From Hydrogenovibrio sp. JE_KL2 (GTDB lineage Bacteria; Pseudomonadota; Gammaproteobacteria; Thiomicrospirales; Thiomicrospiraceae), in the NCBI RefSeq assembly GCF_009296185.1, contig NZ_WBJR01000001.1:682001-746000 (forward strand): a DNA stretch of 64,000 bases, in the 5' to 3' direction. The notes under the pieces are model-generated. The model ran no database searches and was not told the origin of the DNA. It worked only from the letters and a program-made list of their open reading frames with translations. Every line of letters starts with the position of its first letter. The stretch's first letter is position 1. Shown in pieces: positions 1-64,000 of the stretch. The translations under genes and the position numbers were made by a program.

Positions 1-15
1 TATCGCAAGAAAGAC

Positions 16-369
16 TTACTTAGCTTTTTCAGCTGTAGATGTAGTTTTTTCTGGATTGTTTTTTTGACTGACATCAGCTGTATTCTTAGCTTCTGGCTGG
101 AGTTCTATTACCTTAACAAAGGCTTCATCTTTGCCAATCATTCCCAGTTTTTGTCTAGCAATGGTTTCAACTGAATTTTTCTGTGATTGCAGGACATAAA
201 CTTCTTTTTTTAAGTCTGCATTTCGAGATTCAAGCTGTTGAACTTTATCTTCTAAGGTTCCCAGCTTTTTTTGAAGAGATAGGTAATCGCTTATGCCACC
301 ATCAGATGACAATAAGCGAATCAGCAACAAAAAAATAACCGTTCCAAGAACAACATAGACCGTTTTCAA
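16..369 (-). CDS. ftsB: Cell division protein FtsB (DivIC family)
   Basis: A 117-residue bitopic protein. One membrane segment at about residues 4-21 is followed by a coiled coil at about 28-66 and a polar, Lys/Thr-rich tail. FtsB joins FtsL and FtsQ in the divisome and relays activation to FtsWI. The only usable start is TTG at 367-369, with an AAGGA-like ribosome site upstream; no ATG lies near the N-terminus. It sits 19 bp downstream of eno, the usual gammaproteobacterial partner, and is the last gene of the pyrG-kdsA-eno-ftsB string in this window. The C-terminal tail is longer than in E. coli FtsB (103 residues). Family call is firm; the tail has no assigned role. Confidence 0.88.
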   Translation of the reverse strand: MKTVYVVLGTVIFLLLIRLLSSDGGISDYLSLQKKLGTLEDKVQQLESRNADLKKEVYVLQSQKNSVETIARQKLGMIGKDEAFVKVIELQPEAKNTADVSQKNNPEKTTSTAEKAK

Positions 370-388
370 AGAACGATTTCCTTTTCGA

Positions 389-1681
<1,293 letters not shown>

Positions 1682-1754
1682 CTATTTTCGTTAATACTTT
1701 TAAATTCAAATCATTTTACGTAACCAATATGTCACACAAGTGACAACTGGCGTT

Positions 1755-4322
<2,568 letters not shown>

Positions 4323-4357
4323 ACTATTCAGCAGATTTTGGTCAGTTATTTGAAGCT

Positions 4358-5620
4358 TCATCTCTTAAACTTTTCATTCGTAGAATACCCCAAGACAGCG
4401 GCAATCTCACCTTCTATCTCAATAACAGGCCAACGATGTCGGTTCCAGTAAACAATCTGGTTATTATTCAGCCACTTCTTTAGCCCTGGAGTTTTTTCAA
4501 AATCATCCAGTTCGATTGATCTAAAAACCACAGGGCTTTCCAACCAACGCTCTGCAATTTGATGATTAAGCATGCTTTTTTCATCAAAGTGTAAAAACTC
4601 AAAGCTTTCAGGAATATACCCCAACCTGTAAGATTCTTTGAAATTTACCAGAAAATAAATCTTTTTACCTTCCACTCGAATCTCAGAATGGTTTGACAAC
4701 ATTCTTTTAGGATGCGCATTGGGATTGTTTAAACATAAAACCTCTTTCAACCAAAGATAAATAGTTTGGTTTAACTCTATCTTCTGCTGTTGTTTCAGAA
4801 TCCAATAAATAATCAGGTTTTTTTGTCTAGCCCAACTTTCATCCGCCATCCTTGACAAATCTAGACTAAAACTAGAGCTTTCAACTCTTGAGAGGTCTTG
4901 TTCACCAATTTCATGCAACAATTCAACAGCTTCAGAAGCATTACCTGACAACCTTGCAATTGCTTCATTAAATTTTGGCCATTTGTTGTAGATATTGGGT
5001 AGCAGTTGATTCCGAATATAATTTCGGCTAAATTGATTTTCTTGGTTACTTGGATCTTCTATCCAAGATAAATTATTTTCTAGCAAGTAGTCTTTAATTG
5101 CTTGCAACTCTACCCTCAGTAGCGGGCGATAATGCGCAATCGCTTCTTTTTCGACATGCCAGACTTTAAGGTAGCTCATCGCACGCAAACCGAACAATCC
5201 TGTGCCACGAACAACATTCAACAATACTGTTTCCGTTTGATCTTGTACATGGTGCGCCGTTACCAAGACAGCATCCGCCTGTTTTAACACCTGACCAAAC
5301 AAAACTTCGTAGCGTCTTTCTCTGGCAACCGCTTCAACACCTTTACGATGCTTAGCTTCAATTTTGACTTTCAATTCTTCAAAAGTAATGCCATTTTCCT
5401 GGCAAAAACCACTACAAAAGCTTCCCCAAGAGTCTGATTTTGGTTGAAGTTGATGATTAATGTATATAGCTGTCAAGCGATGCTTTTCGGCTTTTTGAGC
5501 TAAACAATGAAGAAGTGCGATGGAGTCTTTACCACCACTAAATGCGACAACAATCTTTTGTTGAGAAGGTAACTCCGCTAAAAAATGGTCAATTGCCCTT
5601 TCAACGGAGTTAGAAAACAT
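4358..5620 (-). CDS. tilS: tRNA(Ile)-lysidine synthase
   Basis: TilS attaches lysine to C34 of tRNA-Ile2 to make lysidine, so the tRNA reads AUA. The ATP-pyrophosphatase P-loop SGGKDS lies at residues 28-33, and the TAHHVQDQTETVLL and RNYIRNQLLP stretches typical of TilS follow. The protein is 420 residues, close to the E. coli enzyme, with a poorly conserved C-terminal half (residues 230-420) as expected for the TilS substrate-binding domains. It lies 14 bp after accA on the same strand, so the two are probably co-transcribed. Confidence 0.92.
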   Translation of the reverse strand: MFSNSVERAIDHFLAELPSQQKIVVAFSGGKDSIALLHCLAQKAEKHRLTAIYINHQLQPKSDSWGSFCSGFCQENGITFEELKVKIEAKHRKGVEAVARERRYEVLFGQVLKQADAVLVTAHHVQDQTETVLLNVVRGTGLFGLRAMSYLKVWHVEKEAIAHYRPLLRVELQAIKDYLLENNLSWIEDPSNQENQFSRNYIRNQLLPNIYNKWPKFNEAIARLSGNASEAVELLHEIGEQDLSRVESSSFSLDLSRMADESWARQKNLIIYWILKQQQKIELNQTIYLWLKEVLCLNNPNAHPKRMLSNHSEIRVEGKKIYFLVNFKESYRLGYIPESFEFLHFDEKSMLNHQIAERWLESPVVFRSIELDDFEKTPGLKKWLNNNQIVYWNRHRWPVIEIEGEIAAVLGYSTNEKFKR

Positions 5621-5634
5621 GGTTAAACCGCTTA

Positions 5635-6591
5635 TTACGCCAGTTCAAAGTTACCGTATTTCATGTAACGCTGGTAACGGCTGTCGACAAGCTGATCAAT
5701 GGCTCTGTTTTCCATTAAATCTAACTGGTCAATTAAAGCCTGCTTCAGTGTTAATGCAGCTTGTTGAGGGTTTCTGTGAGCACCTCCCAGTGGTTCAGGA
5801 ATGATCACATCAATCAAACCCAACTCTTTCAATCGCCTAGAGGTAATTCCCAATGCTGTAGCGGCATCAGCAGCGTTGCCAGCATCTTTCCATAAAATGG
5901 AGGCACAGCCTTCTGGGGAAATCACTGAATAAGTGCTGTATTCCATCATCATAGTGACGTCGCCAACACCGATTGCCAATGCACCGCCTGATCCACCTTC
6001 TCCGATGACAGTACAGATAACCGGCACTTTCAATTCAGACATTTCAATCAGATTACGGGCAATCGCTTCTGACTGACCACGTTCTTCAGCATTAATTCCA
6101 GGGTAGGCGCCAGGAGTATCAATAAAGGTTAAGATCGGCAATCCGAAACGCTCAGCCATTTTCATCAATCGAAGGGCTTTGCGATAACCTTCTGGTCTAG
6201 GCATACCAAAATTTCGATAAATTTTCTCTTTGGTATCTCTACCTTTTTCTTGACCGATAACCATAACAGCACGACCATCAATACGCGCTAAACCACCGAC
6301 AATTGCTGGATCATCGGCAAAAGCTCTATCTCCATGCAATTCGGTGAAGTCCGAAAAAATTTCTTTAATGTAATCTAACAAGAAAGGACGTTGCGGATGC
6401 CTAGCAACTTGAGCAACCTGTACATCAGAAAGTTTACTAAAAATAGATTCCGTCAGACTTCTACTCTTCTCTTCTAGCGCGGTTACTTCATGAATCAAAT
6501 TCATATCTTTACCATCTAGATGGCGCAACTCATCAATTTTGGCTTCAAGCTCTGCAATAGGTTGTTCAAAATCCAAAAAATCTAACTTCAT
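5635..6591 (-). CDS. accA: Acetyl-CoA carboxylase carboxyltransferase subunit alpha
   Basis: A 318-residue alpha subunit that, with AccD, moves the carboxyl group from biotin-BCCP to acetyl-CoA to form malonyl-CoA, the first step of fatty acid synthesis. The sequence follows AccA end to end: the N-terminal [17 protein letters not shown] helix, [27 protein letters not shown] core (start and end only quoted loosely), and the glycine-rich [15 protein letters not shown] oxyanion region. The upstream 92 bp holds TGTTAAAAT, an extended -10-like element on the minus strand, with no convincing -35. Confidence 0.95.
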
Positions 6592-6683
6592 TCTTTTTCC
6601 AAGGTGTCATTTTTAGTTCAAATAGAATTGGCGTATTTTAACAAACATTTTGAAATTAACGTAATTTATCTCTGAAAGCTGTT

Positions 6684-8411
6684 TTAAAACGCTTTTTGCT
6701 TAAATTCCTGGATTCTATGGTAGACATTTAGAAGGGCCTGATGGCTTTTACTTAATTCAAACGCCTTATTGCCAATGGGCAGATCAGCCAAGTAAGCTTC
6801 ACCTTCTATATAGCGCCACACCCTATCGACAAGCTCAGTGCCAAAAAGTTTTTTCTGCATGTCAAAACTATAGAATTCCATTTCATCACTAAACACAATT
6901 TCCAAAGCAAATGAAAGTGCCTTGTATAGCATCTTCATGCCTTCATCATCAACGAAATAAAAACAGTCTTGCAGTCTTTCGTGTGCCTGCTCATAGTCTT
7001 TTACTGCCAGCAGACACCACATTTCAAGCTCAACAATCTTAAACTTTTTCCAATAACTATCACCGTCTGGCAACAAGCCAATGAGATTTGCCACACCTTG
7101 ATGATCTGAAAAACCAAGTTCACTCAAAGCATCTAACGTTTTTTCAAACTGCTGCATTGAAAGGTTTTCGGCAAGACTGTTAAGCACTTCTCGTAACGCC
7201 CGTCCTCTATTTTGATTATTGTCCACCAATTCTTGAAGCGGAAAAACTTCAGACATGCCGGGCACCACAATTCTGCTTGCAGGCACCCCAAAATGTTCAT
7301 ATTCTGTCACATAAACATCACTACCTTCTTCGTGTATTGCTTTAACCAGAAAGTCGAACTGTTCCTGCGTCGTGCCACTAAAGTCCCACTCGCAGAACTC
7401 ATAGTCGTATTGATCTGAAATGAATTTAGCGTGTATCAATCCGCTCGAATCAATAAAGTGATTTTCGATATTTTCATCATCTGCAACCAATTGTTCGTCA
7501 AATATTGGCGTTTGAAAACCATCAAGGTTGGAAAGACTTCGTCCCTGTAGAGATTCAGTTAAGGTGCGTTCAAGTGCGACTTCAAAAATGGGATGCGCGC
7601 CAAATGACGCAAAACATTGCCCCGAACTTTGATCAAAGAGTGTAACGTTCATAACCGGATACTTCCCGCCAAGAGAAGCATCTCTAATGGAAACCTCTAC
7701 TCCCTGCTCAACCAGTTTTTTTCTTGCCTCGACAACCTGAGGGTACTTTAGGACAACATGTTCAGGAACCTCAGGGATACATAAGTTATCCACCAAAATT
7801 TTTCTTTTCACCCAGCGTTCAAACACTTCCGAAAGCCCTTGTACTTGAGCTTCAACATGCGTATTACCTGCACACAAACCATTGCTAGCGTATAGGTTGC
7901 TAAATAAGTTCATCGGGAAATATACAGTATCTCCTGTCGATACCTGTCTCATAGGTAAGCAACGGATAGTGTTGACATCATCATTCAGGCTGAGAAAATC
8001 TGTCGCGGCCATCTCCCCGTATGGGTCATAGAATTGCCAAAGACTTGGCGTCAAAACATCTTTAAACCTTTTAAGCTCAATCGCTTTTTCATTTGGAAAG
8101 TAGAGCCACTCATGAGCCCTATCAGCTTGTCCACCGAGGAAAAAATCTGAGAAAAAATAATTGGTCTCCAAACGTTCGAAAAACTCACCCAATGCACTTG
8201 CCAAGCAAGCTTTTCGACTTGCGCCTTTCCCGTTCGTAAAAAGTGCCGGGCAGTTTTTATCACGAATATGCAGCGAATACACGTTTGGCACAGGGTTTAA
8301 CCATGAGGCTTCTTCAATTTCAAAACCAGCCTCATCCAATAATCGATGCATTTTCAAAATCGAATCTTCAAGACAGGCATCTTTGCCTTTTATATACGTT
8401 TGTTCAACCAT
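6684..8411 (-). CDS. ycaO: YcaO-domain protein, E. coli YcaO type
   Basis: A 575-residue homologue of E. coli YcaO (586 residues). YcaO proteins bind ATP and activate backbone amides; E. coli YcaO has been connected with RimO-dependent methylthiolation of ribosomal protein S12, but its exact role is unsettled. ATP-site acidic motifs are visible in ALGEFFERLETN (about residue 73-84) and in GLSEVFERWVKR (about 193-204). Residues about 400-575 look helical and repeat-like, as in the C-terminal extension of this subgroup. There is no precursor-peptide gene, dehydrogenase or transporter nearby, which argues against a peptide-natural-product cluster. A rimO gene is present at 56300-57676. Confidence 0.88.
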   Translation of the reverse strand: MVEQTYIKGKDACLEDSILKMHRLLDEAGFEIEEASWLNPVPNVYSLHIRDKNCPALFTNGKGASRKACLASALGEFFERLETNYFFSDFFLGGQADRAHEWLYFPNEKAIELKRFKDVLTPSLWQFYDPYGEMAATDFLSLNDDVNTIRCLPMRQVSTGDTVYFPMNLFSNLYASNGLCAGNTHVEAQVQGLSEVFERWVKRKILVDNLCIPEVPEHVVLKYPQVVEARKKLVEQGVEVSIRDASLGGKYPVMNVTLFDQSSGQCFASFGAHPIFEVALERTLTESLQGRSLSNLDGFQTPIFDEQLVADDENIENHFIDSSGLIHAKFISDQYDYEFCEWDFSGTTQEQFDFLVKAIHEEGSDVYVTEYEHFGVPASRIVVPGMSEVFPLQELVDNNQNRGRALREVLNSLAENLSMQQFEKTLDALSELGFSDHQGVANLIGLLPDGDSYWKKFKIVELEMWCLLAVKDYEQAHERLQDCFYFVDDEGMKMLYKALSFALEIVFSDEMEFYSFDMQKKLFGTELVDRVWRYIEGEAYLADLPIGNKAFELSKSHQALLNVYHRIQEFKQKAF

Positions 8412-8544
8412 GACCTTTCTCTCATAACCGTTTGATAATATAAGACTTATTTATTATAAAAATAAAAAAAAGCAATTGATGATATAGGAAAACCGAGTAA
8501 ACTGATAGGAAATTAAGGATGAATTTTATCCCGCGAGGTGCGCT

Positions 8545-8835
8545 ATGTGGAAACATTCTTTGATCATACTTACCTGTTGTTTTAGCTTTTCTGCTCAATC
8601 TGATGACAGCATTATGCCAGGAAAAAAACTTCATGATGATGCGAATTGCATGAGGTGCCATGCCAGATTAGGCTATAACACGGACAAAACCATCCGAATG
8701 AACATTCAGTCTATAAAAGACTTGAAGCGTGCAGTTGACTTTTGCAACCACAATTTGAATGTCGGCTGGTTTGATGATGAAGTCAGCGAAGTTGTCGACT
8801 ACCTCAACAAAACCTATTACAAGCTACCGAACTAA
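8545..8835 (+). CDS. Small exported c-type cytochrome
   Basis: A 96-residue protein with a signal peptide (about residues 1-18) and one haem-binding motif, CMRCH, at 35-39. Met52 is a possible sixth ligand. The ATG at 8545 has a strong GAGGT ribosome site 5 nt upstream. It is the only plus-strand gene in the first 12 kb, lying between two minus-strand genes, and it ends at a strong hairpin terminator. The protein is near the lower size limit for a monohaem cytochrome c. Redox partner unknown. Confidence 0.8.
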   Translation: MWKHSLIILTCCFSFSAQSDDSIMPGKKLHDDANCMRCHARLGYNTDKTIRMNIQSIKDLKRAVDFCNHNLNVGWFDDEVSEVVDYLNKTYYKLPN

Positions 8836-8855
8836 ATATTTGCCCATTCACAAAT

Positions 8856-8883
8856 AAAAAATGCAGCGAACGCTGCATTTTTT
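8856..8883. terminator. Bidirectional rho-independent terminator
   Basis: A perfect 8-bp stem ATGCAGCG / CGCTGCAT with a 2-nt AA turn (8861-8878) is flanked by an A tract on the left and a T tract on the right. It serves the cytochrome gene on the plus strand and the convergent exported protein gene on the minus strand. Confidence 0.85.
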
Positions 8884-8903
8884 ATTCAAGGCAAAAAACC
8901 TGT

Positions 8904-9746
8904 TTATATTTTGATGCCTAAAGCCTTTAACTGAGACTTCAGTTTCTTCAACTCTTTAGGGTCGGCTTTTTCAGTATCTTCCGACAAACAGCCCTCTGCA
9001 TTTGAAACAGCCTGATCAATCGCATCCACTAAAAAGTAGGTTTTCATGGATTCATTGATCTTCTTCCAATCACGTTTTTTTGCGCGCCATAGTTTGTTCA
9101 ACTCAGGGTCTTGCTTAAGCTGAGTCTGAATATAATCAAACAACTTAACTAAATGTGGAATTGATTCTTCTGGTTGATATGGAATCCCTGTGACTTTATC
9201 GTAATAGCTTTGTCTGTCAAGAATTGCAATTTCCAATGCAGGAATCATAGGAGAAATACCCGCCATTTTGGCGTCGTTTTCAGCTGTTTTGATGCGGTCG
9301 ATCGATAGCACCGGTGCATTGGACTTCCATCGAGAATAAAGCACATACACATTATAGCGATCAATAAAGTTTAACTGCCCTATACGCAATGGCATGGCTC
9401 TTTTGGCTGGCACGATATAATCCAAGCCTTGAGTACGAAGTTTGGTATGGTCTTTACCCCAAATTTGCCAACCAGACTGCCCAGTATCTTGACCTTCGCT
9501 GTTGACAGCAATTGGCTGACATGAAATACCATAATCATGTCCTTCTACAAAATCTTGAACAGCGATTTGATAGTCACCATTAGGTCTGATCTTTCTCACA
9601 ACACCAACAATATAAGCATCATCTTTGATGTTATTCGCAGGGAAGGCGATCAAAATAGTATCATTCACTTTGAACTGCTGTGCGTAAGCAGAAGAGACCG
9701 CAGTCAGCATTACCGACAGCAAACTAAACATTAGAATTTTTTTCAT
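8904..9746 (-). CDS. Uncharacterised exported protein with an SH3-like N-terminal region
   Basis: A 280-residue protein that I cannot assign to a family. A signal peptide ends near residue 22 (SSAYAQQ). The first part of the mature protein, FKVNDTILIAFPANN followed by an alternating strand pattern to about residue 70, looks like a small SH3-type beta barrel. The rest is helical with a lysine-rich end. One Cys lies at about residue 76 and another near 254. It converges on the cytochrome gene. A TATAAT element on the minus strand lies about 80 bp upstream of the ATG. Probably periplasmic; function unknown. Confidence 0.75.
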   Translation of the reverse strand: MKKILMFSLLSVMLTAVSSAYAQQFKVNDTILIAFPANNIKDDAYIVGVVRKIRPNGDYQIAVQDFVEGHDYGISCQPIAVNSEGQDTGQSGWQIWGKDHTKLRTQGLDYIVPAKRAMPLRIGQLNFIDRYNVYVLYSRWKSNAPVLSIDRIKTAENDAKMAGISPMIPALEIAILDRQSYYDKVTGIPYQPEESIPHLVKLFDYIQTQLKQDPELNKLWRAKKRDWKKINESMKTYFLVDAIDQAVSNAEGCLSEDTEKADPKELKKLKSQLKALGIKI

Positions 9747-9903
9747 AATTTTTCTTCTTTAATTTCTAATTAAAATCAAAGCCTTACCAACAATACCTGC
9801 TAGGTAAATTAAGCTCCAAGGCACAATATATGAAGGCATTATAATTTAAGTAATCGCTAGAAAGTGTGGATAAACTCTGCAATATCTTATTTGTTAGCCA
9901 ATA

Positions 9904-10584
9904 TCATTTAGGCTTCTCAGCCACATTATTTCTTAGATAAACAGGTAAAGGCACACTATCCAAAACACTTTTCGCAGATGGAACTCTTTGCTTGGCTATG
10001 TCCACTACTGCTTCAGCACTTGGCAACCTTTCTTCCCATTGATCGAACTTTGCTACAAGCTCAGAAAACTCAGTTGTGATATCCCCTGTACCTAACAAAA
10101 CATTCTCAGATTGAATTTTGACCAATGCATCTGCTTCAGATAACAATTGTGCGGGTTCTGAAGTCATTTTCCCGTCTTGCAAATAGCAAATTTGCAAGTA
10201 CAACTCTCTCATTCTGGCATCCAAGCACGCCGCAACCTTGCTATTTGAGTGATTGCTCAACATAGGCCATGCAACGGCTTCCAATGTTGAAATGGAAATT
10301 ACAGGCTTGTTCCACCCAAAGGCCAGCCCCTGAACCACCCCAGCAGCAATACGGATTCCAGTAAATGCTCCTGGCCCCTCACTGAGCGCCAAGCAATCCA
10401 AATCATTGCCTTCAACTCCAGCTCGTTCAAGCACACTATCAACCATCTGTAAAACGTGATTGGCATGCGTTTGTGGTGTCATCGCAAACTCAGTATATGA
10501 TGTGCTGTCATATTCCAAACTGACCGAACAGGCTTGGGTTGATGTATCAATTGCAAGTATTTTTGGTTCTATTGCTTTAGTCAT
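9904..10584 (-). CDS. tsaB: tRNA threonylcarbamoyladenosine biosynthesis protein TsaB
   Basis: A 226-residue member of the ASKHA fold. TsaB partners TsaD and TsaE in making t6A37 on ANN-decoding tRNAs. The N-terminal ILAIDTSTQACSVSL (residues 10-24) and the GPGAFTGIRIA loop (about 70-80) are typical. Its start codon overlaps the end of the upstream helicase gene by 8 bp, so the two are translationally linked. This pairing with a DinG/YoaA helicase is seen in other gammaproteobacteria. Confidence 0.92.
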   Translation of the reverse strand: MTKAIEPKILAIDTSTQACSVSLEYDSTSYTEFAMTPQTHANHVLQMVDSVLERAGVEGNDLDCLALSEGPGAFTGIRIAAGVVQGLAFGWNKPVISISTLEAVAWPMLSNHSNSKVAACLDARMRELYLQICYLQDGKMTSEPAQLLSEADALVKIQSENVLLGTGDITTEFSELVAKFDQWEERLPSAEAVVDIAKQRVPSAKSVLDSVPLPVYLRNNVAEKPK

Positions 10585-12511
10585 TTTCTCTTTCCGACAT
10601 ACCTTTTAGCAGTTGCTTCGCCTCGGTGGGCTCATACACCCACCTGAACCTTGGCAAACTGTTTATTATCGCCTTTCCGTAAGGCTTTGTCATAATTCTG
10701 GGGTCACATAACACCAAAACCCCTTTATCTTCCGTGGAGCGTATAAGCCTGCCCGTGCCTTGCTTAAGGGCAATAATGGCTTCTGGAATTTGAAATGCAT
10801 AAAAAGCATTCAAGCCTTGCTGCTTAAGGGCCGTTTCTCTTGCTTGAACCACAGGATCATCAGGCGGAATGAAAGGAATTCTATCAATCATCACCAATTT
10901 AAGGTCATCCCCTTTTACATCAACCCCCTCCCAAAAGCTGCTTGTTCCCAGTAAGATTGATCTCGAGGACTTACGAAATTGAAGCAATAAATCGTGCTTT
11001 GGTGCGTCACCTTGTACAAACAAGCTACCATCCCAATGATCTTTCAAAATTGAATTGGCTTCCATCAAGGCGCGATGACTGGTAAATAAAAGAAACGCAT
11101 TTCCTTCACTGGCCTGCAGCAACGGCCATATAGCCCTTAAGCATATCTTGATATAGTCAGGCGATTTTGGATCAGGTAACCCGACAGGATGATAAATCAA
11201 GCCTTGTTTTAAATAGTCAAACGGACTGTCCCATTGCAATGCACGCCCTTCTTCAAGCCCCAAGCGCCTTGAGAAGTAATCGAACTGCCCATTTACACTT
11301 AAGGTTGCCGATGTAAAAATCCAAGCGCCACCTAAAATATCTCTTTGCTTGCTAAAGGGTTCAGACACGCTCATCGGCGTAAAGTTCAATCTAAAACGCG
11401 CTTGAGAAGAATCAACCCAACGTACTTCGTTTTGTGTACTTGAAGTTAGCCAACGCCTCAATTGGTCCGCCATATCCTGTGCGCGCTTTTGAACTGCGGC
11501 AATTGACTTTCCTCTATCCAAAAAAGGCTTAAGTCCATCTTCTATCTTTTTGAGACAATTCAGAATTGCATCCAAGCTCTCAATTGATTTAGGGTGCGCC
11601 GAAAAGGCTTCCCAGTTCCAACGTTTTTCCCATTTACCGAGTACTTCATTAAACTGTTGTACCGATAGCTCTAACTGCTTGGCGGCATCCAACATATCTG
11701 CCGCTTCTTTTGCCTCTTGGACAACGGCATTTCGCATATCACGAGCTAGTTCATCAAACTGACCTCTGGATAAGGTAAACCCGAGGAATTGTGCGGCAAT
11801 GTCTGGTAACTGGTGTGCCTCATCAAAAATATACACATCTGCTTCAGGCAGTAGCTCTCCAAACCCGTTTTCTCTTAACGCCAAGTCTGCACAAAACAGA
11901 TGGTGATTGACTATCAAAACATCTGACTCTACAGCATCCTGCTTCACCTTCGGGTAAAAGCAATCAGAGTCGGCGTGACAACCATTAGCCTGACAAAATT
12001 CTAATCTGGCACACACCTTGTGCCAAATGGGATCGTTTTCATCAAGGGTGTTTAATTCTGCTTTATCACCAGCATGCGTTTTCTCCATCCAGTCATGAAT
12101 TAGAGATAGTTTCTGCCAGACAGAACGTGTATTTTGTTCTGTTGTTTCGGCAATCTCAAGCCGTTGCGGGCAAAGATAGTTTTCTCGACCTTTCAAAAGC
12201 TTAACGGAGCCCTTAAAGCCACAAAGTTGTTTAATTAAGGGTATGTCCTTTGATAGCAACTGCTCTTGCAGGTTCTTTGTTGCAGTCGAAATAATGACTT
12301 TTTTCCCTGAAAGCAGCGCGGGAATGAGATAGGCAAAGGTTTTCCCCGTTCCGGTTCCCGCTTCTGCCAATAAAACACTTTTTTCTTCAATGGACTTCGC
12401 GACCTCTAGGGACATTTCTAGCTGAGAAGACCGCACTTCAAAATCGGTAATCAATCGCTTAAGCTTTGAGTCGTTTGTTAGCAGATCTTGAGTTTCTGTG
12501 ATTAAAGACAA
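10577..12511 (-). CDS. DinG/YoaA-type ATP-dependent iron-sulfur helicase
   Basis: A 644-residue XPD-like superfamily 2 helicase that unwinds DNA 5' to 3' during repair. A Q-motif-like stretch (FEVRSSQLEMS) is followed by Walker A AGTGTGKT at 51-58, four spaced cysteines for a 4Fe-4S cluster (ENYLCPQ, then KVCARLEFCQANGCHADSDC), the DEAH box in YIFDEAHQLPD, and the C-terminal GTGRLIR motif VI. The size fits YoaA (636) rather than DinG (716). The start is unusual: TTG at 12509-12511 with no clear ribosome site. The next Met (residue 33) would remove the Q-motif, so I keep the TTG. Confidence 0.88.
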   Translation of the reverse strand: MSLITETQDLLTNDSKLKRLITDFEVRSSQLEMSLEVAKSIEEKSVLLAEAGTGTGKTFAYLIPALLSGKKVIISTATKNLQEQLLSKDIPLIKQLCGFKGSVKLLKGRENYLCPQRLEIAETTEQNTRSVWQKLSLIHDWMEKTHAGDKAELNTLDENDPIWHKVCARLEFCQANGCHADSDCFYPKVKQDAVESDVLIVNHHLFCADLALRENGFGELLPEADVYIFDEAHQLPDIAAQFLGFTLSRGQFDELARDMRNAVVQEAKEAADMLDAAKQLELSVQQFNEVLGKWEKRWNWEAFSAHPKSIESLDAILNCLKKIEDGLKPFLDRGKSIAAVQKRAQDMADQLRRWLTSSTQNEVRWVDSSQARFRLNFTPMSVSEPFSKQRDILGGAWIFTSATLSVNGQFDYFSRRLGLEEGRALQWDSPFDYLKQGLIYHPVGLPDPKSPDYIKICLRAIWPLLQASEGNAFLLFTSHRALMEANSILKDHWDGSLFVQGDAPKHDLLLQFRKSSRSILLGTSSFWEGVDVKGDDLKLVMIDRIPFIPPDDPVVQARETALKQQGLNAFYAFQIPEAIIALKQGTGRLIRSTEDKGVLVLCDPRIMTKPYGKAIINSLPRFRWVYEPTEAKQLLKGMSEREND

Positions 12512-12640
12512 AATTTAGTCTAGCCTTCCATGAAGATGTTTAGAGTTCTGTTTTTACAGATCGTAGGTGAGATAATGACTTCCTAACGAAACGAAAATCA
12601 TTATTTTTGCCGAATTCTAATAAAAAACCTACGCTAAAAC

Positions 12641-12690
12641 TAGACATTTCGTTGAAAATCGGTAAAATTCCCACTTTCAAATTTGAAAGT
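12641..12690 (+). promoter_or_regulatory. rpmJ promoter with an 18-bp palindrome at the predicted start site
   Basis: TAGACA (12641-12646) and TAAAAT (12663-12668) are separated by 16 nt. Five bases on begins a perfect 18-bp palindrome, ACTTTCAAATTTGAAAGT (12673-12690), which would cover +1. That is a repressor operator position. A second, split inverted repeat, ATAATGA / TCATTAT (12572-12578 and 12598-12604), lies further upstream between this gene and the divergent helicase gene. Confidence 0.6.
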
Positions 12691-12730
12691 CTTGAAGAAG
12701 ACACTAAACTTAAAAATTGGATATCTAGTT

Positions 12731-12856
12731 ATGAAAATTTTATCATCATTAAAATCAGCAAAAACACGTCATAAAGACTGCCAAGTCGTTAGACGTCGTG
12801 GAAAGGTTTATGTTATCAACAAAACAAACCCACGTTTCAAAGCACGTCAACGCTAA
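12731..12856 (+). CDS. rpmJ: Ribosomal protein bL36, zinc-independent (type B) paralogue
   Basis: A 41-residue protein, too short for most ORF lists. It begins [16 protein letters not shown] and ends [10 protein letters not shown], matching the YkgO / RpmJ2 form of bL36. The zinc ribbon of normal bL36 is lost: of the Cys-Cys-Cys-His set only one Cys (residue 17) remains, and Asn30 sits where a ligand Cys would be. In E. coli the equivalent gene is repressed by Zur and replaces the zinc form under zinc shortage. Here it is monocistronic, has its own promoter and palindrome, and ends in a terminator. Whether a zinc-type rpmJ exists elsewhere in this genome cannot be seen. Confidence 0.92.
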
Positions 12857-12874
12857 TTTAAAAGCATGACGAAT

Positions 12875-12905
12875 AAAAAAGGCACCTGATCAGTGCCTTT
12901 TTTTA
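12875..12905. terminator. Rho-independent terminator after rpmJ
   Basis: GGCAC / GTGCC stem around a 7-nt loop (12881-12897), preceded by six A and followed by seven T. It can work in both directions, ending rpmJ and possibly read-through from cheV. Confidence 0.75.
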
Positions 12906-12927
12906 TATCTGCTATTTAGGACGACAA

Positions 12928-12946
12928 CCCCAACCTGGCAGATTTT
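12928..12946 (-). repeat. Dispersed 19-bp repeat, copy A (singlet)
   Basis: On the minus strand this reads AAAATCTGCCAGGTTGGGG, identical to copies C, D and E. It sits at the 3' end of cheV, overlapping its stop codon by 2 bp, between convergent rpmJ and cheV. Confidence 0.8.
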
Positions 12947-13916
12947 ATGCAAAATACTTTTCTTCTACCTTTTTAATGGTCTCGACAATTAATGTAGTAT
13001 CGACCTTCCCCACAAAAAAGTCAGCGCCCATCGAAAGCACTTCACGGCTATTGTTTTCACTGGTCATCGAGGTATGAACTATAATCGGTAGCGCACTTGT
13101 CTTTTTATTTTGACGGATTTCTTTGATCACAGTATGTCCTGAAGCAACGGGCATTTCCAAATCGGTAAAGACCATTGAAACGCTGCTTGTATCTTCAAGA
13201 CTATCCAAGTGGTTCAGTAACAACCTGCCATTATCAAACGCTTGATATTTCAACCCTAGCTGCTCAAACACCATGCCCATATATTTTTGTATTGCCTTGC
13301 TGTCTTCAGCAAAGAGAATAGTTCTCTCTTTAACTTGGTCACAAAAATCATAACTTTCATTACCAACCGATTTCGCTGAAGAAAATATTTTCTCCGCCAT
13401 AGTCGGCATGGCTTCAATCAATAGCTTCTCAATATCTAGAATGAAGCAAAGCTTTTCACTGTTTTCGAGATAGGTGTGATTGATGACTTGATTAGTATTC
13501 ACATTGATATTGTAGTTAGATGCGGGCTTGATATCTGACCAATTCTTTTCTTCAACACCGTGAATATGGGCAACTCTCAACCCAACAAAATTATGGCTAA
13601 AGTCTGATACGATGATGATGGACTTTTCTTTCTCTTCCTCCGTCATATCAAATCCCATCCATTTCGGCAAATCAATGACGGGAAGATAGACACCACGTAA
13701 TTCAACCATTCCTTCTATCAACGGATTGGCCTCAGGCATTTCAGAAACTTCAAAGGCGCGACCTTCAAGGACTTCTCTAACCTTAAATACATTCATCCCA
13801 TAATAAGGTGGTTCATACCCTTCTCTTGGAAATTGAACCTGGAAAATCATCAGACTAAGCTGGTTGTTTTTACTAAGCTGAGCTGTTTTTTCAACTTGTT
13901 CTAGTGTTGTACTCAT
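12945..13916 (-). CDS. cheV: Chemotaxis coupling protein CheV
   Basis: A 323-residue protein with an N-terminal CheW domain (about residues 15-165) and a C-terminal receiver domain (about 195-320). CheV couples chemoreceptors to CheA and is tuned by phosphorylation of the receiver; the phospho-Asp is in MVFTDLEMP, with the Lys in FVGKVD near the end. The frame is open from a GTG at 13925, but the ATG at 13916 has AGGTGG 5-6 nt upstream, so I use that. No other chemotaxis or flagellar gene is in the window. The stop codon overlaps a dispersed repeat copy. Confidence 0.92.
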   Translation of the reverse strand: MSTTLEQVEKTAQLSKNNQLSLMIFQVQFPREGYEPPYYGMNVFKVREVLEGRAFEVSEMPEANPLIEGMVELRGVYLPVIDLPKWMGFDMTEEEKEKSIIIVSDFSHNFVGLRVAHIHGVEEKNWSDIKPASNYNINVNTNQVINHTYLENSEKLCFILDIEKLLIEAMPTMAEKIFSSAKSVGNESYDFCDQVKERTILFAEDSKAIQKYMGMVFEQLGLKYQAFDNGRLLLNHLDSLEDTSSVSMVFTDLEMPVASGHTVIKEIRQNKKTSALPIIVHTSMTSENNSREVLSMGADFFVGKVDTTLIVETIKKVEEKYFA

Positions 13917-13988
13917 GTCTTCCACCTTTGGAAATCGTATTCAAACCAAATATTAGATTAACAAAAATTACGTAAGGCGCAAGCAATA

Positions 13989-14591
13989 TCAAATGCTTCC
14001 GTTCTCCAAAAGGGATTTTATTGGCTTAAAACTTTGCCGATATCCATCAATCAATCCATGCATTTCAATTGCTTCCAAATGCATTTTCGTCGGGTAACCT
14101 TTATGCTTGGCATAGCCATATTGAGGATAAATTTTATCCAATTCAATCATCTCTTCATCGCGTGCAACTTTGGCCAATATCGAAGCAGCACTGATCGAGG
14201 GAACTTTAGCATCTCCTTTTACCACTGCTTCACATGCATAGTGGATTTTCGGGCACCTATTTCCGTCAACCAAGACTTTATCAAAATCGGACTTTAATCC
14301 TTCAACTGCTCTTTTCATTGCCAACATCGTGGCGTGAAGAATATTTAACTCGTCAATTTCTGCGGGTGAGGCCGAGGCAATCACATAATCGACAGCGATG
14401 GACTTGATTTCTTTAGATAGCTGTCGAAGCTTTTGCTCACTTAGTTTTTTGGAGTCAACCAATCGCAATTTACAATCTGCCGGCAGAATAACTGCAGCTG
14501 CAACCACATTTCCAACGAGAGGGCCTCTTCCAACTTCATCAACTCCCACCAAGCGCTCAACAGGTAAGTCCAGCTGATAATTCACATCCAT
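13989..14591 (-). CDS. rnhB: Ribonuclease HII
   Basis: A 200-residue RNase HII, which nicks RNA:DNA hybrids and removes single misincorporated ribonucleotides. The catalytic acidic cluster is visible: Asp18-Glu19 in [13 protein letters not shown] and Asp in KVLVDGN. I start at ATG 14591, which has an AAGGT ribosome site, rather than the TTG one codon earlier. It follows lpxB by 9 bp, as in E. coli. dnaE, which follows rnhB in E. coli, is not here. Confidence 0.94.
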
Positions 14592-14600
14592 CAACGCACC

Positions 14601-15758
14601 TTACCTTTTTAAGCCTGCCCAAGACTCAATCGCATCTGCTGCCAGTTCAGAAGCATTTTGTTTGAGTTGTTTATACTGTTGCTCAAAAGCTTCAATTTGC
14701 TGCTGCCTCAACTCTGGTGTAGAGATTAAAGCTCCCAGTGCATGAGCTATTTTCTCAGGCGTTGCCTCTTGTTGTATTAATTCGGGAACAACTGATTTTT
14801 GAGCCAAAATGTTCGGCAATCCTATCCATTGGGTTGTTGCCAAAAATTTCATTATCCAATAAGAGATTTGATGTAACTTGATTGCCAAAACCAATGGTTT
14901 CTTGTGTAGGGCAACTTCTAATGTCGCCGTACCGGATGTAACAATAAGTTGATTTGAGGCGGTAATAACTTCATCTGACTGACGGTCAAATAGGTGAATA
15001 TTCAATTTCTTACCATACTTGTCGACAGCTTCTTGTATGCGTTGTTTTGCCTTGTCATGCACACAAGGAACAATAAATATCATATCCGGATAAATTTTCG
15101 AAAGGATCACCGCAGCCTTAACATAGACTTCCGCCATCATATTGATTTCAGACATTCTTGAGCCAGGCATAAGCCCAGTTATATTCGCGTCAAAGGGCAA
15201 TCGAAGAGTATTTCTAGACTCTTGCATATCAGATGCTTCAGGGATCTGATTCGCTAAGGGATGCCCTACAAACTTTACGGGAATATCATACTTGTCATAA
15301 TAAGGCGTTTCAAAAGGGAATAAAACCAGCACACCATCTACTTGGTGCTTAATTTTATTTAAGCGCTTTTCTCGCCATGCCCAAACGGAAGGTCCAACAT
15401 AGTGTATAGAGGTTATTCCTGATTTCTTTAAAGTCTCTTCAACTTTAAAATTAAAGTCTGGCGCATCAATACCAATAAACACATTTGGCTTTAATTCCAA
15501 AAAAGTTCGAATAATATCTTTACGGATTTTAAGCAACTCAGGCAGGTGTTTAATGACCTCAGAAACCCCCATGACTGACAGTTTTTCCATGGGATAAAGG
15601 CTTTCAAAGCCTTCGGCAATCATTTTTGGGCCACCGATACCAACAAACTTGGCATCGGAATAACGGAGCTTAAGGGATTTTATTAACTCTGCCGCCAATA
15701 AATCTCCCGAAGCTTCGCCTGCAATCATTGCAAAAACAGGCTTTTCGACTTCAGTCAT
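14601..15758 (-). CDS. lpxB: Lipid-A-disaccharide synthase
   Basis: LpxB joins UDP-2,3-diacylglucosamine and lipid X to form the lipid A disaccharide at the inner membrane face. It starts MTEVEKPVFAMIAGEASGD, matching the family N-terminus, and carries the GT19 signatures YVGPSVWAWREKRLNKI and GLMPGSRMSEI. Starting at ATG 15758 gives 385 residues with 4 bp between it and lpxA. A GTG seven codons earlier would overlap lpxA and lacks a ribosome site. Confidence 0.94.
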   Translation of the reverse strand: MTEVEKPVFAMIAGEASGDLLAAELIKSLKLRYSDAKFVGIGGPKMIAEGFESLYPMEKLSVMGVSEVIKHLPELLKIRKDIIRTFLELKPNVFIGIDAPDFNFKVEETLKKSGITSIHYVGPSVWAWREKRLNKIKHQVDGVLVLFPFETPYYDKYDIPVKFVGHPLANQIPEASDMQESRNTLRLPFDANITGLMPGSRMSEINMMAEVYVKAAVILSKIYPDMIFIVPCVHDKAKQRIQEAVDKYGKKLNIHLFDRQSDEVITASNQLIVTSGTATLEVALHKKPLVLAIKLHQISYWIMKFLATTQWIGLPNILAQKSVVPELIQQEATPEKIAHALGALISTPELRQQQIEAFEQQYKQLKQNASELAADAIESWAGLKR

Positions 15759-15762
15759 AATA

Positions 15763-16542
15763 TTATCTGACGATTCCACGAGAGGAGTTTTTTAAAAATT
15801 TAATTAGAGATGAAAGCGTATCTTTCTCATCGTTGATACATTCGATTTCTTTAATCGCTTCTTCTAGGCGGTAGCCGGTTCGATACAAAGCTCGATAGGC
15901 TTTTTTTACCAAGTTAATCTGCTCGCGGGTAAAACCTCGGCGCTTCAGACCTTCTACATTAAGGCCTCTGGGTCCTGCAAGGTTTCCGGAAACGGTAACA
16001 AAGTTCGGGACATCTTGATTGATGACACTTCCCATTCCACAGAAACTGTGCTCACCAATATGGCAAAACTGATGAACCAAAGTATATCCACCTAAAATAG
16101 CCCAATCACTTACCGTAACATGCCCAGCTAATGCCGAAGCATTAGCCATAATAGTGTTATTTCCGACAATACAATCATGAGCAATGTGCACACCAGCCAT
16201 AACCCAATTATTATCACCAATAGTAGTCTCGCCTCTATCTTGTACGGTACCACGATTGACAGTCACATTTTCTCTAAAGGTATTGTTATTACCAATGGTT
16301 AATTTTGTCGGTTCATTGGTGTACTTTTTGTCCTGCGGCGCGGCACCGATTGAACAAAACTGGAAAAAGTGGTTCCCTTCTCCAATTGTTGTCGGACCTG
16401 AAATAACCACATGGGGTTCAACAATAGTGTTCTTTCCAATCGTAACACTTCCTTGAATGACTGCATAGGCGCCAACTGAGACGCCTTCATCCAAAATTAC
16501 GCTATCGTCAATTATTGCTGTCGGATGAATCAAAACTCTCAT
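15763..16542 (-). CDS. lpxA: UDP-N-acetylglucosamine acyltransferase LpxA
   Basis: A 259-residue left-handed beta-helix enzyme that puts the first 3-hydroxyacyl chain on UDP-GlcNAc. Hexapeptide repeats run from about residue 5 to 190. The catalytic His lies in LAGHVTVSDWAILGG, and the C-terminal helical part begins near LKRRGFTREQIN. It lies between fabZ and lpxB in the standard lpxD-fabZ-lpxA-lpxB order, with short gaps indicating one transcript. Confidence 0.95.
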   Translation of the reverse strand: MRVLIHPTAIIDDSVILDEGVSVGAYAVIQGSVTIGKNTIVEPHVVISGPTTIGEGNHFFQFCSIGAAPQDKKYTNEPTKLTIGNNNTFRENVTVNRGTVQDRGETTIGDNNWVMAGVHIAHDCIVGNNTIMANASALAGHVTVSDWAILGGYTLVHQFCHIGEHSFCGMGSVINQDVPNFVTVSGNLAGPRGLNVEGLKRRGFTREQINLVKKAYRALYRTGYRLEEAIKEIECINDEKDTLSSLIKFLKNSSRGIVR

Positions 16543-16555
16543 TCCTTAAAGGTCA

Positions 16556-16996
16556 TTAAACTTTACGTTCCGCACACAACATATCGCATGATGCGATAAT
16601 CTTTCCTTCAACAAAAGTTTTACATTCAAACTTCCAAATGCCTTTTTTATTATTGACAGTTTTTACTTCAAATTCTAATTTATCACCAGGAATTGCTGGC
16701 TTTCTAAAGCGACAATTATCAACAGCAGCTAAATAATACATAGATGTACCATCAGGCTTAACTTCTTGCGTTTTAAATGCAAGAATTCCAGTACACTGCG
16801 CCATAGCTTCAATAATCATAACGCCAGGCATAATAGGATTATCAGGAAAATGCCCTGTAAATTGCGGTTCATTATAAGTGACGTTCTTATACCCTTTTAA
16901 ATAACTACCCGCTTCAAACTCGGTAACGCGATCAACAAGTAAAAACGGATAGCGGTGAGGTAAATACTCAAAAATTTCTTTAACGTCTAATAACAT
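16556..16996 (-). CDS. fabZ: 3-hydroxyacyl-[acyl-carrier-protein] dehydratase FabZ
   Basis: A 146-residue hot-dog fold dehydratase of the fatty acid elongation cycle. Catalytic His49 ([11 protein letters not shown]) and Glu63 (IIEAMAQ) are both in place. Two bases separate its start from the lpxD stop, so it is likely coupled. FabZ competes with LpxA for 3-hydroxyacyl-ACP, which may be why the genes are kept together. Confidence 0.96.
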
Positions 16997-16998
16997 GG

Positions 16999-18039
16999 TT
17001 AATCTTCCAATTGTTTTTTTATACTTTCCAATTCTTTTTCTAACTGCTTAATCTGTTTACTCATTTTTTCCAGATTTTTCAGTCTTACTGTCGTTTTTTG
17101 CCAACTTCCAGTTTCTACAGCAGGAAATCCAGAATAGCTACCTGGTGCTTTTATTGAATGTGTAACACCTGATTTTGCGTTAAACATTGCCTTGTCTGCA
17201 ATTTCAATATGTCCATTTACACCGACTTGTCCAGCAAACACACAATAGTTTCCAATTTTTGTACTGCCTGCAATTCCTACCTGAGCAGCTGCAGCGCAAC
17301 CAGCTCCCATTTCTACATTATGAGCAATATGAATTAAGCTATCTAATATGCAATTATCGCCAATAACCGTATCTTCTAGTGCACCACGATCAATAGTGCA
17401 ATTATTACCGATCCAGCAATTACTGCCTATTATGACGCGCCCTAGCTGTGGAATTCTAATCCACTTCCCTTTTTGGTTTGCAAAGCCAAAACCTTGTCCT
17501 CCAATAACCGTTCCCGACTCAACAGTTACAGAGTTTCCCAGTACACAATTATCCATAATGGTTACATTAGGATAAATCCGGCAGTTATCACCTAAAACAG
17601 TTCCTTCTTCAATCACAGAACCATAGTTGACAACACAGTTTTCTCCCATTTGAACGCCTTCTGCTATATAAGCACCGGGGTCAACTTGGCAACTGCTTGG
17701 AATAATGGCACTAGAAGCGACAAAACTCTCTGGGTGGATTCCAGGATGAATTTTTGAGGGATTCAATTTTTGCGCAATGTAGGCATAAGCGACATAAGGA
17801 ACATCTACCACTATTTTATTTGCATTCGTTTGATCAGCCATCTCCTTGGTAATCAAAACAGCAGAAGCCTTTGTAGATTTGAGCTCATTGCATCGACGCT
17901 TATCAGAAAAAAAGCTAATTTCTCCATCCTGAGCATCTGTCAAACCAGCAACTTGAACTATTTGTTGTGTTTCATCCCCTATCACATAGGAGCTAATGTC
18001 ACATTCAGATAACCATTCAACGATTTCAGAAAGTTTCAA
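16999..18039 (-). CDS. lpxD: UDP-3-O-(3-hydroxyacyl)glucosamine N-acyltransferase
   Basis: A 346-residue LpxD that adds the N-linked acyl chain in lipid A synthesis. It has an N-terminal uridine-binding domain (about 1-100), a left-handed beta helix of hexapeptide repeats (about 105-300) and a short C-terminal coiled coil ([15 protein letters not shown]). The catalytic His is in [10 protein letters not shown]. The start is TTG at 18037-18039 with AGGGA seven bases upstream; no ATG fits. It lies 11 bp after the Skp gene. Confidence 0.94.
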
Positions 18040-18050
18040 ACCAATTCCCT

Positions 18051-18584
18051 TTATTTATTAAAACCTGCTCGTTGCTGTTTATCCTCTTCTCTCAAATAAT
18101 CCAAAACTTTTTGCGTGACATCTAGACTATTATTGGTATAAGCAATGCCTTCATATAAAATCAGGTCAAATCCCTCTTTCTTACCTATTGCTTTAATGCC
18201 TTGATTGACGATTTTCTGGAGTTTAGCCAGTTCTTCATTTCTACGGATATTCACAAGCTCTTGGATATCATTCCTTTTTCTTTGAATATCTCTAGTCATT
18301 AGACTAATTTCTCGCTCTGACGCACTTTTCTGAGCATCGGAAAGAATTAGTTTGTTTTTTTGATAATCTTTTTGCTTTGCTTCCAGTTTTTTTGCAAGCT
18401 GAGTTAACTCAGCTTGCTGAGGCCCAAACTCTTTTTCTAGGCTTTTGCTCGCACTTTGAGCTTGAGGTGCCTTTTCTAATAGCAATCCGACATTTACGAC
18501 ACCAAGCTTCATATCCTTGGCCTGAACATTGGCTGAAAGGGAAAACAGCATAATGCTTGTTAGAACCACAAGTAAACGACGCAT
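18051..18584 (-). CDS. skp: Periplasmic chaperone Skp/OmpH
   Basis: A 177-residue OmpH-family protein. A signal peptide ends near residue 22 (ANVQA), followed by KLGVVNVGLLLEKAPQ and a long charged coiled coil (about 45-120) that forms the tentacles of the trimer. Skp holds unfolded outer-membrane proteins on their way to BamA, whose gene lies immediately upstream on the same strand. Its position between bamA and lpxD is the standard one. Confidence 0.9.
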   Translation of the reverse strand: MRRLLVVLTSIMLFSLSANVQAKDMKLGVVNVGLLLEKAPQAQSASKSLEKEFGPQQAELTQLAKKLEAKQKDYQKNKLILSDAQKSASEREISLMTRDIQRKRNDIQELVNIRRNEELAKLQKIVNQGIKAIGKKEGFDLILYEGIAYTNNSLDVTQKVLDYLREEDKQQRAGFNK

Positions 18585-18666
18585 ACCAATTCCTTATTTA
18601 TTTAAAATCAAACGGATTAATTGTAAACGATTTTTTTTGTGCATACCTAGCTTTATAGGCAGCAAA

Positions 18667-20955
18667 TTAAAGCGGGACGCCAAGGTTAAACTGGAACACT
18701 TGTGTTTTGTCTCCAGGTTTATCGTTAAGCGCTTTTGCCAAACTAAATGCCAATGGTCCTACCGGGGTAATCCAAGCCATTGATATCCCTGTCGAAGCCC
18801 GAAAATCTTTTATTTTTACAGTATCAAAACCATTGAAAACATTACCAGCATCCAAGAATACACTCATTCTGATATTACTTGAGTCTTCTATAAATGGCAT
18901 CGGGAAAATTAACTCCGCACTTGTAATCAATTTTACATTCCCCCCAGCTGGACTATCTGATCCTTGAGTTGCCAAATCATAAACGGGACCTAAAGAGTTT
19001 GGTTCATACCCCCTAACGGATCCCATACCTCCGGCATAGAAGTTTTCATAAAATGGCAACCCTTTATAACTACCTAAGCCATCACCATACGCAGCATTGC
19101 CTTTAACCTTAAAGGTAAAATTATCTGACATAGGAAAATAAACACTTTCATCTAAGTACAATTTATAGAATGAAACTTCAGAACTGGTTGGAATAGTGAC
19201 TTCACCTGTCACGCCTGTTGACTGCCCATCAGTCGGAAAATAAAAAGAGTTCTTTGAGTCATAACTCCAACCCATTGAATAACGCACTGAATTAAAATGA
19301 CTCCCATAGGTCGTAGTGTAATCTTTACATACATTGAAAGTGTCGATACACACAAGCTTTTGATCATCAAACTTCAGCCCATAACTCAAGTTACTAAATT
19401 CACTAGTCGGATATCCTATATTTACACGAACTCCATAGTTATTCGTTGTATAGTCGGACACCCCTAGCTCTGCAGCATCTATTTCACTAGCATAAACCCC
19501 ACCACCCAATGACACGCCATCAGGAGTAAAGTATGGGTTAGTAACACCCAAATCTAGGGATTTGGTTGAACTACTATAAGTACTATTAATATTGGCTTTA
19601 TAACCACTACCAATGACATTACGCTCGGTAACGCCAATAGTAAAATTCACGCCATCCACTTGCGAATATCCAACCCCCGCATTGAATGAGCCCGTTGATT
19701 GTTCCTCGACATTTACAACCAAATCAACTTGATCCCTAGAGATACGCTTGGTATCAATATTGACCTTCTTAAAATACCCCAATCTATTCAGTCGAGTATT
19801 AGAACGTCTAACACCTTTTAAAGAGTAAGGCGCACTTTCAAACTGACGAAGTTCGCGGCGTATGACATAATCTCGTGTTCGAGTATTGCCCTTAATAACA
19901 ATTCTTCGAACATAAACTCTATCTTTAGGCTCAACTCTGAAGTCAATACTAACCAATCGATTGTTTTTATCCAGAACAGTTATAGGTTTAACATTAGCAA
20001 ATGCATACCCTTCTTCACTCAACCTATCTCTCAAAGCATTCACGGTTGCAACGATATGACTACGAGAAAATAGTTCTCCGGGGTGAATTTTCAGTAATTT
20101 GTTAAGCTCCTCTTTACGAAGAATAGTTTCTCCAGAAAACTTCACATTAGAAACTGTATATTGAGGACCTTCTTTCATATTGATAGTGATAAACACCTGA
20201 GTTTTATCTAGTGACAAACTCACCTGAGTGGATTCAAGCTTAAACTCGGCAAAACCCCGGTCCATATAATAAGACCTGAGGGATTCTTCATCAGATTGAA
20301 GCTTTGGCTTTGAATATTTATCATTATTACCAATGAGCACAGACTCAGAAAGCATCATTGTGCCTTTAAGTTTATTATCACTGTAGGTTTTATTTCCCAC
20401 TAGAGTAATTCGACCAATATTGGCCGGCTGCCCTTCTTCAACCTTAACTTTCAATGAAACGCGATTTCTAGGTAGTTTTTCTACATCAATCTTGACGTCA
20501 GCCGCATAATAGCCCTGATTTTGATACTGACGACGCAAATCAACAATAATTTTTACAAGTTGATTCTTGTTAAAAATACGGCCTTTCTTTACACCAAGAC
20601 CGTCAAGCGCCTGCTTCAAGTCATCGGTTTTTATTAACTCATTGCCTTCAAACGTAATATCTGAAATTGAAGGCCTTTCTTTCACAACCACCTTCAGCAC
20701 CCCATTGGGAAGCTGGTAAAGAGCAATGTCCTGAAAAAACTTTGTCGCATATAATTGCTTTAAGCTCTCTCTTGTGAGTTTTGTAGTCAACGTGTCTCCG
20801 ACATCAACCGGTAAGTAGCTTCTGACGGTTTCAAAGCTAATTCTATGGTTCCCTTCAACCTCAATTTTTTGTATTTTGAAATCTGCTGCATATGCAACGG
20901 GGCCCAGTAAACACGAAGCCATTAACCCAAGTATAAGAAAAACACGTTTAATCAT
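18667..20955 (-). CDS. bamA: Outer membrane protein assembly factor BamA
   Basis: A 762-residue Omp85 protein. After a signal peptide (residues 1-23, ending VAYA) come five POTRA domains (about 24-420; starts visible at FKIQKIEVEG, SISDITFEG, ANIGRITLVG, YTVSNVKFSG and VYVRRIVIKG) and a C-terminal 16-strand barrel with the RGYE lid-loop motif in SVRGYEPNSLG. It inserts outer-membrane beta barrels. I start at ATG 20955 (MIKRVFLILG), which overlaps rseP by 8 bp; the frame is open 7 codons further. The last residues, VFQFNLGVPL, end in Leu rather than the usual aromatic residue. Confidence 0.95.
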   Translation of the reverse strand: MIKRVFLILGLMASCLLGPVAYAADFKIQKIEVEGNHRISFETVRSYLPVDVGDTLTTKLTRESLKQLYATKFFQDIALYQLPNGVLKVVVKERPSISDITFEGNELIKTDDLKQALDGLGVKKGRIFNKNQLVKIIVDLRRQYQNQGYYAADVKIDVEKLPRNRVSLKVKVEEGQPANIGRITLVGNKTYSDNKLKGTMMLSESVLIGNNDKYSKPKLQSDEESLRSYYMDRGFAEFKLESTQVSLSLDKTQVFITINMKEGPQYTVSNVKFSGETILRKEELNKLLKIHPGELFSRSHIVATVNALRDRLSEEGYAFANVKPITVLDKNNRLVSIDFRVEPKDRVYVRRIVIKGNTRTRDYVIRRELRQFESAPYSLKGVRRSNTRLNRLGYFKKVNIDTKRISRDQVDLVVNVEEQSTGSFNAGVGYSQVDGVNFTIGVTERNVIGSGYKANINSTYSSSTKSLDLGVTNPYFTPDGVSLGGGVYASEIDAAELGVSDYTTNNYGVRVNIGYPTSEFSNLSYGLKFDDQKLVCIDTFNVCKDYTTTYGSHFNSVRYSMGWSYDSKNSFYFPTDGQSTGVTGEVTIPTSSEVSFYKLYLDESVYFPMSDNFTFKVKGNAAYGDGLGSYKGLPFYENFYAGGMGSVRGYEPNSLGPVYDLATQGSDSPAGGNVKLITSAELIFPMPFIEDSSNIRMSVFLDAGNVFNGFDTVKIKDFRASTGISMAWITPVGPLAFSLAKALNDKPGDKTQVFQFNLGVPL

Positions 20956-22342
20956 TTGAAATACGAACCAAATCATTTATTAAAGCAAAAATAGTCAAGC
21001 TGACAATTATCATAAAACCCAGTTTCTGCACAAAAAGCTCTGCACCATCACTGATAGGCACACCTTTTATGGCTTCTATTGAATACAGCACTAAGTGCCC
21101 GCCATCTAACATAGGGATGGGCAATAAGTTCAATATTCCCAGACTTAAACTTAACAACCCTAATAAGCTCAAAAAGCTTACCCAACCATTTTCTAAGGCT
21201 TTACCAGAGTAATCTGCTATTGAGATTGGGCCGGACAAATTGCGAGGAGAAACTTCTCTGTTGAACATCTTTTGAATCATATCTAACGTCATTTCTATTA
21301 GATTGGCGGAATGCGTAAAACCTTCTTGAACGGCATCAAAAAACGGAAATGAAACCATCGTTTGATATGGAGAGAACAGCGTCTCATCTATATGAAGTTT
21401 TGCTCCAAAAACTCCCTTAGATTTACCTTCAACGACCTGTTCACCTAGCCTCAAACTAATAAAATGGTGATTTCCATTTCTTAAAAAAACAACACCAATC
21501 TCTTTTCCTGGGTTAGCACGAACTTCTGTCGCAAACTCAGACCAATTTGACAACTTCCTTCCATTAAACTCCTCTAGCCGATCTCCTGGTAAGAAACCTG
21601 CCGAAAAAGCTGGCGAATTAGGCACCACTTCTCCAATAACAGGAGGAAGACTTGGGGAAAACGGTACAAAACCAAGTTGAGCTAACCAATCCTGTTTAGG
21701 GTTATTTAAATCCAACGCATTTATTGACAGCAGAATATTTTTTTGAATTGGCAGAGTTTGGGTGTCTTCCGAAAATCTTCTTAATGTTACTGCAACACTG
21801 TCTTTACCAGAAAGCCTTTCCAGCAGTAACTGTTGATGCACTGCTCTCCAAGTTTTCGTAGCCTTCTGATCTATTGCTTCAATTTGCCATAGATTGCTCG
21901 AAACACTTTGAAAAGAAGATGACAATGCTGAGTTCGGAACAACCTTTTCAAAAATAGGCTTCATTCCAGGTACCCCCCAGAAATACAACCACGAAAAGAC
22001 AAGCCAGGCGAAAACCAAATTAATCAAAGGTCCTGCTAATACAATTGCAAACCGTTTGAATACTGTTTGACGATTAAATGCTCTGGTCATATCTTCATCA
22101 GAAGAGACTGCATCACTATTCCGTTCGTCAAGAAACTTAACGTACCCACCAAGTGGAAACATTGCAAGTTGATATTGAGTCTCTCCAATACGTTTCTTTA
22201 ACAGTGGCTTCCCAAAGCCAATAGAAAAAGTCAGGACTTTAACATTAAAAAGTTTAGCAACAATAAAATGACCCCACTCGTGTATTGCAACGAGTAATCC
22301 CATAGCAATAACAAACCCAAGTGCAGACCAAAGAAATGTCAT
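20948..22342 (-). CDS. rseP: Site-2 protease RseP
   Basis: A 464-residue inner-membrane zinc metalloprotease. The zinc motif HEWGH is at residues 21-25 in the first membrane helix and the second catalytic motif, LDGGH, is near residue 412 (PIPMLDGGHLVLY). Two PDZ domains lie between them; one is clear at about 230-300 (GEVVPNSPAFSAGFLPGD). RseP cuts anti-sigma factor RseA in the envelope stress response and clears signal peptides. It shares an 8-bp overlap with bamA. Confidence 0.94.
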   Translation of the reverse strand: MTFLWSALGFVIAMGLLVAIHEWGHFIVAKLFNVKVLTFSIGFGKPLLKKRIGETQYQLAMFPLGGYVKFLDERNSDAVSSDEDMTRAFNRQTVFKRFAIVLAGPLINLVFAWLVFSWLYFWGVPGMKPIFEKVVPNSALSSSFQSVSSNLWQIEAIDQKATKTWRAVHQQLLLERLSGKDSVAVTLRRFSEDTQTLPIQKNILLSINALDLNNPKQDWLAQLGFVPFSPSLPPVIGEVVPNSPAFSAGFLPGDRLEEFNGRKLSNWSEFATEVRANPGKEIGVVFLRNGNHHFISLRLGEQVVEGKSKGVFGAKLHIDETLFSPYQTMVSFPFFDAVQEGFTHSANLIEMTLDMIQKMFNREVSPRNLSGPISIADYSGKALENGWVSFLSLLGLLSLSLGILNLLPIPMLDGGHLVLYSIEAIKGVPISDGAELFVQKLGFMIIVSLTIFALINDLVRISND

Positions 22343-22346
22343 TAAA

Positions 22347-23150
22347 CTAACTCACCCAAAGCCAAAAAACATAAAAGATAGGCATCGCTAATAATAGACT
22401 ATCTATTCTGTCAAGAATCCCACCATGCCCTGGCAACAACGCACCACTATCTTTAATATTAGCTTGACGCTTTAATAGGCTTTCAAACAAGTCTCCATAA
22501 ATTGATAGAAGACCAATACCTGCCAACACTAAAGTGACTTGTAAAACACTTGATAGGAGATAAGGCTGAATAAAATACAAACCAAAGTAAGCAACAACGA
22601 AAGCAAAAAGAAAACCTCCAAGCACACCTTCCCATGTTTTACCTGGACTGACAAAAGAAGCCAGCCTTCTCTTGCCAAAACGTCTGCCTGAAAAGAATGC
22701 ACCTATATCGATTGCCCAAATAATTGCTAGACATAACAACAACAACTCAGGTGAAAATGTTTCTCTAAAAGTAATCATTGAAAGTGAAAACGGAAGGATT
22801 GAAAAGGATCCAAGTAATAACACTAACGAGTTACCAACGAGTCGCTTCCCCTTCTTTAATTGATAAACAGTCACCATCAAGACCATGACAGCAACCTCAA
22901 TTGGCACTAAAAGGAAAATAAAACTATCGTCAAAGTAAACATACAGTAGGTATGAGGTTGCTGTGATAATAAATGCGTAGAGCAATTTGAATAGTTTGTT
23001 ATTAACACTAGCCAGCCCGGCCCATTCCCAGCCAGCCCAGAAAGTAGCAAATAAGATAAATCCAACCCATTGCAACAAGTCAAATTTAAACAGTGCTGCT
23101 CCAAAGATCAGAACTAAAACTATTGCTGTCAAAACCCTAGTCTGAATCAT
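22347..23150 (-). CDS. cdsA: Phosphatidate cytidylyltransferase
   Basis: A 267-residue polytopic membrane enzyme that makes CDP-diacylglycerol from phosphatidate and CTP. About eight hydrophobic segments are visible. The family signature lies at the end: GDLFESLLKRQANIKDSG then PGHGGILDRIDS, with the paired acidic metal ligands. It lies 4 bp upstream of rseP and overlaps uppS by 14 bp. Confidence 0.94.
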   Translation of the reverse strand: MIQTRVLTAIVLVLIFGAALFKFDLLQWVGFILFATFWAGWEWAGLASVNNKLFKLLYAFIITATSYLLYVYFDDSFIFLLVPIEVAVMVLMVTVYQLKKGKRLVGNSLVLLLGSFSILPFSLSMITFRETFSPELLLLCLAIIWAIDIGAFFSGRRFGKRRLASFVSPGKTWEGVLGGFLFAFVVAYFGLYFIQPYLLSSVLQVTLVLAGIGLLSIYGDLFESLLKRQANIKDSGALLPGHGGILDRIDSLLLAMPIFYVFWLWVS

Positions 23151-23856
23151 TGCTTACCTGTTCACTTGTTTTTCCAAATCGTCGCTCTCTATTCGAAAAA
23201 GATCTAATCGCTAAATCAATGGATTTTTCATTAAAATCCGGCCATAACTCATCTGTAAAGTAAAACTCCGCATAAGCCATTTGCCAAATCAAAAAGTTAC
23301 TGATTCTTTGCTCCCCACCCGTTCTAATTAACAGATCAGGCTCACTTTGCCCCGCAAGAGAAAGCATTTCTGAAATATCTTCTTCTGTTAAATCATCAAT
23401 TGAACGGTTTGAATTTAACTTCTGCCAAGCTTTTACAGCCTGAAGAACATCCCATCTTCCACCGTAATTCGCAGCAATATTCAACTTTAACCCGGAATTA
23501 TTTTCAGTTAATTTTTCTGCCTCAACAATGTGTCTTTTTATTTCGTCGGAAAAAGGTGTTTGGTCACCGATTACTGTCAACTTAACATTATTCTTATGCA
23601 GCTTCCCAACTTCACTTTGAAGTGCTGTTAAGAAAAGCCCCATTAACTTTGAAACTTCGTCTTGTGGGCGTTTCCAATTTTCCGTGCTAAATGCAAACAG
23701 TGTTAAAGACTCAATACCCAGTTCGGCGCAATGGGAAACAACTTTTTTGACAGCCTTAAGCCCTTTTTGATGGCCGACAAAACGAGGCAAAAAACGTTTT
23801 TTTGCCCAGCGTCCATTTCCATCCATAATAATGGCTATATGTTTAGGCTGATTCAT
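23137..23856 (-). CDS. uppS: Undecaprenyl diphosphate synthase
   Basis: A 239-residue cis-prenyltransferase that builds the C55 lipid carrier for peptidoglycan and LPS. Catalytic Asp12 is in IIMDGNGRWAKKR, and the C-terminal DLLIRTGGEQRISNFLIWQ and ELWPDF motifs are present. Its end overlaps cdsA by 14 bp. In E. coli dxr separates frr from uppS; here there is only a terminator, so uppS probably begins a new transcript. Confidence 0.95.
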   Translation of the reverse strand: MNQPKHIAIIMDGNGRWAKKRFLPRFVGHQKGLKAVKKVVSHCAELGIESLTLFAFSTENWKRPQDEVSKLMGLFLTALQSEVGKLHKNNVKLTVIGDQTPFSDEIKRHIVEAEKLTENNSGLKLNIAANYGGRWDVLQAVKAWQKLNSNRSIDDLTEEDISEMLSLAGQSEPDLLIRTGGEQRISNFLIWQMAYAEFYFTDELWPDFNEKSIDLAIRSFSNRERRFGKTSEQVSNDSD

Positions 23857-23890
23857 GAGGGTAAATATTTAAATAAAATTTATGCTTTCA

Positions 23891-23925
23891 AATAAAACAA
23901 AACGGCCCACCATTTGGGTAGGCCG
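23891..23925 (-). terminator. Rho-independent terminator after frr
   Basis: On the minus strand CGGCC ... GGCCG closes a hairpin (23903-23925), with extra pairing in the CACC/GGGT part. It is followed by TTTTGTTTTATTT. It ends the pyrH-frr transcript and separates it from uppS. Confidence 0.8.
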
Positions 23926-23974
23926 ATTATACGACTAGCGAACCATTATGCCGTAAAAGCATTCTAAATTCAGC

Positions 23975-24532
23975 TTATATTTCCATGAGACTGGCTTCTT
24001 TTTCAGATAGAAGCTTGTCAATTTGAGAGATAAAGGAGTCTGTCGTTTTTTGAATATTCTCTTCAGCTCTTCTCAGCTCATCATCCGTAATTTCTTTATC
24101 TTTATTTAAGTCTTTCAAATCCGAATTAGCATCTCGTCTAACATTCCTAATAGCAACTCTTGCTGACTCAGCTTCTGTTCTTGCTAGACGAATAAACTCT
24201 TTACGTCTTTCCTCTGTTAGCGGTGGCATTGGAATTCTTAGCATGTGCCCATTGGAAACTGGGTTAACTCCTAGCTCTGACTGCATAATAGCTTTTTCAA
24301 TCGGCGCTACCATTGGCTGTTCCCATGGTTGAACCATTAAAGTTCTAGCATCCTCTATATTAATATTAGCCACCTGACTAATCGGGACTTCAGAACCATA
24401 ATATTCCACCATTACAGCATCTAAAATACTAGGATGAGCTCGCCCTGTACGAATTTTGGCAAAATTAGATTCTAGATTTTCAACAGATTTCGACATGCGC
24501 CCTTTTGCATCGTCATGAATCTCATTTATCAT
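23975..24532 (-). CDS. frr: Ribosome recycling factor
   Basis: A 185-residue RRF, exactly the usual size. With EF-G it splits post-termination ribosomes. The sequence covers the three-helix bundle with the family stretches FAKIRTGRAHPSIL, RTLMVQPWE, and VAIRNVRRDANSDLK. It follows pyrH by 18 bp and is followed by a terminator. Confidence 0.96.
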   Translation of the reverse strand: MINEIHDDAKGRMSKSVENLESNFAKIRTGRAHPSILDAVMVEYYGSEVPISQVANINIEDARTLMVQPWEQPMVAPIEKAIMQSELGVNPVSNGHMLRIPMPPLTEERRKEFIRLARTEAESARVAIRNVRRDANSDLKDLNKDKEITDDELRRAEENIQKTTDSFISQIDKLLSEKEASLMEI

Positions 24533-24550
24533 TTTTCTCTCCTTAAATTA

Positions 24551-25264
24551 TTATGGACGAACAAGAGTGCCTTCATCTTCACCCTTAACAATTCTGACTA
24601 CTGCGTCTTTTTTAAACATATCAAACACACGTATTGGCATATTGTGTTCTCTACAAAGAACAAAGGCTGCCATATCCATTACCTGCAAGTTTTTGGCAAT
24701 CACCTCATCAAATGAAAGTTCAGAATAACGTTCTGCACTGGAATCCTTCATCGGATCCGCTGTGTAAATGCCATCGACCTTTGTTGCTTTCATCACCAAC
24801 TGCGCACCTATTTCTATTCCTCTAAGAGCCGCTGCAGTATCTGTTGTAAAGAAAGGACTACCAGTCCCTGCAGCAAAAATAACCACTTTACCTTGTTTCA
24901 AATCCTTTTGTACCTGATTAGCATGAAAACCGTGACTAATACCCTCTATCGACATGGCAGAATACACAACCGCATCCATTCCCATATCTTCAACAACATC
25001 CCTTAAGGCTAATGCATTAATAACCGTTGCCATCATTCCCATTTGGTCGCCGGTTGTTCTAGCAATACCCGCTCCAGCAATTTGAGCACCACGGAAAATA
25101 TTGCCTCCACCAACAACAATACCTACTTCAACACCCAAGCCTTTGAGTGTTTTTACCTCTCCAACCACTTGACGCAATGTTGCTGCATCTAGGCCGAAGT
25201 CGCCTGGCCCCATCAGTGCTTCTCCACTAAACTTCAGCAACACTCTTGAATACTTCAATGACAT
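24551..25264 (-). CDS. pyrH: Uridylate kinase
   Basis: A 237-residue bacterial UMP kinase of the amino acid kinase fold, making UDP from UMP. Motifs include LLKFSGEALMG (start), VVGGGNIFRG, and FAAGTGSPFFTTDTAAALRG. I start at ATG 25264, preceded by GAGGG, rather than a TTG four codons earlier. It is first of a pyrH-frr pair; a strong terminator separates it from tsf upstream. Confidence 0.95.
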   Translation of the reverse strand: MSLKYSRVLLKFSGEALMGPGDFGLDAATLRQVVGEVKTLKGLGVEVGIVVGGGNIFRGAQIAGAGIARTTGDQMGMMATVINALALRDVVEDMGMDAVVYSAMSIEGISHGFHANQVQKDLKQGKVVIFAAGTGSPFFTTDTAAALRGIEIGAQLVMKATKVDGIYTADPMKDSSAERYSELSFDEVIAKNLQVMDMAAFVLCREHNMPIRVFDMFKKDAVVRIVKGEDEGTLVRP

Positions 25265-25350
25265 ACGCGCCCTCAACCAATTATTTTCTAAAAACTATTT
25301 TTAAAGTAACCCAAAACAACGGATCTAACTTAAAAATATCTTTTACATAT

Positions 25351-25394
25351 AAAAAAAGCCACAGCATGCACAAAATAAATATGCACGCTGTGAC
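25351..25394 (-). terminator. Rho-independent terminator after tsf
   Basis: On the minus strand a stem GTCACAGC / GCTGTGGC with an inner TGCA pairing (25358-25394) is followed by seven T. It ends the rpsB-tsf transcript before pyrH. Confidence 0.85.
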
Positions 25395-25407
25395 TTCAGA
25401 AAAAGAA

Positions 25408-26292
25408 TTAACCTTTTATTGCTGCTGCAGCTGCTGCAACTTCATCAGCGAAGTTTGTTTGTTCAATTTCAATACCTTCACCAACTTCCAAACGTACAAA
25501 AGATTTTACTTCTGCATTGTTTGATTTAAGAAGCTTCTCAACAGTTTGATCAGGATCTTTAACAAACGATTGTCCCAACAAGGTGATCTCTTCAAGATAC
25601 TTACGCATACGCCCTTCAATCATTTTTTCGATGATTTCCATTGGCTTACCAGAACTTTGCGCTTGTTCGATTTGGAAATTACGCTCTTTTTCAATCACTT
25701 CAGCATCAACATCATTCGCAGAAATGGCTGTCGGCTTAGAAGCAGCAACATGCATCGCTACATCACGAATTAGTGCATCACCACCACCTTCCATCGCAAC
25801 AACAACACCAATCTTTTCACCATGCTGATACTGACCGATTTGACCATTAGTTTCAATCAATTCAATACGACGCACACCCATGTTTTCACCAATCTTTGCA
25901 ATCAGTTCACGACGAGTTTCGTCAATTGATTTACCGCTAGACATTGTTTGCCCCATAAGCGCTTCTACATTTGTAGTGCCAGTGTTCAAAACAATTTTTG
26001 CGATTTCATCTGCAAAACCTTTAAACTCATCACCTTTTGCAACAAAGTCAGTTTCACAGTTTACTTCAACGATTGCAGCTTTCTTCTTGTCATCAGAAAT
26101 GGCTATCGCAATTACGCCTTCAGCAGCGATACGTCCAGCTTTTTTATCAGCACCAGCCATACCTTTCTTACGCAAATACTCAATTGCCGCATCCATATCT
26201 CCGTCAGTTTCAGACAGAGCTTTTTTACAATCCATCATTCCTGCGCTTGTAATTTCACGCAGCTCTTTTACCATAGAAGCTGTAACTGCCAT
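25408..26292 (-). CDS. tsf: Elongation factor Ts
   Basis: A 294-residue EF-Ts that recycles EF-Tu-GDP. The N-terminal UBA-like domain (MVKELREITSAGMMDCKKAL) is followed by the TDFVAK core motif (CETDFVAKGDEF). I start at ATG 26292 with GAGGA upstream; the frame is open five codons earlier. It follows rpsB after a hairpin that may reduce read-through. Confidence 0.96.
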   Translation of the reverse strand: MAVTASMVKELREITSAGMMDCKKALSETDGDMDAAIEYLRKKGMAGADKKAGRIAAEGVIAIAISDDKKKAAIVEVNCETDFVAKGDEFKGFADEIAKIVLNTGTTNVEALMGQTMSSGKSIDETRRELIAKIGENMGVRRIELIETNGQIGQYQHGEKIGVVVAMEGGGDALIRDVAMHVAASKPTAISANDVDAEVIEKERNFQIEQAQSSGKPMEIIEKMIEGRMRKYLEEITLLGQSFVKDPDQTVEKLLKSNNAEVKSFVRLEVGEGIEIEQTNFADEVAAAAAAIKG

Positions 26293-26308
26293 TCTTAATT
26301 TCCTCAAT

Positions 26309-26348
26309 ATTTAGATTTAAAAATAAGAAAGCCCAGCAAATGCCAGGC
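26309..26348 (-). terminator. Hairpin between rpsB and tsf, possible attenuator
   Basis: On the minus strand GCCTGGC ATTT GCTGGGC (26331-26348) folds into a 7-bp stem with two G-T pairs and a 4-nt loop. It is followed by TTTCTTATTTTT. It looks like a weak terminator inside the operon and would lower tsf relative to rpsB. Confidence 0.6.
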
Positions 26349-26368
26349 CTTGTAAAAGTGAGTCTGTA

Positions 26369-27109
26369 TTACTCTGCTGCTTCTGCTTTCTCTTCTACGA
26401 AGTCATCACCTTCAACCGCAGTTGTAATAGTTGATTTACCTTCGTTAATTGCATCTGCCGCCGCAGACAAATATAGAGAAACCGCTCTTACAGCGTCATC
26501 ATTCCCAGGAATCACATAGTCAATACCACTTGGGTCATTATTAGTATCAACAACACCAACTACAGGAATTCCCAAGTTTTTAGCTTCTTGAATAGCAATT
26601 TTTTCATTACCTGTATCAATAATGAAGATAGCGTCAGGCATTGCACGCATATCCTTGATACCACCTAGAGACAACTCAAGCTTTTCTTTTTGACGCGTAC
26701 GCATCAAAGCTTCTTTTTTGGTAATTTTTTCAAAAGTACCGTCTTGTTCTTGTGTTTCCAAGTCTTTTAAACGTTTAATTGATTGCTTGATGGTTTTAAA
26801 GTTTGTCAACATACCACCCAACCAACGGTGGTTTACATAAGGCATTCCACAACGTTGAGCTTCTTGAGCAACCAACTCACCGGCAGCTCTTTTTGTACCT
26901 ACGAAAAGAATATTTCCTTTTTTCGCAGCAACACCACCTAAAAAGTTCAAAGCATCGTTAAACAGTGGTAAAGTTTTTTCCAAGTTTACGATATGAATTT
27001 TGTTTCGAGCACCGAAAATGTACTCACCCATTTTTGGGTTCCAATAACGAGTTTGATGTCCAAAGTGAACACCCGCTTCAAGCATTTGGCGCATAGTAAC
27101 TTTTGCCAT
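26369..27109 (-). CDS. rpsB: 30S ribosomal protein uS2
   Basis: A 246-residue S2 protein of the small subunit. It starts [26 protein letters not shown] (only the motif [15 protein letters not shown] matters) and includes [13 protein letters not shown] and the [11 protein letters not shown] segment, followed by an acidic tail. It has a good promoter and a long leader. A ribosome site GGAG lies just before the ATG. It heads rpsB-tsf, as in nearly all bacteria. Confidence 0.97.
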
Positions 27110-27277
27110 GATTTTTCTCCATTTCTTGGGTTAAGCCTCCGCATCTCCCATCATTCGAACCCTTTTAACAAAGCCGCATGGCTTGGCTTACCGCTATCAG
27201 GTAATTAAGGCACCCCAAATGATGTATTGGAAAGCGTGTGGTTTTTTCTGTTAAAATTGCCATCTAAGTTCGATGGG
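27110..27277 (-). promoter_or_regulatory. rpsB 5' leader, probable S2 autoregulatory region
   Basis: The predicted rpsB transcript begins near 27278, leaving a leader of about 168 nt. Two hairpins are visible on the minus strand: CCATC / GATGG with a 7-nt loop at the very 5' end (27260-27276), and AAGCC / GGCTT with a 4-nt loop (about 27173-27186). In E. coli S2 represses its own operon through a leader of similar length; that this leader binds S2 is inference from position and size. Confidence 0.6.
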
Positions 27278-27284
27278 CGGCGCA

Positions 27285-27313
27285 TTTATACCATAACGCC
27301 ACACTTATTTCAA
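27285..27313 (-). promoter_or_regulatory. rpsB promoter
   Basis: TTGAAA (27308-27313) and TATAAA (27285-27290) are 17 nt apart on the minus strand, with a TG one base before the -10 (extended -10). The start region is GC-rich (GCGCC), as in promoters under stringent control. Confidence 0.8.
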
Positions 27314-27433
27314 TTTAAACCTTGTAGTTTCATAAAAGATTAAAGCCACATGTCTTTTGTCATACGACAAACTCGACATCTCCTTTGAAAATCCCAATGA
27401 AATTTCAAGCTCCAAAATCATGGTTCCCGAATA
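27314..27433. other. Gap between rpsB promoter and map
   Basis: No gene is visible. A 6-bp inverted repeat TTTGTC / GACAAA with a 4-nt loop lies at 27356-27371. I found no convincing promoter for map on the plus strand. Confidence 0.4.
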
Positions 27434-28216
27434 ATGGCTATAAAGATAAAAACGCAGGAAGAAATAGAAAAACTTCGCGTAGCGGGAAAACTCGCTGCAG
27501 ACGTACTAGATATGCTGACACTTCATGTTGTCCCTGGAGTTTCAACAGGAGAACTTAACGAGATTGCTCATAACTACATGATCAACGAACAGCAAACCAT
27601 TCCTGCGACCTTAGGTTATCATGGCTTCCCAGCATCAAGTTGCATATCCATTAACCACGTCGTTTGCCATGGCATTCCTGATTACAATAAACGCCTTAAA
27701 AAAGGAGATATTGTCAATATCGACATCACAGTCATTAAAGACGGCTATCATGGAGATACAAGCATGATGTTTGAAGTAGGTGAAGTAAAACCCTATGCAA
27801 GTCGTTTATGTCGTGTTGCTAGAGAGTGCATGTGGCTAGGCATTGAACAGGTTAAACCTGAAGCGACACTCTACGATGTCGCTGCAGCCATAGAAGATCA
27901 TGCACACAAAAACAACTTTTCAGTTGTAAAAGAGTATTGTGGTCACGGCATCGGAGCAGACTTTCACGAAGAACCACAAGTTTTGCACTATAGAACACCT
28001 GAGTTAAAAAATATTGTACTTAAACCAGGAATGGTCTTTACAATTGAACCCATGATCAACCTAGGTAAATCAGATATTCGCCTCTTAGGCGATAACTGGA
28101 CGGTTGTCACAAAGGATAAAAAGCTATCCGCTCAGTGGGAACACACTATCCTGGTGACGGAAAGTGGCTATGAAGCATTTACACTCAGACAAAACGAAAC
28201 CCCCTTTCTTCCTTAA
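27434..28216 (+). CDS. map: Methionine aminopeptidase, type I
   Basis: A 260-residue type Ia enzyme that removes the initiator Met. The five metal ligands are in VNIDITVIKDGYHGDTS (two Asp), GHGIGADFHEEP (His), FTIEPMINLG (Glu) and WEHTILV (Glu). It is divergent from rpsB and is followed 23 bp later by glnD, the same arrangement as in E. coli. Confidence 0.96.
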   Translation: MAIKIKTQEEIEKLRVAGKLAADVLDMLTLHVVPGVSTGELNEIAHNYMINEQQTIPATLGYHGFPASSCISINHVVCHGIPDYNKRLKKGDIVNIDITVIKDGYHGDTSMMFEVGEVKPYASRLCRVARECMWLGIEQVKPEATLYDVAAAIEDHAHKNNFSVVKEYCGHGIGADFHEEPQVLHYRTPELKNIVLKPGMVFTIEPMINLGKSDIRLLGDNWTVVTKDKKLSAQWEHTILVTESGYEAFTLRQNETPFLP

Positions 28217-28239
28217 ACTTTAATGGACTAACTAGATAC

Positions 28240-30873
28240 ATGTCTGACAATCCCGTTCTGCCAAACTTCATCTCCAGCCTACAACATGATGCAAGAAAAA
28301 CTTCTCTACAAAACGGGAGAATGCTGTTGGAACACTTTAACCAACAGCAGTTTGAAAAGTTTGACAACAATGTCTCTATTGAATCCTTATTAAAGGAGCG
28401 AACATCTTTCGTTGATCAGCTCATTATCAAAATCTGGAACCATTTTCTACCGAAGGAAAACCAACAAGATGTCTCTTTAGTCGCCGTCGGTGGCTATGGA
28501 CGTAAAGAATTACAGCCCTTTTCTGATATCGATCTACTTATCCTTGGTGATAATTGCGACAAATTACAAGAACCCATATCCATTTTTATTACCTATCTAT
28601 GGGATTTAGGGTTCCATGTCGGACATTCTGTAAGAAGCATTGCCGAATGTATAGCGGATGCTAAAGAAGATGTATCAACAGCAACGAGCTTAATAGAGTC
28701 TCGCTGGCTTGCTGGAGACTATGAAACCTCACAAAAACTCCAAAAAATATGGCTCAATAAATCATTCTGGCCAAGCAAAGAGTTTTTTGAAGCAAAGCTT
28801 GAAGAACAACAAGCACGTCACAAACGTTACCTAGATACCTTCTATCAACTAGAACCAAACGTAAAAGAGAGTCCAGGCGGCTTACGTGACTTACATAGCA
28901 TTTTTTGGATTGCTAAAAGACATTTTGGCGCACACTCACTTCAAGGCTTGCTTGAACATGATTTCATTTCCCTACGAGAGTTTCAAGAGATTCACAAAGC
29001 TTACTGGTACCTAAATAAAATTCGTTTTGGCTTACACCGATTAAAAAAACGCCATGAAGACCGCTTGCTATTTGAATACCAACAACAACTGGCAGAATTA
29101 TTTGGCTTCCACGAAGAAGATATCAATAAAACCGTTGAGAGCTTCATGAAGCCTTACTATCAAAACGTTGGCACAATCGCTCGTTTAAATGAAATACTGA
29201 TTCAGCATTTTAAGGAAGAGATCTTTAAGCCAGAACACGAAGTCATTAAAACGATAAACCCTAGATTTCAGCTAATCGATAGTTATCTTGATGCGAAGCA
29301 AGACAACCTTTTTGATAAAAACCCAACAGCCCTTCTCGAAATTTTTATCATTCTAGAAAACTACAAACAATCCATACAGGGTATTCGTTCTAGGACAATA
29401 CGTTTAATTAGAAACAGTCTACATTTAATCAATAATGAGTTTCGTTCAGACCCTATCAACAAGGCGCTGTTTATCGAAATTTTTAGACAGCCAAAAGGCG
29501 TCTACACCTCATTAAAACGAATGTATGCTTATGGCATTTTAGGAGCTTATCTTCCTGTTTTCCAAAAAATATCAGGGTTAATGCAATTTAATATTTTTCA
29601 CGCTTATACAGTGGACGAGCACACATTACTGGTGATCCGAAATATTCGACGTTTCTTTTTGGAAGAACATGCATATGAGTTCCCTACAGCTTACCAAATC
29701 GCAAAAAACATTTGTAAGCCCGAAATACTTCTTTTATCTGGATTATTTCACGATATTGCCAAGGGGCGTGACGGTGCCCATGAAGAACTGGGAGCTATTG
29801 ATGCAAAAAACTTTAGCTTTAAACATAACCTGTCTGAAAAAGACACTGAACTCTTAAGTTGGCTTGTTCTCAAACACCTTGAGTTTTCCTATGTCGCGCA
29901 AAAGAAAGACTTATCAGATCCAGAAGTCATCAGTAAATTTGCAAAATTGGTAGGCTCACAAGAACAACTGGACTACTTATATCTTTTAACGTTAGCGGAT
30001 GTTCTTGCAACCTCAAAAGAGGTTTGGAGTGACTGGAAAAACCAACTCTTCCTGCAGTTATACCACAGCACAACACAGGCACTAGACAAGTCAACCGCCC
30101 TACCTAGAGACAAAACAAAACAAGCCATTTTGAATAAAGAGCGCGCGCGCGAGCTTTTACAAAAAAGAGCGCTAGACACCAGCGAATATCAGGAGTTTTG
30201 GGCTGCATTTGACAATACAGAATTCTTCAACCAGTTAACTTCAGCAGAAATATCAAGAATCACCAAACTGCTTTATAAAGCAGAAACAAAAGAAACCCTT
30301 GTTAACCTAGAAAGTAAAACTCAACGTGGTGCCACTGAGTTAATTATCTACATGCCTGACCGCAATTATCTCTTTGCACAGATCACAAATGTCATTGATA
30401 AATTAGGATTAAACATAGTAGAAGCGAAAATTTATTCCGGCACTAACAGACAAACGCTTGTCATCATCTATTTGCTGGACAGAGACAATCAGTATGTGGA
30501 AACTGAGGACGACTTACATCAGATCGCAGAAACGCTTCGCTATGAGTTGAGCCTATCCAATCCAACACCAAGAGTTCAAAAACCACAACCCAGAAGAATA
30601 CGTGTATTCGAGACCCCTACCGAAATACAACTAACTGAGGTAAATGACAAACTGGCAGAGTTGACCATCCACACTAAAGACATTCCAGGCTTGCTGGCAA
30701 AAATTGGGCTAGCGTTTAAACAATGTGAAATTAGAGTGCATGGCGCAAAAATCAACACTGTTGGTGAAAAAGCTGAAGATGTTTTTCTAATCAGCTCAAC
30801 AACCAACACCCAGATGAATGACGCCAGTTTTAAGGAAAATTTAACCGCAACCCTACTGGAACATATCGAATAA
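28240..30873 (+). CDS. glnD: Bifunctional uridylyltransferase / uridylyl-removing enzyme GlnD
   Basis: An 877-residue sensor of nitrogen status that adds UMP to PII at low glutamine and removes it at high glutamine. The nucleotidyltransferase motif GGYGRKELQPFSDIDLLI is at 84-101. The HD hydrolase domain is marked by LFHDIAKGRDGAHEE near residue 505. Two ACT domains fill the C-terminus (about 695-780 and 800-877). Full length and uninterrupted. No glnB is in the window. It converges with the VOC gene, with only 2 bp between the stops. Confidence 0.96.
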   Translation: MSDNPVLPNFISSLQHDARKTSLQNGRMLLEHFNQQQFEKFDNNVSIESLLKERTSFVDQLIIKIWNHFLPKENQQDVSLVAVGGYGRKELQPFSDIDLLILGDNCDKLQEPISIFITYLWDLGFHVGHSVRSIAECIADAKEDVSTATSLIESRWLAGDYETSQKLQKIWLNKSFWPSKEFFEAKLEEQQARHKRYLDTFYQLEPNVKESPGGLRDLHSIFWIAKRHFGAHSLQGLLEHDFISLREFQEIHKAYWYLNKIRFGLHRLKKRHEDRLLFEYQQQLAELFGFHEEDINKTVESFMKPYYQNVGTIARLNEILIQHFKEEIFKPEHEVIKTINPRFQLIDSYLDAKQDNLFDKNPTALLEIFIILENYKQSIQGIRSRTIRLIRNSLHLINNEFRSDPINKALFIEIFRQPKGVYTSLKRMYAYGILGAYLPVFQKISGLMQFNIFHAYTVDEHTLLVIRNIRRFFLEEHAYEFPTAYQIAKNICKPEILLLSGLFHDIAKGRDGAHEELGAIDAKNFSFKHNLSEKDTELLSWLVLKHLEFSYVAQKKDLSDPEVISKFAKLVGSQEQLDYLYLLTLADVLATSKEVWSDWKNQLFLQLYHSTTQALDKSTALPRDKTKQAILNKERARELLQKRALDTSEYQEFWAAFDNTEFFNQLTSAEISRITKLLYKAETKETLVNLESKTQRGATELIIYMPDRNYLFAQITNVIDKLGLNIVEAKIYSGTNRQTLVIIYLLDRDNQYVETEDDLHQIAETLRYELSLSNPTPRVQKPQPRRIRVFETPTEIQLTEVNDKLAELTIHTKDIPGLLAKIGLAFKQCEIRVHGAKINTVGEKAEDVFLISSTTNTQMNDASFKENLTATLLEHIE

Positions 30874-30875
30874 AT

Positions 30876-31256
30876 CTATAAATCGGGTACTTCGAAAAGT
30901 TCAAATGCATTATTGTCATCATCTCTGACAAAAAGAGCTCTCCTACCAGACCGGCTAGCGGTATAACGCACGCCACTTTCTTCAAGGCGCTTCTGAAACA
31001 CCTCAATATCATCAACTCTTAGTGCAAAATGGAAGTCTCTCCCGCCATGCTCAGGCCTTTCAACACCTAAGTTTGGGTTCTCCAATTGCATCAAATGCAG
31101 ACTTTGTCCCTGTGACAAATCCAACCAATAACCAGGAAACCCCAGATTTGGTCGCTCCAACACTTTGAGATCAAGTAGATTTTGATAAAACTCGAGAGAT
31201 GCTTCTGCATCTTTAACAAGAATACTGACGTGATCAAGTCCTAATATCCTAGACAT
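30876..31256 (-). CDS. VOC-superfamily (glyoxalase/dioxygenase-like) protein
   Basis: A 126-residue single-chain VOC protein with two beta-alpha-beta-beta-beta units. The first is at LGLDHVSILVKDAEASLEFYQNLLDLKV and the second at DFHFALRVDDIEVFQKRLEESGV (motifs quoted loosely). Likely metal ligands are His9, a His in LHLMQLE, His in FHFALRV and Glu in AFELFE. Substrate cannot be told; it could be glyoxalase I-like or a fosfomycin-resistance-like fold. It lies between glnD and dapD, which are adjacent in E. coli. Confidence 0.8.
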   Translation of the reverse strand: MSRILGLDHVSILVKDAEASLEFYQNLLDLKVLERPNLGFPGYWLDLSQGQSLHLMQLENPNLGVERPEHGGRDFHFALRVDDIEVFQKRLEESGVRYTASRSGRRALFVRDDDNNAFELFEVPDL

Positions 31257-31283
31257 TTAATACCCTTGAGATGAGAAAACTAT

Positions 31284-31311
31284 ATGACTCGACGGAAAAT
31301 CGCCGAGTCAT
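31284..31311. terminator. Hairpin between dapD and the VOC gene
   Basis: A perfect 8-bp stem ATGACTCG / CGAGTCAT with two more pairs inside. Neither side has a clean T tract (the minus strand has ATATAGTTTTCTC), so it is only a possible terminator for dapD. Confidence 0.45.
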
Positions 31312-31347
31312 TCGTGAGATTGAGGCAGGCAGCCAAAACCAAGAAGG

Positions 31348-32247
31348 TTAGCCGTTACTGTGAAGAACGCTGTTGAGGCCACTCCAAACTGTACCATCAG
31401 TCATAATTGCCTGAACTTGGCCCGTTTGGCTATGGCGACGGAAAAGCAACTTCGATTGACCTGACAGATCACGAGCGGAAACAATAGAACCATCAGGCAT
31501 CTTCACCTTAGTACCCGCAGTCAGATAAAGACCTGACTCAACAATACAATCATCTCCAAGAGAAATGCCTAATCCAGCGTTAGCACCTAACAGATTGCGT
31601 TGTCCCATAGAGATGACTTGTTTACCGCCGCCAGACAAAGTACCCATAATCGATGCACCACCGCCAATATCAGTATGATCACCGACTACAACACCTGCAG
31701 AAATTCGCCCTTCTACCATTGATTGTCCTAAGGTCCCTGCATTAAAGTTCACAAACCCTTCATGCATGATAGTTGTTCCTGGCGCTAAATGCGCTCCAAG
31801 TCGAACACGATCTGCATCTCCGATGCGAACACCTTCAGGGACAACATAATCCACCATACGTGGGAACTTATCAATAGAAGTAATCGTTAATTGAATCGGT
31901 TGATCCGCAATTGCTTCACGAAGATTTTCAACTTCGGATGGCAATACCGGCCCGGCACTAGTCCAAGCGACATTCGTCAAAAGTCCAAACACACCATCAA
32001 GATTAATTTCGTGCGGCTTATAAGCACACTCAGACAACAAATGAAGGCGTAAATAAGCATCTTCAGCTGACTTAGGCGCACTATCAACAGAATCAATTTC
32101 AACTGTTACAAAATCGGCTTTAATGATACCCGCTTGTAATGCTAAGCAATTACGAGCAATTTCTTTGTTAGAACGCGGAAACCATACATCCAAAGTCGCC
32201 CCAGTTTTAGCATCGCTATAGCGGTGTCCAATTCGCTTGATTGTCAT
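31348..32247 (-). CDS. dapD: 2,3,4,5-tetrahydropyridine-2,6-dicarboxylate N-succinyltransferase
   Basis: A 299-residue left-handed beta-helix acyltransferase of the lysine / meso-diaminopimelate pathway. Hexapeptide repeats run from about residue 140 to 260, including VRLGAHLAPGTTIMHEGFVNFNAG, GDHTDIGGGASIMG and GANAGLGISLGDDCIVE. The N-terminal half is unlike E. coli DapD (274 residues) and fits the longer subtype found in pseudomonads and actinobacteria. It works just before the DapC-DapE steps; dapE is 600 bp away on the other strand. Confidence 0.92.
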   Translation of the reverse strand: MTIKRIGHRYSDAKTGATLDVWFPRSNKEIARNCLALQAGIIKADFVTVEIDSVDSAPKSAEDAYLRLHLLSECAYKPHEINLDGVFGLLTNVAWTSAGPVLPSEVENLREAIADQPIQLTITSIDKFPRMVDYVVPEGVRIGDADRVRLGAHLAPGTTIMHEGFVNFNAGTLGQSMVEGRISAGVVVGDHTDIGGGASIMGTLSGGGKQVISMGQRNLLGANAGLGISLGDDCIVESGLYLTAGTKVKMPDGSIVSARDLSGQSKLLFRRHSQTGQVQAIMTDGTVWSGLNSVLHSNG

Positions 32248-32305
32248 ATATCTAGTCTCTTAAAAATCAAAAATACATAAGCCGGTAAGTATACCCTCTT
32301 GAGGA

Positions 32306-32333
32306 ATTAGATACAAAACTACATCAATGTAAA
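32306..32333 (-). promoter_or_regulatory. dapD promoter
   Basis: TTTACA (32328-32333) and TCTAAT (32306-32311), spaced 16 nt, each one mismatch from consensus on the minus strand. A pair of inverted 8-bp arms, TATAGGTT (32344-32351) and AACCTATA (32383-32390), lies just upstream in the divergent region; the second arm runs into TATAAT (32389-32394), a possible -10 for the plus-strand operon. Confidence 0.55.
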
Positions 32334-32428
32334 ACACGGATTTTATAGGTTTTTTATTGCTTTTAAGGAAATGGAGAAGAATAACCTATATAATCATCGA
32401 CTTTTCCGGTTATCAGGTATGAAATAAC

Positions 32429-32770
32429 ATGAAAATGTATGGCATCCCAAATTGTGATACTGTCCGTAAGGCACGTAAATTCTTAGAATCTCATGATATT
32501 GATTATGAATTCCATGACTTTAAAAAACAGGGTTTAAGCCTTGATACCATTGAAACATGGCTTAAGACAGTGCCACTTGATCACCTCGTGAATAAAAGAA
32601 GCACAAGCTGGAAGCAACTATCTGACGAACAGAAAGCTGCGCTAACATCTGGAAATGACTTATCCGTCTTAACAGAAATGCCTACCTTAATAAAAAGACC
32701 CGTGCTAGAAAGCAATAAATCTCTGTTAATAGGCTTTAGCCAAGCAGAATATGAAGAACACTTAAATTAA
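32429..32770 (+). CDS. ArsC/Spx-family protein (YffB-like)
   Basis: A 113-residue thioredoxin-fold protein. It starts MKMYGIPNCDTVRKARKFL, with one cysteine (Cys9) followed by DTVRKA, the mark of YffB/Spx-like members. E. coli yffB also lies directly upstream of dapE. These proteins are annotated as arsenate-reductase-like, but arsenate activity is not established for YffB. It is separated from dapE by 95 bp. Role unknown; glutathione-dependent reductase is possible. Confidence 0.85.
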   Translation: MKMYGIPNCDTVRKARKFLESHDIDYEFHDFKKQGLSLDTIETWLKTVPLDHLVNKRSTSWKQLSDEQKAALTSGNDLSVLTEMPTLIKRPVLESNKSLLIGFSQAEYEEHLN

Positions 32771-32865
32771 GTCATGTAATTTGACATATAAGGATTATTT
32801 GCTTCTCAAAGCCCCGATGAAAGCCTAAAATAACTCGGAATTTAAGAAGCTATAAAACATTGAAC

Positions 32866-33999
32866 ATGAGTGAAACAATCAAACTCGCGCAACAACTGAT
32901 CCAAATCGAATCCGTCACACCTGATGACAAAGGTTGCCAGAAACTCATCTCTGATTTTCTTACTCCTTTAGGCTTTAAAACTGAACAAATGAACTTTGGT
33001 GATGTATCGAACCTATGGGCTCGCTATGGAACTGAAGCTCCATTTATTGTGTTTGCCGGTCATACTGATGTAGTTCCCACCGGCCCTGTAGAAAAATGGT
33101 CTCACCCGCCATTCTCTGCCTCGATAGAAAATGGAATGTTGATTGGCCGTGGTGCTGCAGACATGAAAAGCAGTATCGCGTGTTTTATGATTGCGACACA
33201 GCGTTTCTTAAACAACTATCCGAACTGCAAGGGCTCTATTGGTTTTTTGATTACCAGTGATGAAGAAGGTCCTGCAATTGATGGCACCGTAAAAGTGATC
33301 GAAACACTAGAAGCCAGAAACGAAAAATTCGACTACTGCCTAGTTGGAGAACCATCAAGCAGTAAAAAACTTGGGGACTCCATTAAAAATGGACGCCGCG
33401 GTTCTCTTAGCGGAAAGTTACGAATTAAAGGCATTCAAGGTCATATTGCTTACCCTGAGTTGGCTCGTAACCCTATTCACACGCTCGCACCAGCATTACA
33501 AAAACTGACGGAAACTGTTTGGGATAATGGAAATGAATACTTCCCCCCAACCTCTTTCCAAGTATCCAACATTCATTCGGGTACAGGCGCCACCAATGTC
33601 ATTCCTGGTGATTGTGTTTTAGATTTTAATTTCCGTTTCTCGACTGAACAAATGCCAGATTCACTTAAGTCAGGGGTTCACTCGATATTGGATAGTTATC
33701 AATTAGACTATGAACTGGATTGGAATTTATCAGGTATGCCTTTTATCACACCTGCTAAAGGTGAACTCATTCGGGCTATTAAAAAAGCGATTCAATCAGA
33801 AATGGGCTACGAACCTGACCTTTCAACCGGCGGTGGAACGTCTGATGGACGCTTTATTGCCCCAACTGGTGCACAAGTCATTGAGCTAGGTCCACTAAAC
33901 GACACTATTCATAAGGTTAATGAACAAGTTAGTGTTAAGGACTTAGAAAAATTAACGAATATTTATTACCAAACATTGATAAACCTATTGGTAAACTAA
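32866..33999 (+). CDS. dapE: Succinyl-diaminopimelate desuccinylase
   Basis: A 377-residue M20 zinc hydrolase that releases succinate from N-succinyl-LL-DAP. Motifs: [34 protein letters not shown] and GGTSDGRF. The frame is open from TTG 32860, but the ATG at 32866 is the better start; neither has a strong ribosome site. Together with dapD it supplies meso-DAP for the cell wall and lysine. Confidence 0.94.
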
Positions 34000-34003
34000 G
34001 CTT

Positions 34004-34219
34004 ATGTATATAGCCATCGAACTTCTGGTTCTAGTATTATTCCTCATCGTCATCTGGCCCAGCATTAAGAATGAGGAATGGAAAGAAAAATTTATTGATA
34101 ACAAACTGGCTCGTTCTATCTTGATTATTTTTATAATCATCCTGCTGTTTTCGCTGGGAATTGGGCTGTTTTTTGATATTTTCTTTCCAGTCGAAAGACT
34201 GGATGTGATCCAAAAATAA
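34004..34219 (+). CDS. Small two-helix membrane protein
   Basis: A 71-residue protein with two hydrophobic segments (about 3-19 and 38-60) separated by a charged loop KNEEWKEKFIDNK. It starts 4 bp after dapE stops and ends 14 bp before the cyclic-nucleotide-fold gene, so it is probably in the same transcript. I do not recognise a family. Confidence 0.7.
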   Translation: MYIAIELLVLVLFLIVIWPSIKNEEWKEKFIDNKLARSILIIFIIILLFSLGIGLFFDIFFPVERLDVIQK

Positions 34220-34233
34220 GGAGACTCTTAACT

Positions 34234-34719
34234 ATGGCGAAAGCTGATGTACAAGTCATTGCACAATCCCTTTTAGGCAGCGATCTACTTGAAGAAGATT
34301 GCGAAGTTTTGTCTAAAGTGGTTAAGCACAAAAAATTGGCGCAAAACGAAATATTATTTGATGCGGACACCGTTGACGGCAGCCTTTATATTCTTATCAA
34401 TGGCAAGCTAGATATTCTTAAGGCCGTTGGCCCAGACAAAGAACTAAGCATCAATGCATTAAAGCCAGGTTCAATGATTGGTGAGCTAAGCTTTATTGAT
34501 GGTGTTGCACACACCATGCGTTTAAGAGCACGAATTGAATCCGAAGTGCTTGTTTTGCATCGAGATGACTTTGAAGCCTTGGCGGAAAGTAATAACCGAG
34601 TTGTTTTCAATGTCATGAAATCAATTCTGAGATATTCACATACGTTGCAACGCAAAATGCTTCAAGAAAATATTGAAATGCAGCGTATGGTATTGAACGA
34701 GTACACATCCCAATACTAA
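34234..34719 (+). CDS. Stand-alone cyclic-nucleotide-binding-fold protein
   Basis: A 161-residue protein made almost only of one cNMP-binding (CRP-type) domain, residues about 15-135, followed by one helix. There is no helix-turn-helix. The phosphate-binding cassette reads GELSFIDGVAHTMRLRA; the Arg that contacts the cyclic phosphate in cAMP binders is replaced by His. It may bind another ligand or none. It follows the small membrane protein and may be a regulatory partner for it. Function unknown. Confidence 0.8.
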   Translation: MAKADVQVIAQSLLGSDLLEEDCEVLSKVVKHKKLAQNEILFDADTVDGSLYILINGKLDILKAVGPDKELSINALKPGSMIGELSFIDGVAHTMRLRARIESEVLVLHRDDFEALAESNNRVVFNVMKSILRYSHTLQRKMLQENIEMQRMVLNEYTSQY

Positions 34720-34739
34720 CAAACACCCACTTTAATGAT

Positions 34740-34767
34740 CCGCTTAGGAGCGCGCTTTCCTAGGCGG
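34740..34767. terminator. Hairpin between convergent genes
   Basis: A 10-bp stem CCGCTTAGGA / TCCTAGGCGG with one G-T pair and an 8-nt GC-rich loop, lying between the cNMP-fold gene and the symporter gene. There is no T tract on either side, so it may be a processing or factor-assisted end rather than a classic terminator. Confidence 0.45.
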
Positions 34768-34774
34768 TACAGTC

Positions 34775-36127
34775 TTATAACAAGTTATATAGAAATACGA
34801 TTAAAATCGCCAATGGTGTAATGTATTTAAGAACATTACGATAGATATCTTTCCAAGGCGAAGCTAAAGACATTTCATCGTCACGCTGAGCTTGTGTCAT
34901 CACCCAAGCGACAAACATAGCCATTAATAATCCCCCTAAAGGCAACATGATATTTGTCGTTAGAAAATCAAGTGACTCAAATATAGTTCGATTTCCTATC
35001 AGGTGAAACTCTTTCCATTCGTTAAAAGACAAAATCGTTCCAATCCCCATCACCCAAGTTGTTGAACCAATTAACAGGGTTGCTTTCTGGCGTTTAATGC
35101 CCCAATTCTGTTCAAACCAGCTCACAGCAGGCTCAATTAGGGAAATAGCTGAGCTTAATGCAGCCAAGATAACCAATGCAAAAAACAAGGTTCCAAAAAA
35201 CCAACCTCCAGACATTTTTCCAAAAGCTACCGGCAACGTCTGAAATAATAACCCTGGCCCTGATCCTGGTTGTAAATGATTAGCAAATACGACTGAAAAG
35301 ATAACCAATCCGGCCATTAAGGCTACCAAGGTATCAATCCCTGCAATCCAAAGACCGGCCTTGGGAATGGAGTATTCTTTCGACAAATAAGACCCATAAA
35401 CCATCATGGAACCCATCCCGATACTTAAGGTAAAGAAAGCATGCCCCATGGCGACAAGCACACCATCCCATGTCAATTTAGAGAAGTCTGGATAAAACAG
35501 GAAATGGAAACTCTCAGCAAACGCTGCAGAAGACGCCGCATATCCCAACAAAATCAACAAGATGATAAATAAGCCAGGCATCATGATATTAATTGCCCTT
35601 TCCAGTCCGCTTTTTACACCTTTTGAAACCACGTAAACGGTAAACACCATTGCCAGCGTGTGCCACAAAGCCAATTCCCATGGCGAAGCAATCAGGTTTG
35701 AAAATCGCTCCCCTACTGATTTCGCAGAAATATTAATGAAATCACCGGATAAACTTTCAAAAAAGTACGCTACCCCCCATCCGGCGATTACCGTGTAAAA
35801 GGACAAAATCAGACAGCCCGCAATCAGTCCATTCAAGCCTAATAGCCACCACCATTTCGAAGATTTTGTTTCAAGTGCGAGATTGAGCAATGCTTGAGGT
35901 GGATTAGCGGCACCTCGTCTGCCTAACGTAATTTCAGCGATGAGAACAGGCAATCCAATAAAGAGCACGCACAGAAGATAAACAATGACAAACGCTCCAC
36001 CGCCGTTTTCTCCTGTGATATAAGGAAATTTCCACAAGTTTCCAAGCCCAACCGCCGAACCGGTCGCAGCCATAATAAATGCCGTTTGATTCGACCAAGA
36101 TGAAGTGGAAAGTTTCAACCGCGACAT
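34775..36127 (-). CDS. Sodium-dependent transporter, neurotransmitter:sodium symporter (LeuT) family
   Basis: A 450-residue inner-membrane protein with 11-12 hydrophobic helices. The first helix carries ATGSAVGLGNLWKFPY, the unwound substrate and sodium site of LeuT-fold carriers, followed by ENGGGAFVIVY. Bacterial members take up amino acids with Na+. The short C-terminus fits the bacterial tryptophan/tyrosine group, but the substrate cannot be read from sequence. Divergent from murB with 59 bp between. Confidence 0.88.
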   Translation of the reverse strand: MSRLKLSTSSWSNQTAFIMAATGSAVGLGNLWKFPYITGENGGGAFVIVYLLCVLFIGLPVLIAEITLGRRGAANPPQALLNLALETKSSKWWWLLGLNGLIAGCLILSFYTVIAGWGVAYFFESLSGDFINISAKSVGERFSNLIASPWELALWHTLAMVFTVYVVSKGVKSGLERAINIMMPGLFIILLILLGYAASSAAFAESFHFLFYPDFSKLTWDGVLVAMGHAFFTLSIGMGSMMVYGSYLSKEYSIPKAGLWIAGIDTLVALMAGLVIFSVVFANHLQPGSGPGLLFQTLPVAFGKMSGGWFFGTLFFALVILAALSSAISLIEPAVSWFEQNWGIKRQKATLLIGSTTWVMGIGTILSFNEWKEFHLIGNRTIFESLDFLTTNIMLPLGGLLMAMFVAWVMTQAQRDDEMSLASPWKDIYRNVLKYITPLAILIVFLYNLL

Positions 36128-36186
36128 GAGGTTTCCTTTATAATTGCCCTTATTGTGATTAAAATTTTCAAAAAATTATAACAGAT

Positions 36187-37218
36187 ATGCGTATTCAGGC
36201 TAATTATTCCCTAAAAAACCGAAATACCTTCCGTATTGATGTCAAAGCGCATTATTTTGTTGAAATAGAAAAACAATCAGACATCACCACTTTGCGCTCA
36301 GACCTTAAGATTGCCGCCCTTCCGTGGATGATTATGGGCGGCGGAAGTAATTTGCTTTTTACCCACGACCTCGACAAAGTGGTTGTAACCTGCCGTTTTA
36401 AAAAAATTAAAGTCGTTAAAGAAGACGCTGATAATGTTTGGCTGTCTGTCGGTGCTGGGATGGATTGGCATACTTTTGTAGAGCACACAGTAGATCAAGG
36501 CTACTGGGGTCTAGAAAACCTCGCACTCATTCCAGGAACAGTCGGCGCTGCCCCCGTGCAAAACATCGGCGCTTATGGCGCAGAAGCCGAAGACACCATC
36601 ACACGTGTCCAAGCTCTCAACCTGTTTAACGGCGAGCGCAAGGAGTTTCGACATTCCGATTGTCAGTTTGGTTATCGTCAGAGTATTTTTAAAACTGAAT
36701 ATGAAAATTCATTATTGGTACACCGCGTTACTTTCCGCTTGAGGAAAGCACATGCAGGGCAACCAAACCTCTATTACGAGCCCCTAAAAGAAGCGCTCAG
36801 TGACCGTGAGAAGAGTGAGCTAACATCCCGTGACGTATTTGATGCGGTAGTCAAGATCAGGCAAAATCGCATCCCTGACCCTCACATCTACGGTAATGCA
36901 GGCAGCTTCTTTAAAAACCCTATTGTTTCAGAAGAATACTTCCAAGAGCTCGTTGAAAAACATGGCGACATCCCATATCACAAAATGTTGGACAACCAAT
37001 ATAAGATTCCAGCCGCTTGGCTAATAGAGCAAGCCGGTTGGAAGGGGAAAAAGACCAGAAATAAAGCAGCGGGTGTTTCAGAAAAGCACGCTCTATTCTT
37101 AGTTAACTATGGCGATGCAAAGGGAGAAGATATTGTTATGCTCTCCCAAAGCATTCGTGAAGATATTGATCACAAATTCGGTATCCACTTAGAACGTGAA
37201 GTGATTATATTAAAGTAA
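36187..37218 (+). CDS. murB: UDP-N-acetylenolpyruvoylglucosamine reductase
   Basis: A 343-residue type I MurB flavoprotein that reduces UDP-GlcNAc-enolpyruvate to UDP-MurNAc with NADPH. FAD-binding motifs MIMGGGSNLLF and LIPGTVGAAPVQNIGAYG are present, and the catalytic Ser is in YGNAGSFFKNP. The C-terminal domain with the Tyr loop typical of E. coli MurB follows. It converges with mscS with 13 bp between the stops. Confidence 0.94.
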   Translation: MRIQANYSLKNRNTFRIDVKAHYFVEIEKQSDITTLRSDLKIAALPWMIMGGGSNLLFTHDLDKVVVTCRFKKIKVVKEDADNVWLSVGAGMDWHTFVEHTVDQGYWGLENLALIPGTVGAAPVQNIGAYGAEAEDTITRVQALNLFNGERKEFRHSDCQFGYRQSIFKTEYENSLLVHRVTFRLRKAHAGQPNLYYEPLKEALSDREKSELTSRDVFDAVVKIRQNRIPDPHIYGNAGSFFKNPIVSEEYFQELVEKHGDIPYHKMLDNQYKIPAAWLIEQAGWKGKKTRNKAAGVSEKHALFLVNYGDAKGEDIVMLSQSIREDIDHKFGIHLEREVIILK

Positions 37219-37231
37219 GTACACCTCGCGC

Positions 37232-38467
37232 TTACTTTTCCCCTCGCTCGGCATTCGCTAGCTGCTCAAGTTTGACTGAATCTTCCATATAAAGCGTTCT
37301 GGTCGGGAAGGCAATTTCCGCGCCGTAATTATCAATAATTTCCGCTATTTTAAGCAGTATCTTTTCCTTCACTTCATGGTACTCAATCCAAACTGTCGTT
37401 TTGGTAAAAGTGTAAACCAATAAATCCAAAGAAGATGCCCCAAACCCATTGAAACTGACAATCAAGGTTTGGTTACTGTCGATGTCAGGATCTTCCTGAA
37501 GCATCGTTTTAATTTCAGAAGTAATTTTCGACACCTGGCCGATATCACAATATCGAACACCTATCGTTTCCTTGATACGTCTATTGGTCATCCGCGATGG
37601 GTTTTCAATAGAAATGGTGGCAAACATGCCGTTTGGAATATACAGCGGCCGTTTATCAAATGTTCTGACGATCGTCATTCGCCAGCCGATACTTTCTACG
37701 GTTCCTTCAATTTCTTTATCAGGCGATCTAATCCAGTCCCCTGTCACGAAAGGCTTATCCATATAAAGCATCAAGCCCCCCAATACATTACTGACCAAAT
37801 CCTTGGCGGCAAAACCGACAGCGACACCACCAATACCACCAAAGGCGATCAACCCCGTCAGATTAACCCCAAAAGCACTCAACACAACAATACCCGTAAC
37901 AATGAATACCGTCAGCTTGAATATTTTTGCCAACGCCTCAAGTGTTACCGGATCCCATTTGTTATTCGAGCGTTCTAAATGCTTTAAATAACTCTCTATG
38001 CGCTGAACCCAACGAATTGAGAACCAAGCCACCGCAATCAAGGCGAGGGAAGATTTAAAGCCATTAATATAGGGAACGAAATCGGTAAAAACCTTAAAAG
38101 TCACCAGTATCGTGTTCAACGCGAACACTGTACCGGACAACCAGATGTAGAAGGAAAACGGCGACTTCAACGCAACAAAAAAAGTCTTTGCAACTTCCTT
38201 TTTCCGGCGCTGTAGATAGCGAACCACACGAGACAATACCATGCGAATCACAAAATCGATAACAAAGGTAAAGCCTAGAATAATCAGCAACAACAACAGC
38301 CAAACATAAGAGCCAAAAAACTGTGTTAACGCAAGCCAAGTGTCTGGAAACATTTTAATCAGCTCAGAAAATCCTGAAAACGTAATATCCTCAAACAACG
38401 TTGGAGAATGATGCTTCATCGGCTCCGTTACCAAATCAACTGCGGATGGATCTTGCAAACTACTCAT
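37232..38467 (-). CDS. MscS-family mechanosensitive channel
   Basis: A 411-residue channel of the YbdG/YnaI size class, longer than MscS (286). About four N-terminal hydrophobic segments precede the pore helix GGIGGVAVGFAAKDLVSNVLGG (pore-lining Ala/Gly pattern), then the beta domain PFVTGDWI and cytoplasmic vestibule. It relieves turgor on osmotic downshock. It follows nagZ by 8 bp in the same direction. Confidence 0.88.
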   Translation of the reverse strand: MSSLQDPSAVDLVTEPMKHHSPTLFEDITFSGFSELIKMFPDTWLALTQFFGSYVWLLLLLIILGFTFVIDFVIRMVLSRVVRYLQRRKKEVAKTFFVALKSPFSFYIWLSGTVFALNTILVTFKVFTDFVPYINGFKSSLALIAVAWFSIRWVQRIESYLKHLERSNNKWDPVTLEALAKIFKLTVFIVTGIVVLSAFGVNLTGLIAFGGIGGVAVGFAAKDLVSNVLGGLMLYMDKPFVTGDWIRSPDKEIEGTVESIGWRMTIVRTFDKRPLYIPNGMFATISIENPSRMTNRRIKETIGVRYCDIGQVSKITSEIKTMLQEDPDIDSNQTLIVSFNGFGASSLDLLVYTFTKTTVWIEYHEVKEKILLKIAEIIDNYGAEIAFPTRTLYMEDSVKLEQLANAERGEK

Positions 38468-38475
38468 AAAACTTC

Positions 38476-39525
38476 TTACCCTAACAATGCCTGTTGATTG
38501 GATTCGTTAACAAAATGGTTGACCGCGTAAGACTTCGCTTGCCATATTGGGTCTTTATGCAACTGTGAATAGCTTAAGTGCGGCTTGCCGTGTAGGCGGA
38601 TCAGTCTTGCATGAGACAAAACATCCCCTTGCCAGCGAACATTGGCCAAAACATCATCCGCTGCCGTTGAATCATTACAAACCAAAACCAAGTCACAACC
38701 TGCTTCCAAAGCCATTGTCACGCGTTTGGATGGCGTACCGAAAACCTCTGCGGCTTTCATTGACAAATCATCACTGATAATCGCCCCTTCAAAATGACAT
38801 TGCTTACGCAAGACATCTTGCAACCAATGCTTGGAGAAGCCCGCAGGTAATGCGTCCACTTTTGGGTAAATAACATGTGCAGGCATCACCGCCTCCACTT
38901 GATTTTCAATCAAGCGTAAAAATGGCTGTAAATCGTGTTGAGAGATTTCATTGAAACTTCTCTCATCCACTGCAATTTCATAGTGGGTGTCTGCTTCAAT
39001 ATAACCGTGCCCGGGAAAATGCTTTGCAACTGATGCCATGCCCGCTTTATGCATACCATTCATCAAATGCCAGGTTAAGTCAGCCACCACTTGAGGATTA
39101 GAGTGAAATGCACGATCCCCGATGACTCTACTACCACCAAAATCCAAATCAACAACCGGCGCAAAGCTGAAGTCTACCCCTACCGCCAAAAGCTCTGTTG
39201 CCATTAACCAGCCAACATTTGATGCCACTTCTTGTGCCTTATCCGGCGAGGTATCATAAAGCTCACCAATCAAACGCATGGCGGGCAAACGACTAAAGCC
39301 TTCTTTAAATCTTTGTACCCTTCCACCTTCATGATCAACGGCTATCAACAGCCTAGGGTGACGCAAACTATGAATTTCTTGCGTCAGCTTTTGTAACTGC
39401 TCGACTGATTCAAAATGACGAGAAAATAAAATCACTCCGGCAACCAAAGGGTTCATCAGTCGTTCACGATCGACTTCTGTCAGCCGTGTTCCTTCAATAT
39501 CAATCATGACACTACCAAGTGACAT
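38476..39525 (-). CDS. nagZ: Beta-N-acetylhexosaminidase NagZ
   Basis: A 349-residue cytosolic GH3 enzyme that removes GlcNAc from anhydro-muropeptides during peptidoglycan recycling. The signature KHFPGHG is at 168-174 and the family Asp/His pair (Asp179, His181) follows; the nucleophile Asp is in GAIISDDLSM. The frame is open 20 codons further, but the ATG at 39525 has AAGGA six bases upstream and gives the family N-terminus MSLGSVMIDIEG. No signal peptide. It lies directly after two peptide-permease genes and a YkuD gene. Confidence 0.94.
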   Translation of the reverse strand: MSLGSVMIDIEGTRLTEVDRERLMNPLVAGVILFSRHFESVEQLQKLTQEIHSLRHPRLLIAVDHEGGRVQRFKEGFSRLPAMRLIGELYDTSPDKAQEVASNVGWLMATELLAVGVDFSFAPVVDLDFGGSRVIGDRAFHSNPQVVADLTWHLMNGMHKAGMASVAKHFPGHGYIEADTHYEIAVDERSFNEISQHDLQPFLRLIENQVEAVMPAHVIYPKVDALPAGFSKHWLQDVLRKQCHFEGAIISDDLSMKAAEVFGTPSKRVTMALEAGCDLVLVCNDSTAADDVLANVRWQGDVLSHARLIRLHGKPHLSYSQLHKDPIWQAKSYAVNHFVNESNQQALLG

Positions 39526-39608
39526 CGCTTTTCCTTGGATGGTTTTTTCCATAAATTTATCGTACTTTTTCGTGTAACTTTTCAAACATTATAAATAGCT
39601 TTCGGGTA

Positions 39609-39626
39609 AAAACCGAAATCGGTTTT
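39609..39626 (-). terminator. Hairpin between the permease gene and nagZ
   Basis: On the minus strand AAAACCG ATTT CGGTTTT folds into a 7-bp stem ending in T residues. It may reduce transcription from the ABC permease operon into nagZ. Confidence 0.5.
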
Positions 39627-39643
39627 AAAAACCAATTGCGTAG

Positions 39644-40501
39644 TCATTCTCTACGGGATTTTGCTTTAACATCCAAGTGATCTCGCCACTGATCCCCCAA
39701 TAAGTTGACCGCTAAGACCACCAACATCAATGCCAAGCCTGGTGCCAGCACCAAATGTGGCGCAACCAGAAGGTATCGAGTGCCTTCTCTAATCATGCTT
39801 CCCCAAGAAGCATCGGGCGCTTGTACCCCTAGCCCCAAGAAAGAAAGCCCGGCTTCAGAAATCACCGCGCCGGCAATACCAAAGGTAGCCTCAACCCCTA
39901 AAGGAGCCAAGATTAATGGCAACAAGTGGCGCCATAAAATCAAATAGGTCGGTACACCAAAAGCTTTTGCGGCTTGAATGTGCTCACGGTTACGCAAGCT
40001 TAACGTCTGTGCCCGCGCCAATCTCGCGTAACTTACCCAGCCTACCGTTACCAACGCAAAGACAACATTCTCAATTCCCGGCCCTAATATGGCTGCCAAC
40101 GCAATGGCCAACAACAACCCCGGAAAGGCCAAAAAGACATCTATTATCTTTAGAATAACCTTATCCGTCCAACCGCCGACATAAGCACTATAAACTCCAA
40201 TGGTTGTGCCGATAATGGAAGAAAAGACCACAACACCCAACGCCACCAAAAAAGAGGTTTGTGCGCCCATGAGCAGTCTATCCCACACCGGACGACCCAA
40301 CTCATCGTAACCCAACCAGCTTTGATCAACACCAAAAGCCAGTAGTTTCTTCAAATCAATTTGCGTTGCTTCATCCCCGACAAACGCACCCGATACGGCC
40401 ATCATTAACCATAAAAGCACCACCATCAAAGGCAGTACTTTAAAGCTCATCAGATAGTTGCGAAGATCGCGGATAGATTGAAACTGCATTAACCTTATCA
40501 T
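39644..40501 (-). CDS. Peptide ABC transporter permease, DppC/OppC type
   Basis: A 285-residue inner-membrane permease. The N-terminal helix and GYDELGRPVWDRLLMGAQTS segment are typical of DppC/OppC, and the EAA loop contacting the ATPase is at EHIQAAKAFGVPTYLILWRHLLP. I start at ATG 40501, which overlaps the stop of the preceding permease by 4 bp (ATGA); the frame is open 31 codons further inside that gene. It pairs with the DppB-type subunit. No ATPase gene is adjacent. Confidence 0.88.
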   Translation of the reverse strand: MIRLMQFQSIRDLRNYLMSFKVLPLMVVLLWLMMAVSGAFVGDEATQIDLKKLLAFGVDQSWLGYDELGRPVWDRLLMGAQTSFLVALGVVVFSSIIGTTIGVYSAYVGGWTDKVILKIIDVFLAFPGLLLAIALAAILGPGIENVVFALVTVGWVSYARLARAQTLSLRNREHIQAAKAFGVPTYLILWRHLLPLILAPLGVEATFGIAGAVISEAGLSFLGLGVQAPDASWGSMIREGTRYLLVAPHLVLAPGLALMLVVLAVNLLGDQWRDHLDVKAKSRRE

Positions 40502-41421
40502 TTCGCTAAACGTATCCTTGGGTCTAGCCAGGCATAAACCACTTCCGTCAAACCATTCACCAAAATATAAGCCATACTGATAATCAAAATACATGCTTGC
40601 ACAACAGGATAGTCACGACGTTGTATCGACTCCACCAAGAGTTGTCCTAATCCCGGCCAATCAAATACTACTTCGGTGATAACCGCTCCACCCAACAAGG
40701 TACCAAGCTGTAAACCCAACACCGTAATAACAGGCAACATAGCATTCATTAATGCGTGCTTCCCATAAACCGCAGTGCCAGACAGACCTTTTGCCCTTGC
40801 CGTTCGGATAAAATCTTCATGGTAGATTTCCAACAAAGACGCGCGCAACATTCTCGCCAATATCGCAGCCAAAGCCGTTCCCAAGGTGATAGCAGGCAAC
40901 ACCCATGAAAAAGGTTGCTCGGCACCACTCACCGGTAGCAATGACAAACCGATGGAAAACGCTAGAATCAGCATGGGTCCCAACCAAAAATTCGGCACAG
41001 AAACCCCAACCAGTGACACCGTCATGGCCAGATGGTCGGGCCATTTTCCTGCACGGATAGATGCCCAGATACCTAATGGAAAGGCAATCAACACCGCTAT
41101 TAGCAAAGACAGCAACGCCAACTGCAACGTGTAAGGAAAACGATTGGCAATCAACTCGGAAACAGGTTGTTGATAAAACAATGACTGACCAAAGTCCCCC
41201 TGGACGATACCTGTCAGATAATGAATATATTGCTGAAATAGCGGCAAATCCAAGCCCAATTGATGACGCAGTGCATCAGCATCAGCCGGACTCGCCCAAT
41301 CACCTAACATGACTTCAACAGGGTCACCCGGTACCAGATGAATCAAAAAGAAGACCATCGAACCGACGACCCAGGAAATGAAGATAAGCGAACCTACCAA
41401 ACGAACGAGGTACTGGATCAT
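40498..41421 (-). CDS. Peptide ABC transporter permease, DppB/OppB type
   Basis: A 307-residue permease with about six hydrophobic helices. The family features are LVRLVGSLIFI at the start, HLVPGDPVEVMLGDWASP, and the EAA loop DFIRTARAKGLSGTAVYGKHALMNAMLPV (key residues E/R/A-K-G). It lies 18 bp after the YkuD gene and overlaps the DppC-type gene by 4 bp. With the lipoprotein at 42633-44168 it makes up all but the ATPases of a dipeptide/oligopeptide importer. Confidence 0.9.
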   Translation of the reverse strand: MIQYLVRLVGSLIFISWVVGSMVFFLIHLVPGDPVEVMLGDWASPADADALRHQLGLDLPLFQQYIHYLTGIVQGDFGQSLFYQQPVSELIANRFPYTLQLALLSLLIAVLIAFPLGIWASIRAGKWPDHLAMTVSLVGVSVPNFWLGPMLILAFSIGLSLLPVSGAEQPFSWVLPAITLGTALAAILARMLRASLLEIYHEDFIRTARAKGLSGTAVYGKHALMNAMLPVITVLGLQLGTLLGGAVITEVVFDWPGLGQLLVESIQRRDYPVVQACILIISMAYILVNGLTEVVYAWLDPRIRLAK

Positions 41422-41439
41422 TAAACAATCGCCCCATTC

Positions 41440-41919
41440 TTAAGCATTGACGATTTCCACTTCACAACCAATAGGCACCCTATCAAATAACTCCATCACA
41501 TCTTCATTACGCATACGAATACAGCCGTGCGACAACGCAACACCCATTGGTTCGCTATCTGGCGTGCCATGAATGTAAATATAACGCTGCATCGTATCTT
41601 GATTGCCTAAACGATTTGTCCCTTTTTCCAGGCCAGACAACCATAATATGCGGGTCAATATCCAGTCTCTATCCGGGAACTGTTGTCCCAAAGCATCGCT
41701 ATAGATTTCTTCCGTTGGGCGTCGCCCAACAAAAACACTGTTGATAGGCAATCCATCACCAATCTTTGCACGAATCTTGTGCTTACCTAAAGGCGTTTGC
41801 CCCGAGTTTTTTTCATTGCCTACACCCGCCAAACCCGTGCTCACAGAATAACGCTTAACTTCTTTTTCGCCATCAAGCAACGTTAAAGTCTGTTGTGGAA
41901 TGGAAATGAGAATCTTCAA
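41440..41919 (-). CDS. Signal-less YkuD-domain protein, probable cytosolic L,D-carboxypeptidase (ElsL/LdtK-like)
   Basis: A 159-residue protein that is a single YkuD domain. The catalytic motif is complete: His117-Gly118 (IHGTP) and Ser130-His-Gly-Cys133-Ile-Arg135 (SHGCIRM). There is no signal peptide or membrane helix; the protein begins MKILISIPQQTLTLLDG, the first domain strand. The start is TTG at 41917-41919 with only a weak ribosome site, and no other start fits. Most YkuD proteins are exported L,D-transpeptidases; small cytosolic ones in Acinetobacter trim the terminal D-Ala from recycled murein tetrapeptide. The neighbours (peptide permeases, nagZ) support the latter role here. Confidence 0.8.
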   Translation of the reverse strand: MKILISIPQQTLTLLDGEKEVKRYSVSTGLAGVGNEKNSGQTPLGKHKIRAKIGDGLPINSVFVGRRPTEEIYSDALGQQFPDRDWILTRILWLSGLEKGTNRLGNQDTMQRYIYIHGTPDSEPMGVALSHGCIRMRNEDVMELFDRVPIGCEVEIVNA

Positions 41920-41950
41920 AATAAATTATCCGGATGCATTAAATTCGTTA

Positions 41951-41969
41951 AAAATCTACCAGGTTGGGG
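41951..41969 (+). repeat. Dispersed 19-bp repeat, copy B (singlet, one mismatch)
   Basis: Plus strand AAAATCTACCAGGTTGGGG, one substitution from the other copies. It lies in the 75-bp gap between the YkuD gene and the DUF2238 gene. Confidence 0.75.
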
Positions 41970-41994
41970 TAAGAACCACTCTTTAAAGTTTATA

Positions 41995-42630
41995 CTAACG
42001 ACTTGAAAAATAAAGCAATTGCTGATCATGCCGCTTAGACAAAGTCATTAGCGCAACGATACCACCAATCAATGCAAACAACATATCGGTTTGCGTGTCC
42101 CATTCATCACCCTGCGTTCCGAGAAAGGCTTCGGCACCCGTTTTCAAAATCATCGCCGCACTCCATTCTACCAACTCGTAAAATGCGCTGAAAGCCAATA
42201 CAAAACAGACGATAAAAAAGCTCATCCATGCCTTGGATGAAAACACTTTTTGCCTTAGAAGTAATTCTCTAGCAATCATTGCAGGTACAAACCCTTGCAG
42301 AAAGTGCCCTATCTTGTCGTAATTGTTCCGAGTCTGTTGCAACCAATGCTCTAAATCTGAAAACAACGGAACTTCTGCATAGGTGTAATGAGCGCCGACC
42401 ATCAAGACAATGCAATGCAGTAAAATCAGCCAATATACCAATGGGGTGATACCGACAATCACTCGATAACGTATCACCAACACAAAACCAATTAAAGCAG
42501 GTAGCGCTTCCATCCACCATGTAGGCCAGTCTTTGGGATGATAGATTGACCATAACAAGACCGCGATGAATATCCCAGCCCATAAACCAACTGCACCATG
42601 ATAATGTTCTTTACGAGTCACCGTCGGCAT
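41995..42630 (-). CDS. DUF2238 / YjdF-type inner membrane protein
   Basis: A 211-residue polytopic protein with about six hydrophobic helices. Recognisable segments are NNYDKIGHFLQGFVPAM, FELVEW-like SAFYELVEWSAAM, and LGTQGDEWDTQTDMLFALIGG, all typical of the family. Function unknown. The ATG at 42630 is 2 bp after the stop of the binding-protein gene; a TTG two codons earlier overlaps it. It sits inside the transporter operon, between the lipoprotein and the YkuD gene. Confidence 0.82.
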   Translation of the reverse strand: MPTVTRKEHYHGAVGLWAGIFIAVLLWSIYHPKDWPTWWMEALPALIGFVLVIRYRVIVGITPLVYWLILLHCIVLMVGAHYTYAEVPLFSDLEHWLQQTRNNYDKIGHFLQGFVPAMIARELLLRQKVFSSKAWMSFFIVCFVLAFSAFYELVEWSAAMILKTGAEAFLGTQGDEWDTQTDMLFALIGGIVALMTLSKRHDQQLLYFSSR

Positions 42631-42632
42631 AT

Positions 42633-44168
42633 TCAAACCATTTTTTTGACTTTAAGCAGCCCATCAAAACGGCCATCAGAATACAGTTGATAGCCTTCGA
42701 CCCCCTTTCTCATAACCGCATACTGATTTTCATACCACAAAGGCATCGCCGCCAGTGTATCTTGTAAATGACGTTGCAGCTGTCGATAGAGTTTCGCTTC
42801 TTCTGCTATGGATTGTGCCTCTCCTGCTTCACGAATCAAGGTGTCCGCTTCCGCGTCACGATAACGCCCTCGGTTCGCTCCTCTAGGCGGAATCGCATTC
42901 GAGTCAAACACATACTGAAAAATATCCGGGCTCTTAATACCGACCCAAGCAAGGCTATAGAGCTGGAAACGCCCTTTTTTAATATCGCTGTAAAAGGTTC
43001 CCCAATCATAACTTTGAATATCAAGCGCGATACCGATTTTCTTCAACTCGGCTTGGTAGATGGTCGCCAATCGAATCCGCGTTGGGTCAGATGAGGTTTT
43101 ATAGCTCAACTGGATTTCTCCAGCTTCGTTTAGATAAGGTTTGATTAAATCGGTTTGTTTTCTTAGCTCCGACAACAACGCTCGGGCTTTATCAGGATCA
43201 TAATCAAACCCTTTTAAATCAGGTACACCGCACCAATGCTCCGGCACCAATAACCCGCCAGCCAAACGCGCTTCGCCAGCGAACAGCGTATCAATTATCA
43301 ATGGTCGATTAATCCCGTGCGCCAGCGCCTGCCGCATCTCAAGTTTGGATAACAAAGGATCTTCAAAATTAAAGCCGATATAGGCAAAGCTGGTACCGAA
43401 ATGAGACGACACAACCAAATCATCACGGTGATGGCAGTAGTTCAACAATTCAGGCGACAAATCGTTTTGTATGAGGTCCAGTTCTCCTTTACGGAGTTTC
43501 AACACCCTGACGGTAGCATCCTTAACGGGAATGAATTCCAGCGTTGTTTTATCTGGCCGTTGTAAAACAAGCCTTTGTTCGTCCATAGAGAGAAAACGAC
43601 AGGCGCCACAACCAACAGGCTTTGACAAAAACGAACGACCTTGTTCAACCAAGTCTTTCGGCAAAATACCGATGACCAAACGACCAACAAATAACGTATC
43701 CGGGTGTGCTAAATGAAAATCAAACTGGCTGTCGTTAAGTGCTACAACTGAAGTGATATGCTTCAACGATCCTCTTAGCGGCGAGCCTTGTTTAGGATTC
43801 AGAATCGAGTCGAATGTCGCCACCACATCTTCAGAAGATAATCGCTTACCATGGTGAAACTTTGGACGATCTTTGAGTGTAAAGCGATATTGTGTTGGTG
43901 AAATCATTTCCCAAGTCGCTAAATCTGGAATTGGCTCAAAGGACTCGTTGAAATCGATTAATTGGCGATAAATCAGGCGGTTCAGGCGGCTCGACAACGC
44001 ATCTGTCGCTTGCCTAGGGTCTAACACACGTGTTCGTGAGGTAACGCCCACTAGAATTTGGCTAGCACTGGACTGAGTTTCGCAACCCGCCAATAGAGAT
44101 ATGGATGGCAAAACTGCTAAGCCCGCCAGTCCACTAGAAGTTCGTTTAAAAAAAGTTCGCCTATCCAT
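42633..44168 (-). CDS. Peptide ABC transporter substrate-binding lipoprotein (family 5)
   Basis: A 511-residue DppA/OppA/MppA-type binding protein. The N-terminus MDRRTFFKRTSSGLAG looks like a twin-arginine signal and ends in a lipobox, LLAG-Cys29, so it is probably a lipoprotein. Family 5 features: an N-terminal lobe DLATWEMISPTQYRFTLKD then HHGKRLSSEDVVATF, a QALAHGINRPLIID segment and the C-terminal RYRDAEADTLI motif. It heads the minus-strand group with DUF2238, YkuD, DppB, DppC and NagZ. Substrate not provable; murein peptide is the contextual guess. Confidence 0.88.
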   Translation of the reverse strand: MDRRTFFKRTSSGLAGLAVLPSISLLAGCETQSSASQILVGVTSRTRVLDPRQATDALSSRLNRLIYRQLIDFNESFEPIPDLATWEMISPTQYRFTLKDRPKFHHGKRLSSEDVVATFDSILNPKQGSPLRGSLKHITSVVALNDSQFDFHLAHPDTLFVGRLVIGILPKDLVEQGRSFLSKPVGCGACRFLSMDEQRLVLQRPDKTTLEFIPVKDATVRVLKLRKGELDLIQNDLSPELLNYCHHRDDLVVSSHFGTSFAYIGFNFEDPLLSKLEMRQALAHGINRPLIIDTLFAGEARLAGGLLVPEHWCGVPDLKGFDYDPDKARALLSELRKQTDLIKPYLNEAGEIQLSYKTSSDPTRIRLATIYQAELKKIGIALDIQSYDWGTFYSDIKKGRFQLYSLAWVGIKSPDIFQYVFDSNAIPPRGANRGRYRDAEADTLIREAGEAQSIAEEAKLYRQLQRHLQDTLAAMPLWYENQYAVMRKGVEGYQLYSDGRFDGLLKVKKMV

Positions 44169-44238
44169 CTGCTAAAGCATCACAACTTGAAACACATAGA
44201 AATGGCGACTTCATAGAAAAGACTCAAGTAGATAAGGA

Positions 44239-45654
44239 CTACTGAGTGCTGTCACTACCGGCATCTACCGGCGGATTCGCGTCGTCAACAGGGTCGGATA
44301 AAATACTGTCATATCTTTGCAGTTTATCAGCATCTAGCGTGCCCACTGCCGCCTCTAATTTCAAACGGCTCAATACAACATTTTGTAACGACTGCGCCAA
44401 GTTACGTCTTGCTTGGAACTTATTGGTACGCGCGGTTAGGACTTCCAACAAGTCTTTCAAGCCGACTTTGTAACCTTCTTCTGCTGCTTCAAGGAAAGCA
44501 TCATTCGATTTCACCGCAGCACGGTTAGCGGCGACTAATTCAACGCCTCTTTCAACATTACGCACTTGAACACGCGCATTCAACTTGGCGTTTTCTCTAG
44601 CGTCACGCACCCCGATTTCCGCTGCTTGATAGTTTGAACGAGCTTGTGAGACCAATGCTGACGTTCCACCACCTGAATATAGCGGCAAAGAAGCGACAAT
44701 ACTGGCACTCAGGTTATTCGGATATTGAGAACTGGACGAATAACTCGGGATAGCCGACCCTTCAGTATGCTCATATTGTGCTTGTAAGCTTAGATTGAAC
44801 CAATGCCCTGACTTCTGAACTTCAACTTCTTCACCAGCGACCTTAGCCTGTTCTTCTGCTTGCAGCACCGTCAAGTTACTATCTTGGGCTTGTTGTTCAT
44901 AGGTATTGATATTCAATTTAGGTTGAGGCAGCTTCACACTTAAAGCGATGACTTTTAAGTCTTTTACAGGCTTGCCCGTCAACTTAGTCAGCTCTTCGTA
45001 AGCCACATCCAAATTGTTCTCCGCAGAAATGCGATCAGATTTTGACAAGTCAAAACTCGACTTGGCTTGCAATACATCTGTCCTGCTCGCCAGACCAACC
45101 TGAGCGGAAGCTTTAGCGCGATCCCATTGCGTCTCGTCGGCCTTCTCTTTCGCCTTCGCCAGTTTGACATCTTCCTGCGCCAGCAGCACTTTGAAATAAG
45201 CATCTGCCACCCGAACAATAATGTCTTGCTCCGCGCTTTTAATCGTGTATTCGGCCTTCTTCAAACTATATTGCGCTTGAGAATACTTTGCCCAGGAATC
45301 ATGCTGGTAAAGCGACTGCTTCAAAGTGATATCAGCGGTTTTGGTATCCACTGCTTTTTCATTCACATAGCTATCATTATAGGCTGCATTGGCACTAATT
45401 TGAGGTAATAACGAAGCACGTGCGATTTTGACTAATTGTTGATTGGCCTGATAGGTCGCTTGAGCCTGCGCCAAAGTCGCATCATGGGCAACAGCCATCT
45501 GGTAAACATCAAACAGGCTATAAGCCGCTTGCGATTGAAAAGAAGTCATCGTTAAACCGGCAGCCATCATGCTGGAGATCACTAATGTGACGGCTTTCTT
45601 TTTAAATGGATTTCCCATTGATTCAACGGAATTATTCAAAGCAGTTTTTTTCAT
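44239..45654 (-). CDS. tolC: TolC-family outer membrane channel
   Basis: A 471-residue outer-membrane efflux protein. A long N-terminal region with signal peptide ends at about FQSQA-A. Two TolC repeats follow, with long helical stretches (about 55-250 and 270-440) and the barrel strands NAAYNDSYV and SLQAQYEHTEG. TolC docks with RND, MFS or ABC pumps and type I exporters. Of three tandem starts (GTG-ATG-ATG) I take the last ATG, 5 nt after GGAG. It overlaps the upstream CYTH gene by 23 bp. Other TolC-family members are possible, and no pump gene is adjacent. Confidence 0.88.
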   Translation of the reverse strand: MKKTALNNSVESMGNPFKKKAVTLVISSMMAAGLTMTSFQSQAAYSLFDVYQMAVAHDATLAQAQATYQANQQLVKIARASLLPQISANAAYNDSYVNEKAVDTKTADITLKQSLYQHDSWAKYSQAQYSLKKAEYTIKSAEQDIIVRVADAYFKVLLAQEDVKLAKAKEKADETQWDRAKASAQVGLASRTDVLQAKSSFDLSKSDRISAENNLDVAYEELTKLTGKPVKDLKVIALSVKLPQPKLNINTYEQQAQDSNLTVLQAEEQAKVAGEEVEVQKSGHWFNLSLQAQYEHTEGSAIPSYSSSSQYPNNLSASIVASLPLYSGGGTSALVSQARSNYQAAEIGVRDARENAKLNARVQVRNVERGVELVAANRAAVKSNDAFLEAAEEGYKVGLKDLLEVLTARTNKFQARRNLAQSLQNVVLSRLKLEAAVGTLDADKLQRYDSILSDPVDDANPPVDAGSDSTQ

Positions 45655-46138
45655 CATCACTCCAAGTTGTATATGGCTTTTGAGTCAGACTGATATTGTA
45701 ATAACGAACGATATTCGTCACTTCGCGTCCAATCCATTCAGGCAGTTCCAGCGCTTCATCTTCGCTGTCTAGTTCCACTTCTGCGACAATCAGTCCGTCA
45801 TTATCCCCTAAAAATTCGTCGATTTCCCAGGTATGTTCTTCAATGTCTACTAAATAACGCACCTTCTCGATCACAGGGCCAACCGCAAGGGTTTTTAGCA
45901 TTTTTTCGGCATCTGAAACATCAATCGGATATTCATATTCATCCCGACTGAGACCAATTTCCAAACTCTTGATATTGATCGTTGCTTCATCCCCCTCTAA
46001 ACGGATGCGAATGGAGCTTTTGCTTCCCGGCTGTTGAATATCATTCAAGTAGCCTTGAGCCATGTGCGTTTTCTTTTTCGCAAGCTGTTTCCAGTCAAAG
46101 TTTGCGACCAGAAACTTTCTTTCAATCTCTCTTGCCAT
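45632..46138 (-). CDS. CYTH-domain protein (triphosphate tunnel metalloenzyme)
   Basis: A 168-residue CYTH protein. The ExExK signature (Glu4, Glu6, Lys8) is at the N-terminus in MAREIERKFLV, followed by GSKSSIRIRLEGDEATINIKS and WEIDEFLGDNDGLIVAEVEL, the basic and acidic strands of the tunnel. Bacterial members are usually inorganic triphosphatases. The frame is open 27 codons upstream into cysM, but MAREIERKFL is the family start. Linked to tolC by a 23-bp overlap. Confidence 0.88.
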   Translation of the reverse strand: MAREIERKFLVANFDWKQLAKKKTHMAQGYLNDIQQPGSKSSIRIRLEGDEATINIKSLEIGLSRDEYEYPIDVSDAEKMLKTLAVGPVIEKVRYLVDIEEHTWEIDEFLGDNDGLIVAEVELDSEDEALELPEWIGREVTNIVRYYNISLTQKPYTTWSDDEKNCFE

Positions 46139-46160
46139 ATTTTTATATTTTCTTCTGTAT

Positions 46161-47054
46161 TTAGTTTTTTGGGTCAAAAACACCCGTTGAAAGGTAACGA
46201 TCCCCTCTATCGCAAACAATAGTCACGATCAGCGCATTTTCCGTTTCATTGGCAATTTGCAAGGCTGCTGCCATCGCACCACCAGATGATACACCAGCGA
46301 AAATACCCTCTTCTTTCGCCATGCGTTTCATAGTGTCTTCCGCAAGGGCTTGCGACATATCGATGGTACGGTCTACACGTGAGTCGTCATAGATACTGGG
46401 CAGATATTCTTTCGGCCAACGACGAATGCCGGGAATGGAAGAACCTTCTGTGGGTTGCACACCCACCACCTGAATATCGGAATTTTGTTCTTTAAGGTAC
46501 ATGGAGGTTCCCATAATGGTTCCCGTCGTCCCCATGGCACTGACAAAATGCGTGATTTTGCCTTCCGTTCCATTCCAAATTTCCGGGCCGGTGGTGAAAT
46601 AGTGCGACAATGGGTTATCCGGGTTGGCAAATTGATCCAAAACCGTTCCTTGCCCTTCTGCCTGCATCTTCTGCGCAAGATCACGGGCGCCTTCCATGCC
46701 TTCTTCCTTCGACACCAAAATCAATTCAGCACCATAGGCAGCCATAGAAGCTTTGCGCTCCATGGACATATTGTCCGGCATAATCAATTTCATCTTATAA
46801 CCCAACATCGCGGCAACCATCGCCAAAGCAATCCCCGTGTTGCCACTGGTCGCTTCAATCAGCGTATCACCCGGCTTGATTTCTCCACGCAGTTCGGCCT
46901 GCTTAATCATATTTAGCGCAGGTCTGTCTTTCACCGAACCGGCTGGATTATTGCCTTCAAGTTTTGCCAGAATCACACTATTGGTATTCGCATTCACCAA
47001 ACGTTGGATTTTAACCAAAGGGGTGTTTCCAACCACATCCATTAAGGTTTTCAT
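46161..47054 (-). CDS. cysM: Cysteine synthase B
   Basis: A 297-residue PLP enzyme that makes cysteine from O-acetylserine and sulfide or thiosulfate. The PLP Lys42 is in NNPAGSVKDRPA and the substrate loop is EATSGNTGIAL. The fit is to CysM rather than CysK: GSSIPGIRRWPKEYLP and the short C-terminus ending after DRGDRYLSTGVF. Thiosulfate use would suit a sulfur-oxidising host, which is inference. Confidence 0.93.
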   Translation of the reverse strand: MKTLMDVVGNTPLVKIQRLVNANTNSVILAKLEGNNPAGSVKDRPALNMIKQAELRGEIKPGDTLIEATSGNTGIALAMVAAMLGYKMKLIMPDNMSMERKASMAAYGAELILVSKEEGMEGARDLAQKMQAEGQGTVLDQFANPDNPLSHYFTTGPEIWNGTEGKITHFVSAMGTTGTIMGTSMYLKEQNSDIQVVGVQPTEGSSIPGIRRWPKEYLPSIYDDSRVDRTIDMSQALAEDTMKRMAKEEGIFAGVSSGGAMAAALQIANETENALIVTIVCDRGDRYLSTGVFDPKN

Positions 47055-47075
47055 GAACTATCCACTTTTAATTTT

Positions 47076-48065
47076 TTAAATCAACGACAGATACATACCC
47101 GTCGCAATAACGATGGGCAACAAAATTGTCACGCCGACATTCATTGCCATCACAGAATTCAGTTTATCTTTCCAAACCGCCGTATTCTGGACGCTTTCAA
47201 ACTCTGTTAATGCGTCATCACCTGCATCTTTTGAAATGGCGGTTTGCAGGTATTTTACCTTATGCACCATAGGCACAAACAACAATAGCAACAAAAATCC
47301 AGCGCTTCCCGCAACAGGTAACGCCCCTAGAAAAATCGCCATTGCCAAAACCACAAATGCCAGCACACCCTGTAATACGAAAAGCTTCAACCCAAACGAA
47401 ACGCCATATCGATGCCACAGGTTAAAACGCCCAAACTGCTTATCTGCTGCCCTATCCGGCAATTGATTAATCAGCAATAGGTTGTTCACCAGAAAAAAGG
47501 GAATTAAAGAAACCAAGGCCACTTGCCAAGAAAACTCACCAAACAGTACAAAATAACCGCCGACCATCATCAAAGGACCAAATCCCAAGCCCGATGCCAT
47601 AAAGCACAACCAAGGAAAACGGGTCAGCAATGATGTGTAAGACAGGATGACAAACACCCCTAACAAGCCTAAAGGCAACAAGCCCCAGCCTCTCAAATAA
47701 ACGAAATAGACTCCCAATGCGATAATCAACCCAATCAGAGCATAGGCAACTGCCGCTACCCACTCTTGTGCGCTGGAAAATGCCTGCAAACCGCCACTGC
47801 CACCACTAAATGGGGTTCTATCGGTAGAGGCATCCAGCCCCGATTGATAATCTTCGTATTCATTGAGCATATTGACACTGATATGCGCCGCCAAAGCACC
47901 AATGCAAACCAGTGCAAACAGCCCAAAAGAAAAGTGCAATATCCTTATGCCCGCTTGATCAATGGACACTGCCAACAGCAACAACATAATAGACAACGTC
48001 AATACCAGAAAAGGCGGTCGCATCGTCATGAAAACGGTTTTTAACTTTAAAGAAGTGTCGTTCAT
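47076..48065 (-). CDS. UbiA-family prenyltransferase (MenA-like)
   Basis: A 329-residue polytopic membrane protein with about eight helices. The first Asp-rich motif N68-x3-D72-x5-D78 (NMLNEYEDYQSGLD) binds the prenyl diphosphate via Mg2+; the second is the INQLPDRAADKQFG stretch (about 197-210). The GGSGGLQ segment after the first motif is seen in MenA-type members. It could act on a quinone head group or another aromatic. No menaquinone genes are nearby, so I leave the substrate open. Confidence 0.82.
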   Translation of the reverse strand: MNDTSLKLKTVFMTMRPPFLVLTLSIMLLLLAVSIDQAGIRILHFSFGLFALVCIGALAAHISVNMLNEYEDYQSGLDASTDRTPFSGGSGGLQAFSSAQEWVAAVAYALIGLIIALGVYFVYLRGWGLLPLGLLGVFVILSYTSLLTRFPWLCFMASGLGFGPLMMVGGYFVLFGEFSWQVALVSLIPFFLVNNLLLINQLPDRAADKQFGRFNLWHRYGVSFGLKLFVLQGVLAFVVLAMAIFLGALPVAGSAGFLLLLLFVPMVHKVKYLQTAISKDAGDDALTEFESVQNTAVWKDKLNSVMAMNVGVTILLPIVIATGMYLSLI

Positions 48066-48104
48066 TTAACCCTCGTAGCAAGGCAATGTCTTGAGCCAAT
48101 CGAC

Positions 48105-48944
48105 TTATTCAACAGCATGTTCTTTAGCAAGCTTAAGATAAGAGTTCAATCTGTGGTTCCAGCCGACCAACCATTTCTGCTCAATGGCGCGTTGTTTTTC
48201 TGTCGGTGCATTATTCACCCTATCTTTTAACAGCGTTTTTGCGGTGGCAACAAAAGCCTCCAAGCGTGTCTGTTTAGTGACGGACGGCATTGCCAACAAC
48301 ACGTCCAACAACCCCCACCCCTGTTCTTTATAACGCTCTTTAGAATTTTCTCCTAACCCTTTGAAATTAAAGTAATCCAGTAAAGCATAGGCACTCACTT
48401 TATGGGCTGACATCAACTCAATGGTTTCTTTTACTTTCCACTGATCGGTTAAGGATAAATTGGCTATAGAGGTATTCAAAGCCTGCTGAAATCGCTGCAA
48501 AATAAATGCCACCTGCTCATCTTTGGTTTGCAACAACCATTGCCGGAGTGCCTGCATTTTTGGCGACTGTTGCTCACGCATAAATGCCTCTCTGTTTGAC
48601 CAAGGCGGCTGCATCGGATTTAGGCTTAGTAACCAATCCGGCGCAGGAGTTTTGTGGGAAACAAACTTTACCATCTGTGGAAAAGTTTCTTCAAACGGCA
48701 CATCAACGCCTTTTGGAATCCAAATAAAATGCCCTATCCCAAAGGAAGGAAAAGGCTCTTTCGCATTCCAAAACGTCAGGTTCTCTACTTTATCTGCAGT
48801 TTCATTGAATGAAATACGTTCGGCAATCCAATGCAAGTCTGCATCCGTCAGATTGAATTTGATCTTTGGTGATGCCTTGGCATTCAATGCCAACATCAGC
48901 ATGGCAACCATTATGCCAAGGGGAGTTAACTTAAGTTTCCTCAT
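48105..48944 (-). CDS. Uncharacterised exported protein
   Basis: A 279-residue protein with a signal peptide (MRKLKLTPLG to about ALNAKA). I do not recognise the family with certainty. The mature N-terminus has a Glu-rich catalytic-looking region, IAERISFNETADKVENLTFW then FGIGHFIWIP, that recalls lysozyme-like folds, but the resemblance is weak. The rest is helical and Trp-rich (QPPWSNREAFM, QKWLVGWNHRLN). The frame is open 27 codons upstream, overlapping the GST gene; the ATG at 48944 gives a clean signal peptide. No Cys in the mature protein. Confidence 0.7.
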   Translation of the reverse strand: MRKLKLTPLGIMVAMLMLALNAKASPKIKFNLTDADLHWIAERISFNETADKVENLTFWNAKEPFPSFGIGHFIWIPKGVDVPFEETFPQMVKFVSHKTPAPDWLLSLNPMQPPWSNREAFMREQQSPKMQALRQWLLQTKDEQVAFILQRFQQALNTSIANLSLTDQWKVKETIELMSAHKVSAYALLDYFNFKGLGENSKERYKEQGWGLLDVLLAMPSVTKQTRLEAFVATAKTLLKDRVNNAPTEKQRAIEQKWLVGWNHRLNSYLKLAKEHAVE

Positions 48945-48972
48945 GTCTGTGAATAACACCATATAACTTGGA

Positions 48973-49635
48973 TTAGAAGGCCAGAGACGCAAGATACCCG
49001 TCTGTCTTTTGCAAAGCACCGGCATAGAGTTGTGGCAACTCGTCCACTACCGACTCTTTCACACAAGGCATTGCCAATAAGGTATCTGCCCAGCGTTTGA
49101 TTTTCGGCAAGCTGTCGAGAAAGGTTACGCCGCAAAGCTTCTCGAAAATCTCCAGTCGCATCAACAATGGCGCATAGGCTGCATCAATCAAGGCAAAGTC
49201 ATCACCGTTGAAATAAGTTCCGGCAGAATGCACGACTTCCAAACGAGAGAGTTTATCAATCAGCCCTGCTTTTGCTTCTTCAAAAGCGTCTTCTGTCTTG
49301 GCCTGCATCATTTGCGGCACAAACATCATCATCTCACCGCCAAATGCAATCCAAGCGCGATTTTTGGCTTTAACAAGCGGATCGGAAGGCATTAAACAAG
49401 GTGGCGTGATTTCATCCAGATATTCCTGAATGACCGATGACTCAAACAATACTTCATCGCCGACCTTCAACACAGGCACCTTGCCCAGTGGAGAAACGGT
49501 ATTAAACCACTCCGGTGGATTACTCAAATCGATATAAGTGACATCAAATGCCACGTTCTTGAAGTTCAACACAATAACGGCTCTTTGTACGAAAGGACAC
49601 AGCTTGAAACTGATGATCTCGAGTTTTTCCGACAT
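48973..49635 (-). CDS. Glutathione S-transferase family protein
   Basis: A 220-residue GST. The thioredoxin-like N-terminal domain begins KLEIISFKLCPFVQRA, with Cys13 in a Cys-Pro motif as in omega-like or glutaredoxin-type GSTs, then GKVPVLKVGDEVLFESSVIQEYL for glutathione binding. The C-terminal helical domain contains FALIDAAYAPLLMRLEIF. It could reduce mixed disulfides rather than conjugate xenobiotics. It lies 28 bp upstream of the exported protein gene. Confidence 0.88.
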   Translation of the reverse strand: MSEKLEIISFKLCPFVQRAVIVLNFKNVAFDVTYIDLSNPPEWFNTVSPLGKVPVLKVGDEVLFESSVIQEYLDEITPPCLMPSDPLVKAKNRAWIAFGGEMMMFVPQMMQAKTEDAFEEAKAGLIDKLSRLEVVHSAGTYFNGDDFALIDAAYAPLLMRLEIFEKLCGVTFLDSLPKIKRWADTLLAMPCVKESVVDELPQLYAGALQKTDGYLASLAF

Positions 49636-49858
49636 ACGTCACCACCTTTGATTGATGAACAATGGGTTTTAGCGCGAAAAAGAGTGACATGGCAATATGC
49701 CTTCCGCGCCAGCGCTTTTGTCATCATACAAAGAATCAAGACGAGGTCAACCGTTGTGACGGTAGATTCACAGAGATTTAAGAATGTATTTTTGTATAAA
49801 GCTTGGATAGTTGCCCTACATCAAATATCATGCATCCAAAGTGACTTTAAAAGACTTG

Positions 49859-50428
49859 CTACTTTAAGTATTTGCTTGGGTGCTCAAACAACTCGTCGCG
49901 TTGCTGCTTGTTCAACTGACGAATCGGCACCACGGTATAGCCCAAGGCTTTATAGTCATTCAACTGTGCCATGCCGGAAGTAGAAAAACTCACAAAGTCA
50001 GGAAAATCTTCTTGAGTAAGCTGTTTTAACCCGGCGACCGCACCGCACACATGCACACTCACTCCTTCATCCTTAACCATTTGATTGAACAAGTCATGCA
50101 GTTTGTGATTTTTCGCCTCTTCTTTTTTTTGCAGCGCAAACTCTTCGGCACCATGCGTCACCACTGCGATATCGACATCAGGGAACTTTTTACGGATCAG
50201 CTGGATTTGCTTACTGACATAAGGCGCAAACCTTGGCAACGCGTTTTCATCCAGTGTTTCGATATCAAACACCACCCCATCAGGTTGGTGCTGCATAGCA
50301 AGAATTTTTGCCACCACGGGAGCGACCTCTGGTAAAGATTTATCGTCACCATAAGCGCTGAAAGAAAGAGACATCAATGCTAGGCTGAGCACGCCAAACA
50401 CACTTAACAATCCCATAGAACGTTTCAT
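49859..50428 (-). CDS. Exported DsrE/DsrF-like protein
   Basis: A 189-residue protein with a signal peptide (about 1-26, ending SFSAYG) and a DsrE-fold domain. The family stretch is VDIAVVTHGAEEF followed by EGVSVHVCGAVAGLKQL, where the single conserved Cys is in a position used for sulfur transfer in related proteins. The ATG at 50428 has GGAGG five bases upstream; the long open frame before it is not used. Monocistronic, with 223 bp of apparently empty DNA after it. Confidence 0.83.
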   Translation of the reverse strand: MKRSMGLLSVFGVLSLALMSLSFSAYGDDKSLPEVAPVVAKILAMQHQPDGVVFDIETLDENALPRFAPYVSKQIQLIRKKFPDVDIAVVTHGAEEFALQKKEEAKNHKLHDLFNQMVKDEGVSVHVCGAVAGLKQLTQEDFPDFVSFSTSGMAQLNDYKALGYTVVPIRQLNKQQRDELFEHPSKYLK

Positions 50429-50523
50429 AACCACCTCCCGCCTATACTGGATAGACTTATAACCAACAGGCCTCATTTCTATTTTAATTAGCTTAGATTC
50501 TTTGCGCGAATACATTAAGATAG

Positions 50524-50561
50524 CCTTATGTAAGATCACCTTATGTAAGATCACCTTATGT
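50524..50561 (+). repeat. 15-bp tandem repeat, about 2.5 copies
   Basis: CCTTATGTAAGATCA occurs at 50524-50538 and 50539-50553, followed by CCTTATGT to 50561. A degraded unit (AAGATAGCC) precedes it. It lies in the divergent gap between the DsrE gene and the gamma-glutamylcyclotransferase gene. Confidence 0.85.
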
Positions 50562-50591
50562 CATTTTATTTCATTTGTTTGGAATCACACC

Positions 50592-51020
50592 ATGAACGAC
50601 ACACCCAAACACATATTCACCTATGGCTCACTCATGTTCCCGGAAGTCTGGTCTCGTGTTGTAAAAGGCGATTACACCTCTTGTCATGCATGGTTATCCG
50701 GCTATGCCCGACGCCAAGTTCACCAGAAAGATTACCCAGCACTCATTCCCGCTCATGCCGAAAATGTGGTTCAAGGTAAAGTGTATTTTGATGTTGCTGC
50801 TGAAGACCAAATTGCTCTAGACGCATTTGAAGGTGAAGAGTACCAACGGCGCACTGAAAAGCTGCTCACGCCAGAAGGAAATAAAATAGAGGTCGAGGTG
50901 TATCTATTTAAGCCAGAATTTTTGCATCAAATTCAAGATACCGAATGGGATGTCAGTCATTTTGAACAAAACCTACTGCTGCGTTTTCTTCACCAAGAAG
51001 GCTTGAACAAATCACCTTAG
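50592..51020 (+). CDS. Gamma-glutamylcyclotransferase (AIG2-like) family protein
   Basis: A 142-residue small beta-barrel protein. The family start FTYGSLMFPEVW carries the YGSLM substrate loop, and the catalytic Glu is in LDAFEGEEYQRR. Members release 5-oxoproline from gamma-glutamyl compounds or act as repair enzymes; the exact substrate is unknown. The frame is open 30 codons upstream through the tandem repeat, giving a Cys-rich leader that is clearly not coding. It ends just before the paired repeat hairpin. Confidence 0.82.
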   Translation: MNDTPKHIFTYGSLMFPEVWSRVVKGDYTSCHAWLSGYARRQVHQKDYPALIPAHAENVVQGKVYFDVAAEDQIALDAFEGEEYQRRTEKLLTPEGNKIEVEVYLFKPEFLHQIQDTEWDVSHFEQNLLLRFLHQEGLNKSP

Positions 51021-51040
51021 TTACAACACCCTAAAACAAA

Positions 51041-51092
51041 AAAATCTGCCAGGTTGGGGGTAATCATGCACTCCCCCAACCTGGCAGATTTT
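51041..51092. repeat. Dispersed repeat copies C and D as a perfect inverted pair (REPIN-like); also a terminator
   Basis: Copy C reads AAAATCTGCCAGGTTGGGGG (51041-51060) on the plus strand and copy D is its exact reverse complement (51073-51092). They are separated by a 12-nt loop. The 20-bp perfect stem with A and T runs at its ends lies between two convergent genes, so it can also terminate transcription in both directions. Confidence 0.9.
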
Positions 51093-51121
51093 AAAGATAA
51101 ATAACGCTGTAAGCGGAATGG

Positions 51122-51379
51122 TTAAATCTTGTCCGTCAGTACCAGATGCTCAAACTTCTTAAGCAAAGTTTCCTGATCTTCAACCCGGTTCGGATCGGTG
51201 ATAATGCAATCCACCGGGCAGACGCTCACACAGGTTGGTGTGTCGTAATAACCAACACACTCCGTACATAAATCAGGATTGATTTCGTAGATTTTCTCGC
51301 CATAGTAGATTGCTTGGTTCGGGCACTCAGGCTCGCACATATCGCAATTTGTACAGCCTTCAAGAATTTTTAACGCCAT
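51122..51379 (-). CDS. yfhL: YfhL-type 2[4Fe-4S] ferredoxin
   Basis: An 85-residue ferredoxin. The first cluster motif is C9-x2-C12-x2-C15-x3-C19 (GCTNCDMCEPECP). The second is C38-x2-C41-x8-C50-x3-C54 plus Cys58 (CTECVGYYDTPTCVSVCPVDC, key residues as listed), with the eight-residue insertion typical of the YfhL/Alvin type. The frame is open into trhP, but the ATG at 51379 has a GGAAG ribosome site. It starts 13 bp after the trhP stop. Confidence 0.92.
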   Translation of the reverse strand: MALKILEGCTNCDMCEPECPNQAIYYGEKIYEINPDLCTECVGYYDTPTCVSVCPVDCIITDPNRVEDQETLLKKFEHLVLTDKI

Positions 51380-51392
51380 GTGACTTCCCGAA

Positions 51393-52871
51393 TCAAACCT
51401 GAGCTGCTTGCTGTTCTTTTTGCATCTTCGCTGCAGCATCGCGCTTGGCGTCACCGCCCCAAGCTTCGTTACGCATAATCAAACCGAACTTCAAGGTATC
51501 AATATCGATATTCTTGAATGGGTTTGGAATACGTGCAACCCAGCCGGAACCTAATGCCGCTTCAATGTCTTTGTCATGCTGATCACGCATTTCAGGCAAC
51601 ACCATTGTCACATTACCCGCAGGCGTCATGATTTCAATGGAATCCCCCACGCAGAATTTGTTTTTCACGTCGATTTCCAAGAAGCTTTTGCCATCACGCT
51701 CGAGCACATCCACTACTTCGCCAACAAAACGCTGACGATCTGACTTGGATACACCATACTCGTAGTTTTGATATTCAGAGTGCACATGACGACGCAAGAA
51801 ACCTTCGGTATAACCACGGCTTGCCAGGCTTTCCAAATCTGCCAACAAATTGGTGTCAAAAGGTTTGCCTTCTGCCGCATCGTCAATCGCTTTACGATAC
51901 ACCTGCGCGGTACGCGCCACATAGTAGTGAGACTTGGTGCGCCCTTCAATTTTCAACGAATCTACACCCATATCGACCAATTCAGGAATCAATTCCACTG
52001 CCCGAAGGTCTTTCGAGTTCATGATGTAAGTACCATGCTCGTCCTCAAACGCAGGCATATATTCACCCGGACGCCCTTCTTCTTCCAACAACATCACTGT
52101 ATCAGTCGTTTCACCTAAGCCTAAGGTCGGTTCATTGAAATCTTCTGCTTCATGAGTGGCAACTGCATCCCCCGTCAAATCGGTGATATTGCCGATTTTC
52201 TCGACCGGAATCCCAACGATGTCACCTGACTCGTCTTCTTTACCTTCATAAGTGTTGTAGTTCCAACGGCAAGCGTTGGTGCAAGTCCCTTGGTTGGCAT
52301 CACGCTTGTTGATATAACCAGACAGCAAACAACGCCCAGAGTAAGCGATACACAAAGCACCGTGAACAAATACTTCCAGCTCCATGCCCGGCACGGCTTC
52401 ACCGATTTCACGGATTTCCTGAATCGACAATTCGCGAGACAACACCACACGACTAATGCCTTGGTCATACCAGAACTTTACGGTTGCCCAATTCACTGCA
52501 TTCGATTGCACTGACAAATGAATTTCCTGTTCAGGATATTCCGCACGCACCATCGCAATCAGCCCCGGATCGGACATAATCAACGCATCCGGCTTCATCG
52601 CGATAATTGGCGCGATGTCACGCATATAGGTTTTGATTTTCGAGTTATGCGCCGCGATGTTACTCACCACATAAAACTTTTTCCCCAACTCATGCGCACG
52701 CTTGATACCTTTTTCCAAGGTGGCTTCATCAAACTCGTTATTACGAACACGCAGGCTGTAGCGTGGCTGACCGGCATAAACCGCATCCGCACCGTACGCA
52801 AAGGCGTATTCCATGTTTTTATAAGTGCCGGCAGGCGACAAAAGTTCGGGTTTAAAGTTTTCTGCTTTCAA
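51393..52871 (-). CDS. trhP: U32-family tRNA hydroxylation protein TrhP (YegQ)
   Basis: A 492-residue U32 'peptidase' family protein. Homologues of E. coli YegQ/TrhP make 5-hydroxyuridine at tRNA position 34, the precursor of cmo5U. Family signatures: ELLSPAGTYKNMEYAFAYGADAVYAG, EVFVHGALCIAYSGRCLLSGY, and the Cys-rich NQGTCTNACRW. The start is TTG at 52869-52871 with AAGGA seven bases before it. The next gene is a YfhL ferredoxin; as I recall, both genes act in the same E. coli pathway, so this looks like a functional operon. Confidence 0.9.
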   Translation of the reverse strand: MKAENFKPELLSPAGTYKNMEYAFAYGADAVYAGQPRYSLRVRNNEFDEATLEKGIKRAHELGKKFYVVSNIAAHNSKIKTYMRDIAPIIAMKPDALIMSDPGLIAMVRAEYPEQEIHLSVQSNAVNWATVKFWYDQGISRVVLSRELSIQEIREIGEAVPGMELEVFVHGALCIAYSGRCLLSGYINKRDANQGTCTNACRWNYNTYEGKEDESGDIVGIPVEKIGNITDLTGDAVATHEAEDFNEPTLGLGETTDTVMLLEEEGRPGEYMPAFEDEHGTYIMNSKDLRAVELIPELVDMGVDSLKIEGRTKSHYYVARTAQVYRKAIDDAAEGKPFDTNLLADLESLASRGYTEGFLRRHVHSEYQNYEYGVSKSDRQRFVGEVVDVLERDGKSFLEIDVKNKFCVGDSIEIMTPAGNVTMVLPEMRDQHDKDIEAALGSGWVARIPNPFKNIDIDTLKFGLIMRNEAWGGDAKRDAAAKMQKEQQAAQV

Positions 52872-52945
52872 GGCAAAGTCCTTTAATAAAATGATGTAAA
52901 AGTGAATTCGGAATAATTTCCGACTAGATAACCGGGTATTTTACT

Positions 52946-53452
52946 TTATTTGGATAACACTTGCTCAAGTGTTTCATGCCATAAAACCCTTTTGTTTTCA
53001 AAGGTTAATTGGGCATTCGCAGGGCTGGTTGAAGGCAGCGAAAAGAAAATCAAATCACTAGGTAAAGTTTGCTTTTTCATCACCTGTTTTTCAAACAGAT
53101 TTTGAGCTGCTTTACCATTGAATAGAACCACTTTTAAATCAGGATAATTTTTAAACAAGACTTCAAAATCATTGGCTTCGGGTTGCTTGATAGCAGAATC
53201 CAAGCTCCCCTGTCGTTCACAACTTGAGAGCACATCCCAAAGCAAAATACCGCCTTGTTTGCAGAGCGCGATTTTCTGCTCGACTGTTTCAATCGGCTGC
53301 TTAAAGTAATCGGATAGTATTGGCCAAAAGCCATTGCGCGGATGCGCATAGTAAAAGGACTCTTCCAAGGAAGCGACACTCGGCATGGTGCCTAGTATCA
53401 TGCATTTAGGATGATTAGAAAGTATGGGGTCAAAACCGTTACATTTAAACAT
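52946..53452 (-). CDS. UDG-superfamily DNA glycosylase (hypoxanthine-DNA glycosylase type)
   Basis: A 168-residue single-domain glycosylase. The active-site loop is ILGTMPSVASLEESFYYAHPRNGFWPIL, with HPRNGFW conserved in the group annotated as DNA-deoxyinosine glycosylase (UDG family 6), and the second motif is LPSTSPANA near residue 144. It probably removes deaminated bases. The ATG at 53452 is preceded by an in-frame GTG; no strong ribosome site for either. Divergent from the SRPBCC gene, with repeat copy E between them. Confidence 0.85.
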   Translation of the reverse strand: MFKCNGFDPILSNHPKCMILGTMPSVASLEESFYYAHPRNGFWPILSDYFKQPIETVEQKIALCKQGGILLWDVLSSCERQGSLDSAIKQPEANDFEVLFKNYPDLKVVLFNGKAAQNLFEKQVMKKQTLPSDLIFFSLPSTSPANAQLTFENKRVLWHETLEQVLSK

Positions 53453-53476
53453 CACGCTATTTTATAACGAAGTCTC

Positions 53477-53496
53477 CCCCCAACCTGGCAGATTTT
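53477..53496 (-). repeat. Dispersed repeat, copy E (singlet)
   Basis: Minus strand AAAATCTGCCAGGTTGGGGG, identical to copies C and D over 20 bp. It lies in the divergent gap upstream of the glycosylase gene. Confidence 0.85.
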
Positions 53497-53513
53497 TCTC
53501 ACTCAACATAACG

Positions 53514-53543
53514 TTGACGATAAATAGTAAACTGGTTTACAAT
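53514..53543 (+). promoter_or_regulatory. Promoter and inverted-repeat operator of the SRPBCC-MarR-EVE operon
   Basis: TTGACG (53514-53519) and TACAAT (53538-53543) are 18 nt apart. A perfect inverted repeat GTAAAC-TG-GTTTAC (53527-53540) fills the spacer and covers half of the -10. The operon encodes a MarR regulator, so this is the expected autoregulatory operator. Confidence 0.75.
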
Positions 53544-53573
53544 TATTAAAACTACACAAAAGAGGATCAAACC

Positions 53574-53993
53574 ATGTGGGAAAAAGCACACCAAGTAATC
53601 ACTCAAAATGTCACTATTGAACAACTCTGGCGAGTTTGGTCAGATATCAACCATTGGGGAGAGTGGCAACCCGGCTTGGACTATGCAAAACTCGAAGGCA
53701 AGTTTGAAGCTGGAAATCACTTTTTACTCAAACCGAAAGGAAAATCCCCAGTTAAAATTGAACTCGTTGAAGTAGAACCACACCAAAGCTTTACTGACTT
53801 GACACGCTTGCCCTTAGCTAAAATGTTAGGCCACCATCAATTCAAGCAAATCGGAACTGGTATTGAAATCACCTCCAGCATCCGTTTAAACGGCCCGCTG
53901 GCTTTTTTATGGCGAAGAATCCTAGGTGAGAAAATCGCTGACAAAATGCCCGCTCAAACTGAACAATTAATCAAACGAGCTTCTGATGTCTGA
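53574..53993 (+). CDS. SRPBCC (START-like) superfamily protein
   Basis: A 139-residue ligand-binding fold of the polyketide cyclase/dehydrase-like group. It starts WEKAHQVITQNVTIEQLWRVWSDINHWGEWQPGLD (marker: SDINHWGEWQPG), giving the typical first helix and Trp-rich loop, and ends in the long helix ADKMPAQTEQLIKRA that closes the cavity. Ribosome site GAGG is 8 nt before the ATG. It overlaps marR by 8 bp. It might bind the ligand that the regulator senses; inference. Confidence 0.82.
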   Translation: MWEKAHQVITQNVTIEQLWRVWSDINHWGEWQPGLDYAKLEGKFEAGNHFLLKPKGKSPVKIELVEVEPHQSFTDLTRLPLAKMLGHHQFKQIGTGIEITSSIRLNGPLAFLWRRILGEKIADKMPAQTEQLIKRASDV

Positions 53994-54465
53994 ACAACCC
54001 AACGATTCTTCCGGTTTTAAATACAAAACAGCAGACCAAAGCCCAGGGTTTGTGCTATGGCGACTCACCACTTTGTGGCAAAAAGAAGTTCATGATTGCT
54101 TAAAGGCATTTTCGATCACGCAAACTCAGTTTGCTCTACTCGCTTCATTGAAATGGCTGACGCAAAACCATCAACCAAGCACCCAACAGCACCTTAGCAC
54201 GCACACCAAAATCGACAAAATGACCTTGTCCAAAGCGATACGTCAACTGGAATCAGCTGGCTGGGTGAGACGCATCGCTTCAGAACAAGATAGTCGCGCG
54301 GTGGAAGTCAGACTAACCCCAAAAGGTGCTGAAAACATCCAAAATGCCATCATGGCGGTTGAAAACATCGACGAACAGTTTTTCAGTCGATTGCCGACGG
54401 AAGAACTCAAACAATTTATGGCATCGTCATTGCATTTAATTAACGCAAATAAAGACAAAGACTAG
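53986..54465 (+). CDS. MarR-family transcriptional regulator
   Basis: A 159-residue winged-helix regulator. The dimer helices flank the DNA-binding domain (about 48-115), visible as TQTQFALLASLKWL, a recognition helix in KIDKMTLSKAIRQLESAGWVRR, and the wing EQDSRAVEVRLTPKG with the conserved Asp-x-Arg. It probably represses its own operon through the inverted repeat at 53527-53540. Ligand unknown. It lies 8 bp before the EVE gene. Confidence 0.9.
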   Translation: MSEQPNDSSGFKYKTADQSPGFVLWRLTTLWQKEVHDCLKAFSITQTQFALLASLKWLTQNHQPSTQQHLSTHTKIDKMTLSKAIRQLESAGWVRRIASEQDSRAVEVRLTPKGAENIQNAIMAVENIDEQFFSRLPTEELKQFMASSLHLINANKDKD

Positions 54466-54473
54466 GAACAGCA

Positions 54474-54926
54474 ATGCGATATTGGATAGGCGTCGCTTCA
54501 AGAGATCATGTCGAAAAAGGCGTGAAAGGTGGTTTTTGCCAACTCTGCCACGGCAAAGCCACCCCGCTCAAACGCATGATGCCCGGAGACTGGATTATAT
54601 ACTACTCGCCCAAAGAAACTTTTAACGGAAATGAACCCTGTCAACGCTTTACCGCACTTGGGCAAATCTCAGAGAGTGAAGTGTATCCTTTTGAAATGTT
54701 TCCTGGGTTTATCCCCTTTCGTCGTAACGTAGCCTTTATCACCCCTTGCAAACCAACTCCCATCCGGCCTCTTATCCCTCGCCTGCTATTTATAGACGAC
54801 CCGAAAAAATGGGGTTACAAATTTCGATTCGGGCATTTTGAAATCCCTAAAGAAGATTTCGAGTTGATTGCCGGTCTGATGCGCGCAACACCAGTTTCCG
54901 AGTCAAATCTTGATCTTAGGGAGTGA
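54474..54926 (+). CDS. EVE-domain (PUA-like) protein
   Basis: A 150-residue single EVE domain. The start MRYWIGVASRDHVEKGVKGGF and the LKRMMPGDWIIYYSPKETF strand, followed by FTALGQISESEVYPFEM, are typical. EVE domains bind modified nucleobases in DNA or RNA; this short stand-alone type has no fused nuclease. It is the third gene of the MarR operon with AGGAA as ribosome site, and its end overlaps the convergent gene by 11 bp. Confidence 0.86.
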   Translation: MRYWIGVASRDHVEKGVKGGFCQLCHGKATPLKRMMPGDWIIYYSPKETFNGNEPCQRFTALGQISESEVYPFEMFPGFIPFRRNVAFITPCKPTPIRPLIPRLLFIDDPKKWGYKFRFGHFEIPKEDFELIAGLMRATPVSESNLDLRE

Positions 54927-55410
54927 TTGTCATCAAAAAGTCCTCCAAAGCGACTTTGCTTGGAAAGGTTTTTGATTCAACAATTTTTAGATTATCCAGC
55001 TTGTAGACGGAAACCGTATCTTCTTTTTCCGGCCAGTTTTGAGTGTTCACTTCGTCATAGGACAAGGCGATTGGGAAATCATATTTACGCATTTTTGGCA
55101 GTGCAAAGATTTTGGTAATCAAGCTTGGCATACCAGAAATATCCGCAACATAAAGCCAATGACGTTCTTCCAGGTTTTTGATACCCAATTCATTTAGTGC
55201 ATCTCTAACCCATTCGTTACCATCTTTGTGGTGTGAGAAAATCACCCATTGAACAGAAGCATCAAGCTTTGCAGGTTTGTCCCATTGGTTTTTGAATTCG
55301 TGTGCAGTCAGTTGCACAGCATCCGGTTTGTCGGCATAAGCCGCACCAAACAGGCCAAATACAAGTGTGAGCATGAGAAGTGGTTTAAAAATAGAGCGTT
55401 TGAACATCAT
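54916..55410 (-). CDS. Exported protein, possibly thioredoxin-fold, function unknown
   Basis: A 164-residue protein with a signal peptide (about 1-26, ending GAAYA). The mature part alternates strands and helices (WVIFSHHKDGNEWVRDAL, HWLYVADISGMPSL, IALSYDE, VSVYKL), suggesting a thioredoxin-like fold, but there is no Cys, so it is not a redox enzyme. GGAGA is 6 nt before the ATG. It follows the peroxiredoxin gene by 75 bp. I do not recognise a named family. Confidence 0.7.
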   Translation of the reverse strand: MMFKRSIFKPLLMLTLVFGLFGAAYADKPDAVQLTAHEFKNQWDKPAKLDASVQWVIFSHHKDGNEWVRDALNELGIKNLEERHWLYVADISGMPSLITKIFALPKMRKYDFPIALSYDEVNTQNWPEKEDTVSVYKLDNLKIVESKTFPSKVALEDFLMTITP

Positions 55411-55485
55411 TTTAATTCTCCAAATAAAGGCTAAGCCGCCAGTGATAATACCTGACGGCCTATCTTTAAAGTATTGATGAAATGG

Positions 55486-56136
55486 TTAGATTGATTTCTT
55501 ACAGAAGTAGAAATCAACACACTCATATTCACCCGATGCCATTCTGGCTTTGGCTTCTTCTGCGGTCGCCGCTGGAGGAACAATAACCTTATCTCCTGGC
55601 TGCCAACCTTCAGGAGTCGCCACACCATGCTCATCGGAGGTTTGCATGGCTTTGACAAGACGCACAAACTCATCCATAGAGCGACCGTTGCTCATTGGGT
55701 AATACATCATTGCGCGCAACACACCTTTGTCATCAATGATGAAAGTCGCACGTACCGCTGAAGTATCTGCCGCACCTGGATGAATCATGCCGTAAGTTGT
55801 CGCAACTTTCATATCAAGGTCGGCAATGATTGGGAACTCAATTTCCACACCAAATTTTTCTTTGATGTTCAACTCCCATGCGATGTGAGAGTGATGAGAG
55901 TCGATTGAAAGACCCAAAAGTTCGCAGTTCAACGCATCGAACTGAGGCTTACGCGCTTGGAATGCCATAAATTCGGTGGTACAAACTGGCGTAAAATCAG
56001 CTGGATGAGAGAAAAGGATTAACCACTTGCCTTTGTAGTCTTCAAGCGACTTGCGGCCGTGGGTTGTCACCGCATTGAAAGCCGGTGCTTTTTCATTCAA
56101 ACGAGGTAGAGCGATAACTTGAGATTGGTTTTCCAT
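55486..56136 (-). CDS. Peroxiredoxin, Prx6-like subfamily
   Basis: A 216-residue peroxiredoxin that reduces peroxides. The peroxidatic Cys52 is in HPADFTPVCTTEF. The long C-terminal extension of the Prx6 group is present (residues about 165-216) and carries Cys206 and Cys212, which could resolve the sulfenate as in archaeal members; strict 1-Cys Prx6 enzymes lack them. A good ribosome site (AGGAG) precedes the ATG. The upstream region holds a promoter and a possible OxyR half-site. Confidence 0.9.
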   Translation of the reverse strand: MENQSQVIALPRLNEKAPAFNAVTTHGRKSLEDYKGKWLILFSHPADFTPVCTTEFMAFQARKPQFDALNCELLGLSIDSHHSHIAWELNIKEKFGVEIEFPIIADLDMKVATTYGMIHPGAADTSAVRATFIIDDKGVLRAMMYYPMSNGRSMDEFVRLVKAMQTSDEHGVATPEGWQPGDKVIVPPAATAEEAKARMASGEYECVDFYFCKKSI

Positions 56137-56222
56137 TTTGGAGTCTCCTGTTTTTAAGTCGTACTAATCACCAATAATAAATTTTATTTATCTATGCATT
56201 CGTTTTGTTAATGCATGGATGT

Positions 56223-56289
56223 ACTATATCGATTTAAAAACAGAGTATCCAATTAAATGTTTTTGAATTTTTGATAGCCAAAAACTATC
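56223..56289 (-). promoter_or_regulatory. Peroxiredoxin promoter with an OxyR-like half-site
   Basis: On the minus strand TTGGAT (56247-56252) and TATAGT (56223-56228) are 18 nt apart; the -35 is weak. About 65 bp before the predicted start lies ATAG-n7-CTAT (56274-56288), one of the two units of the OxyR consensus. The second unit is not visible. A 7-bp inverted repeat ATGCATT / AATGCAT (56194-56216) lies in the leader. Confidence 0.45.
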
Positions 56290-56299
56290 ATAAGAACAT

Positions 56300-57676
56300 T
56301 TAGCCTAGCTCAATAAATGACGTTTCCTGCGGCACAAAGTCTCCAATAGGGTTCGCCCACAAATCATATTCGTCCGCAGCAAAGACTTCAACCTCGACAA
56401 ACTCACCAGGATTGAGGTGGTGCCCGTCAGGGATGAAAACCAATCCATCAATCTCAGGCGCATCCGCTCTTGAGCGCGCAATCGCGCCCTCTTCATCAAC
56501 CTCATCCACCAGTACTTGGATGCGCTTGCCGATTTTGGCTTGCATCTTCTCGGCACTGATTTGTTGCTGTAGTTGCATAAAGCGATCAAAACGGTCTTGT
56601 TTAACGTCATCCGGCACTTGTTCTGCCAAGTCATTCGCCACAGCACCTTCAACAGGAGAGTATTGGAAGCACCCGACTCTATCCAGCCTTGCTTCTGCAA
56701 TGAAATCCAACAGGGTTTGGAACTCTTCTTCCGTTTCGCCCGGGAAGCCAACAATAAAAGTCGAGCGAATGGTCAGGTCTGGTACTTGCTCACGCCACTT
56801 TTGGATACGTTCCAGAGTCTTTTCGACATTCCCTGGGCGTTTCATCGCTTTAAGCACACGCGGGTGCGCATGCTGCAATGGCATATCCAGATAAGGCAGG
56901 ATTTTCCCTTCCGCCATCAAAGGAATGACATCCTCTACATTCGGATAAGGGTAAACATAATGCAAACGCACCCAGAACTCATCCACCCCGCCCAATTCAC
57001 CAAGCGCTTCAGACAAGCCAACCATTGAAGTTTTGGTAGGACGGCCATCGGCAAACTCGGTTTTGTATTTCACATCCACACCATAAGCCGCTGTGTCCTG
57101 TGACACCACCAACAACTCTTTCACACCGGCTTCTTTCAAGCGCTTGGCTTCGGCAATGACATCCGACACAGGTCGACTGACGAGATCACCTCGCATGGAC
57201 GGAATAATACAGAAGGTACAACGGTGGTTACAACCTTCAGATATTTTCAGATAAGCATAGTGTTTTGGGGTGAGCTTAATACCTTGAGGGGGAACCAAAT
57301 CCACAAATGGGTTGTGTTGCGGTGGCGCAATCACATTATGAACGGCAGTCAACACCTCTTCATAGGCAGCCGGGCCGGAAACCGCCAATACCTTAGGATG
57401 AATTTCTTTGATTTGATTGTCTTCTTTGCCGCCCAAGCAACCGGTAACGATAACTTTACCGTTCTCAGCCAATGCCTCGCCAATGGTATCCAACGATTCC
57501 TGTACGGCACTGTCGATGAACCCGCAGGTATTAACGATAACGGTATCGGCATCTTGATAACTGTTTGTCAGGTGATACCCTTCTGCTTTTAATTGCGTCA
57601 AAATGCGTTCCGAATCGACCGTAGCTTTAGGGCAGCCTAAGCTGACGATACCGACCGTAGGTTGTGATTGCGACAT
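56300..57676 (-). CDS. rimO: Ribosomal protein S12 methylthiotransferase RimO
   Basis: A 458-residue radical-SAM methylthiotransferase that modifies an Asp of ribosomal protein S12. The N-terminal UPF0004 domain carries Cys15, Cys51 and Cys80 for one cluster ([27 protein letters not shown]); the radical-SAM motif is [17 protein letters not shown] (about residue 146-162); a TRAM domain closes the protein ([17 protein letters not shown]). This is RimO rather than MiaB from SLGCPKA and the length. A ycaO homologue, its suggested accessory factor, is at 6684-8411. Confidence 0.94.
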
Positions 57677-57929
57677 AAAACTCTCTTTTCTTAAAACTGT
57701 ATTCCGGTTGCCGTTTTGCTCTGATAACCGTCAATAAAAAACTGCGTCTATTTTACTCAATTTGTCTTGATATTTTTGGGATTGCTTGCCGGTGCTTTTC
57801 AATTATTCTTCAATAAATTTTGCTTTTATCTGAGTGGTGATTAACCCTACAATTTATATATGATATTCTGAGCGCTTTGAGTTGCACTGCCTGTTTGGCG
57901 TTTTCTATCATTTTTTTTGCAAACGAGTC

Positions 57930-57971
57930 TTGCACGCAATTCATTTTCAAAATATAATGATTCTCATTTCA
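57930..57971 (+). promoter_or_regulatory. exbB promoter with overlapping Fur box
   Basis: TTGCAC (57930-57935) and a perfect TATAAT (57953-57958) are 17 nt apart. A Fur-box-like sequence overlaps the -10: ATAATGATTCTCATTTC (57954-57970), with the palindromic core AATGA-TTC-TCATT and 13 of 19 matches to the E. coli consensus. The rest of the 315-bp gap between rimO and exbB shows nothing else I can support. Confidence 0.75.
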
Positions 57972-57991
57972 ATACTAACAAAGACATTTTC

Positions 57992-58447
57992 ATGGACATT
58001 CTTAAGCATTATCTGGACTTCAGTGTTTTCTCCATATTGGGCCTAATGGCCTTTATCGCAACATGGTTCATTATCGAACGCCTTCTTTTTTTCAGACAAG
58101 TGAATGTCTCAGACTATGATCACTTCGATCTACTGACCATTGACCTAACCAAGAATCTGACTTATATCTCCACCGTGGGTGCAAACGCCCCTTACGTTGG
58201 CTTATTGGGAACCGTACTGGGGATTTTGATCACTTTCTTTGATTTGGGGACGACAAAAACCATCGACACTGGGCAAATCATGGTCGGCCTTGCATTGGCA
58301 CTGAAAGCCACCGCAGGTGGTATCGCACTAGCGATTCCAAGCATTGTTGCCTACAACGCGTTAATGCGAAAAGTCGAAGTTCAACAAGCAAAATTCCGAG
58401 CTCATCGGGATTTTTTGGCAGAAAAGTCCGCACATGAAAAAGTTTGA
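57992..58447 (+). CDS. exbB: TonB-system energiser ExbB, short type
   Basis: A 151-residue MotA/TolQ/ExbB-family proton channel subunit with three membrane helices (about 8-30, 65-90 and 100-125). The family segment GANAPYVGLLGTVLGILITF and the ALKATAGGIALAIPSIVAYN stretch are typical. The length fits the short ExbB2-like type rather than E. coli ExbB (244). I start at ATG 57992 (MDILKHYLDF); the open frame extends 25 codons upstream across the promoter. It overlaps exbD by 14 bp. Confidence 0.92.
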   Translation: MDILKHYLDFSVFSILGLMAFIATWFIIERLLFFRQVNVSDYDHFDLLTIDLTKNLTYISTVGANAPYVGLLGTVLGILITFFDLGTTKTIDTGQIMVGLALALKATAGGIALAIPSIVAYNALMRKVEVQQAKFRAHRDFLAEKSAHEKV

Positions 58448-58820
58448 TTCCATCAATGTCATTCCACTCATCGACGTTATGTTGGTGTTGCTGGCGATTG
58501 TACTGACAACCGCAAGCTTTATTGTGCACGATTCTCTGAAACTGGATTTGCCTAACACACAAAGCACATCGTCCTATCAACCGACAGATAACCCGACCAA
58601 ACATTTGGCAATTAACGATAAAGGAACGCTGTTTTTGGAAGATAAGCGGATTAGCTTTGAGGATTTCAAAACTGAAGCGGCTAAGATTGACCACAAATCA
58701 GACATTGTCATTAAGGTCGATCGCCAGGCAACTTTCGGCAAAGTGGTCGAGTTGGTGGATATTCTAAAAACGAATCACCTGAATCGACTCACGTTCCTTA
58801 CCGATAAAGCGACGGATTAA
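58434..58820 (+). CDS. exbD: Biopolymer transport protein ExbD
   Basis: A 128-residue protein with one N-terminal membrane helix carrying the essential Asp (INVIPLIDVMLVLLAIV, Asp14) and a periplasmic ExbD/TolR domain ending in KVVELVDILKTNHLNRLTFLTD. With ExbB it converts proton flow into motion of TonB. It sits between exbB and tonB with a 14-bp overlap and a 1-bp gap. Confidence 0.93.
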   Translation: MKKFDSINVIPLIDVMLVLLAIVLTTASFIVHDSLKLDLPNTQSTSSYQPTDNPTKHLAINDKGTLFLEDKRISFEDFKTEAAKIDHKSDIVIKVDRQATFGKVVELVDILKTNHLNRLTFLTDKATD

Positions 58821-58821
58821 C

Positions 58822-59664
58822 ATGACAACAGCGACATCAGACATGTACTACAGCTATCACACCCCGACACTTTCGCTTTCCAACAGCCAGAAAGCATTTG
58901 CGATTACGTTGGTGCTTTACTCTGCTGTTGTCGGTGCGTTTTATGTATCCTTTCAGCACGTTGCCCATAGCACCGAACAAAAATCGAATTTAAAGCAGGT
59001 AGCCATTAGTGCGAGCATGTTCTCCGTTGCACCACCAACGCCTAAGGTAAAACCTGTCGCTAAACCGGTACAAAAGGTTCAACCTACTCCTGTCAAACCA
59101 GTACACAAGCTGAAAAAGGAAGTTGTGAAAAAAGTGCCTGTGCACAAACCTATTAAAAAAGTCATTCCAAAACCTGTGCCTGTCAAAAAGGTGGTCAAAC
59201 CAACTCCAGTGAAGCACATTGAACCAGCTAAAATAGAACCACAAAAGACAATAACTAAACCTGTTGAAAAGCCGGTACAGAAAACACCTGCGCCTCCAGT
59301 GAGTCAAGCGCAAACCATGACCAAACAACGCTCATCTGGCGTGTCGCCGGCACAACAAGCTAAAGCAGAAAAGGTATACCTTGCAGAGTTACAAGAGGCT
59401 TTATCACGCTATGCCCAAAACACCTATCCTTTTATGGCTAAGCGTCGCCATTGGGAAGGCAGTGTGCAAATCAGCTTCACCCTTCACCACAATGGTGACA
59501 TTACGGATGTAAGAGTCTCTAAGCCGGATTTGCGCGATATGTTCAACGATGCTGCCATGACCATTTTCACTGATGAAATGCAGATGCACTACAAACCCTT
59601 CCCTAAAGAAATTACCCGAAATAGCTGGGAAATCAGTGTTCCTATTAGCTACTTCCTTCGTTAA
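58822..59664 (+). CDS. tonB: TonB protein
   Basis: A 280-residue energy transducer. One membrane helix (about 24-45) is followed by a long Pro/Lys/Val-rich spacer (about 70-160, many KPV, KPT and VPKP units) and a C-terminal TonB domain starting near LQEALSRYAQNTYPFMAKRRHWEG (marker: YPFMAKRRHWEG). The C-terminus contacts outer-membrane receptors. The membrane segment LSNSQKAFAITLVLYSAV lacks the His found in E. coli TonB. No receptor gene is adjacent. Confidence 0.92.
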   Translation: MTTATSDMYYSYHTPTLSLSNSQKAFAITLVLYSAVVGAFYVSFQHVAHSTEQKSNLKQVAISASMFSVAPPTPKVKPVAKPVQKVQPTPVKPVHKLKKEVVKKVPVHKPIKKVIPKPVPVKKVVKPTPVKHIEPAKIEPQKTITKPVEKPVQKTPAPPVSQAQTMTKQRSSGVSPAQQAKAEKVYLAELQEALSRYAQNTYPFMAKRRHWEGSVQISFTLHHNGDITDVRVSKPDLRDMFNDAAMTIFTDEMQMHYKPFPKEITRNSWEISVPISYFLR

Positions 59665-59805
59665 CGCTACCCCCTTCTTTTTCTAAAATAAAACCTATAT
59701 GAAAAGACGGGCTACTATCAATCAGCACAACCAAAAGATAAATGCCATTCTCAATGACACTTTGATTTGCATTAATAATGGTATTTTAACCTTTGATAAA
59801 TACCG

Positions 59806-60043
59806 TGTTTTTTAGTATCGATTTTAGCTTTATCTATAGATGTGCAAGCACAAACCAAAGTACCCTCCCCGTTAGAGCTTCATGCTTACGCGACAGCTAT
59901 CTATCAACACCCTTTTGACAAAACGATAGAAGCTGACGCCCTCCGTACAATACTTCAAAAATCCGTTTCATGATTCAACGATTGCACCGAATCTTGCCAA
60001 TGAAGTTTGGGCTGCTAATTTGAGGGTTAATTTTGCATTTTAA
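59806..60043 (+). pseudogene. Decayed remnant of an exported protein gene
   Basis: From 59806 a frame without any start codon encodes what looks like a signal peptide (FLVSILALSIDVQAQ) and then VPSPLELHAYATAIYQHPF to a stop at 59973. Shifting frame by one just before that stop continues as NPFHDSTIAPNLANEVWAA to a stop at 60043. Missing start plus a frameshift suggests a dead gene; the original family is not recognisable. The 140 bp before it (59665-59805) shows nothing. It may also be chance. Confidence 0.3.
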
Positions 60044-60047
60044 AAGC

Positions 60048-60079
60048 AAAAAGGCTTTAAAAAGATTTAAAACCTTTTT
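60048..60079. terminator. Bidirectional terminator
   Basis: AAAAAGG / CCTTTTT outer stem and TTTAAA / TTTAAA inner stem around a 4-nt loop, with one mismatch between. It ends transcription from the tonB side and from the convergent hemJ gene. Confidence 0.75.
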
Positions 60080-60096
60080 GTAAGAAATTGATTTTA

Positions 60097-60513
60097 TTAG
60101 AAAGGTTTAAGAACAACCAAAATCAAAATACCAATTGTCAGCACTAATGGAATCTCATTTGCCCAACGGTAGTAAACGCCAGAATGATCCAAATGACCTT
60201 CCTGCATTTCTTTCACACGACGCTTGGTCCACAAGTGATAAACCAGCATCAAAACCACCAAAGTCACCTTGGCATGGATCCACCCTGTCGCACCTGGAAA
60301 ATAGGCGATCCATAGCCAAATACCCGTTCCTATCGCCAACATCATCATAATCGTCATAAAGCGATACAACTTCTGCCCCATGATCGCCAAACGAGTCACC
60401 TGCTCACCGGCTGCCTGCCCTTCAACAAAATGCACAAAGATACGCGGCAAATAAAAAATACCCGCCATCCAAGACATGACAAATAAAATATGAAAGGTTT
60501 TCAGCCACAACAT
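60097..60513 (-). CDS. hemJ: Protoporphyrinogen IX oxidase HemJ
   Basis: A 138-residue membrane protein with four helices, the UPF0093/HemJ family. HemJ oxidises protoporphyrinogen IX in haem synthesis in many gammaproteobacteria that lack HemG or HemY. The start MLWLKTFHILFVMSWMAGIFYLPRIFV holds the conserved His8 and Trp/Leu-Pro-Arg segment; the C-terminal RWANEIPLVLTIGILILVV closes the fold. Divergent from the FKBP gene with 71 bp between. Confidence 0.9.
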   Translation of the reverse strand: MLWLKTFHILFVMSWMAGIFYLPRIFVHFVEGQAAGEQVTRLAIMGQKLYRFMTIMMMLAIGTGIWLWIAYFPGATGWIHAKVTLVVLMLVYHLWTKRRVKEMQEGHLDHSGVYYRWANEIPLVLTIGILILVVLKPF

Positions 60514-60584
60514 CAGTTTTCTCCTAATTGCTTTTTGAATTTTGTATGATACCTATTTTAAAAAAAGCAAAACAGGAATCTGTC

Positions 60585-61067
60585 ATGAAAATCGAAAAAA
60601 ACACGGTCGGTCTTTTCAACTATACCCTTACGGATAAAGATGGAAATGTGATTGACGCCTCGAATGGTCAGCCACTGGCTTATCTTCACGGATACTCGAA
60701 CCTGATTCCTGGTTTGGAAAACGAATTAGAAGGCAAAACTGTCGGCGATAAGTTCACAACCACCGTCAAAGCTGCAGAAGCCTATGGTGAAATCGAACCG
60801 CATTTGATTCAATCTGACGTTCCAAAATCCATGTTCCAAGGTGTTGAGAACTTGGAAGTCGGCATGCGTTTTGAAGCGCAGTCAGAGCACGGTGTGCACT
60901 CAGTGGTGATTACAGAAATTTTCGACGAACACGTTACGGTTGATGGTAACCACCCTCTTGCTGGTCAGGATTTGACATTTGAAGTTGAAGTTACCGGTGT
61001 TCGTGATGCGACTGACGAAGAAATCGAGCACGGTCACGCACATGGCGATGGCGGTCACCACCACTAA
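60585..61067 (+). CDS. SlyD-like FKBP-type peptidyl-prolyl isomerase
   Basis: A 160-residue FKBP with an insert-in-flap domain. FKBP parts are GLFNYTLTDKDGNVIDAS, LAYLHGYSNLIPGLE and the C-terminal NHPLAGQDLTFEVEVTGV; the IF domain lies about 70-125. The end is His-rich (HGHAHGDGGHHH), a possible Ni2+ or other metal site as in SlyD. I start at ATG 60585 with AGGA upstream. It ends at a strong hairpin. Confidence 0.9.
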   Translation: MKIEKNTVGLFNYTLTDKDGNVIDASNGQPLAYLHGYSNLIPGLENELEGKTVGDKFTTTVKAAEAYGEIEPHLIQSDVPKSMFQGVENLEVGMRFEAQSEHGVHSVVITEIFDEHVTVDGNHPLAGQDLTFEVEVTGVRDATDEEIEHGHAHGDGGHHH

Positions 61068-61078
61068 TTGCTCTCTCC

Positions 61079-61113
61079 ACACCTTTCAGGCCAGACGTTT
61101 GAAAGGTGTTGTC
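61079..61113 (+). terminator. Terminator after the FKBP gene
   Basis: A perfect 10-bp stem ACACCTTTCA / TGAAAGGTGT with an 11-nt loop (61079-61109), followed by the T-rich TGTCTTT. Confidence 0.7.
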
Positions 61114-61153
61114 TTTCCCGCAAAACCTCTCTTTATAAAATGATGATTACGCC

Positions 61154-61849
61154 ATGAAACTGCTACTCGTAGAAGACGAACTTTGGTTGGTTAATCATTT
61201 GCAAACCCAGCTGGAACAAGCTGATTTTATTGTCGATACCGCAACCGACGGCGATCAAGCTACCTATCTTATTCAAGAATACGACTACGACGTTATCATT
61301 CTCGATTTAGGGCTACCCAAAAAACCCGGTTTGACCGTGTTATCCGAAATCCGTGACATGGGAAACACAACCCCTGTATTGATTCTCACCGCACGTAATT
61401 CGTGGCAAGAACGGGTTGAAGGGTTGAAAAAAGGCGCAGACGACTATCTAGGCAAACCTTTTCATTTCGAGGAGTTGCTCGCTCGCATTGAAGTCTTATT
61501 GAAGCGTCCACACAATCGAATTGACGACACGCTTCAGGCTGGCCCTTTTGAGTTAAACCTCAACACACGTGAACTCAAAACCCCCGAGGCAAATCACGCC
61601 CTAACCAAAACCGAGTTTGGCTTAGCTCGATTATTGATGAGCCAACCGAATAAAGTGTTTGCCAAAGACACTTTATTACAACAAGTGACGGATCAGCACT
61701 ATGACCGCGAAAGCAATGTGATAGAGGTCTATATCAGCAAACTGCGCCATTATTTCGGTAAGCCAAGCATTGAGACTTTACGCGGACAAGGTTATCGTTT
61801 TGTTTTGCCAGAAAACACCACTAATGATAACGAGGCCACTACATCATGA
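61154..61849 (+). CDS. OmpR/PhoB-family response regulator
   Basis: A 231-residue regulator. The receiver domain (1-120) has the acidic pair Glu7-Asp8, phospho-Asp51 (VIILDLGLP), the Thr in LILTARN and the Lys in DYLGKPF. The winged-helix domain (about 130-225) ends RHYFGKPSIETLRGQGYRF. Closest in style to QseB/PmrA/PhoP regulators. It overlaps the kinase gene by 4 bp (ATGA), so the pair is one unit. Confidence 0.93.
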   Translation: MKLLLVEDELWLVNHLQTQLEQADFIVDTATDGDQATYLIQEYDYDVIILDLGLPKKPGLTVLSEIRDMGNTTPVLILTARNSWQERVEGLKKGADDYLGKPFHFEELLARIEVLLKRPHNRIDDTLQAGPFELNLNTRELKTPEANHALTKTEFGLARLLMSQPNKVFAKDTLLQQVTDQHYDRESNVIEVYISKLRHYFGKPSIETLRGQGYRFVLPENTTNDNEATTS

Positions 61850-63198
61850 AGTCAATTGAAAAAAGCCTCAATATCTCGCTATTTGTCAGCCTGCTCATTA
61901 TCTTCGTGGTGTTCTGGATGATTTCGGTTTTCAGCATTCATCACCTGACGGAAGATTATGTGCTCACGCGTCTCCATCACGACAATGACTCCATTACCGA
62001 GCATTTAAAAGTCGAACCGGATCGTTTGACCATCAACCTCAATAACATCAACCCGATTTATTCACGTAAAGACTCAGGTCATTACTTTGTGGCTAAAGTT
62101 TCGCTACGTACGCTAACATCCCCATCTCTCGAAGGCTATCCGCTTTACCTAAAACCAATCCATCGTAACCCGGAAGTTTATGAGACATTGGGACCGAATA
62201 AACAAACGGTGCTCGTACGCGCTTACCAAAGCGAGTTCCATGGTGAAACGCTTACACTCTACGTTGCTGAAGATCATAGTCCGATTCAACATATGATTCA
62301 TTTGTTCGATATCGTTTTTGCGGTACTGACTTTGCTCAGCCTGATAACACTTTATCTATTGCAACGCTATCTATTGCAGAACGGATTTAACCGCTTAACG
62401 CCTATCAATACCGCATTACAAGCATTGCATAAGGGTAAGGCCGTCAAGCTCAAACCAGAAGACTATCCAACCGAAGTTTCCAGTTTGATTGAAAGTTTGA
62501 ACCAAGCGGTATCCAGTGCCACTGCGCTATTGGAAAAATCCCGTCAATCCAATGCAAACCTCGCGCATAGTTTGAAAACGCCATTGAATATCATCTTTCA
62601 AATCTCAGACAGCCCGATTCTCACAGATTACCCGGAACTACAAAAAACACTGTCGGAACAATCGCAAAAAATCCTGCGTTTGATTGAGCGGGAGCTAAAA
62701 TCCGCCAGGTTGGCCTCTGGCATGATTTCGATGATTCCCTTTTCCCTCAAGGTACAAAACACACCTGATGCTTCACCAAGCGATTTGGAAGATTTGCTCA
62801 GCTCATTCGCGCAGCTTTATCCTCAACGTCATATTGAAGTCATCGACAACACCGAACAAAAACAACTTCCTTTGGAGAAAGAGGATGGTTTCGAATTGCT
62901 GGGCAATCTTATCGATAATGCCTGTAAATACGGAAACCATCATGTGCGCTTGACTCTAAACGGCAGTGACAAGCAATTAACCATTCAAGTTGAAGATGAT
63001 GGCACAGGCGTTCCTCCAGAAGCCGTTGAACAAATTCAACAACGAGGTTTCCGTTTAGATGAAGAGCAACCCGGGCATGGTATCGGGCTGTCCATCGTCA
63101 AACAAATCGTCTCAGCTTACCGCGGCAATATTGATTTTCAACTCTCCGAACTAGGCGGTTTGTCCGTCACTCTCTCTTTTAATCTGGATAACGACTGA
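61846..63198 (+). CDS. Sensor histidine kinase
   Basis: A 450-residue inner-membrane kinase. Membrane helices at about 9-30 and 150-172 frame a periplasmic sensor of about 120 residues; a HAMP-like linker follows. The phosphorylated His241 is in NLAHSLKTPLNII, the N box is LLGNLIDNACKYG, and G boxes are VEDDGTGVP and GHGIGLSIVKQIV. Architecture resembles PhoQ/QseC. The signal is unknown; the next gene suggests efflux or envelope stress. Confidence 0.92.
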   Translation: MKSIEKSLNISLFVSLLIIFVVFWMISVFSIHHLTEDYVLTRLHHDNDSITEHLKVEPDRLTINLNNINPIYSRKDSGHYFVAKVSLRTLTSPSLEGYPLYLKPIHRNPEVYETLGPNKQTVLVRAYQSEFHGETLTLYVAEDHSPIQHMIHLFDIVFAVLTLLSLITLYLLQRYLLQNGFNRLTPINTALQALHKGKAVKLKPEDYPTEVSSLIESLNQAVSSATALLEKSRQSNANLAHSLKTPLNIIFQISDSPILTDYPELQKTLSEQSQKILRLIERELKSARLASGMISMIPFSLKVQNTPDASPSDLEDLLSSFAQLYPQRHIEVIDNTEQKQLPLEKEDGFELLGNLIDNACKYGNHHVRLTLNGSDKQLTIQVEDDGTGVPPEAVEQIQQRGFRLDEEQPGHGIGLSIVKQIVSAYRGNIDFQLSELGGLSVTLSFNLDND

Positions 63199-63334
63199 AC
63201 AACTTTTTAATCTTTTTTAAGGTTCAATTCAGTTTCCTTTTCTAAGCTTAGACATAAGTATTAAAAAACCGCTTTGATTCAATAAGCCATCGTCATCGAA
63301 TTAAAGCGATAAATTCACTTTTTATGGAAAGCAT
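63199..63334 (+). promoter_or_regulatory. Upstream region of the TolC-type gene with a 10-bp direct repeat
   Basis: TTTTTAATCT (63204-63213) and TTTTTAAGGT (63214-63223) form two head-to-tail 10-bp units, the spacing used by OmpR-family regulators, right after the regulator and kinase genes. No convincing -35/-10 was assigned. Confidence 0.35.
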
Positions 63335-64000
63335 ATGAAAAGTATCAGCACGATCCCTAACTTTGGAACCGCTCTAAAGAAACCTTTGTTGATTGCATCC
63401 TTCGTGGCCATGTCATCATTCGGTTCTTTGACAATGGCGGCAGAAAGCACCAATCAAGTGGCGCCAAGTCTTCAACAATTGTTGGAGCACGTCAAAACCC
63501 AACTTCCCGAACAAGAGAAAAAGCAGGCATTGCAACAGTTGACACAAGCCAACGGCAATGCCGCTGACTCATGGATTGCCGGCGATGTGGATTTGGTCGT
63601 TCGCCATGAGAATGATGGCATGACCGGCAATCAGGGCTATCAATCCTGGGAAGTCGGTGCGGCTTTCCCTATCTGGTTACCGGGTCAGAGTGGCGCTAAA
63701 CAACAGCTCTCAGAAGACTATCGCTCTTTGCAAAGTGCGCAAACTGCACGCTTGGCACTGATGGCTTCCGGCAAGATACGCAACTTGGTCTGGCAGTTGA
63801 AAAAGGCGGAAACAACCCTTGCCTATCGCCAAAAAAGCCACCAACAAGCGCAAGCTTTGGAGCAATTGGTCAAACAGCGTGTCGATGCGGGCGAAAACCC
63901 AAAAATGGACTTATTGATGGCGCAGCAAGTCACACTTAACGCCATGAAACAACTGACACTTGCTGAACAGGATTATCGTATCGCCTTGAACGCCTATTCA
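63335..64000 (+). CDS. TolC-family outer membrane efflux protein (partial, runs off the window)
   Basis: 222 codons from ATG 63335 to the window end with no stop. A long signal peptide (about 1-35, ending TMAA) is followed by a helical region QLLEHVKTQLPEQEKKQALQQL, a strand GDVDLVVRHENDG, and the TolC-type motif GAAFPIWLPGQSGAKQQ, then LKKAETTLAYRQKSHQQA. This pattern fits CusC/CzcC-type channels of metal or drug RND pumps. It probably starts an efflux operon controlled by the two-component system upstream. Confidence 0.8.
   Translation, partial: MKSISTIPNFGTALKKPLLIASFVAMSSFGSLTMAAESTNQVAPSLQQLLEHVKTQLPEQEKKQALQQLTQANGNAADSWIAGDVDLVVRHENDGMTGNQGYQSWEVGAAFPIWLPGQSGAKQQLSEDYRSLQSAQTARLALMASGKIRNLVWQLKKAETTLAYRQKSHQQAQALEQLVKQRVDAGENPKMDLLMAQQVTLNAMKQLTLAEQDYRIALNAYS

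Follow-up and report, generated by a model that had tools for sequence, protein, structure and literature searches.

Known routes of muropeptide recycling

AmpG, a member of the MFS, is the usual transporter of cell-wall fragments; in the cytosol AmpD, AnmK and NagZ act on the anhydromuropeptides, and the step from tetrapeptide to tripeptide belongs to LdcA (family S66). In Escherichia coli, MppA together with OppBCDF imports free murein peptide. In Agrobacterium tumefaciens, AmpG is replaced by YejBEF–YepA, and muropeptide import controls both the integrity of the wall and the induction of β-lactamase; the available text of that account reports YepA in Alphaproteobacteria alone (PMC9790009). 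In Acinetobacter, the substrate of the cytosolic enzyme ElsL/LdtK is supplied by AmpG, according to the part of the description at hand (PMC9239154). As far as a search of the published literature shows, how fragments are imported by bacteria that keep AmpD, NagZ and AnmK without AmpG has an answer only for some Alphaproteobacteria, and this search found no importer or operon of the kind described here.

The locus described here, from a sulfur bacterium, lies in a window of 64 000 nucleotides (the whole stretch of DNA that was analysed) and is probably an operon for the recycling of the cell wall that includes an anhydromuropeptide importer of its own in the place of AmpG. It names a concrete candidate importer for many Gammaproteobacteria, paired with ElsL as a putative substitute for LdcA. 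As far as the available account of YejBEF–YepA goes (PMC9790009), the two systems are alike in that muropeptides are imported (here by proposal) by an ABC transporter through a substrate-binding protein where AmpG is missing, in that the binding-protein gene is apart from the ATPase gene, and in that a YejF-like ATPase is encoded in the genome. They differ in the permeases, which in the window are a separate OppB and OppC resembling GsiC/NikB and not YejB/YejE, in the binding protein, which is apparently another than YepA, and in the operon that the importer shares with ElsL and NagZ. Compared with the AmpG–LdcA route of E. coli, the genome retains NagZ, AmpD and AnmK but has no match to AmpG or LdcA, for which an ABC importer and ElsL are proposed instead. 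A signal-less YkuD protein in a genome without LdcA is common to A. baumannii and the present bacterium, whereas in the former AmpG feeds the enzyme and the available portions of the two accounts mention no importer operon (PMC8649774, PMC9239154). Finally, a family 5 binding protein, Opp-type permeases and a murein-derived cargo (here proposed) recall MppA–OppBCDF of E. coli, but the binding protein is distant from MppA, the operon lacks OppD and OppF, and the proposed cargo is a disaccharide-peptide or anhMurNAc-peptide.

Organization of the locus

The recycling-gene cluster consists of six open reading frames, all on the minus strand between positions 38476 and 44168. The gene order given in the first-pass annotation was confirmed, and its reading of the locus as a recycling operon is supported. 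The gene at 42633..44168 encodes a substrate-binding lipoprotein of 511 residues (SBP_bac_5; Pfam 6e-57), the proposed muropeptide receptor, and overlaps by 4 bp that of a DUF2238 membrane protein (41995..42636; Pfam 6e-53). A gap of 75 bp separates the latter from the gene of the ElsL-type YkuD protein (41440..41919; YkuD 4e-25), and another of 18 bp leads to the OppB-type permease (40498..41421), which is followed by the OppC-type permease (39644..40501); both permeases match BPD_transp_1. The start of OppC is either ATG 40501 or ATG 40489, but not 40594, from which the listed frame runs. NagZ, a β-N-acetylhexosaminidase with KHFPGH and SDD motifs (38476..39585), lies 58 bp beyond OppC, and since its profile match starts at residue 23 its start may be the ATG at about 39525 and not TTG 39585. 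A gene for an MscS-family channel (37232..38467, minus strand) comes 8 bp past NagZ and is possibly in the same transcript; of the 32 family stretches, 21 gave a match to it, and it has no role in the proposed mechanism. The operon contains no ATPase gene. The Rfam search returned a t44 RNA alone, sited outside the operon, and the tRNA search found none.

Identities of the encoded proteins

NagZ has the N-terminal GH3 domain (PF00933) and passes the equivalog model NF003740 (471 bits against a cut-off of 207). OppB passes the Opp2B model, which is named for a nickel permease, with 359 bits against a cut-off of 350; as it scores 125 bits on YejB, it is not of the YejB family. OppC scores 258 bits on Opp2C and 88 bits on the microcin C permease model, which places it outside the YejE family.

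The best NCBIfam match of the YkuD protein is the ElsL model NF040925 (1.8e-63). Because the score of 213 bits is below the cut-off of 270 and the model is of type 'exception', we call the protein ElsL-type and not a strict member. Pfam finds YkuD alone in it, with no sign of a peptidoglycan-binding domain or a transmembrane helix, and its 159 residues fall within a length criterion of 105–200. The SHGCIRM active site is present; among 19 aligned relatives Ser130, Gly132 and Cys133 are invariant, and the His and Arg are at least 90% conserved. The reading frame opens just two codons 5' of the TTG start, so a signal peptide has no room. The protein had been described as signal-less with a full active site, which agrees with both observations, and it is predicted from its sequence to be a cytosolic ElsL-type L,D-carboxypeptidase.

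In the binding protein, Cys29 is invariant among 55 sequences. The predicted structure (pLDDT 92.4) gave NikZ as its top Foldseek match and otherwise the general family 5 fold, with no ligand indicated; as modelled, this fold leaves the ligand unfixed. MppA (structures 3o9p and 4toz) is 41st by sequence (E 1.6e-30) and 25th by fold among the listed chains, with 16–17% identity in the fold alignment. The binding protein is not a close relative of MppA, and with these ranks MppA-like import of free peptide was demoted as the main reading.

Recycling genes in the genome and the proposed cargo

LdcA (PF02016) had no match in the genome of the window or in 33 other genomes of the family, as had been predicted, while the E. 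coli control was matched; overall, one of 55 genomes had a match. AmpG (TIGR00901) likewise gave no match in the genome itself, and none of 34 family genomes scored over the cut-off (two, G009 and G031, had weak matches). AmpD (C1:354527) and AnmK (C11:76560) are retained in addition to NagZ. AmpG is thus missing while AmpD and AnmK remain, which argues for the import of whole anhydromuropeptides and not, as for MppA, of released free peptide.

We infer the substrate, the direction of transport, the sharing of an ATPase and the enzyme activities as follows. The lipoprotein would bind anhydromuropeptides (GlcNAc-anhMurNAc-peptide) in the periplasm and OppB and OppC would move them across the inner membrane, powered by an ATPase encoded elsewhere. 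In the cytosol, NagZ would take off GlcNAc, ElsL would cut the tetrapeptide to the tripeptide (the LdcA step), and AmpD and AnmK, encoded elsewhere, would complete recycling; the importer would stand in for AmpG.

It is possible, though unlikely, that the importer instead takes up free tripeptide or tetrapeptide released by amidases, in the manner of MppA–OppBCDF, with ElsL trimming it and NagZ a mere neighbour. Such a role would suit the Opp-type permeases and the family 5 binding protein, the fold that this protein has in common with MppA, and the position of ElsL beside the importer. It leaves unexplained, however, both the persistence of AmpD and AnmK without AmpG and the regular presence of NagZ at the downstream end across the family, and the distance of MppA in both rankings also speaks against it.

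The best candidate for the ATPase of the anhydromuropeptide importer is a fused YejF-like ATPase encoded about 111 kb from the operon on the same contig (629 bits against a cut-off of 834), which may serve the window permeases. This ATPase belongs to a separate Yej-like four-gene system at C1:603–609 kb, which could itself import muropeptides, leaving the window importer to a solute of another kind, for instance nickel chelates or dipeptides. The ATPase of that system has YejF as its nearest match, YejBEF carries muropeptides into Agrobacterium in the available account (PMC9790009), the window OppB is over the Opp2B nickel-permease cut-off, and NikZ heads the Foldseek matches of the binding protein. 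We nevertheless regard this division of labour as quite improbable, as it does not explain the linkage to ElsL and NagZ, and Opp-type ATPases are common with and without AmpG, whereas the window binding protein tracks the absence of AmpG. Matches to such ATPases, counted by the oligo_HPY domain (PF08352; weak in the family, and blind to an ATPase without the domain), were found in 35 of 36 AmpG-negative genomes, 34 of them from one family, and in 15 of 19 AmpG-positive genomes.

Conservation of the gene block

ElsL adjoins OppB in all 32 further family genomes, with OppC next in 31 and NagZ in 30, so that the suggested co-conservation of ElsL, OppBC and NagZ is upheld at 30–32 of 32 stretches for each. 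The binding-protein gene shares the stretch with them in 23 genomes and is not near ElsL in nine. The conserved block is thus of four genes, ElsL, OppB, OppC and NagZ. DUF2238, also proposed as a member of the operon, is inside it in the window but in just five of the 32 further family stretches, which makes it a lineage-specific add-on; elsewhere in the family it sits at another site or is missing. It was present in none of 80 named loci (the best 80 of 326 found with the binding protein, a scan that may omit the closest relatives of the window), and it was ruled out as part of the operon.

Among the 52 of these best 80 of 326 loci that have 8.5 kb of room downstream, ElsL was found in 40, OppB in 36 and NagZ in 29. 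The order ElsL–OppB–OppC–NagZ is also present in genome G043, from another AmpG-less family, and its recurrence beyond genus and family makes it more than chance. Three genomes that have AmpG but lack the binding protein (G035, G037 and G052) carry ElsL and NagZ adjacent or 1 kb apart, with OppBC not between them. No short ElsL-like match was found in genome G027 (84% complete). Loci titled Nitrospirota and similar have relatives of the binding protein without ElsL alongside; in nine Nitrospirota-labelled loci the binding protein occurs with OppBC, and no recycling gene was recognized by eye.

Distribution relative to AmpG

The wider distribution was assessed in 151 gammaproteobacterial genomes, with each family represented by about one. 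Of these, 47 have the binding protein, namely 26 of the 37 without AmpG and 21 of the 114 with it (Fisher p = 1.2e-8, uncorrected for phylogeny). When AmpG was counted only over its curated cut-off, the proportions were 29/51 and 18/100 (p = 2e-6); for genomes of ≥90% completeness and ≤5% contamination they were 19/28 and 19/103 (counted by hand; p = 1.3e-6). The 21 genomes that possess both rule out strict replacement of AmpG. OppB follows the binding protein in 18 of 25 AmpG-negative and also in 10 of 21 AmpG-positive genomes (counted by hand in stretches of unequal length, with G102 left out).

Of the 26 genomes that have the binding protein and no AmpG, 25 contain AmpD over its cut-off, against four of the 11 that lack both; for AnmK the figures are 23 of 26 and three of 11. 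If only genomes with AmpD are considered, the binding protein is present in 25 of the 29 that lack AmpG and in 20 of the 101 that have it.

Two trees bear on whether the pattern is one of descent. A quick tree of AnmK, which 122 genomes possess and 112 contributed to (ten fragments or weak matches were dropped), provided just three independent pairs on supported branches, too few to give the test any power, and two in the reverse test. The tree of the binding protein has 46 rows, 43 of them labelled (G102 was left out as fragments and three weak-AmpG genomes were unlabelled); on it AmpG status needs ten changes, only two of which are forced by supported branches. The AmpG label is clustered on this tree (seven of 500 shuffles were as low), and shared ancestry therefore explains part of the pattern. 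That it explains all of it, an old cluster having been kept where AmpG disappeared for unconnected reasons with no functional link between importer and recycling, we consider very improbable. The clustered label and the few supported branches are in its favour, and with only three usable independent pairs a phylogenetic correction is impossible; against it are the sampling of about one genome per family, the persistence of the gene block across families, and the retention of AmpD, which separates the AmpG-negative genomes that have the binding protein from those that do not.

There is perhaps an even chance that the locus encodes a new muropeptide ABC importer with a borrowed ATPase, tied to ElsL and NagZ, and thus a second ABC-type substitute for AmpG. 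Its binding protein is present in roughly one in three of the gammaproteobacterial genomes sampled and has relatives in genomes labelled Nitrospirota; loss of the binding protein is predicted to cause leakage of muropeptides. Given what import governs in Agrobacterium, in the available account (PMC9790009), a widespread second importer would change readings of recycling from genomes.

AmpD scores over the cut-off in the absence of both AmpG and the binding protein in G070, G096, G111 and G176; two further AmpG-negative genomes without the binding protein, G086 and G155, have AmpD matches under the cut-off. The extra stretches of G070 and G111 contained other Opp-type genes.

Absence of AmpG and LdcA in the presence of cytosolic recycling enzymes

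The absence of AmpG, the usual muropeptide permease, is the main clue to the role of the operon. AmpG (TIGR00901) had no match over the cut-off in any of the 34 Thiomicrospiraceae genomes; G009 and G031 gave weak matches (24 and 140 bits). By comparison, 19 of 21 genomes from other families matched AmpG, 18 of them over the cut-off. The first-pass annotation had linked the operon to a missing ldcA, and LdcA (PF02016), the usual L,D-carboxypeptidase, is indeed unmatched in the JE_KL2 genome (2.44 Mb in 15 contigs) and in the other 33 family genomes; it was found in one of 55 genomes. The E. coli control was matched in both searches.

The cytosolic enzyme AnmK handles anhydroMurNAc. Both AnmK (contig C11:76560, 1.9e-119) and AmpD (contig C1:354527, 3.5e-82) are present in JE_KL2. 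Imported anhydromuropeptides are degraded by AmpD and NagZ, according to the introduction of PMC9790009. Since AmpD and AnmK are kept while AmpG is unmatched, some route must import anhydromuropeptides.

Operon composition and conservation of gene order

The six genes lie on the minus strand at 38476-44168, where the first-pass annotation had placed them (ORF listing), and profile searches name them SBP_bac_5 (the binding lipoprotein), DUF2238, YkuD, two Opp-type permeases (OppB and OppC) and NagZ. ElsL is the best NCBIfam match of the YkuD protein, which had been described as signal-less; its reading frame begins two codons ahead of its start, so a signal peptide is impossible. Cys29 of the binding protein is invariant in 55 aligned sequences, 44 of which match a loose lipobox pattern and 22 a twin-arginine pattern. 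Its nearest named relatives come from Thiomicrorhabdus, Hydrogenovibrio, Thiomicrospira and Sulfurivirga, in keeping with a gammaproteobacterial genome.

Forty stretches were taken around short YkuD genes: 32 from the family (every genome except G027, which has no short YkuD match) and eight chosen from other families. The proposed recycling operon is real and its core conserved, with ElsL and OppB together in all 32 family stretches, OppC next in 31 (the L057 stretch stops within OppB) and NagZ in 30, while DUF2238, within the same stretch in five of 32, is incidental. L070 has no NagZ match in the 1.7 kb that remain before its contig ends, and the OppB match of this stretch is split in two. 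The binding protein lies within the same stretch in 23 of 32. Among the other families, the gene order is complete in G043 and broken by 3.6 kb in G044; G054 has ElsL-OppBC, G048 has ElsL with the binding protein, and G035, G037 and G052 have ElsL and NagZ adjoining or 1 kb apart, without OppBC. None of the query proteins matched in the G050 stretch.

A scan of named genomes gave 326 relatives of the binding protein, of which the best 80 were examined; in the 52 of these loci with at least 8.5 kb of downstream room, ElsL was found in 40, OppB in 36 and NagZ in 29. Nine loci (L166, L169, L170, L177, L186, L193, L195, L204 and L206), titled Nitrospirae, Nitrospirota, Nitrospirales or Nitrospinota, hold a three-gene unit of a related binding protein, OppB and OppC, with no ElsL and no ATPase within the stretches examined.

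Distribution of the binding protein across the class

The distribution was assessed in 151 gammaproteobacterial genomes, approximately one per family. The binding protein scored at least 510 bits in 46 of them, the next matches being at most 208 bits; G102, in which it is split over two contigs (235 and 219 bits), was counted as the 47th positive. AmpG was matched at E 1e-40 in 114 genomes, 100 of them over the cut-off. The binding protein is present in 26 of the 37 genomes that lack AmpG versus 21 of the 114 that have it (Fisher p 1.2e-8, ignoring kinship among families), or in 29 of 51 without versus 18 of 100 with AmpG when AmpG is counted solely over the cut-off (p 2e-6). Because absence in draft genomes may be false, complete, clean genomes were counted by hand, giving 19 of 28 versus 19 of 103 (p 1.3e-6). 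OppB follows the binding protein in 18 of 25 AmpG-negative versus 10 of 21 AmpG-positive sampled genomes, again by hand count and over unequal stretches.

AmpG-negative genomes mostly either carry the binding protein or also lack AmpD. Within this AmpG-negative group, AmpD is over the cut-off in 25 of the 26 genomes that carry the binding protein versus four of the 11 that do not, two more of which have AmpD matches below it; the exceptions, which keep AmpD with neither AmpG nor the binding protein, thus number four, or six counting the sub-cut-off matches. AnmK follows suit (23 of 26 versus three of 11). Among AmpD-bearing genomes the binding protein occurs in 25 of the 29 AmpG-negative versus 20 of the 101 AmpG-positive ones (p 9e-11).

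The families in this test share ancestry. On a poorly resolved tree of the binding protein (46 rows, 43 labelled) the AmpG label needs 10 changes, of which the starred branches force two, and it is clustered (seven of 500 shuffles as low). An AnmK tree (112 rows) gave three independent pairs on supported branches, too few to reach significance; on average the binding protein differed in the predicted direction in 1.3, in the opposite direction in 0.0 and not at all in 1.7.

Proposed ligand and energy source of the importer

Modelled confidently with AlphaFold2 from a 55-row alignment (pLDDT 92.4), the binding protein has the common family 5 fold; the least certain part of the model is a conserved loop at approximately residues 426-433. 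NikZ tops the Foldseek ranking and comes second in VIA-align 2, behind a Bacillus family 5 protein. DppA is also among the high-ranking matches, as is a sialic-acid-binding protein; MppA ranks lower. The predicted fold does not reveal the ligand.

Permeases of the OppB type (PF19300) have exactly two matches in 33 of 34 family genomes and one in G027 (84% complete), and the Opp-type ATPase (PF08352) is matched in all 34. Both PF08352 matches of JE_KL2 fall in a single 558-residue frame at C1:608 kb, whose closest family is YejF. This fused ATPase belongs to a second, Yej-like importer (L098 4205-10435) with two permeases and a 724-residue binding protein that ends, by eye, in a C-terminal hydrophobic segment; the flanking genes resemble fabI and PEP synthase (by eye). 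The operon permeases share only 26-29% identity with the partner permeases of this ATPase. The Yej-like ATPase had no match above 31% identity in the best 80 of the 326 binding-protein loci, so no Opp-type ATPase lies beside the importer within the stretches examined. We infer that the C1:608 kb ATPase is a candidate to serve both permease pairs.

The closest system to the importer is YejBEF-YepA, of which PMC9790009 reports YepA for Alphaproteobacteria only. Titles and abstract openings in the open-licence literature mentioned neither a gammaproteobacterial importer of this kind nor an operon with this composition. On balance, the operon seems to substitute for AmpG; free peptide is a less likely cargo. 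Anhydromuropeptides freed by lytic transglycosylases would be captured by the binding lipoprotein and imported via OppB/OppC using the borrowed ATPase; NagZ, AmpD and AnmK would strip and salvage the sugars, and ElsL would shorten the tetrapeptide to a reusable tripeptide. The Acinetobacter ElsL is a known L,D-carboxypeptidase (PMC8649774 and PMC9239154).

Neighbouring features

An MscS-family channel gene (37232-38467, minus strand) begins 8 bp past NagZ and is matched in 21 of the 32 family stretches. The gene upstream of the binding protein (45632-46219, minus strand), presumably a CYTH-domain gene, had no match in an NCBIfam search and occupies the same position in many loci, also outside the family. 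Three genes resembling, by eye, the AmmeMemoRadiSam set separate the binding protein from ElsL in G012 and G021 (L055 5158-7793 and L064 5238-7798), which both belong to another genus of the family. The sole RNA family match within the window is t44 RNA (Rfam RF00127, 53 bits) at 27130-27258 on the minus strand.
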